Assembly: GCF_028867935.1 (NCBI RefSeq)
Contig: NZ_JAPQNS010000001.1
Location: 434,001 to 498,000 of the forward strand
Direction of reading: 5' to 3'
Length of the DNA: 64,000 nt
Source of the DNA: Flavobacterium sp. SUN052
Lineage (GTDB): Bacteria > Bacteroidota > Bacteroidia > Flavobacteriales > Flavobacteriaceae
The notes beneath the pieces are model-generated. The model was not told the DNA's origin. It worked only from the letters and a program-made list of their open reading frames with translations, and did no database searches. Every line of letters starts with the position of its first letter. Positions within the stretch are counted from its first letter, which is position 1. The position numbers and the translations under genes are program-made. This document shows positions 1 through 64,000 of the stretch, piece by piece.

Positions 1-297
1 CTCACGGGTTTCACTCTTGGCTACTGGACCGGGCGGCTTTTTGGCCTTGACGAGCAAAGCAGCCGGACCATCGCTATTGAGGTTGGTCTGCAAAATGGAG
101 GGCTGGCCTCTGGTCTGGCTGTTCAGATGGGAAAAGTGGCCACCGTTGGTTTAGCCCCGGCGCTGTTCGGTCCTATCATGAATACAACGGGATCGCTATT
201 AGCTACATTCTGGAGCCAGCGGCCACCGAAATCTCACAATCCAACCCAGGCTGATACCTTGATCGCAAATGGCGTTGCGCCAGGGTTATCGCGGTAG
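1..297 (+). CDS. BASS-family (bile acid:sodium symporter-like) transporter, C-terminal part
   Basis: Reading frame 1 is open from the window edge to a TAG at 295-297, giving about 98 residues; the start lies outside the window. The segment contains EVGLQNGGLASGLA, which matches the conserved late transmembrane region of the bile acid:Na+ symporter (BASS/YocS/PanS) family, followed by a last hydrophobic helix (GLAPALFGPIMNTTGSLLATFW) and a hydrophilic tail. The family imports organic anions with sodium across the inner membrane; the substrate here cannot be told. Its last 64 bases overlap the 3' end of the convergent DUF5686 gene, so the tail of each protein is encoded opposite the other. Family call is firm, function within the family is not. 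Confidence 0.75.
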   Translation, partial: LTGFTLGYWTGRLFGLDEQSSRTIAIEVGLQNGGLASGLAVQMGKVATVGLAPALFGPIMNTTGSLLATFWSQRPPKSHNPTQADTLIANGVAPGLSR

Positions 298-2783
298 GTA
301 AGCCGATGTACGGCATCTACGCGAAGAAATTTGAAGATGTTGTCGATGCCGTACCCAACCTCAATGTATGGCACTTTGCCCAGTGTACTGAAACCAGCAA
401 CTGTTTGACCTAATTCGTTAGTGGGGGCGGTTAAGCGGGCGTTATCAGCGCGGACGCCCCCGGCCATAATTTTACCTGTAACAAGTGTGCGCCATTTGAG
501 CCGCCGAATGGCCGGAATTCGATTGAAAAACAATCCCTCGAAGTTGTGTTCGATGTTTGCCGATGCGTACCGATCCGTAGCAAACTCGAAATAATTCATC
601 AGGTTGTAGGCATTGTAGACGTAGAAGGAAGTCTCGTTGCCCAACGGGATAAATAATAATGGATAGGGCACTGCCGATGGAATTATACCTGCGCCGAGCG
701 AGTAACTAGTCCGGCCCAGGATTCCTAACCGGAAAGAATGCTTCATTTCGAGCGTTATGCGGTGATAAGGAGCCACTGTATTGGCTTCTGCTCCGTTCCG
801 AAGGCCAAGGGTGTATCGGAAGATAACCTCTGGCTTCCGGGTAGCACCCAGGCTTAAACGCTCATTATCGCTTTGAACAATCACTTCATCGGGGGCGAAT
901 CGCGTTTCCAGCACCATTTCAGCGGTGCGGAACTGACTCCGAATATGTCCTTCGCCGGGATTATCGGGGTTGGTGTAATAGGCAAATGGGTACAGCGGAT
1001 TGAATGACCGTCCCCGAAGTCCCACTGTCTGTGTAAATCCTTTACCTAACTCCCGACGAACGTAAGCGTAACTCTGCTCCTGCAAATAGGGCCGTCGAAT
1101 GGTGCCAAAGCGGGAAAAAGCCAGGAAAATATAGTTGCCACCAACGTTTTCCGTCGATATACCCAGCCGCTCAATATCGTAACTGTGCCTAAAACCAACT
1201 ACTGTCCAGGGTTTGCGTTTGATGATATAATCAGCGCCAATTCCATATTTGAATATCTGATCGCGGGTTCCATAGGCCAGATAACCACTTAGCGTCCATC
1301 GGCGGCTGAAATAACTATTCGTGCGTAAACCAACTCGAAAACGATTGCCTTCAATATTATTGTTGGCGTAGGTGTAAAGCAACGGTCCCACATCCACGTT
1401 TACCTTTCCAATGGGTTGATAGCCATTGGCGAACAACCGAATGGTCTCGCCAGTGAACTTCACAATGGGTACGTTCCGTACAGAGTCCACTACGCGTAGT
1501 CCTCGTAATTCGTCGGCCGACAACGAATCAGGTCGGGCTGCTTCCCAATAGCCTTTTGGTACGTCGCGGTAGTCGTCGGCAAGTTCAATTGAGGGGCTAT
1601 AAAAGGCGAGGGGATGCGGTTGATTGACGACTACGTTGCGGGCCGTCGCAAAAAAGCGTACCAGGGCACCGGGCGTACTCGGAGACAATTCGTCGGTGTC
1701 GATGCGAACTTCCGTACGTAGGGGCAACCGAGAGCCACCGGGCATGGTTTCCCACTCCTGATCGACTCTAATTTCTTCAATAAAATTAATGTTTGCCCGC
1801 CGGTCAATCCTCGTCTCAATTTGAACCAGACCCAGGCGCGTAGTATCGAGCCAGGCTGTTCCCGAAAAAGCCAGATCAGTAGCCCGTTTCGGTTCAAAAT
1901 CAATCTGGTAACACATAAGGTTTCCCACGGCTACCGTATCGATCATCTGCACCTTATAGACCGTCTCCCAGGCATCGCCAAGAGGTGAGGGAATATCTTT
2001 GCGGAGCACCCGCACATAATTCTGGTAGAAATTGTACTGTTGAAAAGAGGCTCCCGTAAACTGCGAAAGTAAGCCCCCTTCTTTAATGCCAACTGCCTTG
2101 ATCTGGGTTTTCAGCACCTTTTCCTTGGTACGGTCGGGCTGATTTAGCTGGTAATATTCGGAGTGGTTTTCGGTGATAAACACGGGCACCGCCGGCTGAC
2201 CATTTTCATCGGTGATGGCTGGTAGGCGGCTCAACACCCGGCCGATTGGCCCCTGACGTCCTGGCACAACATCGCCGTTGCGTTTTGTGCGGGGTTTTCT
2301 CTTTACGTTGTTGACATACGCTTCAACCTTCGTATAGCTTTCGTACTCAAAAGCCGTCAACCGCTCCGGGTTGAATTCGCTCCGGCGGGGTAGGGCTGCC
2401 CGCAGAACTCGGTAGGCCGGGTCGCCCCCTTTGCCGTAAACACGAACCTCCTGCAATCGATTTTCGGCTGATTCCAGAGCAACCTCTATTGTTTGACTTT
2501 CAATGGGAAGAATGGCAACAGCTTTAGTTCGAAACCCAAGGCTGGTCACCAGCAGTGAATCACCAATCTGTGTTGTCTGTAGCTTAAACCGACCATCTAC
2601 ATCAGCAGTTGCGCCAACGGTCCGTCCTTTGACAGATATAGAGGCAAAAGGAATAGCTGCCCCATTGCCCGCTTCTGTTACTCGTCCCGAAATGCTATAC
2701 GTCGTTTGGCCATACCCTAATATGGGCAGTAGGGCAAAAAGGAAAAGCCAAAAACTAAGACGATAACGTAGAGTTGGTTGCAT
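234..2783 (-). CDS. DUF5686 / carboxypeptidase-regulatory-like outer-membrane protein
   Basis: 849 residues from the ATG at 2783. That start is chosen because it begins a clean signal peptide (MQPTLRYRLSFWLFLF... ending GYGQ); a longer frame to 2891 adds 36 residues with no export signal. Residues about 26-110 form a carboxypeptidase-D regulatory-like beta-sandwich (ISGRVTEAGNGAAIPFASISVKG). The rest resembles the DUF5686 family of Bacteroidota surface proteins, with aromatic beta-strand patterns near the C-terminus typical of an outer-membrane barrel. Role unknown; such proteins are often found with TonB-dependent systems. It follows the acyltransferase gene by 138 bp on the same strand and overlaps the convergent BASS gene by 64 bp. 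Confidence 0.8.
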   Translation of the reverse strand: MQPTLRYRLSFWLFLFALLPILGYGQTTYSISGRVTEAGNGAAIPFASISVKGRTVGATADVDGRFKLQTTQIGDSLLVTSLGFRTKAVAILPIESQTIEVALESAENRLQEVRVYGKGGDPAYRVLRAALPRRSEFNPERLTAFEYESYTKVEAYVNNVKRKPRTKRNGDVVPGRQGPIGRVLSRLPAITDENGQPAVPVFITENHSEYYQLNQPDRTKEKVLKTQIKAVGIKEGGLLSQFTGASFQQYNFYQNYVRVLRKDIPSPLGDAWETVYKVQMIDTVAVGNLMCYQIDFEPKRATDLAFSGTAWLDTTRLGLVQIETRIDRRANINFIEEIRVDQEWETMPGGSRLPLRTEVRIDTDELSPSTPGALVRFFATARNVVVNQPHPLAFYSPSIELADDYRDVPKGYWEAARPDSLSADELRGLRVVDSVRNVPIVKFTGETIRLFANGYQPIGKVNVDVGPLLYTYANNNIEGNRFRVGLRTNSYFSRRWTLSGYLAYGTRDQIFKYGIGADYIIKRKPWTVVGFRHSYDIERLGISTENVGGNYIFLAFSRFGTIRRPYLQEQSYAYVRRELGKGFTQTVGLRGRSFNPLYPFAYYTNPDNPGEGHIRSQFRTAEMVLETRFAPDEVIVQSDNERLSLGATRKPEVIFRYTLGLRNGAEANTVAPYHRITLEMKHSFRLGILGRTSYSLGAGIIPSAVPYPLLFIPLGNETSFYVYNAYNLMNYFEFATDRYASANIEHNFEGLFFNRIPAIRRLKWRTLVTGKIMAGGVRADNARLTAPTNELGQTVAGFSTLGKVPYIEVGYGIDNIFKFLRVDAVHRLTYRDNPGATPFAIKVSAWVGL

Positions 2784-2921
2784 TCGGAAAATAGCGTTGG
2801 TACTGCTTGATGTACAAACCCCTATTCCGTCAACTTGGTTTACAACCTTACAGTTTTGTGATGAACGGCCTGATAAATAGACATACGTCACAAATGAGTC
2901 TGGCGTTGCAGTCCTGTTTAC

Positions 2922-3797
2922 TTACACGGACTTCTGCCTTCCCCGACCCAGATACTCTTCCCGCTGATGTTTCCAGCGTTTGTGCGACCAGAGCCAGTCC
3001 GAAGGGTTAGCCTGTATACTTCGTTCGAGGTGGTCACGATAGCTGGTTAAAATTGCTTCATCGGGCAGGTCGTTGTAGGGCGGTTCAGCGAGTTGATAAA
3101 GTGTTACGTCATAGTAACCCCGGCGAACACGAACCATCTCCACGTAAAAAACAGGGACTTTCAGAGAGCGGGCCAGTTTTTCGGGACCAGGGTAGAAGGC
3201 CGTTTCATGATTCAGGAAGGGCAACCAGTAGGCCACTTCAGGCGCACTGGGAATTTGGTCGGCCACGAGAGCAATGGCACGAGGTACGTTACGGCGTACA
3301 GCCACATCACGCATGAGCTTGTGCATCGGCACCGGATTAACGCCGTGGGTTGCCCGGATCTCGCGCATGAGGGTCTCAAAAAACGGACTCGACAACTGTT
3401 TGTAGACACTGTCGGCGGTTATGCCGTTGAGTTGAGCCGAAGCGGGTAACCATTCCCAATTGCTTTGATGAGATGCCAGAATGATAACGGGCTCCCCGGC
3501 AGCAATCCGGCTGCTGATGAGTGTTGGGTTTTTAAACCGAACCCGGTGGAGCAAGACCTGTGCCGTAAGCGATGGTAGTTTGATCGTCTCGACAATCAAA
3601 TCGGTCAGGTTATGGTAGAAGCCGCGAGCAAGGCGTTTGATCTCGTCGGGCGTTTTTTCGGGAAATGCGGCTTGTAAATTATCGATCACCACCCGGCGAC
3701 GATACCGGATGATATGTAACAAAAGGACGTATAATACGTCTGAAAGAGCATAGAGCCACGAAAACGGAAGTCGGGATAACCAATGGAATAAAATCAT
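2922..3797 (-). CDS. LpxL/HtrB-like lipid A (lysophospholipid) acyltransferase
   Basis: 291 residues, the usual size of the LpxL/HtrB family, which transfers a secondary acyl chain to the lipid A precursor at the inner-membrane face. The catalytic HX4E motif is visible at residues 110-115 (HQSNWE), after a hydrophobic N-terminus (about 1-30) that should anchor the protein in the membrane. The start ATG at 3797 is preceded by a short divergent intergenic region shared with wbqC. Bacteroidota often have one or two copies; which acyl position is served cannot be read from sequence. Other members of the family make ornithine or other lipids, so the lipid A role is an inference. Confidence 0.87.
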   Translation of the reverse strand: MILFHWLSRLPFSWLYALSDVLYVLLLHIIRYRRRVVIDNLQAAFPEKTPDEIKRLARGFYHNLTDLIVETIKLPSLTAQVLLHRVRFKNPTLISSRIAAGEPVIILASHQSNWEWLPASAQLNGITADSVYKQLSSPFFETLMREIRATHGVNPVPMHKLMRDVAVRRNVPRAIALVADQIPSAPEVAYWLPFLNHETAFYPGPEKLARSLKVPVFYVEMVRVRRGYYDVTLYQLAEPPYNDLPDEAILTSYRDHLERSIQANPSDWLWSHKRWKHQREEYLGRGRQKSV

Positions 3798-3860
3798 AAT
3801 TTCCCCAAAATTAGTTGGAGTGCATTTATTTATTCCTTTACTTGGTAAAAATTACACCAG

Positions 3861-4517
3861 TTGGATACGCATTCCTCTTCACAGCTATTAATTGAGTTAC
3901 CTTTTTTGCCTTGTTTGGATTTTTCCGTGGGCATGCTCACACACGATGAAGTTCTGATTGAAACCCATGAGCAGTACCAGAAACAGAGTTACCGGAATCG
4001 GTGCTATGTTCTGACAGCTAATAAAGTAGATTGTCTCACAGTGCCCGTGGCAGGGTCTACCAATCACCAGCCAATTCGGGAGGTACGAATTGATAACAGC
4101 GTAGCGTGGCAAAACCGGCATTGGCGATGTTTGCTGAGTGCCTATCGAAAAGCCCCTTTTTTTGAGTATTATGGGCCTGAGTTTGATGCTGTTTACCGCC
4201 GAAACTGGACGTTTTTATTTGACTTGTCCTGGGAAATGCTGACAATATGTCGGCGACTAGTGGGTATCAGTACCCCGGTGAGACTGACAGAATGGTATCA
4301 AAAAGAAGTGCCAATCGGCGTATTTGACGCACGTTCGAAGATGAATACCCGGAATTGGGCCGAATCACATCTGTTTTACCGCCCAGAGCCGTATATGCAG
4401 AACTTTGGCCCTCAATTTGTCCCTAACGTAAGCATCATTGACCTGTTGTTTTGTGCAGGGCCAGAAGCACTCGATATACTCCGTAAGAGTAAGAAAGTAC
4501 CCGTTGAGGGCCAATGA
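3861..4517 (+). CDS. WbqC family protein
   Basis: 218 residues reading from a TTG at 3861. WbqC-like features include the early block TVPVAGSTNHQPIREVRID, followed by WQNRHWRCLLSAYRKAPFFEYY, where the arginine/tyrosine/proline-rich pattern is typical of the family. WbqC proteins occur in O-antigen and glycan loci, where they are suspected to act on nucleotide sugars, but no reaction is firmly established. The start is uncertain: TTG is the only reasonable start ahead of the conserved part, with an internal ATG at the MLTHDEV stretch as alternative. It stands divergently from the lipid A acyltransferase gene, which fits a cell-envelope setting. Confidence 0.75.
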   Translation: MDTHSSSQLLIELPFLPCLDFSVGMLTHDEVLIETHEQYQKQSYRNRCYVLTANKVDCLTVPVAGSTNHQPIREVRIDNSVAWQNRHWRCLLSAYRKAPFFEYYGPEFDAVYRRNWTFLFDLSWEMLTICRRLVGISTPVRLTEWYQKEVPIGVFDARSKMNTRNWAESHLFYRPEPYMQNFGPQFVPNVSIIDLLFCAGPEALDILRKSKKVPVEGQ

Positions 4518-4563
4518 ACAAACAGGAAATTTATTTCGTTACCCCATTATAAAGTACCTCGTC

Positions 4564-4654
4564 ATTAAAGTCATTCAGCGTCTATCAATAGTCATTTTTT
4601 GTTTTTACAGAGAATGGCATTGTATGACAACCAGTGACCACGAATGACTCTAAT
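4564..4654. repeat. Degenerate GTCATT-word inverted repeat upstream of clpC
   Basis: The outer arms ATTAAAGTCATTC (4564-4576) and GAATGACTCTAAT (4642-4654) pair at 12 of 13 positions, with more scattered GTCATT-like words between them. It resembles the GTCATT-word palindromes at 7771 and 40851 but is much decayed. It ends 22 bases before the clpC start, so it may lie in the clpC leader. Confidence 0.45.
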
Positions 4655-4676
4655 CTTGACAGGAGAGCCAAAGCGA

Positions 4677-7208
4677 ATGGATGCAAAATTCTCGAACCGC
4701 GTTAAAGAAGTAATTACCCTGAGCCGGGAGGAAGCCCTTCGGCTTGGTCACGATTACATCGGCACCGAACACCTGCTGCTGGGCATGATCCGGGAGGGGG
4801 AAGGGGTAGCCATCGGACTGCTGAAAAAACTCGGCATTTCGCTTGACGAACTCCGCGTTACCATTGAACAGGCGACCAAAGGAACGGCCACCAACAATGT
4901 TAAGAATTTGGCGAATATCCCCCTGACCCGTCAGTCGGAGAAGACGCTCAAGATTACGTATCTGGAAGCCAAGATTTTCAAAAGCCCACTAATCGGCACC
5001 GAGCACTTGTTGCTGTCGATTTTGCGCGATGAAGACAATGTGGCTACTCAGATATTGAATAAGTACAACGTTAACTATGAAGTGATTAAAGAGATGCTGG
5101 AATATCAATCATCCGGAACGCGGCCACATATGGGGCCTGAAACCGACGACGATGATAATGACCGGGGCATGTTCGGAGGCAGTGGCAGTGGTAGTTCGGG
5201 GCAAGGCAAGGACAAAGGCAGCGAGAAATCGCGGACGCCAGTTCTTGACAATTTTGGCCGCGACCTTACCAAACTCGCTGAACTCGGCAAACTCGATCCC
5301 ATCGTTGGTCGCGAAAAAGAAATTGAACGGGTAGCCCAGATTCTGAGCCGCCGTAAGAAAAACAACCCGATTCTGATTGGTGAGCCGGGCGTTGGTAAAA
5401 CAGCTATCGCCGAAGGTCTCGCCCTGCGCATTGTGCAGAAGAAGGTCTCGCGGGTGCTGTTTGGCAAGCGCGTTGTTACACTCGATTTAGCTTCGCTTGT
5501 AGCTGGTACGAAATATCGTGGTCAGTTTGAGGAGCGTATGAAGGCGGTAATGAACGAGCTGGAGAAATCGCCTGAAGTGATCCTGTTCATTGACGAGTTG
5601 CATACAATTGTTGGCGCAGGAGGAGCATCCGGCTCACTCGACGCGTCGAACATGTTTAAACCTGCTCTGGCCCGTGGCGACATTCAATGTATTGGAGCTA
5701 CCACGCTGGACGAATACCGTCAGTACATTGAGAAAGATGGCGCGTTAGCCCGTCGTTTCCAAATGGTGATGGTTGATGCCACGTCAATTGACGAAACCAT
5801 CGAAATCCTGAATAACATTAAGGATAAGTATGAAGATCACCACCACGTTAATTACACGCCGGAAGCTATCGAAGCCGCTGTGAAATTATCGGAGCGGTAT
5901 ATCTCAGACCGGTTCCTTCCTGATAAAGCCATCGACGTGATGGATGAAGTGGGTGCGCGTGTACACATTTCAAACATCACCGTTCCTGAAGATATTCTCC
6001 GGCTCGAAGAGCAGATTGAGAATATCAAGAAAGAGAAAAACCAGGTGGTGAAGAGCCAGAAATACGAAGAGGCCGCTCAGCTTCGTGACAAGGAAAAGCG
6101 CCTGATCGACCAACTGGATCGCGCCAAGCAGGCTTGGGAAGAAGATACCAAAAAGCGTCGGTATACGGTTAACGAAGAAAACGTGGCCGAAGTAGTAGCG
6201 ATGATGACGGGTATTCCCGTAACCAGCGTTTCGAACGACGAAGGTAAGAAGCTTATCAATATGGGTACCGATCTGAAAGGCCGCGTCATCGGTCAGCAAT
6301 CGGCTATCGACAAGTTGGTTAAAGCGATTCAGCGCACTCGGGTAGGATTGAAAGATCCTAAAAAACCAATGGGTTCGTTTATCTTCCTTGGCCCAACGGG
6401 TGTTGGTAAAACGGAGTTAGCCAAAGTACTGGCTACGTACCTCTTCGATAAAGAAGATGCTTTGGTTCGCATCGACATGTCGGAATACATGGAGAAATTC
6501 AGCGTAAGCCGTTTGGTTGGTGCTCCTCCGGGCTATGTAGGTTATGAAGAAGGTGGCCAGTTGACGGAGAAAATCCGCCGGAAACCTTATTCAGTCGTGT
6601 TGCTCGACGAAATCGAAAAAGCGCACCCTGATGTCTTCAACATCCTGTTGCAAGTGCTGGACGATGGTATCCTGACCGATGGCTTGGGTCGCCGGGTCGA
6701 TTTCCGGAATACAATCATCATCATGACTTCTAACATTGGGGTTCGTGATCTGAAAGATTTCGGCGCTGGTATTGGTTTTGCCACCAAGAAGTCGGAAAAT
6801 CAGGATGAATTGATGAAGAGCACTATTCAAAGTGCACTTCGCAAGGCATTCTCTCCTGAGTTCCTGAACCGTCTGGATGACGTGATCGTGTTTAATTCGC
6901 TGCAACGCGAAAGCCTGCACACGATCATCGACCTGATGTTGAAGAAACTGCTTGGACGTGTAACGAGCCTTGGCTATAAAGTAGAACTGACCGAGAAGGC
7001 GAAAGACTTCCTGGCGGAAAAAGGGTACGATCCACAGTACGGTGCCCGCCCGCTCAACCGCGCCATTCAGCGTTATCTGGAAGATCCCGTTGCTGAAGAA
7101 ATCCTGAAAGGAGATCTGAAAGACGGCGACGTAATTCTGGCTGACTACGAGGGCGAAGGCGAAACGCTGACGATCTCGGTGAAAAAGCCAGAGGTAGTTG
7201 CTGAGTAG
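4677..7208 (+). CDS. clpC: ATP-dependent Clp protease ATP-binding subunit ClpC
   Basis: 843 residues from the ATG at 4677, chosen because [12 protein letters not shown] is the standard ClpC N-terminus and AGGAGAG lies just upstream. Order of domains: double Clp_N repeat (about 1-145), acidic/glycine-rich linker (155-190), AAA+ module 1 with Walker A GEPGVGKT near 236, a UVR/M-domain segment near 450-485, AAA+ module 2 with Walker A GPTGVGKT near 572, and the C-terminal D2-small domain. ClpC unfolds substrates for the ClpP protease and acts in cytosolic protein quality control. Motifs are intact and length is normal. The gene seems to be alone, ended by a strong terminator at 7228-7264. Confidence 0.97.
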
Positions 7209-7227
7209 ACGTTCGTCAATAGAAAGA

Positions 7228-7264
7228 TAAAAAAGTCCCGGATTCACATCCGGGACTTTTTTTT
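7228..7264 (+). terminator. Rho-independent terminator of clpC
   Basis: A perfect 11-bp stem (7231-7241 with 7250-7260), loop of eight bases, runs straight into eight T residues. It lies 20 bases after the clpC stop codon. Confidence 0.92.
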
Positions 7265-7593
7265 GGGTTATAGTTTAGGCATATAAAAAGTTGTTCCTAG
7301 TCGTTCATAATAAAATCTGAAACAGGCAAATAGTAAATGATTGCATAAAAAGGAGAATAAATGTCTTCGAAATTTTCGAACCGGGAGGTCGGAAAATTGA
7401 GTGGTTGTATGAAAGTAGCACAGAAGTGAACTGGCAAAAATAAGTAACGAATTGGGTATTGTTTTCCCCAATGTAACGTGACTCAGTATACTGTAGTTTA
7501 TATTTAAAGCATTGAATATCAAGCAATTGAAAGTATTTAGATTTCTGGTATGATATTTATACTATATAAATCAAACTTAAACACTCAACTATC
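7265..7593. other. AT-rich intergenic region with one possible 22-codon ORF
   Basis: About 330 bases between the clpC terminator and the next small gene. Leftward reading frames here have no recognisable content and look like chance in AT-rich DNA. One short rightward frame stands out: ATG at 7361 to TGA at 7427-7429, 22 residues, preceded by AAAAAGGAGAATAA, a good ribosome-binding sequence. Its first codons (MSSKFSNR) resemble the ClpC start (MDAKFSNR) in protein and partly in DNA, so it may be a remnant of a clpC duplication or a leader peptide. I do not claim it is expressed. Confidence 0.35.
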
Positions 7594-7758
7594 ATGGGAA
7601 ATATCCTGTATACCATCGCAGTGATCTGTATCATTCTTTGGTTAGTCGGATTCTTAGGCTTCGGCGGCTTTGGTCTTGGTAATCTTATTCACGTGCTGCT
7701 GGTTATTGCAGTCGTAGTTATTCTGCTTCGTATTATTCGCGGTAATTCGCCCGTTTAA
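7594..7758 (+). CDS. Small membrane protein, lmo0937 / DUF5670 type
   Basis: A 54-residue protein starting MGNILYTIAVICIILWLVG. It consists of two hydrophobic helices split by a glycine-rich turn (GFLGFGGFGLG) and ends with a short basic tail, LLRIIRGNSPV. This is the pattern of the lmo0937/DUF5670 family of tiny inner-membrane proteins common in Bacteroidota and Firmicutes, whose function is unknown though some are stress-linked. The ATG follows an AT-rich leader. A long palindrome that can act as a terminator begins 12 bases after the stop codon. Confidence 0.8.
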   Translation: MGNILYTIAVICIILWLVGFLGFGGFGLGNLIHVLLVIAVVVILLRIIRGNSPV

Positions 7759-7770
7759 TCATTGTCATTT

Positions 7771-7842
7771 AAAGCAATTGGGTCATTGATAGTCATTCTT
7801 CGAAAATCCGAAGATGACCATCAATGACCCAATTGCTTTTTA
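7771..7842. terminator. Long palindrome between convergent genes, likely bidirectional terminator
   Basis: Arms 7771-7802 and 7808-7839 pair over about 31 bases with one mismatch and one single-base bulge; the loop is five bases. Each strand gives a stem followed by T residues. The arms contain GTCATTGATAGTCATT, the same words as the palindrome at 40851-40936. It separates the small membrane gene from the convergent oxidoreductase gene. Confidence 0.75.
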
Positions 7843-7853
7843 ATACCCAGACT

Positions 7854-9323
7854 TTATGCCAGCTTCCAACCCTCGCGGTATTCGCGCTTCACAAATTGAT
7901 TTGCCTCGTCGAAGTTAGTGATCTTCATGTTTTTACCATCCCACATCAGTTTTTTGCGACCTGGGTACGTGAAGCCTTTTCCGTCGGCTCGCTGAGTCCG
8001 TAGGGTATAACTGCGAATAGCCAGGTTACCCATTAATACCGACTCGGTCAATGGTCCGGCAAAGTCGAACGACGAATACAAGCCTTTGTGTTCTTTGCTG
8101 TTGAAACCTGCTTTACACGCTTCTGTCCACAAAATCTGGTGGCCATTTTCGGGCATGTTCTTAACCGCTTCTGGTTTATCGGCACCAACCAGTTTCTGTC
8201 CGTCTTTTGTGAATAGTTTAGGATCGTTGCCATAAAGGCCACAGAGCATGATTCCCTTATCACCGATCATCACCATCCCGTTTTCACCATTCTCAGGCAT
8301 CGACTCGCCTTCTGGCAACCACTCGGGCCGGGTTGGGCGAATTCCTCCATCGGTCCAGTTCATAGTTACAGCCTGTTTGTTTTGAGCTGTTGCCGGAAAC
8401 TTCAACTCTACACGTGAAGAAGGTGGACAACCCTCAGGGATGTATTCTGGTGTCCAGTCTTTGAGGAACACGGAACCAATGCTGGTTTCTACTTCTGTGG
8501 GTGATCCCAAACGCAATACCCGGAAAGGAACGTCCATAATGTGGCAACCAATATCGCCCAGAGCGCCCGCGCCAAAGTTCCACCAACCTCTCCATTTAAA
8601 GGGGTGATAAGCAGGGGTGTACCCTACTTTCTGAGCAGGTCCGAGCCAGGTATCCCAATCCAGATCAGCAGGTACCTCGCCAGCAGCAGGTGGCACCGGA
8701 ATGCCCTGAGGCCAAACGGGTCGGTTTGTCCAGAGGTTAACCGTGTGTACTTTGCCTAGCAAGCCCTTATCGAACCACTCGACCATTTGATTCTGTTGTG
8801 GGTTCGATCCACCCTGGTTGCCCATTTGGGTAACAACCTTGTATTTACGGGCGGCTTCGGTCAACATCCGGGCTTCGTAAATATTGTGCGTCAGGGGCTT
8901 TTGAACATAAACGTGCTTGCCTAACTGCATAGCGGCCATGGCAACAACGGCGTGGGTATGGTCGGCAGTCGAAACCGTTACGGCATCTATATTCTTGCCT
9001 TCTTTCTCCAACATTTGCCGGAAGTCCTTATAGCGGGTGGCTTTGGGATGATTTTCAAAATTTTTCTTCACCTGATCGCGACCCCAATCCACATCGCAAA
9101 GAGCTACAATGTTGTTAGCTCCCTTGTTGAAGGCATTGTTCGTGTCGGAGTATCCTTTACCGGCTATGCCAACACCGGCAATATTGAGTTTGTCGCTGGG
9201 AGCAATGAAGCCCTTTCCGAGCACGTGCCGGGGAACAATAAAGAAACTGCCCGCCGTGGCCAAAGCCCCCGTTTGCAGAAATTGCCGCCGAGACGGGTTA
9301 CTTGGTTTTTCTGACTGGTCCAT
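7854..9323 (-). CDS. Gfo/Idh/MocA family oxidoreductase with Tat signal
   Basis: 489 residues from the ATG at 9323. This start gives a twin-arginine signal (SRRQFLQ at 11-17, then an alanine-rich stretch), which a longer frame to 9512 would bury. After it comes a Rossmann fold (NIAGVGIAGKG), then the KPLTH motif that replaces EKP in this family, and the C-terminal alpha/beta domain. These enzymes oxidise or reduce sugars and inositols with bound NAD(P). Export by Tat fits a cofactor-loaded periplasmic enzyme, common in Bacteroidota sugar catabolism. It is the last gene of a leftward run with an MFS and a GntP permease. Substrate unknown. Confidence 0.92.
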   Translation of the reverse strand: MDQSEKPSNPSRRQFLQTGALATAGSFFIVPRHVLGKGFIAPSDKLNIAGVGIAGKGYSDTNNAFNKGANNIVALCDVDWGRDQVKKNFENHPKATRYKDFRQMLEKEGKNIDAVTVSTADHTHAVVAMAAMQLGKHVYVQKPLTHNIYEARMLTEAARKYKVVTQMGNQGGSNPQQNQMVEWFDKGLLGKVHTVNLWTNRPVWPQGIPVPPAAGEVPADLDWDTWLGPAQKVGYTPAYHPFKWRGWWNFGAGALGDIGCHIMDVPFRVLRLGSPTEVETSIGSVFLKDWTPEYIPEGCPPSSRVELKFPATAQNKQAVTMNWTDGGIRPTRPEWLPEGESMPENGENGMVMIGDKGIMLCGLYGNDPKLFTKDGQKLVGADKPEAVKNMPENGHQILWTEACKAGFNSKEHKGLYSSFDFAGPLTESVLMGNLAIRSYTLRTQRADGKGFTYPGRKKLMWDGKNMKITNFDEANQFVKREYREGWKLA

Positions 9324-9480
9324 GAATTGAACGATAATGAAGTTGATCGATGCGAAAGCTGAACTACTGAACAGCCGCCTATACGAGAAAGATACTGTCT
9401 GAAACATTTTACCCAGAAGCGGGTAAAAATCAACTAGCGTTGGCAATCGTTGAGCTTGCGGGAATCCCACGACTAACCAG

Positions 9481-10698
9481 CTAAAACCCAATTGCCGAAA
9501 TGCTACAGGCACCTGCGGCCACCCACCAGAGGGTGGAGAACCCGGCTGTCCCTACGATTTGAGTGCCGACAAACGGGCTAATTAACTGAGACATAGCCCA
9601 GGCCATGGTGTAAAAAGCCATGTATTGCCCCCGGTTCTGTTCGTTCGACCGCGCTACTGCCATTGACTGCATAAAGGGCATGGCCAGAATTTCTCCTGCC
9701 GTCATAAGTAGTATCGTGATCAATGCCCAGCCCGGCCATTGGCTGGTTGGCAACAAGGCATAGGACAGTCCGGTAAGGCCAACTCCGATACCAATAATGA
9801 CAAATTTAGGCCTGCTTTGTGGCCAGCGTTGTTCAATGGCGAAGACAAGTGCCATTTCAATAAGTACGATAATGAGGCCATTGAGGCTCATGAGCAAACC
9901 AATTCGGGCTTCGCTTAGGTGGAGAACTTGCTTGAAATAAAGCGGCAGCAGACTGAACATCAAAACAAAGGAGCACACAAAAAGAAGCGTGAGTCCCATG
10001 AAACGAACGAAAAACCAGTCGGTGTAGGGCGAAGAAGCGGGAGGCAGCGGGGTTAGGGATTGGGTTGAAGTTGCTGCTTCTCCATGTGTCTGTCGGGCTG
10101 AATTTATTTGGGGGCTCGGTAAGGTGAGCATTAACACAACGGCTGCAGCAATGCAGGTAAGACCATCGGCCCAGAACAATAAACTATAGTTGAGGCTGGC
10201 GAGGTAACCGCCTAGCCCACCGCCTACGGCCCAACCAAGATTAATGGCTAGCCGATTCAAGGAAAAGGCGCGGGTTCTGGTTGCTTCGGTGCTGTAATGG
10301 GCAATGGCTGACGAATTGGCCGGACGAAACGTATCGCCCAGCAAAGTAAAACAGAAAGTAGCCACGCACATGCCCGGAAAGCTACTGACAAGCTGTAATC
10401 CTAGCAGAAAAAAACCACCAAAGAAAAGACTGTATAACTGGACAGGTGCAAAGCCAAATCGGTCGGTGAGACGCCCACCCATGTAGGCACCCAGCACGGC
10501 TCCTGACCCAAACACAGCCATTACAATACCTGTCTGCTGGACGGTGAAGCGCAATTGCTGGGTCATGTAGAGCGTCAGGTAGGGCAGCACCATAGTCCCG
10601 CACCGATTAATCAGCATCACGCCCGACAACAGCCAAACCGAAGGCGACAGGCCCCGGTAAACGTTTCGATACAACTGGAAAGGGCGGAGAAGAAGCAT
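9481..10698 (-). CDS. Major facilitator superfamily transporter
   Basis: 405 residues with 11-12 predicted transmembrane helices. The loop between helices 2 and 3 carries the MFS signature GGRLTDRFG, and a hydrophilic stretch near residues 195-215 (rich in Q, T and P) is the usual central loop between the two six-helix halves. It resembles drug-efflux type MFS proteins (MdtH-like), but substrate cannot be assigned. The gene starts 37 bases after the GntP permease gene and ends 157 bases before the Gfo/Idh gene start, so the three may be cotranscribed. Confidence 0.87.
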   Translation of the reverse strand: MLLLRPFQLYRNVYRGLSPSVWLLSGVMLINRCGTMVLPYLTLYMTQQLRFTVQQTGIVMAVFGSGAVLGAYMGGRLTDRFGFAPVQLYSLFFGGFFLLGLQLVSSFPGMCVATFCFTLLGDTFRPANSSAIAHYSTEATRTRAFSLNRLAINLGWAVGGGLGGYLASLNYSLLFWADGLTCIAAAVVLMLTLPSPQINSARQTHGEAATSTQSLTPLPPASSPYTDWFFVRFMGLTLLFVCSFVLMFSLLPLYFKQVLHLSEARIGLLMSLNGLIIVLIEMALVFAIEQRWPQSRPKFVIIGIGVGLTGLSYALLPTSQWPGWALITILLMTAGEILAMPFMQSMAVARSNEQNRGQYMAFYTMAWAMSQLISPFVGTQIVGTAGFSTLWWVAAGACSISAIGF

Positions 10699-10735
10699 AA
10701 CTTACCCAATTACCCATTTTCCGGCAAACTAGTTC

Positions 10736-12061
10736 TTACAGCAGATCAATCAGCAGCACAACTATAAAAGCAGCTACTCCAGCCACGGTGCTGGTGAGCG
10801 TCCAGGCGCGGAGCATTTGGGAAACATTGAGGCCCGAAAACCGCGAGATAACCCAAAAGCCCGAGTCATTGGGAAACGAACAACAGACGCTACCGCAGCA
10901 AATAGCCAACCCGACGTTAATGGCGTTGGCGCCAGCTGGAGCAATCATAGGGGCCAGCAACGAGGCCGTAGTGACGGCGGCCACGGTGGCTGACCCCTGA
11001 GCAGCCCGCAAAATGGCTGTCAGCAAAAAACCTAACCACAGCAACGACAGATTCAGGGATGAAAGCGTTTTTACTAATGCATCGGCAATACCAGAGCCGT
11101 TGATGATGGCGCCAAACGAACCACCAGCACCCACAATAAGGATCAATAAGCCTGCGTTTGCTCCGCCATCAGCTACTATTTCTTCAAACGACTTCCGACG
11201 GTATTTGCTCAGCAATATACCGGCCATTGCCACTCCAACGAGCATTGCTACATTTTTATCGCCAATGAACGCTAACACAGGTCGGGCTTCGCTGGTTGGC
11301 GGCAGAAAGTTAGCCGTCAGGCTACCCACCAGAATCAACATAATAGGAAATAAGAGTACGAACAAAGACAACCCGCCCGATGGTAACGGACGATCGTTGG
11401 TGGTAGGCGTTTTTTCTTCGATGGGTGCTTCATCCGCAATTTGCATGTGGGCCTGTTTGCCAAAATACAAGGCAGCAACTAACCCAATAACCATAGTGGG
11501 TAAAGCCACCAGCAGTCCCCAGCCAATAAATGTACCGGGGTCCAAACTCAAGGTACCCATCACGGCGAGCGGGCCGGGCGTGGGGGGCACAATGCAATGG
11601 GTACCAATGCCTGCCAGAATTAGTGCAGTTACGAGCGTCACTAACGGAATACGCGTACTACGGGTGAGGTCACGCAAAAGAGGCATGAAAACAATGAAGG
11701 CGGCATTTAAAAATACCGGGATGCAGACAATATACCCCGTTAACGCGATGGCGAGCGGTGCTCTTTTTGAGCCTACTGCACGGAGTAAAAGGGCTGCAAT
11801 CTGCTCGGTAGCTCGGGAATCGGCCAGCATATTTCCCAAAATAATACCCAGGCCAATAACTAGACCAATGCTACCCAGCGTTTGCCCAAACCCATCGCCG
11901 AGGAGTTTGGCTACTTGCAGAAGAGGTAATCCCGATACGAGCCCAGTGAGCAGACCCACGCCCGGCAATACAAGAAAAGGATTGATTTTTAGCCGAATTA
12001 TGGCGAAAAGCAACAGCGCTATGGCTGCCAGAAAAAGGACAAGTAGGTAGGTATCGGACAT
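10736..12061 (-). CDS. GntP-family gluconate/organic acid permease
   Basis: 441 residues from the ATG at 12061 (MSDTYLLVLFLAAIALLLF); a second in-frame ATG at 12082 would add seven residues. There are 12-14 hydrophobic segments and the GntP-family pattern: GLGIILGNMLADS near 78-92, HCIVPPTPGPLAV near 155 and QGSATVAAVTTASLLAP in the second half. GntP proteins import gluconate and related sugar acids with protons. Next to a Gfo/Idh oxidoreductase and an MFS gene, it suggests a sugar-acid uptake and oxidation unit. The antisense frame of 345 codons is a shadow of this gene. Confidence 0.9.
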   Translation of the reverse strand: MSDTYLLVLFLAAIALLLFAIIRLKINPFLVLPGVGLLTGLVSGLPLLQVAKLLGDGFGQTLGSIGLVIGLGIILGNMLADSRATEQIAALLLRAVGSKRAPLAIALTGYIVCIPVFLNAAFIVFMPLLRDLTRSTRIPLVTLVTALILAGIGTHCIVPPTPGPLAVMGTLSLDPGTFIGWGLLVALPTMVIGLVAALYFGKQAHMQIADEAPIEEKTPTTNDRPLPSGGLSLFVLLFPIMLILVGSLTANFLPPTSEARPVLAFIGDKNVAMLVGVAMAGILLSKYRRKSFEEIVADGGANAGLLILIVGAGGSFGAIINGSGIADALVKTLSSLNLSLLWLGFLLTAILRAAQGSATVAAVTTASLLAPMIAPAGANAINVGLAICCGSVCCSFPNDSGFWVISRFSGLNVSQMLRAWTLTSTVAGVAAFIVVLLIDLL

Positions 12062-12121
12062 GTAAGGCAAGGTTTTCAGCAAAAAGAAAACCGCAAAGCG
12101 ATACTACCCGGTAGCTTGTTT

Positions 12122-12697
12122 TCAGGCCGACACAAATATTTTTTTGTCGGTGATAAACGCCCGATTCTGCTCCAAAAACTCCTTGAACTGCCGAATCTCT
12201 TCCAACTGGCGGTCAATAGGATGGGTGAGGGGGTAGCTTTCCACATATACGTCCGTAAAGTCAGTAATGATGTACTCCATGAGCCTGATTCCTTTGCGTT
12301 TTAAGGCATGCAGATACAAGTTTTGGTGGTTGTTTACGTAGCGGTCTTTCTGATATGAACCCGTTGTTTTCAGGTCTACAGCTTTGTATTTGCCAATTAA
12401 ATCCACGTAACCGTAGAACAGTACATCCTCAATTTCCCACTGACAATACACCTGCACATCCACAATGGGTCGGGGAAGCAACTTCCGCACTTTCGCCAGA
12501 ATATCGGGGTCGAAACGGGCTTCGTCAGTGCCTTTAACCACGGCTTCTTCAAATGAAATGCCGCGATCCTGAGCCGCTGTGGTGGGAGTTGGAACGCGGT
12601 TAATTGCAGCAATCATTTCCTGTTCGGAAATGTTACCCCCGCGCAAATACCACGAAAAGGTGTTGAGCAGAGTAGGGTAGACCCGGTAATTAATCAT
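12122..12697 (-). CDS. Small PD-(D/E)XK nuclease-superfamily-like protein
   Basis: 191 residues. Three pieces suggest the PD-(D/E)XK fold: an N-terminal RGISFEEAV helix with glutamates (motif I), then GYVDLIGKYKAVDLKTT, whose first D and the D-x-K pair fit motifs II and III, and a later YVNNHQNLYLHALK helix like the Q-x-x-x-Y motif of RecB-type nucleases. Such proteins cut or process DNA, often in phage or repair settings. No partner nuclease, helicase or integrase is beside it; it sits between a permease and an outer-membrane protein gene. Superfamily placement is by motif only. Confidence 0.6.
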   Translation of the reverse strand: MINYRVYPTLLNTFSWYLRGGNISEQEMIAAINRVPTPTTAAQDRGISFEEAVVKGTDEARFDPDILAKVRKLLPRPIVDVQVYCQWEIEDVLFYGYVDLIGKYKAVDLKTTGSYQKDRYVNNHQNLYLHALKRKGIRLMEYIITDFTDVYVESYPLTHPIDRQLEEIRQFKEFLEQNRAFITDKKIFVSA

Positions 12698-12726
12698 GAG
12701 CTTGGGGAGTTACTTCCAGAATCCCC

Positions 12727-13494
12727 TCAATTGAAAAATGGAAACGTCAACGCTAGAAACGACATTCCAACGCGGTGCCGGTAGCGTTTGTTGCCATCAG
12801 TGGGGCTAATGTCGCGGAAGTACATTTCAGCAGTTTGCCACTGATAACCTCCCTTGATAGAAAGGCGCTGGTTGATATGGATGCGGGCATACACTTCTGT
12901 GGCTAAATTGCCAATGTCGTTGTCGCCCAGCAGGCGGAGATTGATCCCCGTGGGCCGCATTCGCTGGTAACGGTTATCGCCCGTAAAAAACACCGTTGAA
13001 TCCGTTTTAGCGCCTGCCACTTTGTAGGAACCCGACGAGCTTATAACTCGCCCAATTCTTGATTTACCAAAAGCCAGGCCTAGTATGTCGGCGCTACCGC
13101 CCAAATCAACGGGACCAAGGTGAACTTCCGCCCGAATACCAAAATTGAGGGATGTGTTGGAAACAAAGTCTAAGCGGACAGTGTCGATGTTCGCTGTTTT
13201 TAAAGAAGGGCCCAGTGCATCGAAGCCGGTGGTTCCCCGCGTTAGGCGGGCAGGAGCCGTGTAAAGATTCAGATTATCACCATAAAATTTGGCTAATCGA
13301 GCAGTCCAGCCGATAGACAGAAGGGATCGATTGCCAATATTCAGCAATTGGAAATACGTGAGTGAGGGGGCGTAATTGTCTTTTTTGAAGGCAAACCCAG
13401 CGTCCATTCCCGCCATAACTCGGCTTGAAACGGGCTTTTGCGCCAGGGCTGGTACACCCAAAAGGATGCAGGCAAATAGTACGTATTTTTTCAT
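12727..13494 (-). CDS. Predicted outer-membrane beta-barrel protein
   Basis: 255 residues from the ATG at 13494, which starts a signal peptide (MKKYVLFACILLGVPALAQ). The mature part alternates hydrophobic and polar residues (for example LNFGIRAEVHLGPVDLGG and LSIKGGYQWQTAEMYF) and ends in LALTFPFFN, a terminal aromatic typical of outer-membrane barrels. Function not recognised. It is the upstream gene of the short pair with the PD-(D/E)XK-like gene, 29 bases apart, and has no clear relation to the sugar-acid genes downstream. Confidence 0.65.
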   Translation of the reverse strand: MKKYVLFACILLGVPALAQKPVSSRVMAGMDAGFAFKKDNYAPSLTYFQLLNIGNRSLLSIGWTARLAKFYGDNLNLYTAPARLTRGTTGFDALGPSLKTANIDTVRLDFVSNTSLNFGIRAEVHLGPVDLGGSADILGLAFGKSRIGRVISSSGSYKVAGAKTDSTVFFTGDNRYQRMRPTGINLRLLGDNDIGNLATEVYARIHINQRLSIKGGYQWQTAEMYFRDISPTDGNKRYRHRVGMSFLALTFPFFN

Positions 13495-13648
13495 GTATGG
13501 GTCATGTAGCATGGTGGCAAATATAACGGCTCACTGCCACTCTGTGGATAATAAACTTAGCGTACCGCCTAGACAAAATCCAAACAATAGGGTAGTGGCT
13601 GTGTTGAAATAATAGACATGAATACACGCTGACTAGGACATCAACGCT

Positions 13649-14683
13649 ATGACATCATCAACAACAAATACGGCCTGGTTATGGGGTATGGTAGGGCTGG
13701 GAGCCGTGCTGGCTACCCGGTCGATACTTCGTCAGAATCGCAAAATTGACTTTGCTGGTAAAAACATAATCATCACCGGTGGTTCGCGTGGATTAGGCCT
13801 GGTACTGGCCCGACAATTGGCCGAAGAGGGAGCAAACCTGGCTATCTGTGCTCGTGACCCTTACGAACTTGACCGCGTGAAGGAGGAATTTCAGGCGCAT
13901 GGCAAGCGTGTGTTTACATACGACTGCGATCTCACCAGCAAAGATGAAATTAACAAGTTTGTTAAGGCTGCCCGCTTGGAACTAGGCCCTATTGACGTGT
14001 TGATCAACAATGCCGGCGTTATTATGGTCACGCCATTTGATAACGCAACGGAAGATGATTTTCGAGAAGCTTTGGATACTAACTTCTGGGCCGCTTATCA
14101 TACCATTCAGGCGGTGTTGCCCGATATGCGCCAACGGAAAGCGGGGCGCATTGTTAATGTTGCTTCGTTCGGTGGTAAAGTGGCAGCTCCCCATTTGTCG
14201 CCTTACGTTACCAGCAAATTTGCGCTGGTTGGCTTCTCGGAGAGTATCCGCGCTGAAATGAAGAAAGACGGTATCTTTGTGACAACCATTTGCCCCGGAC
14301 TAATTCGGACGGGTAGCCCCCGTCATGCTATCATAAAAGGGCAACATGAAAAAGAGTATGCCTGGTTTAAAATCGGCGATTCGTTGCCTGGTCTAACCAT
14401 TAGTGCAGAAGATTGTGCCGCCCAGATTATCGACGCGTGTCGGCATGGTGAAGCGGAGCGGGTGATAACCCTCACGGCTAAATTTGGTACGGCTTTGCAG
14501 GGCTTGTCGCCCAGTTTAATGGCGGAGACTCTAACGCTTATCAACGATCTACTGCCCAACCCGGCCCCTAATCTCGAAGGGAACCAACGAGCTATAGGAG
14601 CCGGAAAGGAATCAAGCCTAAGCCAATCGGTGTTGGCAACCCTGACCGATAAGGCGGCCGTGAAAAATAACGAAATTGTATGA
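13649..14683 (+). CDS. Short-chain dehydrogenase/reductase with N-terminal membrane anchor
   Basis: 344 residues. A hydrophobic segment at about 9-24 (AWLWGMVGLGAVLATR) precedes the SDR domain. The NAD(P)-binding TGGSRGLG is at 43-50, NNAG at 120-123, the catalytic serine near 173, and Y186-x3-K190 (SPYVTSK), so the catalytic set is complete. A C-terminal stretch beyond residue 270 is extra compared with minimal SDRs. The substrate is unknown; membrane attachment suggests a lipid or envelope compound. The stop codon overlaps the start of the DinB gene (ATGA), so the two are translationally coupled. Confidence 0.9.
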   Translation: MTSSTTNTAWLWGMVGLGAVLATRSILRQNRKIDFAGKNIIITGGSRGLGLVLARQLAEEGANLAICARDPYELDRVKEEFQAHGKRVFTYDCDLTSKDEINKFVKAARLELGPIDVLINNAGVIMVTPFDNATEDDFREALDTNFWAAYHTIQAVLPDMRQRKAGRIVNVASFGGKVAAPHLSPYVTSKFALVGFSESIRAEMKKDGIFVTTICPGLIRTGSPRHAIIKGQHEKEYAWFKIGDSLPGLTISAEDCAAQIIDACRHGEAERVITLTAKFGTALQGLSPSLMAETLTLINDLLPNPAPNLEGNQRAIGAGKESSLSQSVLATLTDKAAVKNNEIV

Positions 14684-15192
14684 CCCCCGAAATCTGGCTC
14701 CGTGGCCCTTTACCTGAAATTCCTCCCTTGTTGCAACCCGTAGCTCACGCGCTTTTGCAGGCACGTGATGAGGTAAACGAGCTGATGCATAACTTTCCTG
14801 AAAACCGACTCTGGGACCGGCCAGCGGGTTTAGCTTCGGTGGGGTTTCACTTGCAGCATCTCACAGGGGTATTAGATCGTTTGCTGACTTACGCCCGAAA
14901 CGAGTCATTAACAGGTGACCAACTGGCATACTTATCAGCAGAAGGTAAATCGGTAACGGAGCTGGATTCGGCGGAATTAGTGTCCATGTTCAACGCACAG
15001 GTGGAGCGCGCCTTAGTCCAGATTCGGGTAACCGATGAAGATACGCTGACTGAATTTCGCGGTGTTGGCAGGGCAGGTCTACCCTCTACTGTGCTTGGGT
15101 TGCTGGTACACGCAGCCGAACACAGTATGCGCCATTTGGGGCAATTGATCGTAACGGTTCGCGTGGTGTCTGAACGCAACCCCGAACTGTGA
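14680..15192 (+). CDS. DinB-like (DinB_2) four-helix protein
   Basis: 170 residues. The DinB/YfiT-like metal-binding histidines are recognisable: FHLQHLTGVLDRL near residue 50-60 and HAAEHSMRHLGQL near 145-157. The family includes thiol-transferases that use bacillithiol or other small thiols, and many uncharacterised members. Its start overlaps the SDR stop codon by four bases, so it is made together with that reductase. A shared role in detoxification is plausible but not shown. Confidence 0.85.
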   Translation: MTPEIWLRGPLPEIPPLLQPVAHALLQARDEVNELMHNFPENRLWDRPAGLASVGFHLQHLTGVLDRLLTYARNESLTGDQLAYLSAEGKSVTELDSAELVSMFNAQVERALVQIRVTDEDTLTEFRGVGRAGLPSTVLGLLVHAAEHSMRHLGQLIVTVRVVSERNPEL

Positions 15193-15208
15193 TGTTTTCC
15201 TGGTGCCT

Positions 15209-15442
15209 ATGAGAACAGAAGATCCAATCACCCGTCACAGTTCCGATTTACCCCCGTTGCGGTTCTCGCTCAACCTGCTCTACGTGGGTCGATTACTCCT
15301 GGGTATGGCATCTGCTCAGACCGTGCTGACCAGCGAAGCGGTTGAGGTCATCGACGACCAGATTGAGGCCGTTACCGATGAACTGGTAGCCACTGAACTG
15401 CTGCACGAAGCGGCCGTTCTGGTGGGTGATGTTGATCGCTAA
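15209..15442 (+). CDS. Small hypothetical protein
   Basis: 77 residues from the ATG at 15209, 16 bases after the DinB stop. I recognise no family. The second half is acidic (EAVEVIDDQIEAVTDELVATELLHEAA), could form a helix, and contains no hydrophobic membrane stretch. Third-position GC looks like its neighbours, which supports a real gene, but there is no homology evidence. Its stop codon overlaps the 3' end of the convergent GH28 gene by four bases. It may also be non-coding. Confidence 0.35.
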   Translation: MRTEDPITRHSSDLPPLRFSLNLLYVGRLLLGMASAQTVLTSEAVEVIDDQIEAVTDELVATELLHEAAVLVGDVDR

Positions 15443-17784
15443 TTTTTTGCCTTCAACAACGAAACGGGGGCGTCAGCGTTCAGCAACCGTACGTTTTTAG
15501 ATCGATCTCCACTCACTTTTAGGAGTCGCTCAGCGGGTTGTGCGGCTAATACGGGTTTATATTGGAGCCCATCAATCGTAACGTTCTGGCTGTTCTGAAC
15601 CATCACAACAGTTTTTGCCGGGGTTAACAGTGTTATGTTCTTAAGTTGAATATCAGCCGCTTCCACACAAACAATTCCTTTGTTGGCTTCCAACGCTGCA
15701 TTCTCAATAGTGATATTTTTGATTGCCATTTCGGGCAAGCCCCGGATCAGAATGCCCGTTTCGGCTCCCCGGCATACTACGTTGCGGATGTGAAAATCCC
15801 GGAATTGAGGGGTGCCTTCGTTGAGGGGTTGCGATTCGATGGTTGGTAATTCGTTGGATTCGCCAGCCTGCGGAACCGGGTCCTTTGCCTGATAATACAT
15901 ATCGAACAGAATAGCCTCACCGGGAATCTTGCTCATGCTGACGTCGCTCACGTAAATTTTCTCGACAATTCCACCCCGACCCCGCGCTGTTTTGAAGCGA
16001 AGCCCTACATCGGTACCCAGGAAATTGCAGTTATTCACAAACAGATTCCGCGCCCCGCCCGACATCTCGGAACCAATTACAAATCCGCCATGACCGTGGA
16101 AAACCGTGCTGTTGCGTATGATGATATTTTCAGTGGGGATGCCCCGTTTGCGGCCTTCTTCGTCGCGCCCCGACTTGATACAAATACCATCGTCGCCCAC
16201 GTCGAGCTGGCACCCTTCGATCAGGCCATTGCGGCACGATTCGAGGTCAATACCGTCGCCGTTTTGGGCATACCAGGGATTTCTGATAGTTAGGTTACGG
16301 AGCGTGATGTGTTCGCAAAGGAGCGGATGCAGACACCAGGCGGGTGAATTCTGAAACGTAACGCCTTCGAGCAATACCCGCTTACAACGCGTAATCACCA
16401 ACAGATTGGGTCGTAAAAACTCCCTGATTTCTTCGGTATTTTGCAGGTTATAGCCCTCAGCCACAACGCCGGGCCGCTTGGCCGAAGCTCCTTTCAACGC
16501 CCGCTCGGTTGGGTACCAGGTCGTTTTATCCGCATCCAGAAACCCACCCGACTTCACCAGGGTAGTCCATTGCGAAGCCGTCAGTTTTCCTTTTTTTACG
16601 GGGCGCCAAACCTCACCGGCTCCGTCGAAAATGCCCCCGCCCGTAATAGCAATATTCTCTAAATCGGTTCCCGACAGTGGTGCCTGAGCCCGGATCGCAT
16701 CAACACCTTCCCAGTTTGTTTTGGCCAACGGGTAATCAGTAGTCGTACCGCTGAATTGAACCAATGCCCCAACCTGCACATGCAGATTAACGCCACTTTG
16801 CAACGTAATTGGCCCGGTAAGCCAGGAGCCTTTGGGAATCAGAACAGTACCCCCTCCGGCACGAGCGCATTGGGTAATAGCCTCGTTGATCGCTTTTGTA
16901 TTCTGGGCGACAGCCTGTTCGGAAAGCCCATCAGCCACTGCTCCATACCTGACAATGTTAAAGGTGTCTTTGCGGAAAGCTGGGGAGGCAATCACAGGTA
17001 GTTCATATTCGAATTTTCCGGGATAAACCGATGGTTTCAAGAAGCTGGCCAACGAACTGATCTGTTGCCGGATACCATCGGCCACTAGCCCCGCCATAAT
17101 GGTTGCGCCATAGGGCGAGAAATGCGTATTGTCTTCTTTGGCCTGCGGAAATTTGGAATAAATGCCACCCACAAAATTCATGAACAGGTGTTTAGAGTCC
17201 TCGGGCCCGTGCTTGATAATTACCTCGCGACTGCTGGCGTGCAGATCGATCAGGGGCACTCGATATTGTTTGGCAACCGCTTTCACCACGGCCGGGTACT
17301 CGCCATGCTGGTCGACAAATTGGGCTGGATTCGATGCATCGGCTGCTGTGAATTTCCGGCGCATCACCGGTGTCAGCAGAACCGGGTTGGCTCCTTTGGC
17401 GCGTGTTTCTTCGATATACCGAATCAAGTTTGCGCGATAGTCTGTTTGAGGAGCCGCATACCGGGCGGTATCGTCTTGTTTCTGGTCGTTATGACCAAAC
17501 TGAATAAATACCCAATCACCGGGGCGAAGCGCATTGTGGACGGCTTTCCAGTGACCCAGCGTTCGGAAGCTACGGGTGCTCCGGCCATTCACCGCGTGGT
17601 TCTCTACGGCCACGGCTTCGTTGAAAAAGCGGGGTAAAACCATGCCCCATCCGGTTTCGGGTACATCGAACGGTAGCTTGTTCGCCATCGTCGAATCGCC
17701 GATAAGAAAAATACGGAGTGTATTATCGGCCGGGCGAAGAGCGGTCAGAATCAGCAGCAGGACAATGGAAAAAAGGTATTTCAT
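15439..17784 (-). CDS. Bifunctional CE12-like acetylesterase fused to GH28 polygalacturonase
   Basis: 781 residues with a signal peptide (first about 18 residues). Residues about 22-240 are an SGNH hydrolase of the rhamnogalacturonan acetylesterase type: GDSTM (30-34), GHND (97-100) and a late DNTHFSPYG block carrying the catalytic D and H. Residues about 275-781 are a GH28 right-handed beta-helix: NGDGID, GDDGICIKSG, GHGGFVIGSEM and RFKT give the three aspartates, the histidine and the R-x-K of polygalacturonases. The enzyme should deacetylate and cut pectin in one polypeptide. It lies divergent to a GntR regulator and near a SusC/SusD pair, forming a small pectin-utilisation locus. Confidence 0.93.
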   Translation of the reverse strand: MKYLFSIVLLLILTALRPADNTLRIFLIGDSTMANKLPFDVPETGWGMVLPRFFNEAVAVENHAVNGRSTRSFRTLGHWKAVHNALRPGDWVFIQFGHNDQKQDDTARYAAPQTDYRANLIRYIEETRAKGANPVLLTPVMRRKFTAADASNPAQFVDQHGEYPAVVKAVAKQYRVPLIDLHASSREVIIKHGPEDSKHLFMNFVGGIYSKFPQAKEDNTHFSPYGATIMAGLVADGIRQQISSLASFLKPSVYPGKFEYELPVIASPAFRKDTFNIVRYGAVADGLSEQAVAQNTKAINEAITQCARAGGGTVLIPKGSWLTGPITLQSGVNLHVQVGALVQFSGTTTDYPLAKTNWEGVDAIRAQAPLSGTDLENIAITGGGIFDGAGEVWRPVKKGKLTASQWTTLVKSGGFLDADKTTWYPTERALKGASAKRPGVVAEGYNLQNTEEIREFLRPNLLVITRCKRVLLEGVTFQNSPAWCLHPLLCEHITLRNLTIRNPWYAQNGDGIDLESCRNGLIEGCQLDVGDDGICIKSGRDEEGRKRGIPTENIIIRNSTVFHGHGGFVIGSEMSGGARNLFVNNCNFLGTDVGLRFKTARGRGGIVEKIYVSDVSMSKIPGEAILFDMYYQAKDPVPQAGESNELPTIESQPLNEGTPQFRDFHIRNVVCRGAETGILIRGLPEMAIKNITIENAALEANKGIVCVEAADIQLKNITLLTPAKTVVMVQNSQNVTIDGLQYKPVLAAQPAERLLKVSGDRSKNVRLLNADAPVSLLKAKN

Positions 17785-17840
17785 AGAGCGAAGATGATAA
17801 TCAGGCAGGAAACGTTTGGATTGATCTCATTCTTTATTTA

Positions 17841-17870
17841 CGCAATCGTTCCCGACATCGTTTGCGCAAA
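17841..17870. promoter_or_regulatory. Possible operator between GH28 and GntR genes
   Basis: CGCAATCG and CGTTTGCG form a partial dyad across this span, and the right side also contains the self-complementary TTTGCGCAAA. It lies 57 bases upstream of the GH28 start and 91 bases upstream of the GntR start, a good place for a shared operator. No expression data; the symmetry is imperfect. Confidence 0.35.
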
Positions 17871-17960
17871 TAGAGTAGCTATCATTTAAAAATGGACGGT
17901 CTGTTTTAAATAATTTAGATAAATAATTGACAGAAAGTTAGTTTTCTGCTGTACGTAATT

Positions 17961-19055
17961 ATGGTATCTAGATTTCCTTCACCCACCCGGACGCGCTCTC
18001 ACTCCTACGATTTTACCGGCGTATTTCTGAATCCATCGATTCAGCCGTACAAATTACAGTTTAATCCTGCCGACAAAATTCCCAAGTACAAGCAGATTGT
18101 GCAGTCAATTATTACTGACATTGATCGGGGGGTGCTTCGCAACGGAGATCAACTGCCATCGATAAGCGAATTGAGTATCGACTATTACCTGGCACGTGAT
18201 ACGGTTGAAAAAGCCTACCGGGAGTTGCGGGATCGGGGGCATATTACCTCGGTGCAGGGTAAAGGGTATTATGTACAGGCCAACGAAGGGTCAAAGCTCA
18301 AAATATTGCTGATTTTCAATAAATTAAGTTCTTATAAGAAAATCATTTATTACTCCTTTTTGAAAGCCCTTGGTGATAAAGCTACTGTCGATCTTCAGAT
18401 TCACCATTACAGCGCGGCTACGTTTAAGCAGATTATTGACCGGAGCCTCGGCAAATACAACTACTACGTTGTCATGCCTCATTTCACGCAGGATCTGGAT
18501 AAAGTTGATTACATAAGTGTTCTGAACCAGATTCCGGTTAATGAATTGGTTTTGCTCGATAAAGATGTGCCCCAACTAGACAGGGCTTTGCTCAGCGTGC
18601 ACCAGAGCTTTGACAAGGATATTTGCGGGGCATTAGAAACGGCCCACGACTTGCTGGCGAAATATAGCCGAATGGTGTTAGTGTTGCCCAGCGATGGCAA
18701 CTATCCCGTTGACATCGGGTGGGGTTTCCGTACGTTCTGCATCAATTATGGGAAGGCGTTCAGCATCAAAGAAAACGCGATTCACGAGTGCGTTCGACCC
18801 GGTACGGCTTACGTGGTAATCGAAGAAACGGACTTGTCAGAGCTGGTTAAAAAGGTGCGACAGTCGGGCTACAAATTGGGCCGTGATGTCGGCATCATTT
18901 CATTCAATGAAACGACACTCAAGGAATTATTAAACATCACGGTTGTCACCACCGATTTTGAAGCGATGGGTTACACGGCGGCCTCGCTACTTCTCGACAA
19001 TAAACACATCAGGGTTAAAAACCCGTTCTACATGATCCGGCGAGAATCGCTGTAA
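17961..19055 (+). CDS. GntR-family regulator with LacI-like sugar-sensor domain
   Basis: 364 residues. A winged helix-turn-helix spans about 35-110 (KIPKYKQIVQSIITDI, then LPSISELSIDYYLARDTVEKAYRELRDRGHI and the wing QGKGYYV). The C-terminal part (about 115-364) resembles a periplasmic-binding/LacI sensor domain, ending AASLLLDNKHIRVKNPFYMIRRESL. This combination controls sugar-use loci in Bacteroidota. It is divergent from the esterase-GH28 gene and convergent to SusD, so it probably responds to a pectin breakdown product. The first 25 residues look weakly conserved and the true start may be downstream. A paralogue lies at 36300-37322. Confidence 0.9.
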   Translation: MVSRFPSPTRTRSHSYDFTGVFLNPSIQPYKLQFNPADKIPKYKQIVQSIITDIDRGVLRNGDQLPSISELSIDYYLARDTVEKAYRELRDRGHITSVQGKGYYVQANEGSKLKILLIFNKLSSYKKIIYYSFLKALGDKATVDLQIHHYSAATFKQIIDRSLGKYNYYVVMPHFTQDLDKVDYISVLNQIPVNELVLLDKDVPQLDRALLSVHQSFDKDICGALETAHDLLAKYSRMVLVLPSDGNYPVDIGWGFRTFCINYGKAFSIKENAIHECVRPGTAYVVIEETDLSELVKKVRQSGYKLGRDVGIISFNETTLKELLNITVVTTDFEAMGYTAASLLLDNKHIRVKNPFYMIRRESL

Positions 19056-19056
19056 T

Positions 19057-19130
19057 GAAAGTGAAAGAGCGAAAGAGCGTCCACTATTACAGTATCGCTC
19101 TTTCACTCTTTACTTCTTTCGCTCTTTTAA
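19057..19130. terminator. Palindrome of GAAAGAGC words between convergent genes
   Basis: The left arm 19057-19079 is built of repeated GAAAGAGC/GTGAAAGAGC words; the right arm 19096-19128 is the same words in reverse complement with an insertion. The right arm ends CTTTTAA. Lying between the GntR stop and the susD stop, it can end transcription from both sides. Confidence 0.65.
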
Positions 19131-20629
19131 TACCCTGCGTTCTGTGTATACAGGCCGGGTTTGGCGTCTAGCTCGGTTTGGGGAACGGGGTAGATGATGT
19201 AGTTCTTTTGGAAGGGCTGCATTTTTTTCTGGACGTCCTCGGCGGTAATCCAGGCCGGAATGATGGTCTCGATTAGGCCACTCCGCACCAGATCATGCCA
19301 GCGCGAACCCTCACCAACAAACTCACGCCGACGTTCCTGCAAAAGCTGCGCGAACGTCACGTTTGTAACAGCAGCCAAGCCAGCGCGGGTCCGTACCTGG
19401 TTTACAATGGCATCGACATCAGCCTGCACACCGCCCGAATTTCCCCGCAAAATGCATTCGGCTTTCAGCATCAGAATATCGGTGTAACGATACGTGATGA
19501 AGTTAATAGGCCAGTCGAGCCGATTGTTAGCTGGTACTTTAGTGAGGTCTACGTACTTCTTGACAAATGAATTTGTCTCTGCTACGCCATTATAAGTAAA
19601 GCCACTCTGAATTGAAAAGGCCTTGCGCGTGTCTTTGGCATCGTAGGAATTTAGCAAATCGGTTGCCACCGGACGAATCGTCAGACCGCCTTGCACGGCT
19701 TTTCCGTTGGCCAGGAAATACGAATCGGGTACCAGTAGCCAGGCGAAGGTGCTGCCTACAACCGGTGTGAGACCATTGGCATACTGAATATCGAAAACCA
19801 CTTCGGCGTTGTTCTCATTGGTAAATGAGAAAATATTGGCGTAGCTCGGTAGCAACGAGAACTTGTTACTTGAAATAATATCGTTCAGCTGAGTCAAGGC
19901 CTGACTCCACTCGCTCACGCCCAGACCAGGCCCCTCAATGCCGTAGGTAGGGCCGGAGCGGGTCATGTAAACCAAGGCCAAAGCGGCTTTGGCTGCCCAA
20001 CGAGTTGCCCGGCCTTTATCGGCAGCTGCGTATACTTCGGGTAGGTTTTTCTCGGCGAACTGCAAGTCAGACAGGATCAGTGCATAGACTTCGGCTACTG
20101 AGTTTCGCGGAATTTCCTGGGCTTCGAGAGCCGTAACGGGCCGGTCCACAAGGGGAACTTTGCCAAAAAAACGGACCAGATCAAAATAAAAGAAGGCACG
20201 TAGAAACTTGGCTTCGGCTTCGAGCCGGGTGCGCAAACTCACGTCGGTAACAATCTTGCCGTTCGTTTTTAACTGGTCGAGTAACACGTTGGCCCGGTAA
20301 ATGCCATTGTAATTCGTTGACCAGGCTTCGGACACGTATGGGTTGCTGGCAATAGTCTTGTGAAAGCTATTGATGCCTTCCCAGTCGCGCACACCTCCAT
20401 CCGACACGGCATACAGGTTATCGGAGCGGGTTTCCGAAAGATTCAGTTGCCGGTCGGGATAGTTGCGCAACGCGCTGTAAACTGCGTTGGATGCCTGAAG
20501 GAAATCGTTAGTCTGGGTGTAAAATGTGGCGGTTGTGGCCGCAGAAATGGGCACCTGATTCAAGTCTTTGGTGCAGGCCGTTAGTAGCAGTGCTGCCAGA
20601 GCGGGATATATGTAGTGAAGTTTTTTCAT
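19127..20629 (-). CDS. SusD/RagB family nutrient-binding outer-membrane lipoprotein
   Basis: 500 residues from the ATG at 20629 (MKKLHYIYPALAALLLTAC); the lipobox LLTAC gives the lipidated cysteine, as expected for a surface SusD. The N-terminal helix-rich SusD-like part with the typical LRAFFYFDLVRFFGKVPLVD block is visible near 140-160, and the C-terminus ends NAGY. SusD covers the SusC transporter and binds the glycan. Its start is five bases after the SusC stop codon. The nearby GH28/CE12 enzyme suggests oligogalacturonide or rhamnogalacturonan as substrate. Confidence 0.95.
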   Translation of the reverse strand: MKKLHYIYPALAALLLTACTKDLNQVPISAATTATFYTQTNDFLQASNAVYSALRNYPDRQLNLSETRSDNLYAVSDGGVRDWEGINSFHKTIASNPYVSEAWSTNYNGIYRANVLLDQLKTNGKIVTDVSLRTRLEAEAKFLRAFFYFDLVRFFGKVPLVDRPVTALEAQEIPRNSVAEVYALILSDLQFAEKNLPEVYAAADKGRATRWAAKAALALVYMTRSGPTYGIEGPGLGVSEWSQALTQLNDIISSNKFSLLPSYANIFSFTNENNAEVVFDIQYANGLTPVVGSTFAWLLVPDSYFLANGKAVQGGLTIRPVATDLLNSYDAKDTRKAFSIQSGFTYNGVAETNSFVKKYVDLTKVPANNRLDWPINFITYRYTDILMLKAECILRGNSGGVQADVDAIVNQVRTRAGLAAVTNVTFAQLLQERRREFVGEGSRWHDLVRSGLIETIIPAWITAEDVQKKMQPFQKNYIIYPVPQTELDAKPGLYTQNAGY

Positions 20630-20633
20630 GGCG

Positions 20634-23600
20634 TTAAAACGTAACATTTAGACCAAAAACCAATGAACGGGGTAGGGGTAATCCACCGTAATCGCCCGGC
20701 TCCGGAAAGGCCCCACTACCGCTAAGGTCGGTATTAGAGGCTTCGGGGTTGAATCCGCCTTTGTACTTGTCGAAACCAAAGAAATTCTCAGCCGTAACAT
20801 ATACCCGTGCGCCCTGAACCTGGGGCAGTTTGACCAGCGTTTTCAGATCGTAGCCGAGGGTGATATTGCGTACCCGAACGTAGTCTGATGAATAAAGCCA
20901 GTCGGTGTTTTTGATACGACCGAAAGTTGAGTAGGCTTTGCCAACGAGACCCGCCCCTGGGTTTTCAGCCGAACGCCAGCGATCGCGGAAAAAGCCCAAT
21001 GCATTGTCGGTGAACCCTTGTCCGGTGCGACCCAGTGCCCGGCCCAGCAGCGAGTAAATAGACCCGCCATTTTGTCCCTGCACCAACACCGAAAGGTCGA
21101 AGCCACCGTAGCGAACCGAATTTGTGATACCCCAGATATAATTCGGATTCGGATGGCCAACAATGACGCGGTCGTTGGCGTCGATGGTCCCGTCGCCGTT
21201 GGCATCAACGTATTTTGGGTCGCCAGCCACCTCTGCACCGTTTCGGGCAACTTTATTATCAATGTCCTGCTGCGACAAAATACCATTTTGCTGCACGACG
21301 TAGATACTATAAAGCGGTTCGCCAATGCGCAGCAGTGAGTGAGAAATATCGAATGCCGAAGGAATCAACACCTGGTTCTGACCACCAGCCAGCGCAACTA
21401 CCTTGTTGGCGTTATGGCTAAAGTTGAGCGACGTAGTCCATTTCAACGCGCCTACCGTATTACGGGTGTTTAACTCCACTTCCCAACCCTGATTCCGAAC
21501 GCTGCCTGCATTGCTGAGGTAAGTACCAAAACCAGTAGCGGCCGGAATTGACACGTTAAGCAACAGCCCCTCGTTCAATTTGTTGTACACATCGAATGAC
21601 ATACTGATGCGATTATTTAAAATGGTCGCATCAAGGCCTAAGTCGAACGTTTTAGAGGTTTCCCAGGTCAAATCGGGGTTGTTGATACCACCCGGAGCCT
21701 GCCCAATACTCGCTACTCCGTTGAAGGTGTAGTTGGCCGTTGCCAGCTGAGACAGGGTGCTATAATTACCGATGTTGTAGTTACCGGCCGTACCCCAACT
21801 CGCCCGAAGTTTGAGGTCGTTGATCGCCGTTAGTTTCTTCATAAACTCTTCCTGCGAAATACGCCAGCCGACCGAAGCAGAAGGGAACAGACCCCAACGG
21901 GTATTAGCACCAAACCGGCTGCTTCCGTCGCGCCGGATACTGGCCGACAGCAGGTATTTATCGCGGAAGCTGTACTGTGCCCGCCCAAAAAACGACAGCA
22001 GGACGTTCCGTTGTTCGTTTGTATTGCCCGTGACGGCGTTGGCTGCGTTGAGGGTCGTGATCGAGTTGTTGCTAAATCCGCCACTGGCGCTAAGAGCAAC
22101 AGTTTCGAGCTTATCGGAGTTGTACGAATAGCCTCCCAGCAGACTGATGTTATGCTTATCATTTAACACGGTGGAATAGGCAAGTGTATTTTCATTCACA
22201 AACGTACGCTTCCGATAACTGCTATAGGAGCCGCCTGTAAGCGTGGTCAACTGCGCTTGCCGGGCCGCCAGCGATGACGCAACCAGGTATGGCGTGTACG
22301 ACTTCGAACTGTTGTCGGTATTGTCAAGGTTGACCGTTGTCTTGAAGAAAAGACCCTTCACCAACTGGTACTCGGCAAAAACAGAGCCGAGCGTTCGGAA
22401 GCGTTTGGTCTCCCCAATAACGTTCTGCAACTTTCCAATGGGGCTGTTGGGCGACACACTCCAGCGATACTGTCCGTTGTTACCCACGTTCGGGTAAACG
22501 CCCATTGTATCTTCCTGAACTGGGGTAAAACTCACCAACTGGTGCAGAATGTTGTCTTTCCCTTCTACACCGGGATCATTGTTGAGCGAGAATGTTGGTG
22601 CCAGGTTCATTCCGATTTTAAGCTTTTTGCTCGCGTTTACCTCGACGTTGGCCCGCGCAGAATAAGCCGCGTAGTTGGTGTTGATCACCATGCCCTCCTG
22701 CTTCGTGTAGTTCCCAGAGACATAGTAGCGCACAAAGTCGTTTCCACCGCTGGCCGACAATTGATGATTTTGCACCATACCCCGCCGAAAGGCTTCATCC
22801 TGCCAGTCAATGTAGCGCAGGCCGGGATGGCCCGGCAACGCCCAGCGATCGTCAGTCATAAAGCCCGTGTTTACCTGGCCGACGGGTAAACCCAGAATAA
22901 CCCGGCGCTGCTCGTTGGTTTGCGAGGCCGACCGGTTGGCTCCCGATGCGACCCATTGTGCATTAATCATCTCGGTAGCGCGGTCAACCCACTCGTCGGC
23001 ACTGAGCATATCCAGTTTGCGGGTGCGCTCCAGATAACCGGCATACGTATTGACGGTGATTCGTGGACGGCCAGTATTGCCACGCTTAGTGGTGATAAGC
23101 ACGACTCCATTGGCGGCCCGGGAGCCGTAGATAGCGGCCGAAGCTGCGTCTTTCAAAACCTGTACCGACTCAATGTCGTTAGGGTTCATGTTGTCGAGGG
23201 GATTGCCCGTTGAATACCCGCCTGCTGTATTGGGGGCTGCGGTTGCCAGCGGAAATCCATCAATCACATACAAGGGTTCGCTACCAGCTGTGATGGACCC
23301 GTTGCCACGAACCTGAATACTAAATCCTTTACCAAGGCCACCGCTGGTTTGCTTCACCTGCACCCCGGCCAACTGGCCAACCAATGCCTGATCGACGCGG
23401 AGCAAAGGGCGCTGTTCAATTGTTTTAGCATCGAAAGAAGCCACAGCCCCCGTCACATCACCTTTACGGGCAGTACCATATCCAATAACGACTACCTCGT
23501 TGAGCGTTTTGTCGTCGGGTTTCAGCTGCACCGTCACTGTCGACTGGTTCGTAATAGGCACTTCCTGCGAGACATATCCAATGAATGAGAATGTCAACGC

Positions 23601-23819
23601 AGAGGCTCCACCAGCGTTCAGATTCAGGGAGAATTCGCCTTTGACATTGGTAACGGCTCCGTTACGAGTCCCCTTCTGTACCACGTTGACACCGGGCAGA
23701 GGTTCGTTATTTTCGGCGGAAGTCACTACGCCGGTAAGCGTTTGGGCCACTGCGCTCAGACTCACCAGCAATGTGCTGATAAGCAGGAACAGCCGGGTTA
23801 AAGGAATAAAATTTCGCAT
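20634..23819 (-). CDS. SusC/RagA family TonB-dependent glycan transporter
   Basis: 1061 residues. Signal peptide 1-25, carboxypeptidase-regulatory-like domain about 26-110, TonB-box region and plug starting near LNEVVVIGYGTARKGDVTGAV, with the family motif GSITAGSEPLYVIDGFP in the plug, then a 22-strand barrel ending FGLNVTF with the usual terminal aromatic. It imports large oligosaccharides across the outer membrane with energy from TonB and works with the SusD encoded five bases downstream. Length and motifs are normal. The start ATG at 23819 opens a standard signal sequence. Confidence 0.96.
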   Translation of the reverse strand: MRNFIPLTRLFLLISTLLVSLSAVAQTLTGVVTSAENNEPLPGVNVVQKGTRNGAVTNVKGEFSLNLNAGGASALTFSFIGYVSQEVPITNQSTVTVQLKPDDKTLNEVVVIGYGTARKGDVTGAVASFDAKTIEQRPLLRVDQALVGQLAGVQVKQTSGGLGKGFSIQVRGNGSITAGSEPLYVIDGFPLATAAPNTAGGYSTGNPLDNMNPNDIESVQVLKDAASAAIYGSRAANGVVLITTKRGNTGRPRITVNTYAGYLERTRKLDMLSADEWVDRATEMINAQWVASGANRSASQTNEQRRVILGLPVGQVNTGFMTDDRWALPGHPGLRYIDWQDEAFRRGMVQNHQLSASGGNDFVRYYVSGNYTKQEGMVINTNYAAYSARANVEVNASKKLKIGMNLAPTFSLNNDPGVEGKDNILHQLVSFTPVQEDTMGVYPNVGNNGQYRWSVSPNSPIGKLQNVIGETKRFRTLGSVFAEYQLVKGLFFKTTVNLDNTDNSSKSYTPYLVASSLAARQAQLTTLTGGSYSSYRKRTFVNENTLAYSTVLNDKHNISLLGGYSYNSDKLETVALSASGGFSNNSITTLNAANAVTGNTNEQRNVLLSFFGRAQYSFRDKYLLSASIRRDGSSRFGANTRWGLFPSASVGWRISQEEFMKKLTAINDLKLRASWGTAGNYNIGNYSTLSQLATANYTFNGVASIGQAPGGINNPDLTWETSKTFDLGLDATILNNRISMSFDVYNKLNEGLLLNVSIPAATGFGTYLSNAGSVRNQGWEVELNTRNTVGALKWTTSLNFSHNANKVVALAGGQNQVLIPSAFDISHSLLRIGEPLYSIYVVQQNGILSQQDIDNKVARNGAEVAGDPKYVDANGDGTIDANDRVIVGHPNPNYIWGITNSVRYGGFDLSVLVQGQNGGSIYSLLGRALGRTGQGFTDNALGFFRDRWRSAENPGAGLVGKAYSTFGRIKNTDWLYSSDYVRVRNITLGYDLKTLVKLPQVQGARVYVTAENFFGFDKYKGGFNPEASNTDLSGSGAFPEPGDYGGLPLPRSLVFGLNVTF

Positions 23820-23820
23820 A

Positions 23821-23914
23821 ATAAACAGGATTTAAGGCATTGTGTCTGAACATGAGCACGTTCACAAAGGTGCTTTTTTTGCTACGGCTGACTCTCCCGT
23901 AGTCTCCTGTTTAT
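23821..23914. repeat. Inverted repeat in the susC leader region
   Basis: ATAAACAGGA at 23821-23830 is repeated in reverse complement as TCCTGTTTAT at 23905-23914, exact over ten bases with 74 bases between. If susC is transcribed from further upstream this would be a leader stem ending right at the start codon. Ten bases could be chance. Confidence 0.3.
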
Positions 23915-23944
23915 AATGGCTGTTTAATTTGGGGTAGGTATAAA

Positions 23945-23980
23945 GAAAAAGCCTGACACGTTGACGTATCAGGCTTTCGG
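23945..23980 (-). terminator. Rho-independent terminator of atpAG
   Basis: On the minus strand AAAGCCTGA pairs with TCAGGCTTT across a 12-base loop and is followed by TTCTTT. It begins 32 bases after the atpG stop codon. Confidence 0.85.
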
Positions 23981-24011
23981 GCGAAAAAGGATCGTTAATC
24001 CCTTTTTTATA

Positions 24012-24899
24012 TTACTTGGCTAATGCCTCGGCACCCCCAACGATTTCGAGAATCTCTTTGGTAATGGCAGCCTGACGAGTCCGGTTATATACTAAACGAA
24101 GCTCTTTAAGCAGTTCGCCTGCGTTTTCAGTGGCTTTATCCATTGCCGTCATCCGGGCACCATGTTCCGATGCATTCGACTCCAGAACGGCTTTGTATAA
24201 CTGAATCTTCAACGACTTGGGAATCAACTCGGCAATGATTTCTTCTTCCGATGGCTCAAATATATAATTGACATTAGAAGCCGCCGTAGTTGTTGGCGTT
24301 ACCGCAGCTGAAACGATGGGCAGCATCTGCACCGTCCGCACAATCTGAGTGGCAACGTTTTTAAACTCATTGTAAACTACTTCGATTACGTCGTACCGAC
24401 CAGCCACGAAACTTTCCATGGCGCTCTCGGCAGCTAAACGCACGTTGGCAAAGCTCAACTTTGAAAACGAATCCACAAATTCCCGATTAACGGTGAAACC
24501 GCGACGGGCAAACGCTTCTGCGCCTTTTTTGCCAATGGCCATGATCTCTACGTTGCCCCGGCTCTGCTGAGCAGCGTACTGCTCGCTGATGCGGGTCAGG
24601 GCTGCTTTAAGCACGTTCGTGTTGAACGCACCGCACAACCCACGATCTGAAGTGATCACAATCATCAACACCCGCTCAACCGGACGAACGGCTTTGTAGG
24701 GGCTTTCGGAGGCAACATCAGCCCCCGCCGACACCGTGCCCAGCATTTCGCTCAACTTCTGCGCGTAGGGCCGCATCTGGATGATGTTGTCCTGTGCACG
24801 GCGAAGTTTGGCAGCGGCCACCATTTTCATGGCTTTCGTGATCTGCTGAGTCGAATTTACCGAACCAATACGGCTACGGACTTCCTTTAATGATGCCAT
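24012..24899 (-). CDS. atpG: ATP synthase F1 gamma subunit
   Basis: 295 residues, the normal size of the gamma subunit, the rotating central stalk of F1. The N-terminus (LKEVRSRIGSVNSTQQITKAMKMVAAAKLRRAQ) is the conserved coiled-coil strand, and the C-terminal helix (TRMAMDKATENAGELL type sequence, RQAAITKEILEIVGGAEAL) pairs with it. SDRGLCGAFN near 85 is the family signature. It follows atpA by 93 bases holding an imperfect palindrome. No other ATP synthase genes are next to this pair. Confidence 0.97.
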   Translation of the reverse strand: MASLKEVRSRIGSVNSTQQITKAMKMVAAAKLRRAQDNIIQMRPYAQKLSEMLGTVSAGADVASESPYKAVRPVERVLMIVITSDRGLCGAFNTNVLKAALTRISEQYAAQQSRGNVEIMAIGKKGAEAFARRGFTVNREFVDSFSKLSFANVRLAAESAMESFVAGRYDVIEVVYNEFKNVATQIVRTVQMLPIVSAAVTPTTTAASNVNYIFEPSEEEIIAELIPKSLKIQLYKAVLESNASEHGARMTAMDKATENAGELLKELRLVYNRTRQAAITKEILEIVGGAEALAK

Positions 24900-24911
24900 T
24901 TTTTAGAAGGT

Positions 24912-24985
24912 AGGAGCGAGGAGTGAGAAGTGAGGAGAAAAGGTAGCTTGAAAGCCTCTTCACTCGTCACTCGTCACTCCTCAGC
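24912..24985. repeat. Imperfect palindrome between atpA and atpG
   Basis: The left arm 24912-24937 and the right arm 24956-24985 pair at about 21 of 26 positions. Both are made of repeated short words (GAGTGA, GTCACTC). It fills nearly all of the 93-base space between the two ATP synthase genes. It may affect how much atpG is made relative to atpA, or be a neutral insertion. Confidence 0.6.
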
Positions 24986-24992
24986 ACTGAAT

Positions 24993-26570
24993 TTATGCGT
25001 ATTTCGCTGAGAGATCAGCGGTTACTTTCTTGATAGCCGACGTAGCCGTTTCGCTCAGGTTTCCTTTACGGAGATCGTCAAGAGCATTCTGATGTTGGGT
25101 TTGCAGCATCAGCGTAAACTCGCTCTCAAATTCCCGCACCTTGTTAACAGGTACTTTGTCTAACAAACCATTTACCGATGCGTAGATAATGGCTACCTGC
25201 TGCTCAACCGCTACCGGTGAATACTGAGGCTGCTTCAAAATCTCCTGGTTCCGGCGACCACGCTCGATTGTCAATTTAGTCGAGGCATCAAGGTCAGAGC
25301 CGAACTTGGCGAAGGCTTCCAGTTCGCGGAACTGAGCCTGATCCAGTTTCAGCGTACCTGCTACTTTCTTCATCGACTTGATCTGCGCATTACCACCCAC
25401 CCGTGATACCGAAATACCTACGTTGATGGCTGGACGGATACCAGCGTTGAACAAGTTTGATTCAAGGAAGATCTGCCCGTCGGTAATCGAGATTACGTTC
25501 GTTGGGATATAAGCCGATACGTCACCAGCTTGTGTTTCGATGATTGGAAGAGCTGTTAATGAACCACCACCTTTCACTTTGCCTTGCAGGCTCGGTGGCA
25601 AGTCGTTCATCTGCCGGGCAATGTCATCGTTATTCGTGATTTTGGCGGCCCGCTCCAGCAAGCGGCTGTGCAGGTAGAACACGTCTCCTGGATAAGCCTC
25701 ACGTCCTGGTGGACGACGCAACAGCAGCGACACCTCACGGTAAGCTACCGCTTGTTTCGATAAGTCATCAAAAACAACCAGTGCCGGACGACCCGTATCG
25801 CGGAAGAACTCGCCAATGGCGGCACCCGTAAATGGGGCGAAGAACTGCATTGGTGATGGGTCTGATGCATTGGCCGCAACAATCACAGTGTATTCCATGG
25901 CACCGGCTTTGCGGAGCGTGGCTTCTACCTGCTTCACGGTCGATGCTTTCTGGCTACAAGCAACGTAGATACAGAAAACAGGCTCACCTTTGTCGTAGAA
26001 TTCTTTCTGGTTGATGATTGTGTCGATGGCCACGGCGGTTTTACCCGTCTGACGGTCACCGATAATCAATTCACGCTGACCCCGACCGATGGGGATCATA
26101 GCGTCGATTGATTTGATACCCGTCTGGAGAGGCTCCGTAACAGGCTGACGGAAGATTACACCTGGGGCTTTACGCTCCAGTGGCATCTCAAACGTCTCGC
26201 CCTGAATTGGTCCCAAACCGTCGATGGGCAGACCGAGGGTATTAACAACCCGGCCCAGGATTCCATCGCCGACGTTGACGTAGGCAATTTGGTTTGTACG
26301 TTTCACGGTATCGCCCTCTTTGACTTCAGAATAGTCACCGAGTAATACCGCACCAACGTTATCTTCTTCGAGGTTCAGTGCTAGTGCCTGCAAACCGTTC
26401 TCGAAACTCAGCAATTCACCAGCCTGCACTTTCGACAAGCCGTAAATACGTGCTACGCCATCGCCGATTTGCAGTACCGTGCCGACTTCTTCGAGTTCTG
26501 CCTCAGTGCGGGCGCCGGAGAGCTGCTCGCGGAGGATAGCGGAAACCTCGTCGGGTCTTACGGATACCAT
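24993..26570 (-). CDS. atpA: ATP synthase F1 alpha subunit
   Basis: 525 residues, normal length. It begins [17 protein letters not shown], has the P-loop [13 protein letters not shown] near 170, and the alpha-subunit block [36 protein letters not shown]. The alpha subunits form the non-catalytic sites of the F1 ring. A Bacteroidetes -7 box lies 44 bases upstream, suggesting the pair has its own promoter. The usual upstream delta-subunit gene (atpH) is absent here: the next gene is an unrelated divergent WGR protein. Confidence 0.98.
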
Positions 26571-26877
26571 ATAATTAGTGGAAATCGTTTGTTAGTAGAT
26601 CAGATTTTCGGGCGCAAAGGTAAGGATAAAGTTTAATAAAAAGATGGGTATTGTTAAAATATGGCCCTAATAATTAGATTTTTCTAATGTATCTGACCTG
26701 TGACAAAGTAATATAGAAAGACGAAATAGATATAGTTAGCAGTGAAGCAGTGGAGGACTGAATAGCGGATGGAAATTTAACGGAGGATTTCCTATGCATT
26801 ATGTCGTAGGGAGCTTTTATTTATCGCTTGTTTTTTGTATCTTGCTTATAACTTATTAGATACATTTCTTCTTTTGA
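26571..26877. other. Intergenic region between atpA and the WGR gene
   Basis: 307 bases, AT-rich. It holds the probable atpA promoter at 26615-26622 and, next to the WGR start, TTG- and TA-rich sequence (26830-26870) that could be its promoter but does not match the full consensus. I see no coding frame, RNA gene or clear repeat in the middle part. Confidence 0.5.
26615..26622 (-). promoter_or_regulatory. Bacteroidetes -7 box upstream of atpA
   Basis: On the minus strand this reads TACCTTTG, an exact TAnnTTTG match. It lies 44 bases upstream of the atpA start. The expected -33 TTTG is poor (TCTT at the right distance). Confidence 0.5.
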
Positions 26878-29800
26878 ATGACACGATACTTTACCCTAAA
26901 AAGTGAATCTTCCGATAAATTCTGGCATATCCAAACCTCCGATAACTCGTTCACGGTGACTTATGGGCGAACCGGCACTACCGGGCAAAAGCAAACCAAA
27001 ACCTTCGACTCTACCGAGCGTTGTCAACAAGAAACTGAAAAAATCATCCGCGAAAAAACGGGTAAAGGCTACATCGAAACGGTGAACGGTCAGGCTGTTT
27101 CATCACCAACCATACCGTCGAAAAAAACGGCTAAACCTCATGATCAGGAACTTCAAACCATACTGAACCGATATGACGAAATTATCTGTAGTACGTTGGT
27201 GGACGAGCTTTTACCCTTTTTGCAAAGGGTGGATAAGCGGTGGCACAAGGAGCTTGAAGATAAGACGAGGCTAGCCTGTAAGTACTGGGCAGACTATTAC
27301 TATTTAGATAAACAACAATACCGAAATGAGCCGGAAGAGTATAAGAAACATAATTATGTCAATTCTTTCGGTCAATATGTTTGCGGACCTCGCGGGACAG
27401 AGATGCAGCGAAATTTAGTTCGATTGCTTGTATTTGCCTTCTTACCTGCCAAAGAGATTCACAATTTAGGAATTCATGATAAATGTGATAGCTACTTATT
27501 TAACGATGTCTGGAAGACTTTAACCTTACCTGTATTTTCAACTGTCAAACCTTGTTGGTTAACTAATTACGATCCTAAAAATTCATACTGGTTCAGGGCC
27601 ACATATAAAAGAATACGAGATTTGGAGTTTGAAGGATTCTTATTCAATCCCGAAGTATTTGCTCAATTAGTGGGTGGCTATGACCGATACAGGTATGGAA
27701 CGCATACAGAAAACGCTAAGGAACAACTTTTTAGTCACATCGATTTTCTGGTTAATGATGAGATCGCTTACCAGCGCGATCTTATTGGACTATTCGACTA
27801 TCCAGTTGAGATACAAAACAGCGGGGCATACATTAGAAATGAAGATGAGATATATATGGAAATCCAACTTTGGCCCATTGTTTTCTCACGGCTCCTTGCC
27901 GAAGGTAAACTAGACCGACACTGGTTTTTTGAACGCTGCATGAGCGTTCAAACCAAAGATTGGAAACCGGAATTACGCGCCTTCTATCGCAAACAGATTG
28001 AAGCCAATAATCCCACAATTGGCGAGTTGCTGAGTTTACAAGATGCCCTGCTCCCTTTGTTGGGGGCCGAGCATTCACATGTAGTAAGTTGGGCGGTGGC
28101 GCAGGTGAAAATCATCTATAGTATGCCGGATTTCCAGGTAGCGGAATTTCTGGATTGGGTAGCCCCCGTAGTGATGCGTAGCGATTGCAAAACTTCCCTG
28201 AAATTGCTGTTGGGTATGTTTGAACGATTGGCTAAAACTCAACCCGACCACCAGCCGACCATTGCTACCCTGCTCACGGACGTGTTTGCCATTAACGACT
28301 TGCCGCTGCAAACCAAAGCTGCTCAACTGCTCACCAGATATGCCGCCCCCACCGATACTGATTTGCAAAACCGGCTTCAAACCTATGCCGGCCAAATGCT
28401 TGGTACAGTAGCGGGCGATCTTCAGGCATTTTTAGGGGCTGAAGAATCTATACCGAGCACTGAATCAGGAAGCATCACATATCAATATGCCCCACCAAAA
28501 CCCGTACAGCGGTTAGTGCCGGGGCAGGAAGTGAGCCTGCCAAAAACCTGGACAGAGTTCGTGTTTCTGATCGGTTCATTCATCAGTTCTGACGACCCGC
28601 TACATATGGAACTCCTGATGAACGCTCTGATTTTGCCCCCGACAGACCGACCAGATGATTGGCGAGAACAGTTGAGAGTGTACGAGAAGAAGTTAGAGAA
28701 GACGCATTTTAACTCCTACGTAAAGCAGGCAGCAAAATTCTACCTGTGGCACTGGCTTTCTGGCAATAATGACGAAACACAACTTCAATATTCCATAAAA
28801 CTACAATCAGACTATGACCACCGGGATGTAGGTAAGGGGCTGTACGAAATTTTGGCATATAGCCATAAAAAACGCAAAATCAATTCCAAACTGACTCTGT
28901 TAAGTCTCCCAACACATGCACCGCACTGGATTTCTCCACAAACCTTAATTAAGCGACTACTAGCTTATCAACAGGCCAATGAACCCATTAAACCGCTCGA
29001 TTTGGCAATTGCCATTGCCCGGATGCCGCGGGAAAATGTGGCAGAAGCAATGGAATTGTGTCTTGAATTAGATGAGAGTGTGGCACCGTTGATGCGATAT
29101 TGTTTGGGTGCAACATACGAAATCATTCTGCCAAAACAGAAAGCTCTGAAACGGTTGTTAACCGTTCTTAGAAACGATGATTCCTCGATAGAGCAGCAGT
29201 CACTTTGGGCAGTTGCGGCCCGTACATTCAATCCTGATGGAGAGTTTCCTGCATTTGCCGATTCGGTACTGGCAGAATCGGCAAATGTACAAAGACCTTT
29301 ACTTCCAAAATGTACGCTCAATCCACCTGGCTATGAATTTGTGGTCATTCTGCCGGAAAGCAAAGGGCTCAATCCGATCTTTCTGTACGGAAATGATTTA
29401 CATTATCAGGTTAACTATGGTTACAACTACCGAGACCTTAGTAAATCAGATTTGATTTTTTGGTATAGCTTGATTGCTCAACAACCCGAGGTGTTTTTTG
29501 CAGTAATCACAAAATATGGCTGTCCTTCTTCTGAATTAGGAAATGCTGCTTCCGAATCCCTTCACCTTACTCTTCAACCTAATTTCCAGTTCCGCAAAAT
29601 GTCGCTGTTGGTGCTGGCGTGTGGGTTGCTTGCCAAAAAGCGTGAAACGTCTGCTTTGGCGGCCGAAGTTCTGATTCACCATTTCGGGGAGCAAACTCTT
29701 GATGCCAACCGGCTCGGCGACCGGTTAGGCTGGTTGCTGGCGGGAAACTACGCCCCCATCCAGCGCTTAGCCGATGTGCTGAACCTGGTGAAAGATGTGA

Positions 29801-30027
29801 GTCCGCTCCACAATAAAGCCTTGCTACTGACGCTGGATGCCCTTCTCGGGCAATTGGCCACCCTAACGGAGTTACCAAAGAATACCAAAAAACTCCTCGA
29901 AATCTATCTGGATTTGCTTGTAAAACTGGCCGAAACGTCCGCTGAAACATCGGCGGAAATTCTTCAATCGTGGCAAAAAATCGCATCGCTGAAGTCCATT
30001 TGCGGGGCAATTCTCAAGAAAAAGTAA
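26878..30027 (+). CDS. Large WGR-domain protein (DUF6493/MolR-like)
   Basis: 1049 residues. Residues 1-75 are a WGR domain: FTVTYGRTGTTGQKQTKTF shows the motif with Y in place of W, followed by lysine-rich strands. The rest is helical, with repeat-like leucine-rich helices resembling the DUF6493/MolR group of HEAT-like proteins; no catalytic motif is seen. WGR domains occur in PARPs and in bacterial MolR-type proteins coded near MoxR ATPases and SWIM proteins. Here only the SWIM partner follows, eight bases on. Base composition is uneven: 27301-27360 is 30% GC while 28081-28140 is 48%, a sign of mixed origin. Function unknown. Confidence 0.75.
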   Translation: MTRYFTLKSESSDKFWHIQTSDNSFTVTYGRTGTTGQKQTKTFDSTERCQQETEKIIREKTGKGYIETVNGQAVSSPTIPSKKTAKPHDQELQTILNRYDEIICSTLVDELLPFLQRVDKRWHKELEDKTRLACKYWADYYYLDKQQYRNEPEEYKKHNYVNSFGQYVCGPRGTEMQRNLVRLLVFAFLPAKEIHNLGIHDKCDSYLFNDVWKTLTLPVFSTVKPCWLTNYDPKNSYWFRATYKRIRDLEFEGFLFNPEVFAQLVGGYDRYRYGTHTENAKEQLFSHIDFLVNDEIAYQRDLIGLFDYPVEIQNSGAYIRNEDEIYMEIQLWPIVFSRLLAEGKLDRHWFFERCMSVQTKDWKPELRAFYRKQIEANNPTIGELLSLQDALLPLLGAEHSHVVSWAVAQVKIIYSMPDFQVAEFLDWVAPVVMRSDCKTSLKLLLGMFERLAKTQPDHQPTIATLLTDVFAINDLPLQTKAAQLLTRYAAPTDTDLQNRLQTYAGQMLGTVAGDLQAFLGAEESIPSTESGSITYQYAPPKPVQRLVPGQEVSLPKTWTEFVFLIGSFISSDDPLHMELLMNALILPPTDRPDDWREQLRVYEKKLEKTHFNSYVKQAAKFYLWHWLSGNNDETQLQYSIKLQSDYDHRDVGKGLYEILAYSHKKRKINSKLTLLSLPTHAPHWISPQTLIKRLLAYQQANEPIKPLDLAIAIARMPRENVAEAMELCLELDESVAPLMRYCLGATYEIILPKQKALKRLLTVLRNDDSSIEQQSLWAVAARTFNPDGEFPAFADSVLAESANVQRPLLPKCTLNPPGYEFVVILPESKGLNPIFLYGNDLHYQVNYGYNYRDLSKSDLIFWYSLIAQQPEVFFAVITKYGCPSSELGNAASESLHLTLQPNFQFRKMSLLVLACGLLAKKRETSALAAEVLIHHFGEQTLDANRLGDRLGWLLAGNYAPIQRLADVLNLVKDVSPLHNKALLLTLDALLGQLATLTELPKNTKKLLEIYLDLLVKLAETSAETSAEILQSWQKIASLKSICGAILKKK

Positions 30028-30035
30028 TCTTTTCA

Positions 30036-31382
30036 ATGCAAACCCTTACTGACTACACCTACGGCTATGCCGCGCCCTCAACCCTTGCAAAAACCGAGGT
30101 TGGAAATACCCTCTCACTTGCTCATCAAACAGAAATCGAGGAAGTCAATGCCGTGCCGTGTTTCTTTTGGGGACGGATGCGGAACCCCTACCTCACTGCC
30201 CGCTGCCTGATGACAGTTGCTAAAACAGTACGGTCAAGATTTGCTCTGTCAATGCAGGAATTAATGGCATTACGTGATCCTATCGTTACCGCTGGAACTG
30301 GACAAGTACGTTTCGAAGGGTTCTCTTCCTGTAACGGAGTCTATGCCCGTTTGGATATTTTACCCGAAGGATTAGACGGCGATTTTCTGGCAAGTGGCAC
30401 TACCAACGTGGACTTCAACGAGCCAATGCTCAACGCGCTCAACGGCATCACAAAATCCGAAGAAATGCTGTTGTCGGTTGGGCAACAATCGGTGACAGTA
30501 ATCAGTGAACGGGCGAAGGTAGTAGAACGAAAAGTGGCTTTGCCCGACCGCTGGATCAAGGGTCTTACAAGTGTTCAACACTATTTAGCCGGAATGCAGC
30601 CCATGTTTACGCTCACCCGCTCACAGGCTATACAGTTGTTTCAGAGCCTGCCCAAAGGCACCGTCAAAAGCGATTTATTTGTGGTGCAGCGGGCAGGAAA
30701 GTTCCTGTTTTCGCCTTTGCAGCAGGGGTTGGCCGTGAGGGTTGGTGGCGCACACCGGCTTCGACTCGTGGAGGGTTTACTCCCCTTTATCGACGGCCTG
30801 AGCGTATACAAACCCGACGACGAGCAGGCAGCAGGTTTTGTGTTGATGATAGGGCCACTGCAATTCGTGTTTGCGGTTTCAGGGGATGCCTACCGGGGGT
30901 TTTCGGGCGAAGGAAAGGCATTGGAACACCTTATTGGTGAGTTACCTATGGAATGGATTTACGGAGTCAATAGTCTGATGAAAGCTAATGAACTGTTTAA
31001 CCCAGCTTTGTTAGCCATTGAAAACGACATTGAATTTGGGTCTATTGACACGCTGACTGCCCAACTGTCGAGCATTGGGTTGCTGGGATTCGATTTAATC
31101 AGAAACGAACATTTTTACCGACGGCTACCCTTCAAGATAGGGAGGATTCTGAGCCTGAATCCCCGTCTGAAAAACGCACGTAAATTGACAATTGGTAATA
31201 ATATCCAGATTGTCGTTCAACAGCCTAACTATACTGAAGCCCGCGTAAAAGGAACAGGGGATGTATTCCATACGGTTATCATTGATCAAGAAATGGCTCG
31301 CTGTACCTGTGATTGGTATACAAATCACCAAAGCAAACGTGGCTTGTGCAAGCACGTGCTGGCAGTTAAAATGCAAGAGTAA
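30036..31382 (+). CDS. SWIM zinc-finger protein
   Basis: 448 residues from the ATG at 30036, eight bases after the WGR gene; an upstream ATG at 29970 lies inside that gene and has no support. The C-terminus holds the SWIM motif CTCDWY...GLCKHVLAVK (C-x-C-x(n)-C-x-H), which binds zinc and usually contacts DNA or protein. The N-terminal 400 residues are a SWIM-associated domain without clear enzymatic residues. SWIM proteins of this kind accompany WGR/MolR-like proteins in E. coli (yeh region) and other bacteria; their role is not established. A terminator-type hairpin begins at the stop codon. Confidence 0.85.
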   Translation: MQTLTDYTYGYAAPSTLAKTEVGNTLSLAHQTEIEEVNAVPCFFWGRMRNPYLTARCLMTVAKTVRSRFALSMQELMALRDPIVTAGTGQVRFEGFSSCNGVYARLDILPEGLDGDFLASGTTNVDFNEPMLNALNGITKSEEMLLSVGQQSVTVISERAKVVERKVALPDRWIKGLTSVQHYLAGMQPMFTLTRSQAIQLFQSLPKGTVKSDLFVVQRAGKFLFSPLQQGLAVRVGGAHRLRLVEGLLPFIDGLSVYKPDDEQAAGFVLMIGPLQFVFAVSGDAYRGFSGEGKALEHLIGELPMEWIYGVNSLMKANELFNPALLAIENDIEFGSIDTLTAQLSSIGLLGFDLIRNEHFYRRLPFKIGRILSLNPRLKNARKLTIGNNIQIVVQQPNYTEARVKGTGDVFHTVIIDQEMARCTCDWYTNHQSKRGLCKHVLAVKMQE

Positions 31383-31427
31383 AACCGTAGCTGACTCATA
31401 AGCAAACAGAGAGCCATCTACGGTTTT
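31381..31427. terminator. Bidirectional terminator between SWIM and SulP genes
   Basis: AAAACCGTAG (31381-31390) pairs perfectly with CTACGGTTTT (31418-31427). The loop is 27 bases. The A run on one side and the T run on the other give a terminator on both strands, and it starts within the SWIM stop codon. Confidence 0.75.
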
Positions 31428-31437
31428 ACTGTTTCGT

Positions 31438-33051
31438 TTACCCAAGCAACACCTCCTTAATCGGTTCAACTTTGGGGAGTTGACGCTTGAATTTGCTCAC
31501 ATTTCGAAGTTCGTAGCTGATGTTTTGCGCTTTGGCAACTTCCTTGAAATCGTACAACATATTGAAGATGTCGTGATCGATAAAATCAGCTACGCCCCCG
31601 TCTACAATCACCTGATCGCCGGGTTGCAAACTCTGTAATACTTCTTTCAACTGGGGTTTGCTCAAGAAATGGAGATCTTTAAGCATTTTGATCTCGATGT
31701 GCTTGCCTTGCCGCGTAACCTGAATGGTTGACTGCGAGTTAGTGTACAAAATGAATAAAATACCCAGCACGGCTCCAATTGTAATACCAATTAACAGGTC
31801 CGTGAAAATGATACCTAACACCGTAACAATGAACGGAACAAACTGATTGATGCCGTCTTTGTAGATGCTCACGAAGATTTTAGGTTTCGCCAGTTTATAA
31901 CCAACCATAATCAGGATGGCTGCTAAACACGCCAGCGGAATGTAATTGAGTAACGACCCGGCCGCAAATACGGCAATGGCCAACAGCAAGCCGTGGGTAA
32001 TGGTAGAAACCCTCGTTTTAGCACCACCAAAAACATTAGCCGAAGTTCTGACAACGACGGAGGTAACGGGCAACCCGCCAATCAGACCTGATATCATATT
32101 GCCAATTCCCTGAGCCATGAGCTCTTGATTGGTAGAGGATACCCGTCGTTGCTCATCCAACTGATCGGAAGCTTCGAGATTAAGGAGTGTTTCGAGGCTG
32201 GCGACGATTGCGATGGTGCCACCAACTTTCCAGATTTGAGGGTCTGTAAACGCCGAAAAATTGGGGAACGTAAAAATAGACCACCAGGGTTTGTCGGAAG
32301 CAACGGTTGGAATCTGAACCATGTGCTGGTGGGCGGTGTCGCCCATATACCAGTCGGGAATGAACACCCGAAAAAACTCGTTGAGGGCTACCCCTATGAA
32401 CACGACCACCAGCGCAGCAGGCAAGTTTTTGAAAAACTGAACGCCCCGTTTCGCTAACTGATCCCAACTAATCAGAATGGTTAATGACAAGATACTGATA
32501 ACCACAGCCCCCGTACTAGCTGTTTCGATGGCCCGGTAAATTTCGGAGATGGTATTTTCGCCGTCGGCAAGTTGCTGAAATTCAAATTCGCCTTCATAGT
32601 CATTATCACGGCCGAGAGCGTGCGGGATTTGCTTCAGCACGATAACAATCCCGATAGCTACGAGCATGCCTTTGATGACGCTATCGGGGAAGAAACTGCT
32701 AAGTTTACCCGCCCGAAGTATTCCCAGAACCAATTGAATCATTCCGGCCAGTACAACACCAACCAGGAAAACTTCGTAAGACCCTACCTTTGTAATAGCA
32801 TCAGCCACAATCACCGCTAAACCAGCCGCTGGGCCACTTACGCTGATTTCAGAACCAGATAAAAAACCAACGATTACACCCCCGATAATACCGGCCACTA
32901 AACCGGAAAAAAGAGGAGCCCCCGAAGCTAGCGCGATGCCCAGGCATAGCGGCAAAGCAACTAAAAAAACTGACAAACCCGAAGGTAAGTCGCTGCGGAG
33001 CAGACCGGGAGAATAGTTAGAAAGGGTTCGAATTGGATTGACCTTTTTCAT
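31438..33051 (-). CDS. SulP-family anion transporter with STAS domain
   Basis: 537 residues. About 12 hydrophobic segments (residues 20-420) with the SulP signature ALASGAPLFSGLVAGIIGGVIVGFLSGSEISVSGPAAGLAV region near 40-80, and a C-terminal STAS domain (about 435-530, including QVIVDGGVADFIDHD). SulP proteins move sulfate, bicarbonate or other anions across the inner membrane. Bacterial homologues of this shape are often bicarbonate or sulfate transporters; which applies cannot be told. The upstream region with the divergent methyltransferase gene is 98 bases. Confidence 0.93.
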   Translation of the reverse strand: MKKVNPIRTLSNYSPGLLRSDLPSGLSVFLVALPLCLGIALASGAPLFSGLVAGIIGGVIVGFLSGSEISVSGPAAGLAVIVADAITKVGSYEVFLVGVVLAGMIQLVLGILRAGKLSSFFPDSVIKGMLVAIGIVIVLKQIPHALGRDNDYEGEFEFQQLADGENTISEIYRAIETASTGAVVISILSLTILISWDQLAKRGVQFFKNLPAALVVVFIGVALNEFFRVFIPDWYMGDTAHQHMVQIPTVASDKPWWSIFTFPNFSAFTDPQIWKVGGTIAIVASLETLLNLEASDQLDEQRRVSSTNQELMAQGIGNMISGLIGGLPVTSVVVRTSANVFGGAKTRVSTITHGLLLAIAVFAAGSLLNYIPLACLAAILIMVGYKLAKPKIFVSIYKDGINQFVPFIVTVLGIIFTDLLIGITIGAVLGILFILYTNSQSTIQVTRQGKHIEIKMLKDLHFLSKPQLKEVLQSLQPGDQVIVDGGVADFIDHDIFNMLYDFKEVAKAQNISYELRNVSKFKRQLPKVEPIKEVLLG

Positions 33052-33149
33052 GAAAAGTGAACAAGTAAGGGGATTGGTTTACGCGCTTTGTGCACAACAT
33101 ACAAAATTAAAACAGGATTAAGTCAGAATCTTCTTCAATTCACACAATT

Positions 33150-34352
33150 TTGGAACCGATCGAACTGTCAGACGAGGAAAAACTATTTATACAAACCAAT
33201 ATTGAGGGGAATGTACAACAGTTAGTACTTCGCTATTCGCGTAATGGCCAAGTGGACGTTAAGAAAATGGCTGTTCAAATCGCAGCCAGACAACGGCTTC
33301 GTGACAAATTGCCAACATGGGTAGCTAATCCCGATATTGTTTTCCCGTCGACAGTACCCGTAGAACAATCATCATCGGAACAGACGGCACGTTATAAGGC
33401 CCAAATTGTGAATCAATTAACCCCTAGTTCGAAGCATTTACTCGACGGTACGGGCGGCATGGGAGTAGATACCTGGGCATTTGCAAGCGCGACGAAACGG
33501 GTGACCTATATTGAACGCAACTCTGAGTTAGCCCAACTGGCTGCGCACAACCTCCCTCGGCTGGGTGCCACAAACGTAAGGGTGGTGAACGATCAAAGCG
33601 ATGTTGTATTAGCTGATCTAGGTACGGCAGCCGATTGGATATATCTGGACCCGGCCCGTCGTGACGATAGGGGAGGGCGTGTGGTCCGGCTCGACGACTG
33701 CGAACCAAACGTGGTGGCCTGGTGGCCAATGCTGATGGCGAAAACCCGTAACCTGCTTTTGAAAACCTCGCCCCTGATCGACATTGAGGCTACGTTACGC
33801 ACCCTACCGGGAATCAGTGCAGTGCATGTTGTGGCCGTACAACACGAGGTCAAGGAAGTTTTATTTGTTGCGGGTAACGATTCGATTACGCCGGATGATG
33901 TGCAGGTTACTGCCTGTGATCTGACAACGACTGGTGCCGTTGACTTTAGTTTTCGTAGGGGCGATGAACGTTCGGTTTCAATACAATTCGACAACCCGCT
34001 CACTTATATATATGAACCCAACGCTGCCGTAATGAAAGCAGGTGCATTCCGGGTAGTGTCCCATCGGTTTGGCGTTGCTAAACTGGCCGCACACAGTCAT
34101 TTGTATACCTCCGATGCATTAGTAGCCAATTTTCCGGGTCGGGTTTTCCAATTCGAAGCCGTTTGCAAACCAACCCGTGCCGAACTTCAGCAATATGTGC
34201 CCAATATGAAGGCCAACCTAACGGTGCGAAACTTCCCTCAATCCGTAGATGAACTCCGTAAAAAACTGGGATTAAAAGAGGGTGGTGACACCTATATTCT
34301 GGCCACCACCCTCCAAAATGGGGACAAACGACTGTTAGTAACAAAGAAATAG
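33150..34352 (+). CDS. Class I SAM methyltransferase, THUMP-like (PG_1098 type)
   Basis: 400 residues starting with TTG at 33150. The SAM-binding motif I is DGTGGMGVD (99-107) and motif IV is YLDPARR (165-171). An N-terminal helical region and a C-terminal domain (about 310-400, ending LATTLQNGDKRLLVTKK) match the THUMP-like/PG_1098 architecture found across Bacteroidota. The target is probably RNA, though the exact nucleotide is unknown to me. The gene is convergent with an SDR gene only nine bases away and divergent from SulP. Confidence 0.85.
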   Translation: MEPIELSDEEKLFIQTNIEGNVQQLVLRYSRNGQVDVKKMAVQIAARQRLRDKLPTWVANPDIVFPSTVPVEQSSSEQTARYKAQIVNQLTPSSKHLLDGTGGMGVDTWAFASATKRVTYIERNSELAQLAAHNLPRLGATNVRVVNDQSDVVLADLGTAADWIYLDPARRDDRGGRVVRLDDCEPNVVAWWPMLMAKTRNLLLKTSPLIDIEATLRTLPGISAVHVVAVQHEVKEVLFVAGNDSITPDDVQVTACDLTTTGAVDFSFRRGDERSVSIQFDNPLTYIYEPNAAVMKAGAFRVVSHRFGVAKLAAHSHLYTSDALVANFPGRVFQFEAVCKPTRAELQQYVPNMKANLTVRNFPQSVDELRKKLGLKEGGDTYILATTLQNGDKRLLVTKK

Positions 34353-34361
34353 ATTTAGGCT

Positions 34362-35402
34362 CTATGCCAACACTTCTTCTACTTTCGATTTTGCGTTTGA
34401 TACGGAGCCGCTTATAGAATCAGCAACAGCCTGGACTGCATGCTGAACCGATTTGCCAGCAGAATGAGCCTTGTAACGATACCGGGCTTTGTCGAGTGGG
34501 CTCGATTGGCGATAAGCCAGATACAAACCAGTAATAGTTAACGCTGCTACACCAACCCCAATCGCTAGCTGGATCAACTGCTCTTGCTGCTTCTCTGAAT
34601 CAGATTGGGCTCTGGGTTCCATGTCCCGCCGGGTACCAGCCGCCATTACTGGATCAGGCAGAATGTGAGCCAGGGCCACGCGGGCTTTGTTGACCCAACC
34701 GGCTACAACATGATCTTTCCCCTGCATGAGCGCTTCGTACCCTTCTTTAGCCACATCGGCAGGGTTCGCGGTTTTCGATGGATCAGCCCCTTTAACGTGG
34801 GCGGCCCCTGCCCGGTTGAAGAAATTAGTGTTTGTTGCACCCGGCATCAGCACCGTAACGGTCACGTTAGTGTCTTTCAACTCATTACGAATACCCTCCG
34901 AAAATGACTTGATAAACGCTTTAGTACCGCCGTAAACAGCCATCATCGGACTAGGCGACACCGATACTTCTGATCCAAGCATTAAAATTTTACCGTCGTT
35001 ACGGGCTACCATATCTTTCAAATACAGCTTGGTCAAATGAACTAGGGAAGTAGTATTGACCTGAATGATCTGCAACTCGGTTTGCAGGTCCGTTTCGGTG
35101 GCAAACTTGCCATACTCACCAAAGCCTGCATCGTTTACCAGTACATCAACCTGAATATTTTGCTGCTGAGTTTCGGCATAAATTTCCTCGGGAGCTTTCG
35201 GGTCGGCGAGGTCTTTATTGATGACCGTGGCTGTGATGCCAAATTGGTCCCGATAGGTATTGGCGAGTTCGTTGAGTTGATCGTCTGAGCGGCCAACAAG
35301 CACCAGATTGTAGGCATCCTGGGCAAAAAGGTTAGCGAGTTCGCGACCAATGCCACTACTGGCACCCGTGATAAGCGCGGTTTTTCCGGTTTGTTTTTCC
35401 AT
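34362..35402 (-). CDS. Short-chain dehydrogenase with C-terminal membrane helix
   Basis: 346 residues. TGASSGIG at 12-19 binds NAD(P); the usual NNAG is NDAG (90-93), and the catalytic Y157-x3-K161 is intact (MAVYGGTKAF). A hydrophobic segment near 274-296 (LAIGVGVAALTITGLYLAYR) and a basic, coiled tail follow the catalytic domain, so the enzyme may be tied to the membrane by its C-terminus, in contrast to the SDR at 13649 anchored at its N-terminus. It reduces an unknown carbonyl compound. It stands alone with its own leader region. Confidence 0.88.
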   Translation of the reverse strand: MEKQTGKTALITGASSGIGRELANLFAQDAYNLVLVGRSDDQLNELANTYRDQFGITATVINKDLADPKAPEEIYAETQQQNIQVDVLVNDAGFGEYGKFATETDLQTELQIIQVNTTSLVHLTKLYLKDMVARNDGKILMLGSEVSVSPSPMMAVYGGTKAFIKSFSEGIRNELKDTNVTVTVLMPGATNTNFFNRAGAAHVKGADPSKTANPADVAKEGYEALMQGKDHVVAGWVNKARVALAHILPDPVMAAGTRRDMEPRAQSDSEKQQEQLIQLAIGVGVAALTITGLYLAYRQSSPLDKARYRYKAHSAGKSVQHAVQAVADSISGSVSNAKSKVEEVLA

Positions 35403-35569
35403 GAGTTGAGATAAATTAGTTATCTCGTCTAACTCATTGCCTCTACAGGAGTTTTAAAACCTATTAAATTGTTAGGCTTTGTATAGAAACAGGCTGTGTG
35501 GCTCATGTCATTGTCTTTGTTCTTCCATCTTGTTTCCTTTGTCCCAAATCAATCCCACAAAAAATACCA

Positions 35570-36241
35570 ATGAGAACCGTACTGACTATTTCCCTGATGA
35601 TGCTGTTGCGTGTTGGCGCACAGGCGCAAACCGTGTATGCCGGTGAGCAAACGATTGAAAAAGCCAAATTGCCCGGACTGTTTCTGACCGTTCCAATTGA
35701 CGAAAAAACAGCAACTACTGAATGGGAGCAGGAGCTTCGTTCGTATGGCCGTTCGAGTGAGTCGCGGGGTGTTTACCGGGTGAGTAATGCCGACATACGG
35801 GCTGTTTCTACCGAACCTATCAACCTGATAAGTCAGGTGAAGGGTAACAAAACAAGCACCACCATTTTTGCCTCGTTCGATCTGGGTAGTGGCAACTTTG
35901 TAAAAGCGGGAGATGCCAGCTATAATGCCGCCGAAACACTGCTGAAAGATTTTGCCGCCAAAGCGCTGTATAACAATGAAGTACGAGGAGCGGAAACTAG
36001 CTTAAGTGAAGCGCAGAAAAATCACCAGAAGCTGGTGCAGAAAGGCGAACGGCTTCAGCGCGACATTGAGCGCAACAAACGCGAAAAAGAGCGGCTTCTC
36101 CGTAGTATGGACGAAAATGCAAAAGAGCTGGAACAGCTAACAAAGGATATTGACGTCAATAAAGTAGATCAGACCAATGCCCTCACCGACATGGATGTGA
36201 AGAAGAAAAACGTTGAAACGGTGAAAGCGAAGAAGCAGTAA
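35570..36241 (+). CDS. Exported coiled-coil protein of unknown function
   Basis: 223 residues from the ATG at 35570, chosen because it opens a signal peptide (MRTVLTISLMMLLRVGAQAQ); a GTG start at 35498 would add 24 residues with no function. The mature N-terminal part (about 20-130) is compact and mostly polar. The C-terminal part (about 140-223) is a charged coiled coil with repeats of K, E, R and N (GERLQRDIERNKREKERLL). I recognise similar Bacteroidota hypothetical proteins but no function. A palindromic terminator follows, overlapping the stop of the convergent GntR gene. Confidence 0.7.
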   Translation: MRTVLTISLMMLLRVGAQAQTVYAGEQTIEKAKLPGLFLTVPIDEKTATTEWEQELRSYGRSSESRGVYRVSNADIRAVSTEPINLISQVKGNKTSTTIFASFDLGSGNFVKAGDASYNAAETLLKDFAAKALYNNEVRGAETSLSEAQKNHQKLVQKGERLQRDIERNKREKERLLRSMDENAKELEQLTKDIDVNKVDQTNALTDMDVKKKNVETVKAKKQ

Positions 36242-36244
36242 TTT

Positions 36245-36302
36245 CAGTGAACAGTGGGCAGTAAACAGTGAAAACTGCTCGTTGCTCACTGTTTACTGCT
36301 CA
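36245..36302. terminator. Palindrome of CAGTRAACAGTG words between convergent genes
   Basis: The left arm (36245-36270) contains GGGCAGTAAACAGTG, which pairs at 14 of 15 positions with CACTGTTTACTGCTC (36288-36302). The last bases of the right arm form the stop codon of the leftward GntR gene. The arms also carry direct repeats of ACAGTG and TGCTC. Likely ends transcription from both sides. Confidence 0.65.
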
Positions 36303-37322
36303 AAGCGATTTACGTACCACTAACCGGAAGGGGTTCTCGATGTGTTGTGGAGTGTCGCCCAGCACCAGTTCGGCGGCTGTGCGGCCCATGCCCGCAAAAT
36401 CGGTGGACATTACGGTGATACCGTCCAGCAGCAGTTCTTTTAGAAGGGTTTCGTTGTACGACAAAATACCAACCTCTTCGCCCACGCGGAATGTCGTTTC
36501 CTTTACTTTTTTCACTACGGCGTACAAATCTTCTTCAATCAGATTGATGTACACATTGCCTGCTTTGATTTCCTCTTTTTCCATGTCTGGCAACACCCGA
36601 CCTTCAAACTCGTGTTCGTAACAGAACCGGTAAAACCCGTTCAGAATCGCACGGGGTAAATAGGTGTTGTTCGGAAAGAGAATGTTAATGGTTTTGTATT
36701 TACGAAGCAAGGGTAACGCTTCTACTAAAGCCACCATTAAGTCTTTTTCAAAGTGCTGATAAACAGCGGAGTAATTACCCGTAACCCCTTCAACTAATTT
36801 ATCCAGAACAACCAGTTTGTGCTTTGGGAGTCGGTTGATGAGTTTAGCCGCCTGTTCGCTCTGATCGTAAAAATGGGGGATTATGACGTAATGAGTGTAC
36901 CCAACGGTATGGCGCTCGATCAGGTCGGAAAAGAGTCGGAAGTCGTTGTTATAAATGTAGAAATCAATAGTAGCCTCGGCGCCGACGCGCTCCACAAAAG
37001 CATCATAAATCAGCTTTTTGTGCGCACTCAGTTTATTGAAAAGGAGTAAAATTTTGAGGTTTCCCCCCACCCGGGTGTGATTGATGTAATAGCCCTTGCC
37101 TCGAACAGCCCTGATAATCTCATTGGTCTTCAACAGATCATACGCTTTTTCTACGGTGCCCTTAGCCACATCAAAATGAGCACACAATTCGTAGATCGAG
37201 GGTAATTTGTCGCCCGGCAAAATGTCATGATTCTCTAAACCAGACACAATCGAATTGTAAATCTGTAAATACTTGGGTGTCGGCAGAAAATCGTTGATTG
37301 AAATATGGTTGAGCATGGGCAT
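36300..37322 (-). CDS. GntR-family regulator with LacI-like sensor domain
   Basis: 340 residues, paralogous to the regulator at 17961. The winged helix-turn-helix (about 10-85: PKYLQIYNSIVSGL, LPSIYELCAHFDVAKGTVEKAYDLL, RGKGYYI) is followed by a sensor domain ending TAAELVLGDTPQHIENPF and RKSL, near the same tail as its paralogue. No sugar genes lie beside it, so its target is unknown. A -7 box and a palindrome sit just upstream and suggest it represses itself. The start may be the second ATG at 37316. Confidence 0.9.
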   Translation of the reverse strand: MPMLNHISINDFLPTPKYLQIYNSIVSGLENHDILPGDKLPSIYELCAHFDVAKGTVEKAYDLLKTNEIIRAVRGKGYYINHTRVGGNLKILLLFNKLSAHKKLIYDAFVERVGAEATIDFYIYNNDFRLFSDLIERHTVGYTHYVIIPHFYDQSEQAAKLINRLPKHKLVVLDKLVEGVTGNYSAVYQHFEKDLMVALVEALPLLRKYKTINILFPNNTYLPRAILNGFYRFCYEHEFEGRVLPDMEKEEIKAGNVYINLIEEDLYAVVKKVKETTFRVGEEVGILSYNETLLKELLLDGITVMSTDFAGMGRTAAELVLGDTPQHIENPFRLVVRKSL

Positions 37323-37338
37323 TTATGGGTTAGCAGGG

Positions 37339-37346
37339 CAAAGATA
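37339..37346 (-). promoter_or_regulatory. Bacteroidetes -7 box of the GntR gene
   Basis: On the minus strand it reads TATCTTTG, an exact TAnnTTTG match, 16 bases upstream of the first start codon. The -33 box would fall inside the palindrome at 37365-37385. Confidence 0.6.
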
Positions 37347-37364
37347 CTTGACAACAATTGCCCA

Positions 37365-37385
37365 CTCCGTTAAACTAAAACGGAG
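37365..37385. promoter_or_regulatory. Palindrome, probable self-operator of the GntR gene
   Basis: CTCCGTT (37365-37371) and AACGGAG (37379-37385) are exact inverted copies across seven bases. The site covers the -33 position of the promoter defined by the -7 box at 37339-37346, which is where a repressor would block transcription. Confidence 0.5.
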
Positions 37386-37446
37386 AATATAGCTCTAATT
37401 ACTGATTTGAGTAGCAGTTTGGTTGGCTTAGCCGGTGTAGATGCAT

Positions 37447-37454
37447 TATGTTTG
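37447..37454 (+). promoter_or_regulatory. Bacteroidetes -7 box of the outer-membrane protein gene
   Basis: TATGTTTG matches TAnnTTTG exactly; a TTG lies 21 bases upstream, close to the 19-base norm. The start codon is 67 bases downstream. Confidence 0.45.
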
Positions 37455-37521
37455 ATACCTGCTTCAGACTATTCGTTACAAATAAATGTCCTTCGAAAAA
37501 GTGTTCAAACCAGGTCAATTA

Positions 37522-38109
37522 ATGAAAAAAGTATTCACAGTCGTATTCGGATTAGTAGCTTTTGCCGCATCAGCTCAGGATTTCAAGCCATTTAAAGTAA
37601 ATACGTCTATTGGCTATGCCAAGCCAACTGGCGCGGGCTCATCAGGAGGATTTTTACTGTCGTTAGAGCCTAAATATGGTGTCAATGACCAGATTGACCT
37701 TGGGCTTCGTATTGAAGGGGCATTAATGGCGCGGGCCGCTGAGGTAAATGGGCTGTTGACCGATACGGAACTCAAGTTTGCTGGTTCATACGTTCTGACG
37801 GGTACCTATTTGTTATCTTCCGAGAAGTTTCGCCCGTATATTGGGGTTGGAGCGGGTTTATACTCGACCGGGGGACTAAGTTTTAGTGAAAGTAATGATA
37901 TTGGGGGACAGTTCGCCCGGAAACTTGGCGCAATGGGGCGTGTCGGTTTCAAATACGGCCACCTCAACATGGGCGTTGAGTATAACTATGCACCGTCGAC
38001 CAAATACACGGCTAACCTGACCAACAACACAGTAGCTATAGTAAAATCGAATAACTCGTACGTAGGCTTCAAACTCGGCTTCGATATAGGAGGAGGGTTA
38101 TACGAGTAG
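37522..38109 (+). CDS. Small outer-membrane beta-barrel protein (OmpW/OmpA-barrel-like)
   Basis: 195 residues from the ATG at 37522, which starts a signal peptide (MKKVFTVVFGLVAFAASAQ). The mature protein shows alternating strand patterns (IDLGLRIEGALMA, FRPYIGVGAGLYS, YVGFKLGFDIGG) with glycine-rich turns, matching the small 8-strand outer-membrane barrels of Bacteroidota. Function unknown. Its own promoter is visible and it is followed by an independently promoted hisC. Confidence 0.7.
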   Translation: MKKVFTVVFGLVAFAASAQDFKPFKVNTSIGYAKPTGAGSSGGFLLSLEPKYGVNDQIDLGLRIEGALMARAAEVNGLLTDTELKFAGSYVLTGTYLLSSEKFRPYIGVGAGLYSTGGLSFSESNDIGGQFARKLGAMGRVGFKYGHLNMGVEYNYAPSTKYTANLTNNTVAIVKSNNSYVGFKLGFDIGGGLYE

Positions 38110-38145
38110 CTTTCGTAGATCGGCTGAAACCGAAACAGCCCGTAA

Positions 38146-38176
38146 TTTGTCCATACAGACAGACGCGGTATCTTTG
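38146..38176 (+). promoter_or_regulatory. Consensus Bacteroidetes promoter of hisC
   Basis: TTTG (38146-38149), a 19-base spacer and TATCTTTG (38169-38176) match the -33/-7 consensus TTTG-N19-TAnnTTTG exactly. The hisC start codon is 20 bases downstream, so the leader is very short. Confidence 0.85.
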
Positions 38177-38196
38177 CGTGTACGACCTACTGACGA

Positions 38197-39312
38197 ATGC
38201 CAACGTTTCAATTAGCCGATTTACTACGGCCACATATACTAACACTGACGCCTTATTCATCGGCTCGTGATGAATATACGGGAAAAGAGGGCGTTTTTCT
38301 CGACGCAAACGAAAACCCCTACGGGCCAGCGCTCCAGGGTTCTTCAACGTTTTCGAGTTCTTTCAACCGATATCCCGATCCTTATCAGGCAGCCATCAAA
38401 GAGAAGCTGGCTCCGATTAAAGGGGTGCGACCAACCCAGATTTTTCTGGGTAATGGTTCCGATGAACCCATTGATCTGCTAGTGCGGGCAACCTGCCGAC
38501 CGGGGACGGATAGCATCCTGATTGTGCCACCCACCTACGGTATGTACGAGGTGTCGGCAGCAGTTAATGATGTGAGCTTGATTCGGGTTCCTCTCACGCC
38601 TGATTTTCAACTGGATACCAGGACTGTTCTCGACGCCATTGAGCCTACTACCAAAATAATCTGGCTTTGTTCGCCCAACAATCCGTCGGGAAATCAACTC
38701 GACTCAGAAGCCATTCGGGCGGTGATCGAGGGCGCAGTACATTCGTTAGTGGTGGTTGATGAGGCCTATATCGATTTCGCGTCCGACCCATCCTGGACTG
38801 CTCAACTTGATCGTTACCCGAATCTTGTGGTGTTGCAAACCTTTTCGAAAGCCTGGGGCTTGGCCGCTCTTCGGTTGGGTATGTGCTTTGCCTCAGAGGA
38901 GTTGATTCGGGTACTGAACAAAATAAAGCCGCCCTACAATATCTCGGCACCGACGCAGGAACTGGCTCTGAAAGCACTCGACCATGTCGAGCGAAAAGAC
39001 GAGATGGTTCAGCAGATTCTGACCGAGCGAACCGCCTTGGCCGAACACCTTCAGGGTATGCAAATGGTGCAGCAAGTGTATCCGTCGGATGCTAATTTCC
39101 TGCTGGTTCGGTTCGACAATCCCAAAGAGGTATTTAACTACCTGATCGAACATCAGGTTATTGTCCGCGACCGGTCGAAAGTTCAGCTGTGCGCCGGTTG
39201 TCTTCGGATTTCGGTTGGAACACCCACCGAAAACAGTATCTTGCTAAGTTGGCTACAACAGTTTCAGGATTCTGGACGTTGGACGGTAGATGCTGGGTTG
39301 ATAACCCACTGA
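38197..39312 (+). CDS. hisC: Histidinol-phosphate aminotransferase
   Basis: 371 residues of PLP fold-type I. HisC features are clear: DANENPYG near 36-43, NGSDE at 86-90, NNPSG at 161-165, DEAYIDF at 188-194 and the PLP lysine K218 in FSKAWGLAALRLG. It converts imidazole acetol phosphate to histidinol phosphate in histidine synthesis. The gene is alone here rather than in a hisGDCB operon; it has a perfect promoter of its own. Some HisC-like proteins act on aromatic amino acids, but the motif set favours histidinol phosphate. Confidence 0.9.
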   Translation: MPTFQLADLLRPHILTLTPYSSARDEYTGKEGVFLDANENPYGPALQGSSTFSSSFNRYPDPYQAAIKEKLAPIKGVRPTQIFLGNGSDEPIDLLVRATCRPGTDSILIVPPTYGMYEVSAAVNDVSLIRVPLTPDFQLDTRTVLDAIEPTTKIIWLCSPNNPSGNQLDSEAIRAVIEGAVHSLVVVDEAYIDFASDPSWTAQLDRYPNLVVLQTFSKAWGLAALRLGMCFASEELIRVLNKIKPPYNISAPTQELALKALDHVERKDEMVQQILTERTALAEHLQGMQMVQQVYPSDANFLLVRFDNPKEVFNYLIEHQVIVRDRSKVQLCAGCLRISVGTPTENSILLSWLQQFQDSGRWTVDAGLITH

Positions 39313-39360
39313 TAGCTACCTTTTTTGTTGCCTCAAATTTCCAATTCAGAACCCACGTAT

Positions 39361-39900
39361 ATGTACAAATCATTTCTTGTTGTAAGTATCGCCCTGATGC
39401 TGGGTTTGTTGCCCGCTGGCAGAGCAGTAGCACAATACAATAACTGGGCGGCAGGCTTCCGGCTGGGCGAACCGTCAGGCATTAATATTCGTAAATACTT
39501 CCGCGACACAAATGCATTCGATATAAACATCGGTTCGTATGGTGGCCTGTATGGCAACACCCGCGATTATCGTCAGGGCCGCTACAGGAGCATCGGTCTT
39601 ACGCTCCAGGGGCATTACCTCTGGCACACCCGTCTGCTTGGCCGCGACACCTTCCGTGGCTATTATGGCTTTGGTGGACAGGTAAACCGTCGGCGGTATT
39701 ACCCGGATGCGTTGAAGGGGCAGCAAACCGAATACGTAGCCGAAACATCACTGGGTGGATCAGCAGTGGCTGGTCTGGAATACTTCGTACCCGATAAGCC
39801 ATTTTCTATTTTCCTGGAAACGGGTTTGTATGTGGAAGTTATTCCGGCACCACTATTCCTGAATATGCAGTCGGGCTTAGGGCTACGGTATAATTTTTAG
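39361..39900 (+). CDS. Exported beta-barrel-like protein
   Basis: 179 residues from the ATG at 39361, opening a signal peptide (MYKSFLVVSIALMLGLLPAGRAVAQ). The mature sequence has membrane-strand character (AAGFRLGEPSGINIRKYF, GYYGFGGQVNRRRYYPD) and ends LGLRYNF with a terminal aromatic, as in outer-membrane proteins. Similar proteins occur widely in Bacteroidota without known function. One base separates its stop from the next gene, so the two are probably cotranscribed. Confidence 0.65.
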   Translation: MYKSFLVVSIALMLGLLPAGRAVAQYNNWAAGFRLGEPSGINIRKYFRDTNAFDINIGSYGGLYGNTRDYRQGRYRSIGLTLQGHYLWHTRLLGRDTFRGYYGFGGQVNRRRYYPDALKGQQTEYVAETSLGGSAVAGLEYFVPDKPFSIFLETGLYVEVIPAPLFLNMQSGLGLRYNF

Positions 39901-39901
39901 C

Positions 39902-40846
39902 ATGAACTCTGAAACCATTCTGGCCGCTCACGACCGAATTCGGTCGTATATCCACCGGACTCCGGTACTAACCAACCGCACTATTGATGCGCTGGCGGGA
40001 GCAGAACTGCATTTTAAGTGCGAGAATTTTCAGAAAATAGGGGCATTCAAAGCCCGTGGCGGCCTGAACGCCGTTTTGCAACTGACACCGGATGAACTTC
40101 GGTCGGGAATCACAACGCATTCATCGGGCAACCATGCACAGGCTATTGCTTATGCTGCCCGTCAGGTAGGGGCACCGGCCTATATCGTGATGCCCCGCAC
40201 GGCACCACAGGTGAAAAAAGACGCCGTTCGTGGCTACGGAGCCGAAGTAATTGAGTGCGAACCTACTTTAGAAGCCCGCGAAACGGGTGTTCAGGAAGTA
40301 ATTGATCGCACTGGTGCGGCCATGATTCACCCATTCGACGATGACCGGGTAATAGCCGGACAAGGTACTGCTGCCAAAGAACTGATTGAAGACGCTGGTG
40401 GTGACCGGCCATTCGACTGGATACTGGCACCGGTAGGAGGGGGCGGCTTGTTAAGTGGAACCGCTCTGTCGGTACATTACTTTTCTCCCGACACGAAGGT
40501 GATGGCTGGCGAACCCGAAGGGGCCGCTGATGCAGTCCTCTCGTTTCAAAGTGGTCGTGTAGAAAAGGCTCCCTACATTAACACCATTGCCGACGGGCTT
40601 CTGACTAACCTCAGCGAACGGACATTGGCTATTATCCGGCAATACGTTACCGACATTAAAACGGTATCGGACCCGGAGATCATTGCGGCCATGCGGCTGG
40701 TCTGGGAACGCATGAAAATCATTATTGAACCCTCCTGCGCCGTACCGTTGGCCGTTGTTCTGAAACACAAAGACCTGTTCGCTGGTCATAAAGTAGGTGT
40801 CATCCTGACCGGCGGTAATGTTGATCTAGGCAAACTGCCATTTTAA
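39902..40846 (+). CDS. PLP-dependent threonine/serine dehydratase-like enzyme
   Basis: 314 residues of PLP fold-type II. The PLP lysine is K50 in GAFKARGG, SSGNH at 74-78 binds the phosphate or substrate, and GGGGLLSG is the phosphate-cradle loop. The protein lacks the C-terminal regulatory domain of biosynthetic IlvA, and its size matches catabolic threonine dehydratase or serine racemase. It deaminates threonine or serine, or racemises serine; I cannot choose. The gene starts one base after the barrel gene stop and is followed by a GTCATT-word palindrome. Confidence 0.9.
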   Translation: MNSETILAAHDRIRSYIHRTPVLTNRTIDALAGAELHFKCENFQKIGAFKARGGLNAVLQLTPDELRSGITTHSSGNHAQAIAYAARQVGAPAYIVMPRTAPQVKKDAVRGYGAEVIECEPTLEARETGVQEVIDRTGAAMIHPFDDDRVIAGQGTAAKELIEDAGGDRPFDWILAPVGGGGLLSGTALSVHYFSPDTKVMAGEPEGAADAVLSFQSGRVEKAPYINTIADGLLTNLSERTLAIIRQYVTDIKTVSDPEIIAAMRLVWERMKIIIEPSCAVPLAVVLKHKDLFAGHKVGVILTGGNVDLGKLPF

Positions 40847-40850
40847 AATT

Positions 40851-40936
40851 GTCATTGATTGTCATTAGTGGTCATTACTGTCATTAGTTGTGAAACAGGC
40901 AGTAACTACCAATGACTACCAATGACTACCAATGAC
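40851..40936. repeat. GTCATT-word palindrome before aguB
   Basis: Left arm 40851-40889: four GTCATT words separated by short variable tails. Right arm 40904-40936: three AATGAC words, each followed or preceded by TACC, pairing with the left arm with small mismatches. The right arm is followed by five T residues (GTTTTT), so it can serve as a terminator between the dehydratase and aguB genes. Confidence 0.8.
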
Positions 40937-40944
40937 GTTTTTGT

Positions 40945-41817
40945 ATGTCTCGAAAAATAAATATTGGCTTAGTCCAGATGGCCTGCTCCGACGATGTGGA
41001 GGCTAACGTCCAGAAAGCAATTGCGGGCATCCGTGAGGCTGCACAAAAAGGGGCTCAAATCGTTTGTTTGCAGGAGTTATTTCGGTCGCTTTATTTCTGT
41101 GATGTCGAAGACCATCATAATTTCAGCCTTGCCGAAGCCATTCCGGGGCCAACTACGGAGCAACTTTGTGCGGTAGCCAAAGAATGTAATGTAGTGGTAA
41201 TTGCCTCTTTATTTGAGAAGCGGGCGCAGGGACTTTATCATAATACAACAGCTGTTCTGGATGCCGATGGAGCCTATCTGGGCAAGTATCGCAAGATGCA
41301 CATCCCTGATGACCCTGGTTATTACGAGAAGTTTTATTTCACGCCTGGCGACCTTGGTTATAAGGTTTTTGACACTAAAGTAGCCAAAATTGGCGTACTA
41401 ATTTGCTGGGACCAGTGGTATCCTGAAGCGGCCCGGATTACGTCGTTGATGGGGGCAGAGGTGTTGTTTTACCCGACCGCTATTGGCTGGGATACTAATG
41501 AAACGGACCCCAAAGCGAACGACGAGCAATACAGTGCGTGGCAAACTATTCAGCGAAGCCATGCCATTGCTAACGGCGTTCCGGTGGTATCGGTGAACCG
41601 TGTTGGACGCGAGGCCGATCAACAGTTTTGGGGTGGTTCCTTTGTGACTAATGCTTTCGGATCGCTGTTGTATCTGGCTCCCCACGACCAGGAAGTGGTG
41701 CATGTTCAGGAGATCGACCTCGATCAATCAGACCGTTACCGCACAACCTGGCCATATTTCCGTGATCGGCGTATCGACTCGTATCAGCCTATCACCAAAC
41801 GTTATATTGATGACTAA
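40945..41817 (+). CDS. aguB: N-carbamoylputrescine amidase
   Basis: 290 residues of the carbon-nitrogen hydrolase family, matching plant-type AguB. The catalytic triad is visible: E44 (LQELFRS), K117 (KYRKMHIPDD) and C154 (ICWDQWYP). Segments such as PDDPGYYEKFYFTPGD are typical of N-carbamoylputrescine amidases. The enzyme makes putrescine from N-carbamoylputrescine, and usually works after agmatine deiminase (aguA), but no aguA is next to it. The start ATG is 8 bases after a GTCATT-word palindrome, and its end runs into a repeat before the next gene. Confidence 0.93.
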   Translation: MSRKINIGLVQMACSDDVEANVQKAIAGIREAAQKGAQIVCLQELFRSLYFCDVEDHHNFSLAEAIPGPTTEQLCAVAKECNVVVIASLFEKRAQGLYHNTTAVLDADGAYLGKYRKMHIPDDPGYYEKFYFTPGDLGYKVFDTKVAKIGVLICWDQWYPEAARITSLMGAEVLFYPTAIGWDTNETDPKANDEQYSAWQTIQRSHAIANGVPVVSVNRVGREADQQFWGGSFVTNAFGSLLYLAPHDQEVVHVQEIDLDQSDRYRTTWPYFRDRRIDSYQPITKRYIDD

Positions 41818-41829
41818 CCTCACCCCCGG

Positions 41830-41854
41830 CCCCTCTCCTTCAGAAGGAGAGGGG
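41830..41854. repeat. Perfect hairpin over the ribosome-binding region
   Basis: Eleven bases (41830-41840) pair exactly with 41844-41854 across the loop CAG. The surrounding text, starting TGACTAACCTCACCCCCGGC, gives the peptide LTPGPSPSEGEG when read in one frame, a known footprint of a dispersed palindromic repeat in Bacteroidota and cyanobacteria. The 3' arm (AAGGAGAGGGG) and the GAGG beyond it provide the only purine-rich, ribosome-binding-like sequence before the ATG at 41864. Confidence 0.8.
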
Positions 41855-41863
41855 AGGAATTAT

Positions 41864-43480
41864 ATGATGAAAATAGCCTTTTTGTTCACCGCCTTAGCCG
41901 CTACGGCGGGCGGTTTTTTTCTGGTAAACCGGCCTGCCGTTCCAGCAGAACCAGTGGGATTGGTGATGCAGAGCCAGCTACCGCCACTCACGCCATTAAC
42001 CCCTACGCCACGGGCCAATTTTAAGCCTACCCCGGCTAACCGGAAAGGGTTTTGGAATATTGATGTGGTGGGCGACTTTCAACTGCCAGCCACCAAAGCC
42101 CTGATTTTTTCGGCGGCTGGGCGCAATCTGCATGTCGACTATGCTTGGGATAAGCTGTTTCAGCGAGGCTTTTCAGCCATCGACCAAACACGGATGGTGG
42201 CGGGGAAAGAATATTTGTACGACCCTGGCACAACCCCGCGTGGCTGGACAAGCCGCCTGAAACCGAGTCAGCGGGCGTTGACCATGTATCAGAATTACTT
42301 CACCAGTGAACCGTTCGGACTTGGCTGGTCGAGGAACAGCGAGATGGCGCGTGAGACATGGTATCGTCGCCCCCAACAAGACCGGCAGGCCCGCAAAAGC
42401 CTGTTTAATGCGTCGATGGAAGTGTGTGGGCAATGCGTGAACTATGGAGATTGTCCGCCAACGGGTATGAAAAATACCAACGGGTTTGTGTTTCTCGATC
42501 TCGAAAACGACGGGACTTCGGCGGGTAATCAGCAGGAACATGCCAATTTGTATGTGATGATGGCCAAAACCATCAAGGAGAACGCCATGCCTTACACGCA
42601 GTTGGGATCCATCACGCCAATGCCACACAACAGTTTTGGATACTCACGGGCATCTGATTACACGACGGGAGCTGAATGGCTCTGGAACAAACCAGCTAAA
42701 CACACGGCAACGAGTCGCCAGCGTGGAATGCCCGATGAGATTGTAGATAAGTCGTTTGCCGATTACGTTGATCTGGCCATGCCTGGCACCTATTACTTTT
42801 ATCCCGATTTTGATTACTCGATTCCGCACAATGCCGATAATGCCCGTCACTGGTTGGGTTCGTTGCTGGGTGAGCAGGAGGTGAATCTGGCTATTACCAA
42901 TAAACGGCGCGTGGCCTGGCAATGGCTGTTTAACACGCAGAATGCCGATTTCAACAAAAGCGCCAGAGCATCCAATGCCGCCCCGCCGGCCATCGCAGAA
43001 GGGATGAGTGTGTTCTACTGGTTCACGGGGGCCTACGGTGTTCTGTTTTGGGATGACCACAACCAGCTCGTTCCTGATCAACCTTCTCCGGCTGACCCGA
43101 ACTTGAAGGACCTTGGAAACGACCGCAATTACACCTGTTACGAGCACTACATTCACGGTTTGTGGCGATTGTTCAAGCACCACGGCGATCTGTTCAATGG
43201 GCGCGAAACGTATCTGAACCAGAACACAGAATGTTCGTACGATGGCGGGAAGACCTGGTACAAATACAACGCAAACCAGCTCAAAACCAAGTCACTGCCC
43301 TTTGTCCGGGCCATTGTAAACGGCGACCAGATTTTGGTTAGCGCGACCATGCCCTACGCGCGCCCAAACCAGCAAACCAACGTGCTGGTGCGTTACGTTG
43401 AAAATGGTTACCAGTTTTATAGCCAGATTCAGTTAAAGGGCGATGAAATTTATTTGGGTAGAGCTAAGATGGGTCAGTAA
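41864..43480 (+). CDS. Large exported protein of unknown function
   Basis: 538 residues from the ATG at 41864 (41867 is an equal choice). A longer frame back to 41651 lies inside aguB and through the hairpin repeat, and is rejected. The N-terminus (MKIAFLFTALAATAGGFFLV) is a signal peptide or anchor. The mature part, about 30-538, is rich in W, Y, N and P. Recognisable blocks include CGQCVNYGDCPP, FVFLDLENDG, GSITPMPHNSFGYSRASDYTTGAEW, and a C-terminal beta domain (YVENGYQFYSQIQLKGDEIYLG). The DLEND block could be a catalytic acid site, but I know no family. The beta-rich end could bind carbohydrate. Confidence 0.7.
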   Translation: MMKIAFLFTALAATAGGFFLVNRPAVPAEPVGLVMQSQLPPLTPLTPTPRANFKPTPANRKGFWNIDVVGDFQLPATKALIFSAAGRNLHVDYAWDKLFQRGFSAIDQTRMVAGKEYLYDPGTTPRGWTSRLKPSQRALTMYQNYFTSEPFGLGWSRNSEMARETWYRRPQQDRQARKSLFNASMEVCGQCVNYGDCPPTGMKNTNGFVFLDLENDGTSAGNQQEHANLYVMMAKTIKENAMPYTQLGSITPMPHNSFGYSRASDYTTGAEWLWNKPAKHTATSRQRGMPDEIVDKSFADYVDLAMPGTYYFYPDFDYSIPHNADNARHWLGSLLGEQEVNLAITNKRRVAWQWLFNTQNADFNKSARASNAAPPAIAEGMSVFYWFTGAYGVLFWDDHNQLVPDQPSPADPNLKDLGNDRNYTCYEHYIHGLWRLFKHHGDLFNGRETYLNQNTECSYDGGKTWYKYNANQLKTKSLPFVRAIVNGDQILVSATMPYARPNQQTNVLVRYVENGYQFYSQIQLKGDEIYLGRAKMGQ

Positions 43481-43565
43481 CGGCTGATTGCTATGCAATT
43501 CCATTCATAGAAAGTTTAAATCCCTCAAATACGTTGATGACCTAAAAAAATAGTTTTCTATTTTC

Positions 43566-43619
43566 TTGACTTTACGTTTTGGTACTCTACATTTGTAGAA
43601 TAAAAACTACACTCGTAGA
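43566..43619 (+). promoter_or_regulatory. blaI promoter with two repressor sites
   Basis: TTG at 43566-43568, 19-base spacer, then TACATTTG (43588-43595), a good Bacteroidetes promoter. Two dyads, CTACATTTGTAG (43587-43598) and CTACACTCGTAG (43607-43618), have the TACA/TGTA type core of BlaI/MecI operators. Their centres are 20 bases apart, two helical turns. The first covers the -7 box and the second ends four bases before the blaI start codon. Confidence 0.85.
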
Positions 43620-43621
43620 GA

Positions 43622-43993
43622 ATGAAACTATCCCCGACCGAAGAAACCCTGATGCAGCACCTATGGAGCCGGGAGCGAGCATTCATGAAAGACCTCATAG
43701 ATGCCTACGAGGAACCTAAACCAGCGGCTACAACTGTCGCAACGCTTCTCAAACGCATGACCGACAAGGGATTCGTGGGCTATCGAGAGTATGGTAACTC
43801 CCGGGAGTATTACCCGACCATTTCTCGGAACGACTATTTTGCTAAACATGTCAACGGACTAATCAAAAATTTCTTCAATAATTCGGCGGCCCAGTTTGCC
43901 TCGTTTTTCACCACAGAAACAAACCTGTCTGCTGCCGAGCTGGAAGCTCTGAAAGGATTGATCGACGAACAAATCCAAAAGAAAAAGCCATGA
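43622..43993 (+). CDS. BlaI/MecI/CopY-family transcriptional repressor
   Basis: 123 residues, normal for the family. Winged-helix DNA-binding domain about 1-75: LSPTEETLMQHLWSRERAFMKDLIDAY, then AATTVATLLKRMTDKGFVGYREYGNSREYYPTI; the C-terminal helices dimerise. BlaI-type repressors are cleaved or released after a signal from a BlaR1-type membrane peptidase, which is the gene that follows with a four-base overlap (ATGA). The double operator upstream indicates autoregulation. No beta-lactamase gene is next to it, so the sensed signal may be something else. Confidence 0.93.
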   Translation: MKLSPTEETLMQHLWSRERAFMKDLIDAYEEPKPAATTVATLLKRMTDKGFVGYREYGNSREYYPTISRNDYFAKHVNGLIKNFFNNSAAQFASFFTTETNLSAAELEALKGLIDEQIQKKKP

Positions 43994-45348
43994 TACCGTA
44001 CTTACTCAAATCTGGGTTTTGCCTGTTGGTGGCGCTGGGATTTTATAAACTCATTCTTGAGCGAGAGAAGATGCACCGCTTCAACCGGGTTTATCTGCTG
44101 CTTGGTCTGCTATTCTCGTTTTCGGCCCCGTTGGTATTGATTGAGCTTAAGTCGGAAGTGGTGCCGTTTACGGATGTCGTACCGGTTCAATACATTAAAC
44201 AAGAATTGGGAACAGGCCTGAAGCAGGGACGGATGCTATCGGCTGAGAGTCCTGCAACCGTTAGTTTGTATTGGGTGATCTATGGGTGCATAACCACTAT
44301 ATTATTCGCTCGCTTTGGCCGGAATCTGTACGTGCTTTTTCGGAAACTCAAAGGCTGTGAAACCGTGCCATTCGAGGGAGCCCTGCTTGTGTTGCTTCCC
44401 GGAAATGTTTTGCCGCATACCTTCCTGAATTACCTGTTTGTGAGTAGAACGGCTTACGAAAAGGGAACCATTGAAGATGAGCTGTTTACGCACGAACTGG
44501 CGCACATTCGGCAGCGACACTCGCTGGATATTCTATTGATTGAAGGGCTAATCTGTTTTTTCTGGTTCAACCCGCTACTCATTTGGTTTAAGAGGGCTAT
44601 TCAACTGAATCATGAGTTTCTGGCCGACGAAGCGGTGACAAAGAAGAGCGCAGATGTCGTTCATTATCAGTACTTATTACTTAGCAAGCTGACTGATTCT
44701 TCACCTGTTTTTCTCACGAGTACGCTTACATTCCAAACCACAAAACAACGCTTCACCATGATGACCAAACAAACATCCCGTGCCAAAAAGGTACTGGTAG
44801 CGGGCAGTGCTGCATTGCTTTTCCTCGCTCTGTCGGTGGCTGTGAGCACCCAGACTGTAGCCCAGATTACTGCTCCAACGACGACAAATCAGGTTAAATC
44901 GAAGCCAGATAACCAACGAGTACCCAAGATTGACGTTGCCGAAATGGAACGGCGGTTTTCCGACAAGATGGTGTACATACCAGGTGGGCCAAAAGGATTT
45001 AAAGCGGCTCGAAAGCGATTTTCGGACCTCTCTTTGGAAGAGAAAAAGCGGGTGGTTTATATTGCTCCTGAATCACGCAAAACACCTACCGAAGCCGAGT
45101 TTGAAGCCTGGAAAAATCCGAAAAAATATGGCATTTGGGTGAATGAAAAACGAGTCCGCAATTTTGCCAATACATCGTTGAAAGCAGCAGACATCGTTGC
45201 TTTCTCCGGTAGCTACGTACACAAAAACGCTCGCCAGCCTGAGCGTTATCTGTATCAGATGGAACTCAAAACGCAGGAAGGATATGATGAATACATAAAG
45301 AGAAAAACTGAAGAGCCATTCCTTTTCCTGAACGACAGAAAACCTTAA
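43990..45348 (+). CDS. BlaR1/MecR1-type M56 membrane peptidase
   Basis: 452 residues. Three or four transmembrane helices (about 4-20, 33-51, 92-110 and 261-290) surround the metalloprotease motif HELAH (168-172) with the downstream NHEFLADEAV that supplies further ligands. In BlaR1 this domain cuts the BlaI repressor after an outside signal. Here the extracellular C-terminal part (290-452) is not a penicillin-binding domain: it is a charged region with FSDLSLEEKKRVVYI and a GSYVHKNARQPERYLYQ block, so the stimulus is unknown. The stop overlaps the convergent MBL gene by four bases. Confidence 0.9.
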   Translation: MIPYLLKSGFCLLVALGFYKLILEREKMHRFNRVYLLLGLLFSFSAPLVLIELKSEVVPFTDVVPVQYIKQELGTGLKQGRMLSAESPATVSLYWVIYGCITTILFARFGRNLYVLFRKLKGCETVPFEGALLVLLPGNVLPHTFLNYLFVSRTAYEKGTIEDELFTHELAHIRQRHSLDILLIEGLICFFWFNPLLIWFKRAIQLNHEFLADEAVTKKSADVVHYQYLLLSKLTDSSPVFLTSTLTFQTTKQRFTMMTKQTSRAKKVLVAGSAALLFLALSVAVSTQTVAQITAPTTTNQVKSKPDNQRVPKIDVAEMERRFSDKMVYIPGGPKGFKAARKRFSDLSLEEKKRVVYIAPESRKTPTEAEFEAWKNPKKYGIWVNEKRVRNFANTSLKAADIVAFSGSYVHKNARQPERYLYQMELKTQEGYDEYIKRKTEEPFLFLNDRKP

Positions 45349-46112
45349 TTTCCAACTTGATACACTTTTGTTTCGGCGTAGCGCGAGGCAATAACGAACT
45401 GAGTATCTTCCAAATGCGGGGCAAACAGGTACTCAATCAGCTGCGGGCTATTGTTGTCTTTAGAGAGGTGCGACATTAGCAGGTGACTCATAAACGGCGG
45501 CCTATGCTTCCGGAAGAGCTCTAACGCCTGTTGATTGGATAAGTGTCCTTGCGGCCCCTGAATACGCCGTTTCAGGAAAATTGGGTAGCGTCCGTTTTCA
45601 AGCAGATCTTCATCGTAATTGGCTTCCAGAAAAGCGGCATGACATTGACTGAAGTGGCTGATGACGTGTTCGCAGGGGGCACCAATATCGGTGAACACTC
45701 CTACTTTGGTATCTCCACAAGCAATCAGGAAACTATGCGGATCGGCGGCATCATGCCATTTGGGGAAAGCTGTAATACAGAGGTCGCCGATCCAGACTGG
45801 TTCATACCCCTGGAGGTCGTGAACTGCGAGGGTGTCTCGCGGAAGGCGCGAAAACTGGAGGGTATCGGGTGTGATGTAAACAGGTAACTGATATTTCCTG
45901 GCCAATACGGAGAGACCGCTGATGTGATCGGAATGCTCGTGCGAAATGAAAATCGCCCTCACTCTCGCCATCGACAAACCCAGCCGGGCCATTCTTGTTT
46001 CGGTTTCGCGGCACGACAAGCCAGCGTCGATCAGAACGGCATCGGTTTCATTGCCAATATAATAGCAGTTTCCGTTACTGCCAGAGTTCAAAGACGTAAT
46101 AAATAAGGGCAT
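45345..46112 (-). CDS. MBL-fold metallo-hydrolase, WalJ/YycJ type
   Basis: 255 residues. Metal ligands are in HEHSDH (58-63), with a further histidine in FPKWHDAADPHSF and the late ligand near FMSHLLMSHLSKDNN. The N-terminus SLNSGSNGNCYYIG is typical for the WalJ/YycJ subgroup, which has 5'-exonuclease-like activity and is linked to cell-wall control in Firmicutes. In Bacteroidota the group is common but uncharacterised. The start ATG at 46112 has a short leader; the 3' end overlaps the M56 gene. Confidence 0.9.
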   Translation of the reverse strand: MPLFITSLNSGSNGNCYYIGNETDAVLIDAGLSCRETETRMARLGLSMARVRAIFISHEHSDHISGLSVLARKYQLPVYITPDTLQFSRLPRDTLAVHDLQGYEPVWIGDLCITAFPKWHDAADPHSFLIACGDTKVGVFTDIGAPCEHVISHFSQCHAAFLEANYDEDLLENGRYPIFLKRRIQGPQGHLSNQQALELFRKHRPPFMSHLLMSHLSKDNNSPQLIEYLFAPHLEDTQFVIASRYAETKVYQVGN

Positions 46113-46176
46113 TCCGAGTTCGGCAGGTCTTGTCTACCTACAACGAAGCGGTGCTAGTAGGCGTTCCGGTTTTATA

Positions 46177-46184
46177 TAACTTTG
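46177..46184 (+). promoter_or_regulatory. Bacteroidetes -7 box of the DUF4160 gene
   Basis: TAACTTTG fits TAnnTTTG exactly, and the DUF4160 start codon is 25 bases downstream. There is no clear -33 TTTG at the usual spacing, so the site may be weak or activator-dependent. Confidence 0.5.
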
Positions 46185-46209
46185 CAAGTTCCTACGCCTG
46201 CTATTTTCT

Positions 46210-46503
46210 ATGTCAACTTACTTCATCGTTGCTTCGTGGCGTTATTTTGCCCGTAGTTATGATATGCCTCATGAGCCCTGTCATATTCATGCCCAGAAAG
46301 GCATCCACAAGCTGTGTAAATTTTGGATATTTGCTAATGGAACTGTGGAAGTAGCTGATAAAAAAGGAATGACAAAGCGAGAAATCGGTTCTGTACAGCA
46401 GGTTATCGAGTCACAAATAGAGACTATAAAAATTATCTATGAAAGCTATTGCCGGACAAACCGAATCCCCGTCAACTATAAAACAAAAAGCACGAACCGC
46501 TAA
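46210..46503 (+). CDS. DUF4160 domain protein (possible toxin-antitoxin component)
   Basis: 97 residues. The DUF4160 signature is near-complete: HEPCHIHAQKG followed by CKFWIFANGTVEVADKKGMTKREIGSVQQVIESQ. The family is small, basic at its C-terminus, and often encoded directly before a DUF2442 gene; such pairs have been proposed as toxin-antitoxin modules, but the activity is not established. Here the C-terminal 65 bases overlap the start of the DUF2442 gene. A -7 box lies 25 bases upstream. No mobile element is visible next to the pair. Confidence 0.85.
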   Translation: MSTYFIVASWRYFARSYDMPHEPCHIHAQKGIHKLCKFWIFANGTVEVADKKGMTKREIGSVQQVIESQIETIKIIYESYCRTNRIPVNYKTKSTNR

Positions 46504-46747
46504 GCGCCCCCCAATGCGCGATTTGCCAACGTTTACGCGTGTGTTCTTTCGCGCCGAGCAGGTTGGTTTTGACTTGAGCGATGGGCGCACTATACTAATT
46601 CCATTACACTGGTCAAAGCCCCTTGCCGCGGCAAGCCCTAAACAACGTCGGTCTTTTGAGATGACTGAATTAAACGTGTTTTGGGATGAGATTGATGAAA
46701 TCATCGGTGTTGAGAATCTTCTATACGGGCGTAAGCTTTATCTCTAA
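46439..46747 (+). CDS. DUF2442 domain protein (partner of DUF4160)
   Basis: 102 residues from the ATG at 46439; an ATG at 46514 would remove 25 basic residues (KQKARTAKRPP) and the overlap. The core FDLSDGRTILIPLHWSKPLAAASPKQR is typical DUF2442, ending in FWDEIDEIIGVENLLYGRK. The family pairs with DUF4160 across bacteria, and one partner is proposed to neutralise or regulate the other. The retained N-terminal extension is lysine/arginine-rich and may contact DNA or the partner. Which protein would be toxic is not known. Confidence 0.83.
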   Translation: MKAIAGQTESPSTIKQKARTAKRPPMRDLPTFTRVFFRAEQVGFDLSDGRTILIPLHWSKPLAAASPKQRRSFEMTELNVFWDEIDEIIGVENLLYGRKLYL

Positions 46748-46761
46748 TTGTAACTCCCATC

Positions 46762-49647
46762 TCACCGTTTGGCTGCTGACATCATCCCGAATTTACGGAT
46801 GTTGTAGGTGAACGTCAGCATCACGTACCGGCGTAACACCATGCTCTGTACATCTTCAATATAGGTGTCGGTGGTGTTGCGGACAATACTCCTGTTCTGA
46901 TTTAGCAAATCATAGACTGACAGCCGAAGTTCGCCCTGTTTTTGTTTGAACAACTGACGTGCGATGCCCACATTCCAGAGCGCAAACTTCTGGTTATAGC
47001 CCGCTGCCAGACCTGAGTTGGCATTATAACCAAGATCAGACGTAGCAGTGAAACGCCCAGGAAGCTGATAGAACAGGCGGAAATTAATAGAAGTATATAA
47101 GAACTGGCTGTTTTGTTGTGGCTGTAGCGAATAAGACGCCGACTGGAATGTAACATTACCCGCCAGGTTAATATCCAGTTTTTCTTTCCAGAAGGTGTTG
47201 ACACTCAGGCCCTGACCTGCGCTAAGATTCCGCCCTTTGTTCAGTAGCTTATTAACAAAACTGACGTTGTTAACAAAACTGCCGTTGGTTGTCCAGTTAA
47301 AGTTTACCCGTTGCCCACTCCAGGTAACCGTCCGACCTAGGCTCATAAAACCGTTGACGCTGTAATAGCCATTTGCGTTGACGGGTTGCGTCACCTGACC
47401 ACCGGCTCTGTTGTACTCGGTTGAATTCACAATGCGCCGATTGATCTGGTTGATATTAATCGAGGCAAACAGGCTCTTGAAACTCGTTGGGTTAAAGTTG
47501 TTGTAGTTTAAATTCAGCGAGTTAGTGAATTCCGGTTTCAGATTGGGGTTACCGGTCTGAATGTTAAGTGGGTTGGTGTTGTTCACAACTGGTTGCAACT
47601 GATTGACCGAGGGCGGGTTGATGCGACTCCGATAATTGATCATAAACCGCTGATTGCGCGAGACATTGTATGTGAACAGCGCATTGGGGAGTACGTTCAG
47701 ATAACGGCGGCTCAGCTCCGTATCGACAGTGAGATTGTTAGACCGGAGTGTGGCATCCTGCACGTCGAAACCCAGGTTATAGTTGTAATTGAGCCGACGG
47801 GTTTGCAACGACATACCAGCCCGCTGCGTGCGGAAAATATTGTCGAAGCGGTTTGTCAGACGAGCGTTGGCCAAGTCGTAACGCGCCGTGCTTTCATTGA
47901 AGTCGTACACTCGCCGGTCGGAGGTGTTATCGTTTGTATTCAGCGCATACCGGAATTCGAGGGTTTTGGCCAGCGACAACGGTTCGGTATACGACAACTG
48001 TAAGTTGTTGGTCATCGCGTCGGTTCGTTGCAGGTTTTGCTGGTTGATCTTCGATGCAAACAGTCCGCCAACACCCGTGAGTGAGCCTCCGCCCGTGAGC
48101 GAACTGACAATTGGTGTGGTTGCTACCGACTGAAAATACTGGTTATCCGACAGATTGAACCCTTCTGTGTTCTGGTTATTGAGAGACGTGTTGAGGTTGG
48201 CCGAGAACGTACGGCCCCGACGGGCAAACTTATGCGTCCACAGAATCGTGTTCGTGCCCGATACCCCGTTGCCATTTGAATTGTAATTGCTCAAACTCGA
48301 GTTTAGGGGAGTGCCCCGGTTCGACTGAGTACGGGAATCCGTCAAACTGGTGGCGTTGTTGTCGGAAAAAGTCAGGTTGGGGATTACCCGCAACGTATTC
48401 ATGGAGTCGATGCGCCAGATCAACTGCATATTGACTCGGTGGTTCCCAAACGTACTTACCGAGTTGGCGCGGCTGTTGGTAATGTTTGTCGAGTCCGATT
48501 GGGCAATACCGGGCAGTATGTTCTTGCGATTAGAAAGCCGCTCGGTAACAGTGCGGGTATTGTTGTAGAAGTAGCTGGCACTGAAATCAACTTTTTTGCT
48601 CAACCCGTCGGAGAAATTTATACCGGCCGACATGGCTCGCGTGATGTTGGTTTGCTGTCCCGTTGGCAGGCCGCTGTTGCCTCCCTGATTGCCACCTCCG
48701 TTACCACCCCGGTTTCCTGCGCCACCATTGCCACCACCTCCAGCTCCGAAGCCGCTCAGGCCACCACCATTACCGAGACCTTCGGCCGAGAAGTTTTGCT
48801 GGTTTATGTTGTTGGCCGATGCGATCACCGACAATTGTTGACCGTTGTTGAACTGGTTGACACCCAGTTGGCCCTGAAAGCGTTGTGGTCCACTGGGTGG
48901 CTCCTGGCCTAAACCCAGTGACTCTTTGCCAAAGACACCTTTACGGCGGTCACGTTTGGTAGTGATGTTGATCGTTTTTTCCCGGTCTCCATCGTCGATT
49001 CCCGAAAACTGCGACTGATCCGACTGTTTATCGTATAGTTGAACCTTGTCGATCATTTCGGCGGGTAGGTTGCGGGTGGCCATTTTTGGATCATTTCCAA
49101 AAAATGGTTTACCATCCACCAGTATTCGTTTTACATCCTGTCCCTGAGCCTTTACATTTCCATCACGATCTACCTCCATACCCGGCAGACGCTTAATAAG
49201 GTCTTCGACTACGGCATTGGGCTGCGTTTTGAACGAGCCCGCGTTAAATTCGAGGGTATCTCCTTTAATTACTACGGGTGCGCCCTGCACGGTCACTTCC
49301 GCCAGAGATTTTACTTCTGGAATGGCCAATAACGTACCTAAAGCTTGTTCTGGTTTGTCGGCCGAAATGGTCAGGCTGCGCCGGAGTTCCTTGAAACCAA
49401 CGTAGGTCACCAGAATTTGGTAAGAGCCTTCGGCAACGTTCTTGAACAGGAATTCGCCTTCTCCGCCCGTAATCTGAAACGTTACCAGCGAAGAGTCGCG
49501 GCTTCGAAGCAGTGAAATGGTTGCTTCGGGTAGACCCTCTTTGGAGGTAGAATCGACTACGGAGCCGCGGATGGTGCCAATACCCCGCTGTTGAGCAAAA
49601 GCGCCGACGGTGAAAAAAAGAAATGCAATAAGGAGAAGTGAACGCAT
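46762..49647 (-). CDS. TonB-dependent receptor-like outer-membrane barrel protein
   Basis: 961 residues from the ATG at 49647, chosen because it gives a signal peptide (MRSLLLIAFLFFTVGAFAQ); the longer frame to 49806 runs through a palindromic repeat. Residues about 20-110 are a carboxypeptidase-regulatory-like domain, followed by a plug-like region (GDTLEFNAGSFKTQPNAVVEDLIKRLPGMEVDRDGNVKAQGQ) and a long asparagine/glycine-rich barrel with strand repeats; a glycine-rich insert (GNGGGLSGFGAGGGGNGGAGN) lies near 335. It is the DUF-type outer-membrane barrel family often encoded beside GLPGLI proteins, which is the case here. Confidence 0.9.
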   Translation of the reverse strand: MRSLLLIAFLFFTVGAFAQQRGIGTIRGSVVDSTSKEGLPEATISLLRSRDSSLVTFQITGGEGEFLFKNVAEGSYQILVTYVGFKELRRSLTISADKPEQALGTLLAIPEVKSLAEVTVQGAPVVIKGDTLEFNAGSFKTQPNAVVEDLIKRLPGMEVDRDGNVKAQGQDVKRILVDGKPFFGNDPKMATRNLPAEMIDKVQLYDKQSDQSQFSGIDDGDREKTINITTKRDRRKGVFGKESLGLGQEPPSGPQRFQGQLGVNQFNNGQQLSVIASANNINQQNFSAEGLGNGGGLSGFGAGGGGNGGAGNRGGNGGGNQGGNSGLPTGQQTNITRAMSAGINFSDGLSKKVDFSASYFYNNTRTVTERLSNRKNILPGIAQSDSTNITNSRANSVSTFGNHRVNMQLIWRIDSMNTLRVIPNLTFSDNNATSLTDSRTQSNRGTPLNSSLSNYNSNGNGVSGTNTILWTHKFARRGRTFSANLNTSLNNQNTEGFNLSDNQYFQSVATTPIVSSLTGGGSLTGVGGLFASKINQQNLQRTDAMTNNLQLSYTEPLSLAKTLEFRYALNTNDNTSDRRVYDFNESTARYDLANARLTNRFDNIFRTQRAGMSLQTRRLNYNYNLGFDVQDATLRSNNLTVDTELSRRYLNVLPNALFTYNVSRNQRFMINYRSRINPPSVNQLQPVVNNTNPLNIQTGNPNLKPEFTNSLNLNYNNFNPTSFKSLFASININQINRRIVNSTEYNRAGGQVTQPVNANGYYSVNGFMSLGRTVTWSGQRVNFNWTTNGSFVNNVSFVNKLLNKGRNLSAGQGLSVNTFWKEKLDINLAGNVTFQSASYSLQPQQNSQFLYTSINFRLFYQLPGRFTATSDLGYNANSGLAAGYNQKFALWNVGIARQLFKQKQGELRLSVYDLLNQNRSIVRNTTDTYIEDVQSMVLRRYVMLTFTYNIRKFGMMSAAKR

Positions 49648-49662
49648 AGGGGTGGTGGGGAG

Positions 49663-49804
49663 TGCAGGCAGGTCCCCCGACCTGCCTGCAACCGGGTCCC
49701 CTGACCCGTGGTAAATGCGAGAGTTTTTAGCAGCTTTGCCGCTTCGGGTCGGGGGACCCGGTTTCTGTCCAGTCGGGGGCGGTTCGCCGTTGCGACCTGC
49801 CTGC
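49663..49804. repeat. Nested palindromes between GLPGLI and receptor genes
   Basis: TGCAGGCAGGTC (49663-49674) pairs exactly with GACCTGCCTGCA at 49679-49690, and the same right arm occurs again at 49793-49804. Between them, ACCGGGTCCCC...ACCCG (49691-49708) pairs at 17 of 18 positions with 49745-49762. The element is thus a palindrome inside a larger palindrome. Confidence 0.75.
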
Positions 49805-49823
49805 ACATTAATCTGTCAGCACT

Positions 49824-50687
49824 CTAATTCCGAATGGGGTTGTCGGCCATCATCCGCTGCCGGAAACTAGCCATTGCTTTGCGCCGTAGGTCGTCCATTG
49901 CCTTCTGGGATACCAGTTTAGCTTTTGGATTTGGGCGGAGCAACGATTCATCGACGGGTTTCGACTCGATCTTGGTGACTTTAAAGGCTTCCTGATCACT
50001 TTCGATCTGGAGTACTACCCCCTTGTCAGGCGTCAGTCTGGCCACTGGTGAATACGTAAATGGCAATTCAGTGGTGTACCAGATGGTGTAGGGAGTATTA
50101 CGCAGATTGGCTGTTGCGCGCTGGCATTTGTAGCCCGAAATCTTGCGTGTTTTATCATCCTCTTTCCAAGTCGAATCACGCACGATTGGGCTGTCGCTGC
50201 GGTAATATTCTGTCGTCACTGAATCCTTTTTTATTCCCAGAATCGAAATTCTGTTCTGGGCAGTCATGTCAATGAACGACTCATTTTCGAAGGGCCGGTT
50301 CATCCGCATACGCGATGGATCGAAGCGCCGTTGACCGCCATCTCCCTGACCATCGCGGGGAGGTCCACCACCTCCAGGCCCACCATCGCCACCCATTCGG
50401 AATGTTCGGAAGCCCGCTCCCATGTCCGTTTTTTCTGATGCCATTCCGTTGCCGAAAACAAGCGTCTGGCTAAACGTACTGGTTTGTGGAACGTCAAATG
50501 TTTGGCCATTGGGCAGTGTGCCCCCTGGCCGGACTTCCTGCCCGTTGATGTTGACCCGCACCTGCGACATGTCGATTCGTCGTGTTACTTCATAACGAAT
50601 TTCGCCCGACGAAATGGCTTCCTGGGCCGAGGCAGCCTGAGCTAGCAAAAGAGCCCCGGCAGCTAATAGGTAGTGATAAGAGTTCAT
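49824..50687 (-). CDS. GLPGLI family protein
   Basis: 287 residues from the ATG at 50687, which starts a signal peptide (MNSYHYLLAAGALLLAQAASAQ); the longer frame to 50804 has no support. Mature blocks SSGEIRYEVTRRIDM and NLRNTPYTIWYTTELPFTYSPVARLTPDKGVVLQIE are the family core; the GLPGLI motif itself is altered to PVARLTPDKG. A glycine/aspartate-rich stretch (GGDGGPGGGGPPRDGQGDGG) lies near 145. The family is exported, of unknown role, and regularly sits before a TonB-dependent receptor-like gene, as here. Confidence 0.85.
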   Translation of the reverse strand: MNSYHYLLAAGALLLAQAASAQEAISSGEIRYEVTRRIDMSQVRVNINGQEVRPGGTLPNGQTFDVPQTSTFSQTLVFGNGMASEKTDMGAGFRTFRMGGDGGPGGGGPPRDGQGDGGQRRFDPSRMRMNRPFENESFIDMTAQNRISILGIKKDSVTTEYYRSDSPIVRDSTWKEDDKTRKISGYKCQRATANLRNTPYTIWYTTELPFTYSPVARLTPDKGVVLQIESDQEAFKVTKIESKPVDESLLRPNPKAKLVSQKAMDDLRRKAMASFRQRMMADNPIRN

Positions 50688-50790
50688 AATACAAAAGAAA
50701 CGGAATTGTAAGCAAAAGTTGCACGGAAGCGGCTGGTTCTGAATGAAAAGCCAATCGAATATAGATGAATGAACGGAATTCATAGATGAA

Positions 50791-50836
50791 ACAAGAAAGT
50801 CCACCCGGCTTAATGCACCAGGTGGACTTTCTTGTT
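50791..50836 (-). terminator. Terminator after the type IX secreted protein gene
   Basis: Sixteen bases (AACAAGAAAGTCCACC) pair perfectly with GGTGGACTTTCTTGTT across a 15-base loop. It lies just downstream of the stop codon at 50861 on the minus strand. Confidence 0.85.
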
Positions 50837-50860
50837 GTGTTTACTGACAGCTTTAATGCC

Positions 50861-52918
50861 TTATTGTTTCATTACTTTCACCGTTTTAGTCTGGCTAGTA
50901 GTCGACACTCGCAGCAAATACATGCCTTCTATCAACTGCCCAACGGCTAACGTCTGCCGGTGCCGGTCGGTAGCAACTGATGCCCGTTGAGTCGTCATGA
51001 CGCGACCACTCAAATCGGTCAAAGCAAACGCAACGGCTTGCCCAGCAGCTCCTGTAACTTCCACTACGAGCTCATTGCCCACGACGGGGTTTGGCAGCAC
51101 CACCGCGTTCAGGCCAGTACCCGCTTCAGCCGAAACCGCCATTCGAGCCGCTGCGCAACCGGGCGTGTAGGAAGTCTGCACTTCACGGCCACTCTGGCGG
51201 ATATAGAGGGTGAACGTGGTGCCGTTACGCTGATAAATGGGAATCTGGAAGGTGTTCGAGCGTTGCCAGTCGGCCAGACCGGGCACCTTAAACTCAATGG
51301 GTGTGCCATCTCCGCCAAAGGAGTTAATGGTGAGTTGACCGGTGTCGCAGATAAGCGACGAGCCACCAAAGCTCAAGGCGGTTCCTGTTGGGGGCGTAAC
51401 GGGTGGGGTAACCGGGGGCGTGGCGCCACAAGCCGAAGTAAAGGGAATGCTGATGGTGTTGCCACCTACGATGCGGGCATCGAGGGTAAAGGTGGTTCCC
51501 TGCCGCTGATGCGCCGGGATGGTGAACACGTTACTGGCTGACCAGTCGCGGTTGCCCACGATGCGGTACTCTACGGCGGCACCGTTGCTACCGGTGGTGT
51601 TAACAGTTAGTTGGCCGGTATTGCAATCGTAAGCAGGAGTGGTGAGGGCAAAGCCGGAAGGCGGGGTAACGGGGGGATTGACCGGGGGCGTGGTGCCGCT
51701 GGTATTGAGTGATAAAACCCAAGCCACGGGAGCCGACGAAATAGGCGGAATAGATTGTCGGGCGGCTAAATCTCTATCGGTCGATTGGGTAACACCAGCC
51801 AATATGATGTTTCCATTGGGCTGAAAATCCAGCGCTTGCAGATAATCGGCCCCGCGACCACCAAAGGTTTGGGAGGTTTGTTGGCTCCCGTCGCGGCTAA
51901 TGCGGGTCAGGCGGAAATCAGCTTCATTGACGGGATCGGTATCTGCCACCAGATAGCCATCCTGTAGGTTAGCGGCAAAAGCGACATAGGCTTGTGACTC
52001 ACCTGCCCGACGGGGAATTATGGTGCGGAACAGCACATCGCCCAAGCTATTCATACCCAACACACCATGACCTTGTGAGTTATTCGAAGCCACTATTAGT
52101 CCATTAGTCTCAGGGTTGTAGTCGATGTCGGTCAGACTACTTTCGCCAGAGTATGCTTTCGTCTTCGTTATGTTTCCGTTGAAATCAAGGGATGTAAGAA
52201 CACCCGCCGTTTGACTGTAGTCATTGGCTGCATAATTCGGGTAATAATCACCCGCAACTATATAGCCGCTAGTCGTCTCAGCAATCCCATTAGAGCGTTC
52301 TATAAACAGCCCACCCGAAGATCTTTGGTCGAGTTGAGCTACCCAGTCAAGTTGTCCAGAACTGCTAAGCTTCAGTACCGTACTTCCTCCTCTAATCTTG
52401 GAAAAGGTGATTGTGTGAGCTAACAGGTAACCGCCATCACTGGTGGCCACAATTTTGGTGTAATTGTAGAAAACAATACCTGATTGAGCAGGTAGGTTCT
52501 GAATCCATACCGGATTTCCAGCGCCATCGACCTTCGCAACGGCGTACATATAATCGGGTGATACATTGAGTTTCCGGTAACTTCCAATCACAATAAATCC
52601 ACCGTCATGCGTACCGCCAACCTGAATCAATGCCTGATCAGCCCCTGAGGGTAATCCTATTTGGGTGAAATTTTTGGTCCAAGCTACATTTCCACCAGGG
52701 TCAAGTTTAGTAACAGTTTTTGGAGTAATATCTTGGCTAAACGTGTTGATAATTCCTATACTTCCATCACTTGTGACTGCTGTCTTAGGACTGTAAAGGT
52801 AATTTTCAATTGTGCGTTGCCAGACAATGCCCGAATTCTGGGCGTGAATTGGTGCTAGCGTGCTGGCAATCAGCAGGCATAGGCACAACAAGAAGCGGAT
52901 ATAGTAGTTTTTTGTCAT
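50861..52918 (-). CDS. Type IX secreted protein with two repeated Ig-like modules
   Basis: 685 residues from the ATG at 52918, opening a signal peptide (MTKNYYIRFLLCLCLLIASTLAPIHAQ); the frame to 53104 crosses a palindrome and is rejected. Residues 30-400 are beta-propeller-like with repeats of DGGYLLA/DGGFIVIG type. Then two copies of a module of about 68 residues (LTVNTTGSNGAAVEYRIVGN... and LTINSFGGDGTPIEFKVPGL...), each between cysteines and joined by PPV/PPT linkers. The end (NPVVGNELVVEVTGAAGQ... GMYLLRVSTTSQTKTVKVMKQ) is a type A C-terminal sorting domain for type IX secretion. Confidence 0.9.
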   Translation of the reverse strand: MTKNYYIRFLLCLCLLIASTLAPIHAQNSGIVWQRTIENYLYSPKTAVTSDGSIGIINTFSQDITPKTVTKLDPGGNVAWTKNFTQIGLPSGADQALIQVGGTHDGGFIVIGSYRKLNVSPDYMYAVAKVDGAGNPVWIQNLPAQSGIVFYNYTKIVATSDGGYLLAHTITFSKIRGGSTVLKLSSSGQLDWVAQLDQRSSGGLFIERSNGIAETTSGYIVAGDYYPNYAANDYSQTAGVLTSLDFNGNITKTKAYSGESSLTDIDYNPETNGLIVASNNSQGHGVLGMNSLGDVLFRTIIPRRAGESQAYVAFAANLQDGYLVADTDPVNEADFRLTRISRDGSQQTSQTFGGRGADYLQALDFQPNGNIILAGVTQSTDRDLAARQSIPPISSAPVAWVLSLNTSGTTPPVNPPVTPPSGFALTTPAYDCNTGQLTVNTTGSNGAAVEYRIVGNRDWSASNVFTIPAHQRQGTTFTLDARIVGGNTISIPFTSACGATPPVTPPVTPPTGTALSFGGSSLICDTGQLTINSFGGDGTPIEFKVPGLADWQRSNTFQIPIYQRNGTTFTLYIRQSGREVQTSYTPGCAAARMAVSAEAGTGLNAVVLPNPVVGNELVVEVTGAAGQAVAFALTDLSGRVMTTQRASVATDRHRQTLAVGQLIEGMYLLRVSTTSQTKTVKVMKQ

Positions 52919-53062
52919 ACGAGGTAAACAGATGTGTAAGTTTGGTATTAAAATCAGGAGCCAAAATTGGACGAAATGGTTGTAACGGCAGGTAAAATAA
53001 TTTCTATACTGAGTAAATGGGCTTTTCGAAAGCGGGTAAGAGTTGATTACATTTTTGACTTG

Positions 53063-53160
53063 ATTGCTGTCGCACAGGCCTTCGACTCCGCTCAGGCTGA
53101 CCATCAGTTCGAGAATTTCCCGTCAGCCTGAGCGGAGTCGAAGGCCTGTGCGACAGCAAT
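53063..53160. repeat. Perfect 39-bp palindrome with 20-base loop
   Basis: Bases 53063-53101 and 53122-53160 are exact reverse complements. The inner arm has CTTCGACTCCGCTCAGGCTGAC, a core of a REP-like family seen in Bacteroidota. The element at 63345-63440 shares most of the sequence but differs in the outer arm; both arms changed together in each copy. It lies between divergent promoters. Confidence 0.9.
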
Positions 53161-53218
53161 ATTTAGCACTTGTTATATACCCTACCAGACCGGGCAGGTT
53201 TGAAAGCGCAAAAGACCC

Positions 53219-53226
53219 TATCTTTG
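53219..53226 (+). promoter_or_regulatory. Bacteroidetes -7 box of the YfhO gene
   Basis: TATCTTTG is an exact TAnnTTTG match. The start codon lies 21 bases downstream. A TTTG is 16 bases upstream, shorter than the 19-base norm. Confidence 0.55.
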
Positions 53227-53247
53227 CTCCTGTTGCCAATTGTAACC

Positions 53248-55842
53248 ATGAATCAAACCTCCCTTTTGCAGCGGCTAAGGCCGCATTCGCTTTTTGTGCT
53301 GGGCTTTTTGCTACTGGCCAGCCTTTATTTTATTCCGGCTTTTCAGGGCAAAGAGCTGCCCATGCAAGACATCCGGCAGAGCTACGCATCGACCATTGAG
53401 TTGCGCGAGTTCAAAAAACAAACCGGCGAATTCCCACTCTGGACAAACGCGCTGTTCAGCGGGATGCCCGCCTACATGATCGCCTTCGACTATCCGTATA
53501 CCTTCGTGGGGCGCTCGGTTGATTTCGTGCTGAACCTAATTCCTCGTCCCGTTAATCTGTTGTTTATCACCATGGTCAGCATGTATTTGCTGCTTTTGGT
53601 GATAGGTCGCGGCAACGCTGATGACGAAGCGTCTGCTCAGAGTGAGAGTCAGTCGTCACGGCGGTGGCTGGCGGCAACAGGTGCGGTGGCTTATGCCTTT
53701 GGAACATATCTGCTGCTGGCTGTTGAGGCCGGACACGTCTCGAAGGTATGGGCTTTTGCCTACGCGCCGGGCGTGTTGGCGGGGGTAATTCTCGCGTTGC
53801 GGGGTAGGTACTGGGTAGGTGCGGCAATCACCGCATTTTTTGCCTGTATGGAGCTAAACGCCAACCACTTGCAGGTAACCTACTATCTCTTCATTCTGAT
53901 CGGAATTTACGTGCTGATGGAAGGTATCGCCCTGATGCGGGCAGGGAAAGCGAAACAGTTAGGTTTTGGACTGGCATTTCTGGCGCTGGCTGGTGGCCTC
54001 GGTGCAGCCAGTTTCAGCAAACGGCTTCTCGTGCTCAATCAATACCAGAAAGAAACAATCCGGGGGCGCTCCGAACTGACTACCAAGACTACCGCCCAAG
54101 CCGATAATGTGTCTACTTCAGATACCACAGTAGCGGCTTCGGCCCCTCCGGCTACCAGCCAGGATGGTTTGGATAAAGACTACGCGTTTAACTGGAGTTA
54201 TGGCAAAGCTGAGGCTCTGAACTTGTTGATACCAAACCTGTTTGGTGGTGGATCGGGTGGCTTAGGTCAGAGTTCGGAGATGTACAAAGCCTTGGTTAAC
54301 AAAGGAATTGACCCCGCTGCTGCCCTCCAATTTGCTGAACTTGGCGCGCCTATGTATTGGGGAGATCAGCCGGGTGTTGGTGGCCCGTCGTATGCCGGGG
54401 CCGTAATGCTATTCCTGTTCGTGCTGGGGCTAACGCTCTCTACCAATCGTATCCGCTGGTATTTACTGGTCAGCGCGCTGCTCATGATCGCCATTGCTAT
54501 GGGTAAAAACCTGCTGTTCGTTAACGGGCCGTTGTTCGATTATTTTCCCCTGTTCAACAAGTTCCGGGCCGTCACCATGACGATGGGCATTGCCCAGTTG
54601 TTTCTGGCTGCTGGAGCGGTGCTCGGAGTGCAGGCTATTATTACCCGCAACCTTACCTTCGATCAGTTGAAACGCCCGCTGGCTATCAGTTTCGGCCTGA
54701 CGGGTGGAGTGGCCCTGATTCTGGCTATTTTGGGTAGTACGTTTTTTACGTTCCAGACGCCCAACGACGTTCCAATTCTGGCCCAGTATTTTGGTGAGCA
54801 GGGAGCTACCGAAATGCTTCGTGGACTCATCAGCGACCGGCAGAGTATGGCCCGCAGCGATTCGTTTCGGTCGTTTATATTCATTGCTTTAGCAGCGGGA
54901 GCCATTTATTTGTTTGTTACCAAGCGGATCAAAGGGGTGATTTTCTTTCCGGTATTGCTGCTGCTGATGGTTTTTGACCTGTTTATGGTTGACAAGCGGT
55001 TTCTGAACAACGGTAACTTCATTCCGAAAACACAGGTAAATTCGGCCTTTGAAGAGACTCCTGCTGATGCCCAGATTCTGACGGATAAATCGCTCAGTTA
55101 CCGGGTGTGGGACCAGACCGGGAGCTTCATGATGGACAACCGCACCTCGTATTTCCATAAGTCGATAGGGGGGTATCATGCAGCTAAACTGCGTCGGTAT
55201 CAGGAGTTGATCGAATACGCGTTCCCCAAAAACACGCTCAATATCTTGAACATGCTGAACGGGAAATACGCCATCATTCAGCCGCAACAAGACCCGAGCG
55301 CTCCACAGCAACAGCCAGCGGCCCCTATTGCCCAGGCCAATCCTGAAGCGCTCGGCAATGCCTGGTTCGTGAAAACGGTACTGACAGTGGCCGATGCTGA
55401 TGCAGAAATGGCGGCTATGAAAACGCTCAACCCCCGCGATTCGATGGTGGTTGACAAGCGGTTCAGCAACCAACTGGCCAATTTGCCCGTACTCGATACG
55501 ACCGGTGCCACAATTAGCCTGACCAAATACATTCCCGATCATTTGACGTACGAAAGTAATGCGCCAACGGAACAGCTAGCCGTTTTCTCGGAGGTTTATT
55601 ACCGGGGTGATTCGGACTGGAACGCGTATGTAGATGGCAAACTAGTGCCGCACATGCGGGCCAATTACGTACTTCGGGCCATGCGGATTCCGGCGGGAAA
55701 ACATACTATTGAATTTAAATTTGAACCCCCTATTGTGGCGCTCGGAGACACGCTCGATTTGATTGCTAATGGCTTGTTATTGGCCTTCATTGCGGGGGCT
55801 ATTTTCCTGAGCACGCGAAAGAAAAAAGTACAAATGGCATGA
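53248..55842 (+). CDS. YfhO-family membrane protein
   Basis: 864 residues from the ATG at 53248; an earlier start at 53170 would add 26 residues before it and looks spurious. The sequence begins with a helix (LFVLGFLLLASLYFIPAF), has about 12 hydrophobic segments up to residue 600, and a soluble beta-rich part (about 600-840), ending in a last membrane helix and basic tail (RKKKVQMA). YfhO-like GT-C-type proteins are thought to transfer sugars to envelope polymers, for example in lipoteichoic acid glycosylation in Bacillus. In Bacteroidota the target is unknown. The stop overlaps the next start (ATGA). Confidence 0.87.
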   Translation: MNQTSLLQRLRPHSLFVLGFLLLASLYFIPAFQGKELPMQDIRQSYASTIELREFKKQTGEFPLWTNALFSGMPAYMIAFDYPYTFVGRSVDFVLNLIPRPVNLLFITMVSMYLLLLVIGRGNADDEASAQSESQSSRRWLAATGAVAYAFGTYLLLAVEAGHVSKVWAFAYAPGVLAGVILALRGRYWVGAAITAFFACMELNANHLQVTYYLFILIGIYVLMEGIALMRAGKAKQLGFGLAFLALAGGLGAASFSKRLLVLNQYQKETIRGRSELTTKTTAQADNVSTSDTTVAASAPPATSQDGLDKDYAFNWSYGKAEALNLLIPNLFGGGSGGLGQSSEMYKALVNKGIDPAAALQFAELGAPMYWGDQPGVGGPSYAGAVMLFLFVLGLTLSTNRIRWYLLVSALLMIAIAMGKNLLFVNGPLFDYFPLFNKFRAVTMTMGIAQLFLAAGAVLGVQAIITRNLTFDQLKRPLAISFGLTGGVALILAILGSTFFTFQTPNDVPILAQYFGEQGATEMLRGLISDRQSMARSDSFRSFIFIALAAGAIYLFVTKRIKGVIFFPVLLLLMVFDLFMVDKRFLNNGNFIPKTQVNSAFEETPADAQILTDKSLSYRVWDQTGSFMMDNRTSYFHKSIGGYHAAKLRRYQELIEYAFPKNTLNILNMLNGKYAIIQPQQDPSAPQQQPAAPIAQANPEALGNAWFVKTVLTVADADAEMAAMKTLNPRDSMVVDKRFSNQLANLPVLDTTGATISLTKYIPDHLTYESNAPTEQLAVFSEVYYRGDSDWNAYVDGKLVPHMRANYVLRAMRIPAGKHTIEFKFEPPIVALGDTLDLIANGLLLAFIAGAIFLSTRKKKVQMA

Positions 55843-57077
55843 AGAGAATAGGACCGCGGATGACGCGAATGGAACGGATTACAACGGATTTTTTAGTAAG
55901 AAATCTGCAAAAATCCGCTTTATCTGCGTCATCCGCGGTCCTACTATTTCTATTCGCATCTTCATCATTTGGCCAATGTACGCCCCGGCTGGGCGAACTA
56001 ACCGGAGCCCTTCATATTCAGCCAACGCCAGTTGGTTGTGTCCCCTTTAGCATCAGTGCGTTAACCACGAACGTGACGAAAACGCAGACCAATGCCCGGT
56101 TTGTATACGAGTATGATGGTCAGAACGAAGCCAAAACAACGACCAGCCCCGTATACACGTATCGGCAAGCGGGCGTATATCGTTTGCTGCAATTATCTGA
56201 TATAGATGGTTTACCCGCTCGTGTGTGTGCTATTGTGACGGTTTATGATACAATACCTCCCTTACTTTCGCTGGTTTCCTGTGGCAGCAGCCTAACTATT
56301 AATGTATCTGCCCCGCCTTTGTCGCCTTATGAGACCTACCAGATTGATTGGGGTGACGGACAAACAGAGCGCTTACCGGCAGCAGAAGCTCAAAACAAGG
56401 TACATACGTATACTACTGGGAACACGTACCGAATCCAGGTAAAAGGTCAATATCAGTTTGTCACCTGTGGAGGCTTGACGACTCGCTCATTCAAACCCGG
56501 CGAACCCCCCAAGCCTCCTGTCATCAGTCGCCTGGAACCCAATGGGAAACAAATTCGGGTGTTTGTCAATAACGATGAAGGTGGCTTATTTGCGCTTGAA
56601 CAGAAGATTGGTTCTGGCGATTTTCAGCGAGTTGCCAGTGGGACACGGGCGGTCAGTAGTCAACTCACTGTCCCACTCGATACAGTTCAAACCAACTGTT
56701 TCCGGCTGGTGCAAATTGACCCTTGTTTTCCTGCTGCAAACTATACTGCTACCTGCTACGAACCGCCGAAGCCCAAACCGCCAGTACCAACAGGCCCAGT
56801 GCTAAACTGGTGGGTTCCTACGGCATTTACGCCCAATGGTGATGGACAGAACGATACGTTTGGAGTTATCGGCGAAACCGACCCCACAGACTTCCAACTG
56901 AGCATCATGAACCGCTGGAGTGTCCTTATTTTTCGAACTACCGACCCTGCCCAGCCCTGGAATGGTACCGTAGCTGGTGAGCCCGCACCAGTAGGATTGT
57001 ACGGTTTTCACGTTCGTAATGGGCGTACCAACTCCGAAAATAGCCAGAAAAGCGGAATGATTTTGTTGGTGCGATAA
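55839..57077 (+). CDS. Gliding-motility C-terminal domain (CHU_C) protein
   Basis: 412 residues, starting four bases inside the YfhO stop codon; a second ATG at 55869 would also keep the export signal. Residues about 26-46 form a signal peptide ending ASSSFGQ, but residues 4-35 are encoded by a palindromic repeat. PKD-like beta domains (about 60-330) with GVYRLLQLSDIDG and YQIDWGDGQTERL follow, then a proline-rich hinge and the CHU_C domain from about 330 (WVPTAFTPNGDGQNDTF), a type B type IX sorting signal. It should be a surface-exported adhesin-like protein. Confidence 0.88.
   Translation: MKRIGPRMTRMERITTDFLVRNLQKSALSASSAVLLFLFASSSFGQCTPRLGELTGALHIQPTPVGCVPFSISALTTNVTKTQTNARFVYEYDGQNEAKTTTSPVYTYRQAGVYRLLQLSDIDGLPARVCAIVTVYDTIPPLLSLVSCGSSLTINVSAPPLSPYETYQIDWGDGQTERLPAAEAQNKVHTYTTGNTYRIQVKGQYQFVTCGGLTTRSFKPGEPPKPPVISRLEPNGKQIRVFVNNDEGGLFALEQKIGSGDFQRVASGTRAVSSQLTVPLDTVQTNCFRLVQIDPCFPAANYTATCYEPPKPKPPVPTGPVLNWWVPTAFTPNGDGQNDTFGVIGETDPTDFQLSIMNRWSVLIFRTTDPAQPWNGTVAGEPAPVGLYGFHVRNGRTNSENSQKSGMILLVR
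55849..55943. repeat. Palindromic repeat inside a coding sequence
   Basis: TAGGACCGCGGATGACGC (55849-55866) pairs exactly with 55926-55943. Inner arms (AACGGATT-like words and AAATCCGC) pair less well. Read in frame, the right arm encodes ASSAVL, the beginning of the signal peptide's hydrophobic part, and the left arm encodes the basic N-terminus. Confidence 0.85.
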
Positions 57078-57089
57078 CCTCTTAACACC

Positions 57090-58193
57090 ATGCATGTAAA
57101 AGCTGCAATTGCTACCGGAACAGGTCAGTTCCGCATCGACACAATTGAGATACATCCGCCACAGGGCGACGAACTGCTGGTTGAACTGAAAGCCGCCGGA
57201 GTTTGCCACACCGATTACGATTCGATGTCGTGGGGCAAACCGCTCGTAATGGGCCACGAAGGAGCGGGTGTCGTCCGTGCCGTTGGCCCAGCAGTGACAC
57301 GGTTTCGTCCCGGCGATTCGGTGATCCTCAACTGGGCAATTCCGTGTGGGCGTTGTTTTCAGTGTCAGGAGGGTAATCAACACATTTGCGAAGTGAATTC
57401 GCCCGTAACCTCAGGTAATCGGGCCAGCGGGGGGCATGCTGACCTAAAGCGCACCACGCTCAAAGGGCAACCCATCGAACGGGCGTTTAGTCTGGGTACG
57501 TTGTCGGAATATACTGTTGTGAGGGAGGCCGCTGCTGTTCAACTGACAGTCGAGATGCCATTTGCGTCGGCTGCAATTGTAGGATGTGGTGTCATGACGG
57601 GGTACGGTTCAGTGGTGAATGCCGCCAAAGTGAAGCCGGGCCGGTCGGTGGTGGTGCTGGGAACGGGTGGGGTAGGCCTAAACGTGATTCAGGGAGCCAG
57701 AATAGCCGGAGCAGGCATGATTATTGCCGTTGATGTGAATTCCAATCGGCTCGACATGGCCCGGAAATATGGTGCCACACACACACTTCAGGCCGACCGG
57801 GCCGATGTTGGGTTGCTCCAAGCTGCCCAACAGGTAAAAGTGCTAACCAACGGACGCGGAGCCGATTATGCATTCGAATGCACGGCCATTCCTGAACTGG
57901 GTGCCGCTCCACTCGCCATGATTCGGAATGCGGGCGTGGCCTGTCAGGTAAGTGGCATTGAACAAACCATTGCCATCGACATGAACCTGTTTGAGTGGGA
58001 CAAAATCTACATTAACCCCCTCTACGGACAATGCCGCCCCGACATTGACTTCCCCATTCTTCAAAAACTCTACGAAAAAGGCGACTTGATTCTGGACGAC
58101 CTCGTCACCCGAATCTACACCCTTGCCGATTTGCAAATTGCCTTCGATGATATGCTGGCTGGCCGAAATGCAAAGGGCGTTATCGTTTTTTGA
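57090..58193 (+). CDS. Zinc-dependent alcohol dehydrogenase (class III/MDR type)
   Basis: 367 residues. Catalytic zinc ligands: C in GVCHTDYDS and GHEGAGVV (E and H). The structural zinc is bound by CGRCFQCQEGNQHIC. NAD(H) binding is by LGTGGVGLNVIQGA. The pattern is that of class III/S-(hydroxymethyl)glutathione-type and related long MDR dehydrogenases. The gene follows the CHU_C gene by 12 bases and precedes an esterase by 51 bases; dehydrogenase plus esterase-D-like hydrolase recalls thiol-dependent formaldehyde oxidation, but no thiol specificity is evident. It may also be part of the adjoining biosynthetic block. Confidence 0.92.
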   Translation: MHVKAAIATGTGQFRIDTIEIHPPQGDELLVELKAAGVCHTDYDSMSWGKPLVMGHEGAGVVRAVGPAVTRFRPGDSVILNWAIPCGRCFQCQEGNQHICEVNSPVTSGNRASGGHADLKRTTLKGQPIERAFSLGTLSEYTVVREAAAVQLTVEMPFASAAIVGCGVMTGYGSVVNAAKVKPGRSVVVLGTGGVGLNVIQGARIAGAGMIIAVDVNSNRLDMARKYGATHTLQADRADVGLLQAAQQVKVLTNGRGADYAFECTAIPELGAAPLAMIRNAGVACQVSGIEQTIAIDMNLFEWDKIYINPLYGQCRPDIDFPILQKLYEKGDLILDDLVTRIYTLADLQIAFDDMLAGRNAKGVIVF

Positions 58194-58244
58194 GTTTGTT
58201 ATTGCTTTTCTTGCTGGTGAGTTGATTGTTACTTTACCAATTAT

Positions 58245-59024
58245 ATGTTCCGAACCATTCGACTCTCTGATCCCCGTTTTGAACACGGGGGATTGCGTTA
58301 TATCACTGTAAAAACGCCTAACCTGCTTGGCCGGGGCGATATAACATACTGGTCACCCGATGGAGTCAGCGATCAAGAGTCCTTGCCGCTTGTGCTTCTG
58401 TTGCATGGTGTATATGGTAGTCATTGGGCGTGGAGCCTGGTAGGAGGGGCACACCGCACCGCCGACCGATTGATTCGAAGTGGACAACTTCCTCCTTTCC
58501 GGTTGGCAATGCCTTCGGATGGGCTTTGGGGGGACGGCAGTGGCTATCTGCCGCACGATGGTCACAATTTCGAAAACTGGATTGTCGACGATGTGCCAGC
58601 AGCTTGCCCCGGTGCTGTGTCGGACCTGTTTATCGCTGGTTTGTCGATGGGTGGATACGGTGCCTTGCGATTGGGGGCCAAACACCCCGACAGATTTCGA
58701 GCCATTGCCGGTCTATCATCCATTACCCATCTCGACCAAATGGCCCTGTTTGTGGAGGAGCCATTAACGGCCTATCGACAACTCAATTCAGTTGATGAAT
58801 CAGTGCTGGATTTGATGGTTGAGAATCAAGAGCGTCTGCCGCCCATTCGGTTGGATTGTGGTACCGAGGATGGACTGCTTGAAGCAAATCGGACCCTGCA
58901 CACAGGCTTGACCGAAGCCGAAATACCGCACGAGTATGAAGAATTCACTGGCGGGCACGAGTGGCCGTATTGGGAAACGCATCTGGAAGATACGCTGCTG
59001 TTTTTCGGTCGATTTATGGTCTGA
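58245..59024 (+). CDS. Alpha/beta-hydrolase esterase (esterase D-like)
   Basis: 259 residues. The nucleophile is in GLSMGG (S near 144), the acid is probably in LDCGTEDGLLEA, and the histidine in GGHEWPYW near the C-terminus, completing a triad. The oxyanion region HGVYGSHWAW is near 47-56. The sequence is of the esterase family including S-formylglutathione hydrolases and tributyrin esterases. It stands between an alcohol dehydrogenase and an epimerase-type reductase on the same strand. Substrate unknown. Confidence 0.88.
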   Translation: MFRTIRLSDPRFEHGGLRYITVKTPNLLGRGDITYWSPDGVSDQESLPLVLLLHGVYGSHWAWSLVGGAHRTADRLIRSGQLPPFRLAMPSDGLWGDGSGYLPHDGHNFENWIVDDVPAACPGAVSDLFIAGLSMGGYGALRLGAKHPDRFRAIAGLSSITHLDQMALFVEEPLTAYRQLNSVDESVLDLMVENQERLPPIRLDCGTEDGLLEANRTLHTGLTEAEIPHEYEEFTGGHEWPYWETHLEDTLLFFGRFMV

Positions 59025-59050
59025 TTTTTTAAATCGTAAAGGGTCTGAGC

Positions 59051-60049
59051 ATGACACATGAAACGGTTCTCGTTACCGGCGCCACCGGTTTTCTAGGCAA
59101 CCGCCTGACTGAAACTCTGGTGCAGCAGAACGTAGCCCGATCAATTATAACAACCGGACGGAACCCAGAACGAGGTAGGCATTTGAGCAAACTAGGAACC
59201 AGGTTTCTTCCCGGGGATCTGCGTGACGCTACATTTGTCGATCAGTTTGGCGCCGGTGTTACGGCCATTATCCATTGTGCGGCTCTATCAGCGCCCTGGG
59301 GATCGTACCAGACGTTTTATGAGCAGAACGTACTGGCAACACAAAACCTGCTTAATCTGGCCGTGCGAAACCGGGTTGAACGATTTGTTTATGTGTCGAG
59401 TCCCAGCATTTATGCCACCCTTGCCAATCGCCTGAATGTCCGCGAAGACGACCCGCTGCCCACGCGCTTTTTAAATGCCTACGCCCAAACAAAATATGAG
59501 GCTGAGCAATTAGTGATTCGCCAGCTGACAGACCACCACATTCCCTACGTGATTATTCGCCCCCGTGCGCTGATTGGTGCGGGTGATACCGTGATTATGC
59601 CTCGACTGCTGGACGCCCAGGCCAGAAACCGTCTGTTTGTAGTGGGTGATGGCCAGAATGTGTGCGACTTGACCTGCGTGGGCAATGTAGCCGATGCTCT
59701 TACACTCGCTTTGAATGCTACCAGCCCAGCGCTAAACCAGATTTACAACATCACCAACGGCGAACCTGTCCGATTCTACGAACAGATTGAGCGAGTTTGC
59801 CAGCGCCTGAATCGGCCATTTGTCCGGCGATCTTTGCCCTACTCGCTGGCTCTTGCTGTGGCTACTGTGCTGGAGAACGTAGCCCCACTGTTAGGTAAAG
59901 AACCGACTCTGACCCGCTACACGCTTAGTCTGCTGGCTTATTCAATGACACTGGATATTACACGCGCGCGAACCTTACTTGGCTACTCGCCCCGGCAAAG
60001 TACGCAGGAAGGTATTGACGAATTTGTCACAGACTGGCGTGGTAACTGA
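59051..60049 (+). CDS. NAD-dependent epimerase/3-beta-HSD-like reductase (OleD-like)
   Basis: 332 residues of the extended SDR type. NAD(P) is bound by TGATGFLG (10-17), the catalytic Y144-x3-K148 is intact, and VSSPS at 115-119 is the SDR serine region. Downstream, IRPRALIGAGDTVIMPRLL and VGDGQNVCDLTCVGNVADA are typical of 3-beta-HSD/OleD-type reductases, where OleD reduces a beta-keto acid. The C-terminal part (about 260-332) is helical and could attach to the membrane. Gaps of 26 and 35 bases to its neighbours suggest one transcription unit. Confidence 0.87.
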   Translation: MTHETVLVTGATGFLGNRLTETLVQQNVARSIITTGRNPERGRHLSKLGTRFLPGDLRDATFVDQFGAGVTAIIHCAALSAPWGSYQTFYEQNVLATQNLLNLAVRNRVERFVYVSSPSIYATLANRLNVREDDPLPTRFLNAYAQTKYEAEQLVIRQLTDHHIPYVIIRPRALIGAGDTVIMPRLLDAQARNRLFVVGDGQNVCDLTCVGNVADALTLALNATSPALNQIYNITNGEPVRFYEQIERVCQRLNRPFVRRSLPYSLALAVATVLENVAPLLGKEPTLTRYTLSLLAYSMTLDITRARTLLGYSPRQSTQEGIDEFVTDWRGN

Positions 60050-60084
60050 TCGGGGGCGGTTCCACACTAAAAATCAACTACCAA

Positions 60085-60894
60085 ATGCAAATCGATCTTT
60101 TTTCTGCCGGGACATGCCGCGCGTTGGGCTGGTTCATGAACCGTTCTGCTCCATTTAGATCGGTTACAGTGCCGGTGGGCGTGGCGTTGATTCATCATCC
60201 AACAGCCGGGCTGATTCTATTTGATACGGGACTGCATCCACGCTGCCTGGCCATTTCGCATTGGTCGCAGGTATTGGCGCATCAGCTTATTCACTTCGAA
60301 ACCACTCCTGCTGATACAGTGGTGAGTTGGCTGTACAAGAAGGGTATAGATCCATCAGAAATCCGGTATATAGTACTATCGCATTACCACAATGATCACA
60401 TGGGTGGCCTGCTCGATTTTCCCAATGCTCAATTTGTTGCATCCCGTGCTGAATTCAAGCGCCTAGCAGAGATTAGTACGTTTCAACAGTCGAGTGCAGC
60501 CTTTAACGTAGCTTTGCTACCCACTGATTTTGAACAACGACTGATGCCTATTGAAGACCTCCCGACGGCTCACCGGCCCGAACTGGCTTCGTTTGGCGAG
60601 ATAAAAGAGGCCTTCCCCAATTTGTTTTTGGTGAATTTGCCGGGCCACACGCGGGTGCAGTTCGGAGCCTATTTGCCAACTGAATCGACGTTTCTGATAG
60701 CTGATGCCTTATGGACAGGTGCTGCTCTGGATGGACCCGCCAAAGAACCGCCCTCTATCGTTCGAGTAATTAAAGACAACTGGCAAAGCTACCGGCAAAC
60801 CATGCAGCAGTTGCGACAGTTCCGAGCTTTGCACCCAAATGTTCGTATATTGGCTAGTCACGATAATCAGGCGTTTGCCATAATGGAACGCTGA
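60085..60894 (+). CDS. MBL-fold hydrolase (AHL lactonase-like)
   Basis: 269 residues. HYHNDH at 100-105 supplies metal ligands, with a later histidine in LPGHTRVQFG and an aspartate in LIADALW. The N-terminal part (DLFSAGTCRALGWFMN, then LILFDTGLHPR) resembles N-acyl homoserine lactonase-type MBL hydrolases that open lactone rings. Between an epimerase-type reductase and an adenylate-forming enzyme, a lactone or thioester substrate is plausible. It starts 35 bases after the previous gene and ends six bases before the next start. Confidence 0.88.
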   Translation: MQIDLFSAGTCRALGWFMNRSAPFRSVTVPVGVALIHHPTAGLILFDTGLHPRCLAISHWSQVLAHQLIHFETTPADTVVSWLYKKGIDPSEIRYIVLSHYHNDHMGGLLDFPNAQFVASRAEFKRLAEISTFQQSSAAFNVALLPTDFEQRLMPIEDLPTAHRPELASFGEIKEAFPNLFLVNLPGHTRVQFGAYLPTESTFLIADALWTGAALDGPAKEPPSIVRVIKDNWQSYRQTMQQLRQFRALHPNVRILASHDNQAFAIMER

Positions 60895-60900
60895 TAGCCC

Positions 60901-62259
60901 GTGTTCTATCCACTCATGCTTATACTCAAAATTCTCTACTATTGGCTTGTTTTTTCGCTTCGCGGGATTCCTTCATCGCGGGCTAAGTTAATGCGGGCTA
61001 ATGAGCGACGATTGAGAAAAAAACTTCGCTGGGTGGTTCAGCAGATTCCGTTTTACCGAAACATAACCGAGCCAAGGCTGGAGTCCTTTCCCGTTATCAG
61101 TAAACCCACATTCAATGCCAATTTTGCCGATCTCAATGTAGCCGGAATCGCGCGCGATGAGGCTTACAAGTTTGCGTTACAGGCCGAACAAACGGGGCAG
61201 TTTCGAGCTAAACTTCGGGGCTTAACGGTTGGCCTGTCAACCGGAACTACTGGTAATCGGGGTGTATTTCTGGTGAACGACACCGAAATTGCCCAGTGGG
61301 TTGCTATGGTGTTTGTACGGGTTCTGCACCTGAATCTGCTTCGTCGGGAGCGTATTGCTTTCGTCTTCCGAACTAACAGCAACCTGTATCAGGCTACCAG
61401 TGTTGGCCTAATCACGATGCGGTTTTTTCCACTTGATCTGGATAACCCCGCCGTACTAAATGGGCTGGCCGACTTCAATCCGACGGTGTTGGTAGCACAA
61501 CCCTCTGCCTTGATTCGGCTGGCAGGGTATAAAAAGCAGGGTACCTTATCCATTGCACCGGGCCGGGTTATCTCTATTGCGGAGGTATTGACTGAGCGCG
61601 ACCGGAGCTATCTGACAAGTATTTTCAAAACCATTATTCATCAGGTTTATCAGTGTATGGAGGGGTTTCTTGCACACACCTGTGAACTCGGAAATATTCA
61701 CGTTAACGAAGATATTGTGCACTGGGAGAAACGATATATAGACCCGGTCGCGGTACCACCGAACGCGGCCCGGCCCGAAAAACGTCGTTATCATCCTGTT
61801 TTGACTGATTTAGCTCGTCAAACACAGGCGTTAATTCGTTACGAACTGAATGACGTTTTGATCGAACCGGATGCTCCTTGCCCGTGCGGATCGCCATTTA
61901 CACAAATTGGACAGATTGAGGGTCGGGCCGACGATGTGCTGGTTTTTTCTAATGAGTCAGGCCAGAAAGTGGTTTTATATCCCGATCTGGTTCGCCGGGC
62001 TGTGTGCGACAGTAGTGACATTATTGTACTGTATGCTGTTTACCAATTGAATTTTCAGACCCTTATCGTATATTTAGATGATGCCTTAGTATCTGATTCC
62101 TCACTGTGCCGAACGGTTCATTCAAACCTGACGGCTTTGCTGATCCAATTCAGAATTTTGGGTATTCTTATTTCTTTTTTACCATATAGCCAGCGCGAGC
62201 CCGAAACCAAGTTGCGCCGGGTGAAGCGAAATCCATCGCTCCCCTACCTTGAAAGTTAA
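60901..62259 (+). CDS. F390 synthetase-like adenylate-forming enzyme
   Basis: 452 residues from a GTG at 60901 (the ATG at 60916 is an alternative). The phosphate-binding loop STGTTGNRG (113-121) is the AMP-forming-enzyme signature; CPCGSPFTQIGQIEGRADDVL (about 322-342) has a CxC and a GRADD hinge as in the F390 synthetase/PaaK type. It should adenylate a carboxylate with ATP, with release or transfer to a thiol. The N-terminal hydrophobic stretch (MLILKILYYWLVFSL) suggests membrane attachment. It is next to the KAS III gene and the MBL gene. Substrate unknown. Confidence 0.85.
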   Translation: MFYPLMLILKILYYWLVFSLRGIPSSRAKLMRANERRLRKKLRWVVQQIPFYRNITEPRLESFPVISKPTFNANFADLNVAGIARDEAYKFALQAEQTGQFRAKLRGLTVGLSTGTTGNRGVFLVNDTEIAQWVAMVFVRVLHLNLLRRERIAFVFRTNSNLYQATSVGLITMRFFPLDLDNPAVLNGLADFNPTVLVAQPSALIRLAGYKKQGTLSIAPGRVISIAEVLTERDRSYLTSIFKTIIHQVYQCMEGFLAHTCELGNIHVNEDIVHWEKRYIDPVAVPPNAARPEKRRYHPVLTDLARQTQALIRYELNDVLIEPDAPCPCGSPFTQIGQIEGRADDVLVFSNESGQKVVLYPDLVRRAVCDSSDIIVLYAVYQLNFQTLIVYLDDALVSDSSLCRTVHSNLTALLIQFRILGILISFLPYSQREPETKLRRVKRNPSLPYLES

Positions 62260-62276
62260 TCGCCCGGGCGATTAAC
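62255..62276. promoter_or_regulatory. Perfect 22-bp palindrome before the KAS III gene
   Basis: GTTAATCGCC and GGCGATTAAC meet around a CCCGGG centre with no spacer, fully symmetrical over 22 bases. The stop codon of the adenylate-forming gene is inside its left half, and the KAS III start is three bases after its end. Suits a dimeric regulator site or a tight RNA hairpin. Confidence 0.6.
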
Positions 62277-62279
62277 ACA

Positions 62280-63287
62280 ATGCTCTCTATGAATCCTTAT
62301 TTCACTATTACTGGCCACGGTCGGTACGTACCCAAAACAGTTGTTACAGCGGAAGAAATCGACCAGACGCTTAAGTTGCCAACCGGCTGGACATTCCGGC
62401 ATACGGGTGTTCAAACACGCTACGTGGCAGACTCCACCGAAAGTAATGCTGAAATGGGCGCAGTTGCCTTACAGCAAGCTATGCAAAGCGCTAGGCTTCA
62501 TCCCAATGACCTTGATCTTATTGTTTGTGCTTCGGGGTCATTCGACCAGCCTGTTCCGTTTAATGCCTGCCTGTTGATGCAGCGCTTGGACTGGGAGCAG
62601 TACCCCATCGCCAGTTTCGATATTGATGCTACCTGTCTGAGCTTTCTGGTTGCCCTCGATGTAGTAACCGGTTTGTTAATGGCTGGTCGCTATCGGCGGG
62701 TGGCTATCGTGACGAGCGAACTAGCATCCCGCTCGCTTGATGCGAAAGACCCCAAGACCTACGGCTTGTTTGGTGATGCGGCAGCGGCTGTTATTCTGGA
62801 ACAGAACGGTAGTGAAACGGGCCTGAGCGTGACGCATCGTAAGTTCGAAACCCACGCAGGTGGAGCGAGTATGGTGCGTGTTGAAGGCGGTGGCAATGCC
62901 CGGCATCCACGACATTATCCCTTTCAGGACGAAGACTATTGTTTCAAAATGGATGCGTTCGACCTGCTCCGGTTTACTATTCCCCGGTTCGATCAGTTTT
63001 TTGGCGACTTTCTGAAAGACAGCCAATTAAAGCCTAATGATTTTGATCTGGTTATTCCGCATCAGGTGAGTCGAGTAGGGCTTGACCATCTGGTTAAAAG
63101 CTATCAATTTAAAGCTGATGCCGTCTGGGCGAACCTTGACCGCTATGGTAACTGCATAGCAGCTTCGTTACCGCTGTCGCTTTCCGAAGCTATCGACGCT
63201 GGCCGATTAAAACCCGGCGGACGCGTCTTGTTATTAGGAACAGCTGCCGGTGTGTCGCTGGGAGCAATGGTGATTGAGAGTCATTAG
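62280..63287 (+). CDS. 3-oxoacyl-ACP synthase III (KAS III/OleA-like)
   Basis: 335 residues; the ATG at 62289 is an alternative start. KAS III fold: the catalytic triad is C119 (DIDATCLSF), H261 (IPHQVSRVG) and N291 (YGNCIAAS), all intact. The N-terminus GHGRYVPKTVVTAEEID with WTFRHTGVQTRYVA is typical of FabH-like enzymes. It can start fatty acid synthesis or condense acyl units in special pathways; with an adenylate-forming enzyme and OleD-like reductase next door a dedicated pathway is more likely. Preceded by a 22-bp palindrome. Confidence 0.93.
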   Translation: MLSMNPYFTITGHGRYVPKTVVTAEEIDQTLKLPTGWTFRHTGVQTRYVADSTESNAEMGAVALQQAMQSARLHPNDLDLIVCASGSFDQPVPFNACLLMQRLDWEQYPIASFDIDATCLSFLVALDVVTGLLMAGRYRRVAIVTSELASRSLDAKDPKTYGLFGDAAAAVILEQNGSETGLSVTHRKFETHAGGASMVRVEGGGNARHPRHYPFQDEDYCFKMDAFDLLRFTIPRFDQFFGDFLKDSQLKPNDFDLVIPHQVSRVGLDHLVKSYQFKADAVWANLDRYGNCIAASLPLSLSEAIDAGRLKPGGRVLLLGTAAGVSLGAMVIESH

Positions 63288-63344
63288 TTGGTTTTTATAG
63301 CTTTTGGCCACCTAATGCTCACGGGTGTAGGATAAGTTTAACAA

Positions 63345-63440
63345 TTGCTGCCGCGAGGGGCTTCGACTCCGCTCAGCCTGACTACAAAATTGAGAGTTCC
63401 CAGTCATGCTGAGCGGTGTCGAAGCCCCTCGCGGCAGCAA
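63345..63440. repeat. 38-bp palindrome with 20-base loop, same family as 53063
   Basis: Bases 63345-63382 and 63403-63440 pair at 36 of 38 positions. The inner core is the same as at 53063-53160 and the loop has similar TTGAGAGTTCC-type sequence, but the outer arm reads GAGGGG/CCCCTC instead of CACAGG/CCTGTG. It lies between the convergent KAS III and TPR genes. Confidence 0.88.
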
Positions 63441-63502
63441 CTCGACTAAATTCATGCTCAATTTATAAATACTTCAGGTGTATATGACTATTTAATGGCC
63501 AT

Positions 63503-64000
63503 CTATTTCCCTTCAATCACCTTCAGATTCTGAATTGCTTCTGGATAATCAGGTTGCAGGGCTATGGCCTTACGAATATCAGTCAACGCGCCTGCTCGGT
63601 CGCCCAAGTTGAACCGACAAACGCCCCGGTTGTGATAGGCAATCGCATCCGCAGGTTTCCAAGAAATTGTTTGGGTATAATCAGCAATGGCAGTTTGGTA
63701 TTGTTTGGCCTGCAACGCGGCAAATGCCCGACTGGGAACAATAAGTGTATCGTTTTGAGGAGCGTATTTCAGGGCTAAGTTGAAACTTGCGAGCGCATCA
63801 ACCGGGCGAACGCGCATGAGCGTAAGCCCCCGATTGTAGTGCGTGTCGCTGTCATCAGGTCTTAAGCGGATCGCTTCGTCAAACATTTTCACGGCTCGCT
63901 CAGGGTCACCTTTCAACCCATACACATTACCAAGGCCATTGAACACCTGGGCCCGGTTAGAGCCATCTTTCACGGCTTCTTCATAAACAGCCAACGCCTT
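63503..64000 (-). CDS. Tetratricopeptide repeat protein, C-terminal part
   Basis: The leftward frame is open from the window end to the stop at 63503; the start lies outside, so only about 165 C-terminal residues are seen. They hold four or five TPR units, for example VFNGLGNVYGLKGDPERAVKMFDEAIRLRPDD and AIAYHNRGVCRFNLGDRAGALTDIRKAIALQPDY, with the consensus W/L-G-Y-A-P pattern. TPRs mediate protein contacts. No catalytic domain is visible in this part and no signal peptide can be judged. Confidence 0.88.
   Translation of the reverse strand, partial: KALAVYEEAVKDGSNRAQVFNGLGNVYGLKGDPERAVKMFDEAIRLRPDDSDTHYNRGLTLMRVRPVDALASFNLALKYAPQNDTLIVPSRAFAALQAKQYQTAIADYTQTISWKPADAIAYHNRGVCRFNLGDRAGALTDIRKAIALQPDYPEAIQNLKVIEGK

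Follow-up and report, generated by a model that had tools for sequence, protein, structure and literature searches.

Six successive ORFs on one strand of the Flavobacterium sp. SUN052 genome were read in a preliminary description as a single block, possibly a variant of the Ole olefin/beta-lactone pathway with substituted enzyme families. The locus raises two questions: which of these genes form a unit, and is the product of that unit of the Ole type? The six lie within the window, the whole stretch of 64,000 nucleotides that was analysed, where that description had placed them, as an ORF check confirms, and Pfam and NCBIfam models uphold the family proposed for each. They are, in order:

57090-58193, + strand: class III-like MDR alcohol dehydrogenase (ADH); an older neighbour, not part of the cassette
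58245-59024, + strand: PF00756 esterase, an older companion of the ADH; most likely not part of the cassette
59051-60049, + strand: RED, an OleD-like 3-beta-HSD/epimerase-type reductase (best NCBIfam model OleD); in the cassette
60085-60894, + strand: MBL, a metallo-beta-lactamase-fold hydrolase (PF00753), AHL-lactonase-like; in the cassette
60901-62259, + strand: F390 synthetase-related adenylate-forming enzyme, the ligase (TIGR02304, over cut-off; GTG start); in the cassette
62280-63287, + strand: KAS III of the CorB/MxnB type, near PRK07204 (by PDB matches, tree and active-site residues); in the cassette

From the ADH to the KAS III gene the gaps measure 51, 26, 35, 6 and 20 nt. A promoter and terminator scan of 57000-63700 returned sites no commoner than in shuffled sequence (6 versus 6.2 and 7 versus 8.6), and the operon limits therefore rest on gene spacing and genome comparison.

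Limits and spread of the cassette

Related genomes argue against a block of six, as the ADH and the esterase are kept there without the rest. Two of them (G606 and G607) carry ADH genes 85-87% identical to that of the window and adjoining the same YfhO gene. The 19.9-kb stretches around these ADH genes contain no homologue of the other five genes, the absence of RED, MBL and KAS referring to these stretches only, and the esterase follows the ADH on the same strand at distances of about 11 and 13.6 kb. In a third genome (G656) 14 bp separate the ADH from the esterase, and a genome search found no ligase in any of the three. Within the family of G247 the esterase occurs in 62 of 222 genomes and the ligase in 11; in the nine genomes that have both, the two either sit on separate contigs or have over 1.8 Mb between them. 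Beside the ligase, the MBL and KAS genes are present in all 11 ligase-bearing genomes and RED in 10, the one locus without a visible RED being short. Gene content thus confines the true unit to RED, MBL, the ligase and the KAS III gene (59051-63287). The esterase most likely falls outside it, and its co-transcription with RED in the window is possible at a spacing of 26 nt.

The four-gene association extends far beyond chance: among the 80 loci of the adenylate-forming family that are most like the ligase alignment (the best 80 of 550), 71 have all four genes on one strand, in two gene orders represented by 37 and 34 loci. The remaining nine comprise three truncated where a contig ends (L045, L057 and L083), two in which RED and MBL are fused (L079 and L091), and four real exceptions (L026, L028, L029 and L070) that are uncut beside the ligase and lack at least one cassette gene. 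Because of these fusions, RED and MBL probably act together. The recurrence of the four genes in other genomes, which the preliminary description had left to be checked, is thus observed, and in a second phylum: carriers include free-living Bacteroidota and, among Bacillota, Paenibacillus, Brevibacillus and Lachnospiraceae of animal guts. The sole cyanobacterial locus (L083) displays only MBL and the ligase before the contig ends. Identity matrices of the four genes correlate with r of 0.855-0.931 over 68 loci, which agrees with joint inheritance and would also be given by vertical descent alone. Counted over proteins within set length limits, the key catalytic residues are invariant across relatives, save for two variable Ser/Thr positions, one in RED and one in the ligase. 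Nothing on the cassette appears in the titles and opening lines of abstracts of the literature matches listed, a search with most subscription journals outside its scope, and the cassette is apparently unstudied.

The four enzymes and their known counterparts

Like the Ole and oleACD pathways, the cassette combines in one gene row a thiolase-superfamily condensing enzyme, an OleD-like reductase and an adenylate-forming enzyme, and like the Ole pathway it has occasional enzyme fusions (RED-MBL here, OleBC there). It differs from the Ole pathway in a KAS III of the CorB/MxnB type that is devoid of OleA Glu117, in a TIGR02304 ligase instead of OleC, in an MBL hydrolase in place of OleB, and in the tailoring genes that are common near its relatives. 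The catalytic residues seen had been described as intact, and alignments of the four enzymes bear this out.

The KAS III was earlier matched with OleA, an identification that the comparisons overturn. The triad C119/H261/N291 is intact, with Cys-His-Asn invariant in 82/82 sequences, and the best matches in the PDB are CorB (207 bits, 37% identity) and MxnB (4v2p; 201 bits, 35%), ahead of the best FabH at 142 bits. Glu117 of OleA, with Pro after it, is described in PMC7064751 and PMC4578411 as acting in catalysis. Located by us in PDB 3row, it corresponds to V92 in the window; relatives mostly have I or L there, with V/I/L in 82/82 and Glu in none. Two of the OleA proteins treated in PMC7064751 are reported to lack the catalytic Glu, and MxnB and CorB to have V at the site (PMC4578411). 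A second position, reported in an excerpt of PMC5724707 as T322 at the tunnel junction of MxnB, is T in CorB as well and T321 in the window; it is T in 76 and S in six of the 82 sequences, and F, M or I in FabH rows. In the tree, cassette KAS proteins and CorB/MxnB form one 43-row clade (support 99/99) apart from FabH, with the order of subgroups within it not settled; OleA is represented there by one Streptomyces OleA-like protein, and PqsD, BioZ, DarB, PpyS and HMG-CoA synthase are absent. A clade of the cassette with that single, long-branched OleA-like row is disfavoured (p-AU 0.012).

Housekeeping FabH, a grouping that would have spoken against the earlier reading, was likewise rejected. 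The best NCBIfam model for the window KAS III is PRK07204 (NF005541; 284 bits, under its cut-off of 402), followed by the FabH models PRK09352 (220, cut-off 249) and TIGR00747 (208, cut-off 292). Two other proteins of the same genome exceed both FabH cut-offs, and these own-genome FabH proteins have Phe at both positions that hold V/I/L and T/S in cassette KAS proteins. PRK07204 was also run on three other cassette KAS proteins, of which one passes (L037, 457 bits) and two (L060 and L064) fall below the cut-off. By clade and by active-site signature (V92 and T321, the second replaced by S in six relatives) the KAS III is of the CorB/MxnB type, neither housekeeping FabH nor OleA. CorB and MxnB, the alpha-pyrone ketosynthases of corallopyronin and myxopyronin, are its nearest solved relatives. 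The three partner enzymes RED, MBL and ligase are not known from the CorB and MxnB systems.

The reductase was expected to be OleD-like, and here the models agree: OleD (NF042422) is the best NCBIfam model for RED (202 bits, far below the cut-off of 580) and for 5/5 REDs scanned. A reductase of an ole-like Streptomyces cluster reaches only 76 bits. In a search of RED's own genome the next best place scores 90 bits. Y144 and K148 are intact and their Tyr and Lys invariant in 70/70 aligned relatives, in which the Ser position is S in 19 and T in 51. The RED tree leaves OleD unplaced because long branches lead to its only OleD-like row and to the SDRs of RED's own genome. No grouping with sugar epimerases was seen, and RED is best regarded as OleD-like rather than sugar-epimerase-like.

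The hydrolase beside the ligase is, as described earlier, an MBL (PF00753) and not an OleB-type alpha/beta-hydrolase; none of the latter occurs in the cassette, to which the upstream PF00756 esterase most likely does not belong. Its HxHxDH motif and H188/D207/H259 are present, the metal ligands being invariant in 78/78 aligned relatives. It is nearest to AHL lactonase and 4-pyridoxolactonase models, and in the PDB it matches a Zn-dependent hydrolase (2r2d) and lactonases best. With the AHL lactonases (AttM, AiiA, GcL) it shares superfamily and metal ligands, but it scores far below their family cut-offs (AttM 62 bits against 390; AiiA 44 against 375), and a role as a lactonase or in detoxification is just as conceivable.

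The adenylate-forming enzyme passes the TIGR02304 cut-off (371 bits against 251.9). Its ANL motifs, including K437, are intact and invariant in 85/85 aligned relatives save for one P-loop position (S in 71, T in 14). Its best PDB matches are phenylacetate-CoA ligases; it has no Pfam match at 0.001, and some relatives are labelled PF00501. Neither BLASTP nor hhalign detects similarity to one OleC-like ligase, and the earlier view that it belongs to another subfamily than OleC stands: we assign it by model and motifs to the PaaK-like TIGR02304, a family named by similarity only, for which the titles and opening lines of abstracts among the matches listed mention no tested function. A TIGR02304 match over the cut-off also occurs in Deinobacterium, as a control hit.

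Genes adjoining the cassette in relatives

Tailoring genes are frequent around the 85 loci examined. With family labels taken from one or two scanned proteins each, and same-strand chain members in brackets, the neighbours are ATP-grasp 37 (37), a family termed fam5 22 (22), SDR 18 (16), glycosyltransferase 15 (15), Rieske 8 (8), DUF3419 7 (7) and sulfotransferase 6 (5). The scanned members of fam5 have no Pfam or NCBIfam family and one PDB match at E 0.78. Apart from the four cassette genes, every family is confined to 37 or fewer of the 85 loci, those that recur often being transferases and ligases. A fatty-acid hydroxylase lies near one cassette (L063) and a desaturase near another (L084). 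Other neighbours are ill-suited to a lipid story, namely an M16 peptidase (4 loci), a sugar nucleotidyltransferase, a polysaccharide deacetylase, GH88 and a thioredoxin-like protein, and several proteins of the scanned subset have no recognised family. None of these tailoring genes lies beside the window cassette, nor is one recognised at the related Runella loci L060 and L090, where the one upstream protein scanned has no family. The frequent ATP-grasp, glycosyltransferase, sulfotransferase, Rieske and DUF3419 neighbours elsewhere suggest that the product is no hydrocarbon but bears a functional head group. An olefin, one of the end products first considered, is unlikely, as many relatives carry head-group-adding enzymes.

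A possible acyl-condensation pathway and its alternatives

We give about even chances to the cassette being a four-enzyme acyl-condensation pathway, Ole-like up to an activated 3-hydroxy acid and built from other enzyme subfamilies. On the best reading, its output would be a 3-hydroxy acyl unit in activated form, destined for a lipid or small molecule that carries decorations. KAS III would load an acyl chain on Cys119 and condense it with a second thioester, one with an alpha-carbon that is acidic from the outset (malonyl, or a beta-ketoacyl chain like those of CorB/MxnB), to give a 3-oxo acyl thioester; the MBL hydrolase would release the acid, or open a lactone; the OleD-like reductase would turn the 3-oxo into a 3-hydroxy group; and the TIGR02304 enzyme would adenylate the carboxylate for an amine, an alcohol, a thiol or the molecule's own 3-OH. 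Further enzymes would attach a head group in many relatives. That two phyla retain the four genes side by side points, most likely, to a genuine metabolite that still has no name. The orphan family TIGR02304 and PRK07204-like ketosynthases would thereby acquire a function, and CorB/MxnB would become members of a broader family of enzymes. With several named strains among the carriers, gene deletion combined with mass spectrometry offers a way to look for the product.

More specifically, and more tentatively, a KAS III of the CorB/MxnB type that has no dedicated polyketide synthase may join two acyl chains, and the OleD-like reductase, MBL and TIGR02304 ligase may lead to a branched 3-hydroxy acyl core whose decoration differs between bacteria (sugar, sulfate, amino acid or aminocarboxypropyl groups), an undescribed class of pathway in Bacteroidota and Bacillota. 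MxnB, according to an excerpt of PMC5724707, fuses two carrier-protein-held polyketide chains; no polyketide synthase was recognised among 16 neighbour proteins scanned. If true, such a core would define a hitherto undescribed family of lipids or signals. The Cys-His-Asn triad is also that of FabH, so KAS III may instead catalyse a decarboxylative condensation. It is on this triad, on the FabH models that come next after PRK07204, and on the absence of the head-to-head glutamate that a linear 3-hydroxy fatty acid route would draw, in which a FabH-like KAS III joins an acyl starter to malonyl-ACP, RED forms the 3-hydroxyacyl product, and this is set free by MBL and activated anew by the TIGR02304 enzyme so that it can be attached. 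The well-supported grouping with CorB/MxnB and not FabH, together with residues at two sites unlike the Phe of own-genome FabH proteins, makes this route rather unlikely.

Compared with the branched or linear 3-hydroxy acyl products, an olefin or beta-lactone, arising by head-to-head condensation and reduction, after which the adenylate-forming enzyme would close a beta-lactone and MBL would hydrolyse it or remove CO2, is improbable. The OleA glutamate is missing throughout, the ligase has no detectable similarity to an OleC-like one, and the tailoring enzymes of relatives require a functional group absent from a hydrocarbon, even though the reductase is OleD-like, the ligase adjoins a lactonase-like MBL, and PMC7064751 interprets oleACD clusters that have no oleB as sources of beta-lactones. 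An alpha/beta-hydrolase in the gene chain of three relatives also speaks for this route, with weak matches to haloalkane dehalogenases (47-64 bits, cut-off 241). We consider it very improbable that the cassette is a catabolic or detoxifying operon activating and degrading an aromatic or lactone compound, with the PaaK-like ligase and the lactonase as key steps. The phenylacetate-CoA ligases nearest to the ligase and the lactonase models nearest to MBL would fit such an operon, but KAS III is a chain-forming enzyme, and the frequent neighbours are transferases and ligases, not ring-opening or beta-oxidation enzymes.

The four-gene cassette and the adjoining pair

Six forward-strand ORFs had been described as a single Ole-like block at 57090-63287, and all six lie at these positions, with gaps of 51, 26, 35, 6 and 20 nt. 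Pfam and NCBIfam support the families proposed for them, namely a zinc alcohol dehydrogenase (ADH), a PF00756 esterase, an epimerase/3-beta-HSD reductase (RED), a metallo-beta-lactamase fold protein (MBL), a TIGR02304 ligase (371 bits in the window; NCBIfam cut-off 251.9) and a KAS III. However, the unit comprises four of these genes and not six:

57090-59024, forward strand: ADH and esterase
59051-63287, forward strand: RED, MBL, ligase and KAS III (the cassette)

The ADH and esterase are found without the ligase in three related genomes, G606, G607 and G656. Of 241 genomes drawn from their order, the first two are the closest by YfhO (82-83% identity to the window YfhO, 53170-55842), and in both the ADH, 85-87% identical to that of the window, follows YfhO. 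This YfhO match does not agree with the kinship recorded for the window's genome, as G606 and G607 belong to a different family group, and the label of that genome may be wrong. Their 19.9-kb stretches yielded no esterase, RED, MBL, ligase or KAS homologue, the esterase lying farther along the ADH strand, about 11 kb past the ADH in G606 and 13.6 kb in G607; searches of both whole genomes recovered no ligase match. In G656 the ADH (79%) and esterase (67%) are separated by 14 bp, and no ligase was found in the genome. Of the 222 genomes in the family, 62 encode the esterase and 11 the ligase; in the nine with both, the two are on separate contigs or over 1.8 Mb apart. Because both genes are kept without the ligase in the three relatives, and esterase and ligase lie apart elsewhere, the ADH and esterase look like an older pair that the cassette adjoins. 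As the ADH is class III-like (301 bits against the NDMA-dependent ADH model, below its cut-off of 440), this pair may function in formaldehyde oxidation. Between YfhO and the ADH the window also encodes a CHU_C (type IX secretion) protein (55839-57077), which is missing there in G606 and G607.

An alignment of 18 ligase sequences, searched against named genomes, matched at 550 sites; the analysis used the 80 top-ranked of these, which come from Bacteroidota, Bacillota and one cyanobacterium. The preliminary description had proposed comparing neighborhoods across phyla, and the four genes do co-occur in other genomes of Bacteroidota and Bacillota, with all four on one strand in 71 of these 80 loci, in the orders KAS-RED-MBL-ligase (37) or RED-MBL-ligase-KAS (34). 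Two of the 80 (L079, L091) have RED and MBL fused as a single ORF, three are truncated by a contig end and four lack at least one of the genes. When 395 Bacteroidota genomes were drawn evenly, six of them, including the window's own, had a ligase match with an E-value of at most 1e-40, and all five others carry the set. Three of these five have an additional, more distant TIGR02304 paralog (L109, L110, L111; open frames of 485-494 aa), beside which no cassette partners were found in these short loci, perhaps reflecting another role of the family. In the family of the genome G247, to which Runella and Emticicia seem to belong, MBL, ligase and KAS are present in 11 of 11 loci and RED in 10. From these counts, the cassette is patchy in distribution but mostly kept whole, a strong and testable conservation.

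Active sites are likewise unbroken, as had been claimed: alignments show the KAS Cys-His-Asn intact in 82/82 proteins, and the RED Tyr and Lys (70/70), MBL metal ligands (78/78) and ligase ANL motifs (85/85) kept in relatives; of the catalytic-motif positions, RED and the ligase P-loop each have one that varies between Ser and Thr.

Affinities of the four enzymes

The KAS III had been matched to OleA. Among PDB entries it scores highest with CorB (207 bits) and 4v2p (201 bits), the latter identified as MxnB in passages of PMC5724707, with the top FabH at 142 bits. In a 49-row tree, cassette KAS proteins, CorB, MxnB and three other proteins, whose source names suggest Chloroflexota, form one clade (99/99), separate from the five rows on the FabH side and the one OleA-like row; subgroup order within the clade is not settled. 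The tree and PDB scores thus rule out a housekeeping FabH, a grouping that, with RED falling among sugar epimerases, would have undone the original proposal; the window's own genome has two further proteins above FabH cut-offs, and therefore housekeeping is covered elsewhere. A topology joining the cassette KAS with the OleA-like row, which is one long branch, is disfavored (p-AU 0.012). In OleA, Glu117, followed by a proline, removes a proton from the acyl chain (portions of PMC7064751 and PMC4578411). None of the 82 proteins has Glu at this site: the window KAS has Val, while Ile stands in 54, Leu in 26 and Val in one of the other 81. Val also occupies it in MxnB and CorB (portion of PMC4578411). 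The absent Glu, the clade and the p-AU value together exclude OleA. The position of MxnB T322, mutated by its authors and lying at the junction of two substrate tunnels (passages of PMC5724707), is Thr in 76 and Ser in six cassette KAS proteins, and Phe, Met or Ile in FabH rows. Residues at these two sites fit, short of proof, a cassette KAS that would hold two chains.

RED had been matched to OleD. OleD is the top NCBIfam model for the window RED (202 bits) and four others scanned (174-264 bits), outscoring sugar epimerase models in all five, but these scores are far below its cut-off of 580. The nearest PDB entry is 3wj7, a putative oxidoreductase (90 bits). Within the own genome, the highest-scoring site after RED itself reaches 90 bits. 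The ligase belongs, as suggested, to another subfamily than OleC: its nearest PDB relatives are phenylacetate-CoA ligases, and it showed no similarity to the one OleC-like ligase compared, from a Streptomyces ole-like cluster. The closest matches of the MBL are AHL lactonases, with scores that fall far short of those models' cut-offs. Separately, Streptomyces viridifaciens plasmid pKVP2 (L123:5725-10928) carries in a row a KAS III with the OleA Glu-Pro motif, a glycosyltransferase, a ligase, a P450 and a reductase, resembling the OleA-GT-OleC-P450-OleD region of A. atraurantiacus as presented in part of PMC7064751.

Possible pathway and genomic neighbors

All four enzymes belong to known superfamilies, and their pathway logic is like that of Ole. 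Judging from enzyme family, KAS would perform a two-chain or malonyl condensation, followed by release through MBL, reduction through RED and activation of a carboxylate by the ligase. The same RED-MBL order in all 71 complete loci among the best 80 of 550, with the two fusions, suggests that release and reduction are coupled. Titles and abstract openings on the cassette or its ligase, with subscription journals mostly outside scope, revealed no such gene combination.

A survey of 85 loci (L024-L108), with names resting on one or two scanned members per family, recovered the following neighbors.

Neighbor families in 85 loci (loci; in same-strand chains)
ATP-grasp: 37; 37
fam5: 22; 22
Short-chain dehydrogenase: 18; 16
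Macrolide-type glycosyltransferase: 15; 15
Rieske oxygenase: 8; 8
DUF3419: 7; 7
Sulfotransferase: 6; 5

Scanned ATP-grasp and glycosyltransferase members fall below their NCBIfam cut-offs; the DUF3419 family contains the betaine-lipid enzyme BtaA. A fatty-acid hydroxylase or desaturase adjoins the cassette in single groups of loci. The conserved fam5 (370-400 aa; L047:6107-7240 and 21 further loci), whose scanned members matched nothing in Pfam or NCBIfam and nothing credible in the PDB, is linked with the cassette and its ATP-grasp neighbor, all occurring together in three Bacteroidota loci. Enzymes of the assigned families add or alter groups on a functional head, which an olefin lacks. Counting against a functional head are neighbors with no lipid relation: an M16 peptidase (four loci), a nucleotidyltransferase, a polysaccharide deacetylase, GH88, a kinase-LuxR regulator and a beta-propeller. 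Also counting against it, no recognized tailoring gene lies alongside the window and Runella copies.

In a Microscilla-like genome, a gene for a 2911-aa TcA-like toxin-complex protein (L085:12524-21259) is convergent to the cassette; no sign of a link between them was found at this locus. Immediately 3' of the window KAS gene is a palindromic, REP-like repeat (63352-63433), whose 26-base core has 37 copies in its own genome at three or fewer mismatches (reversed control, 0).
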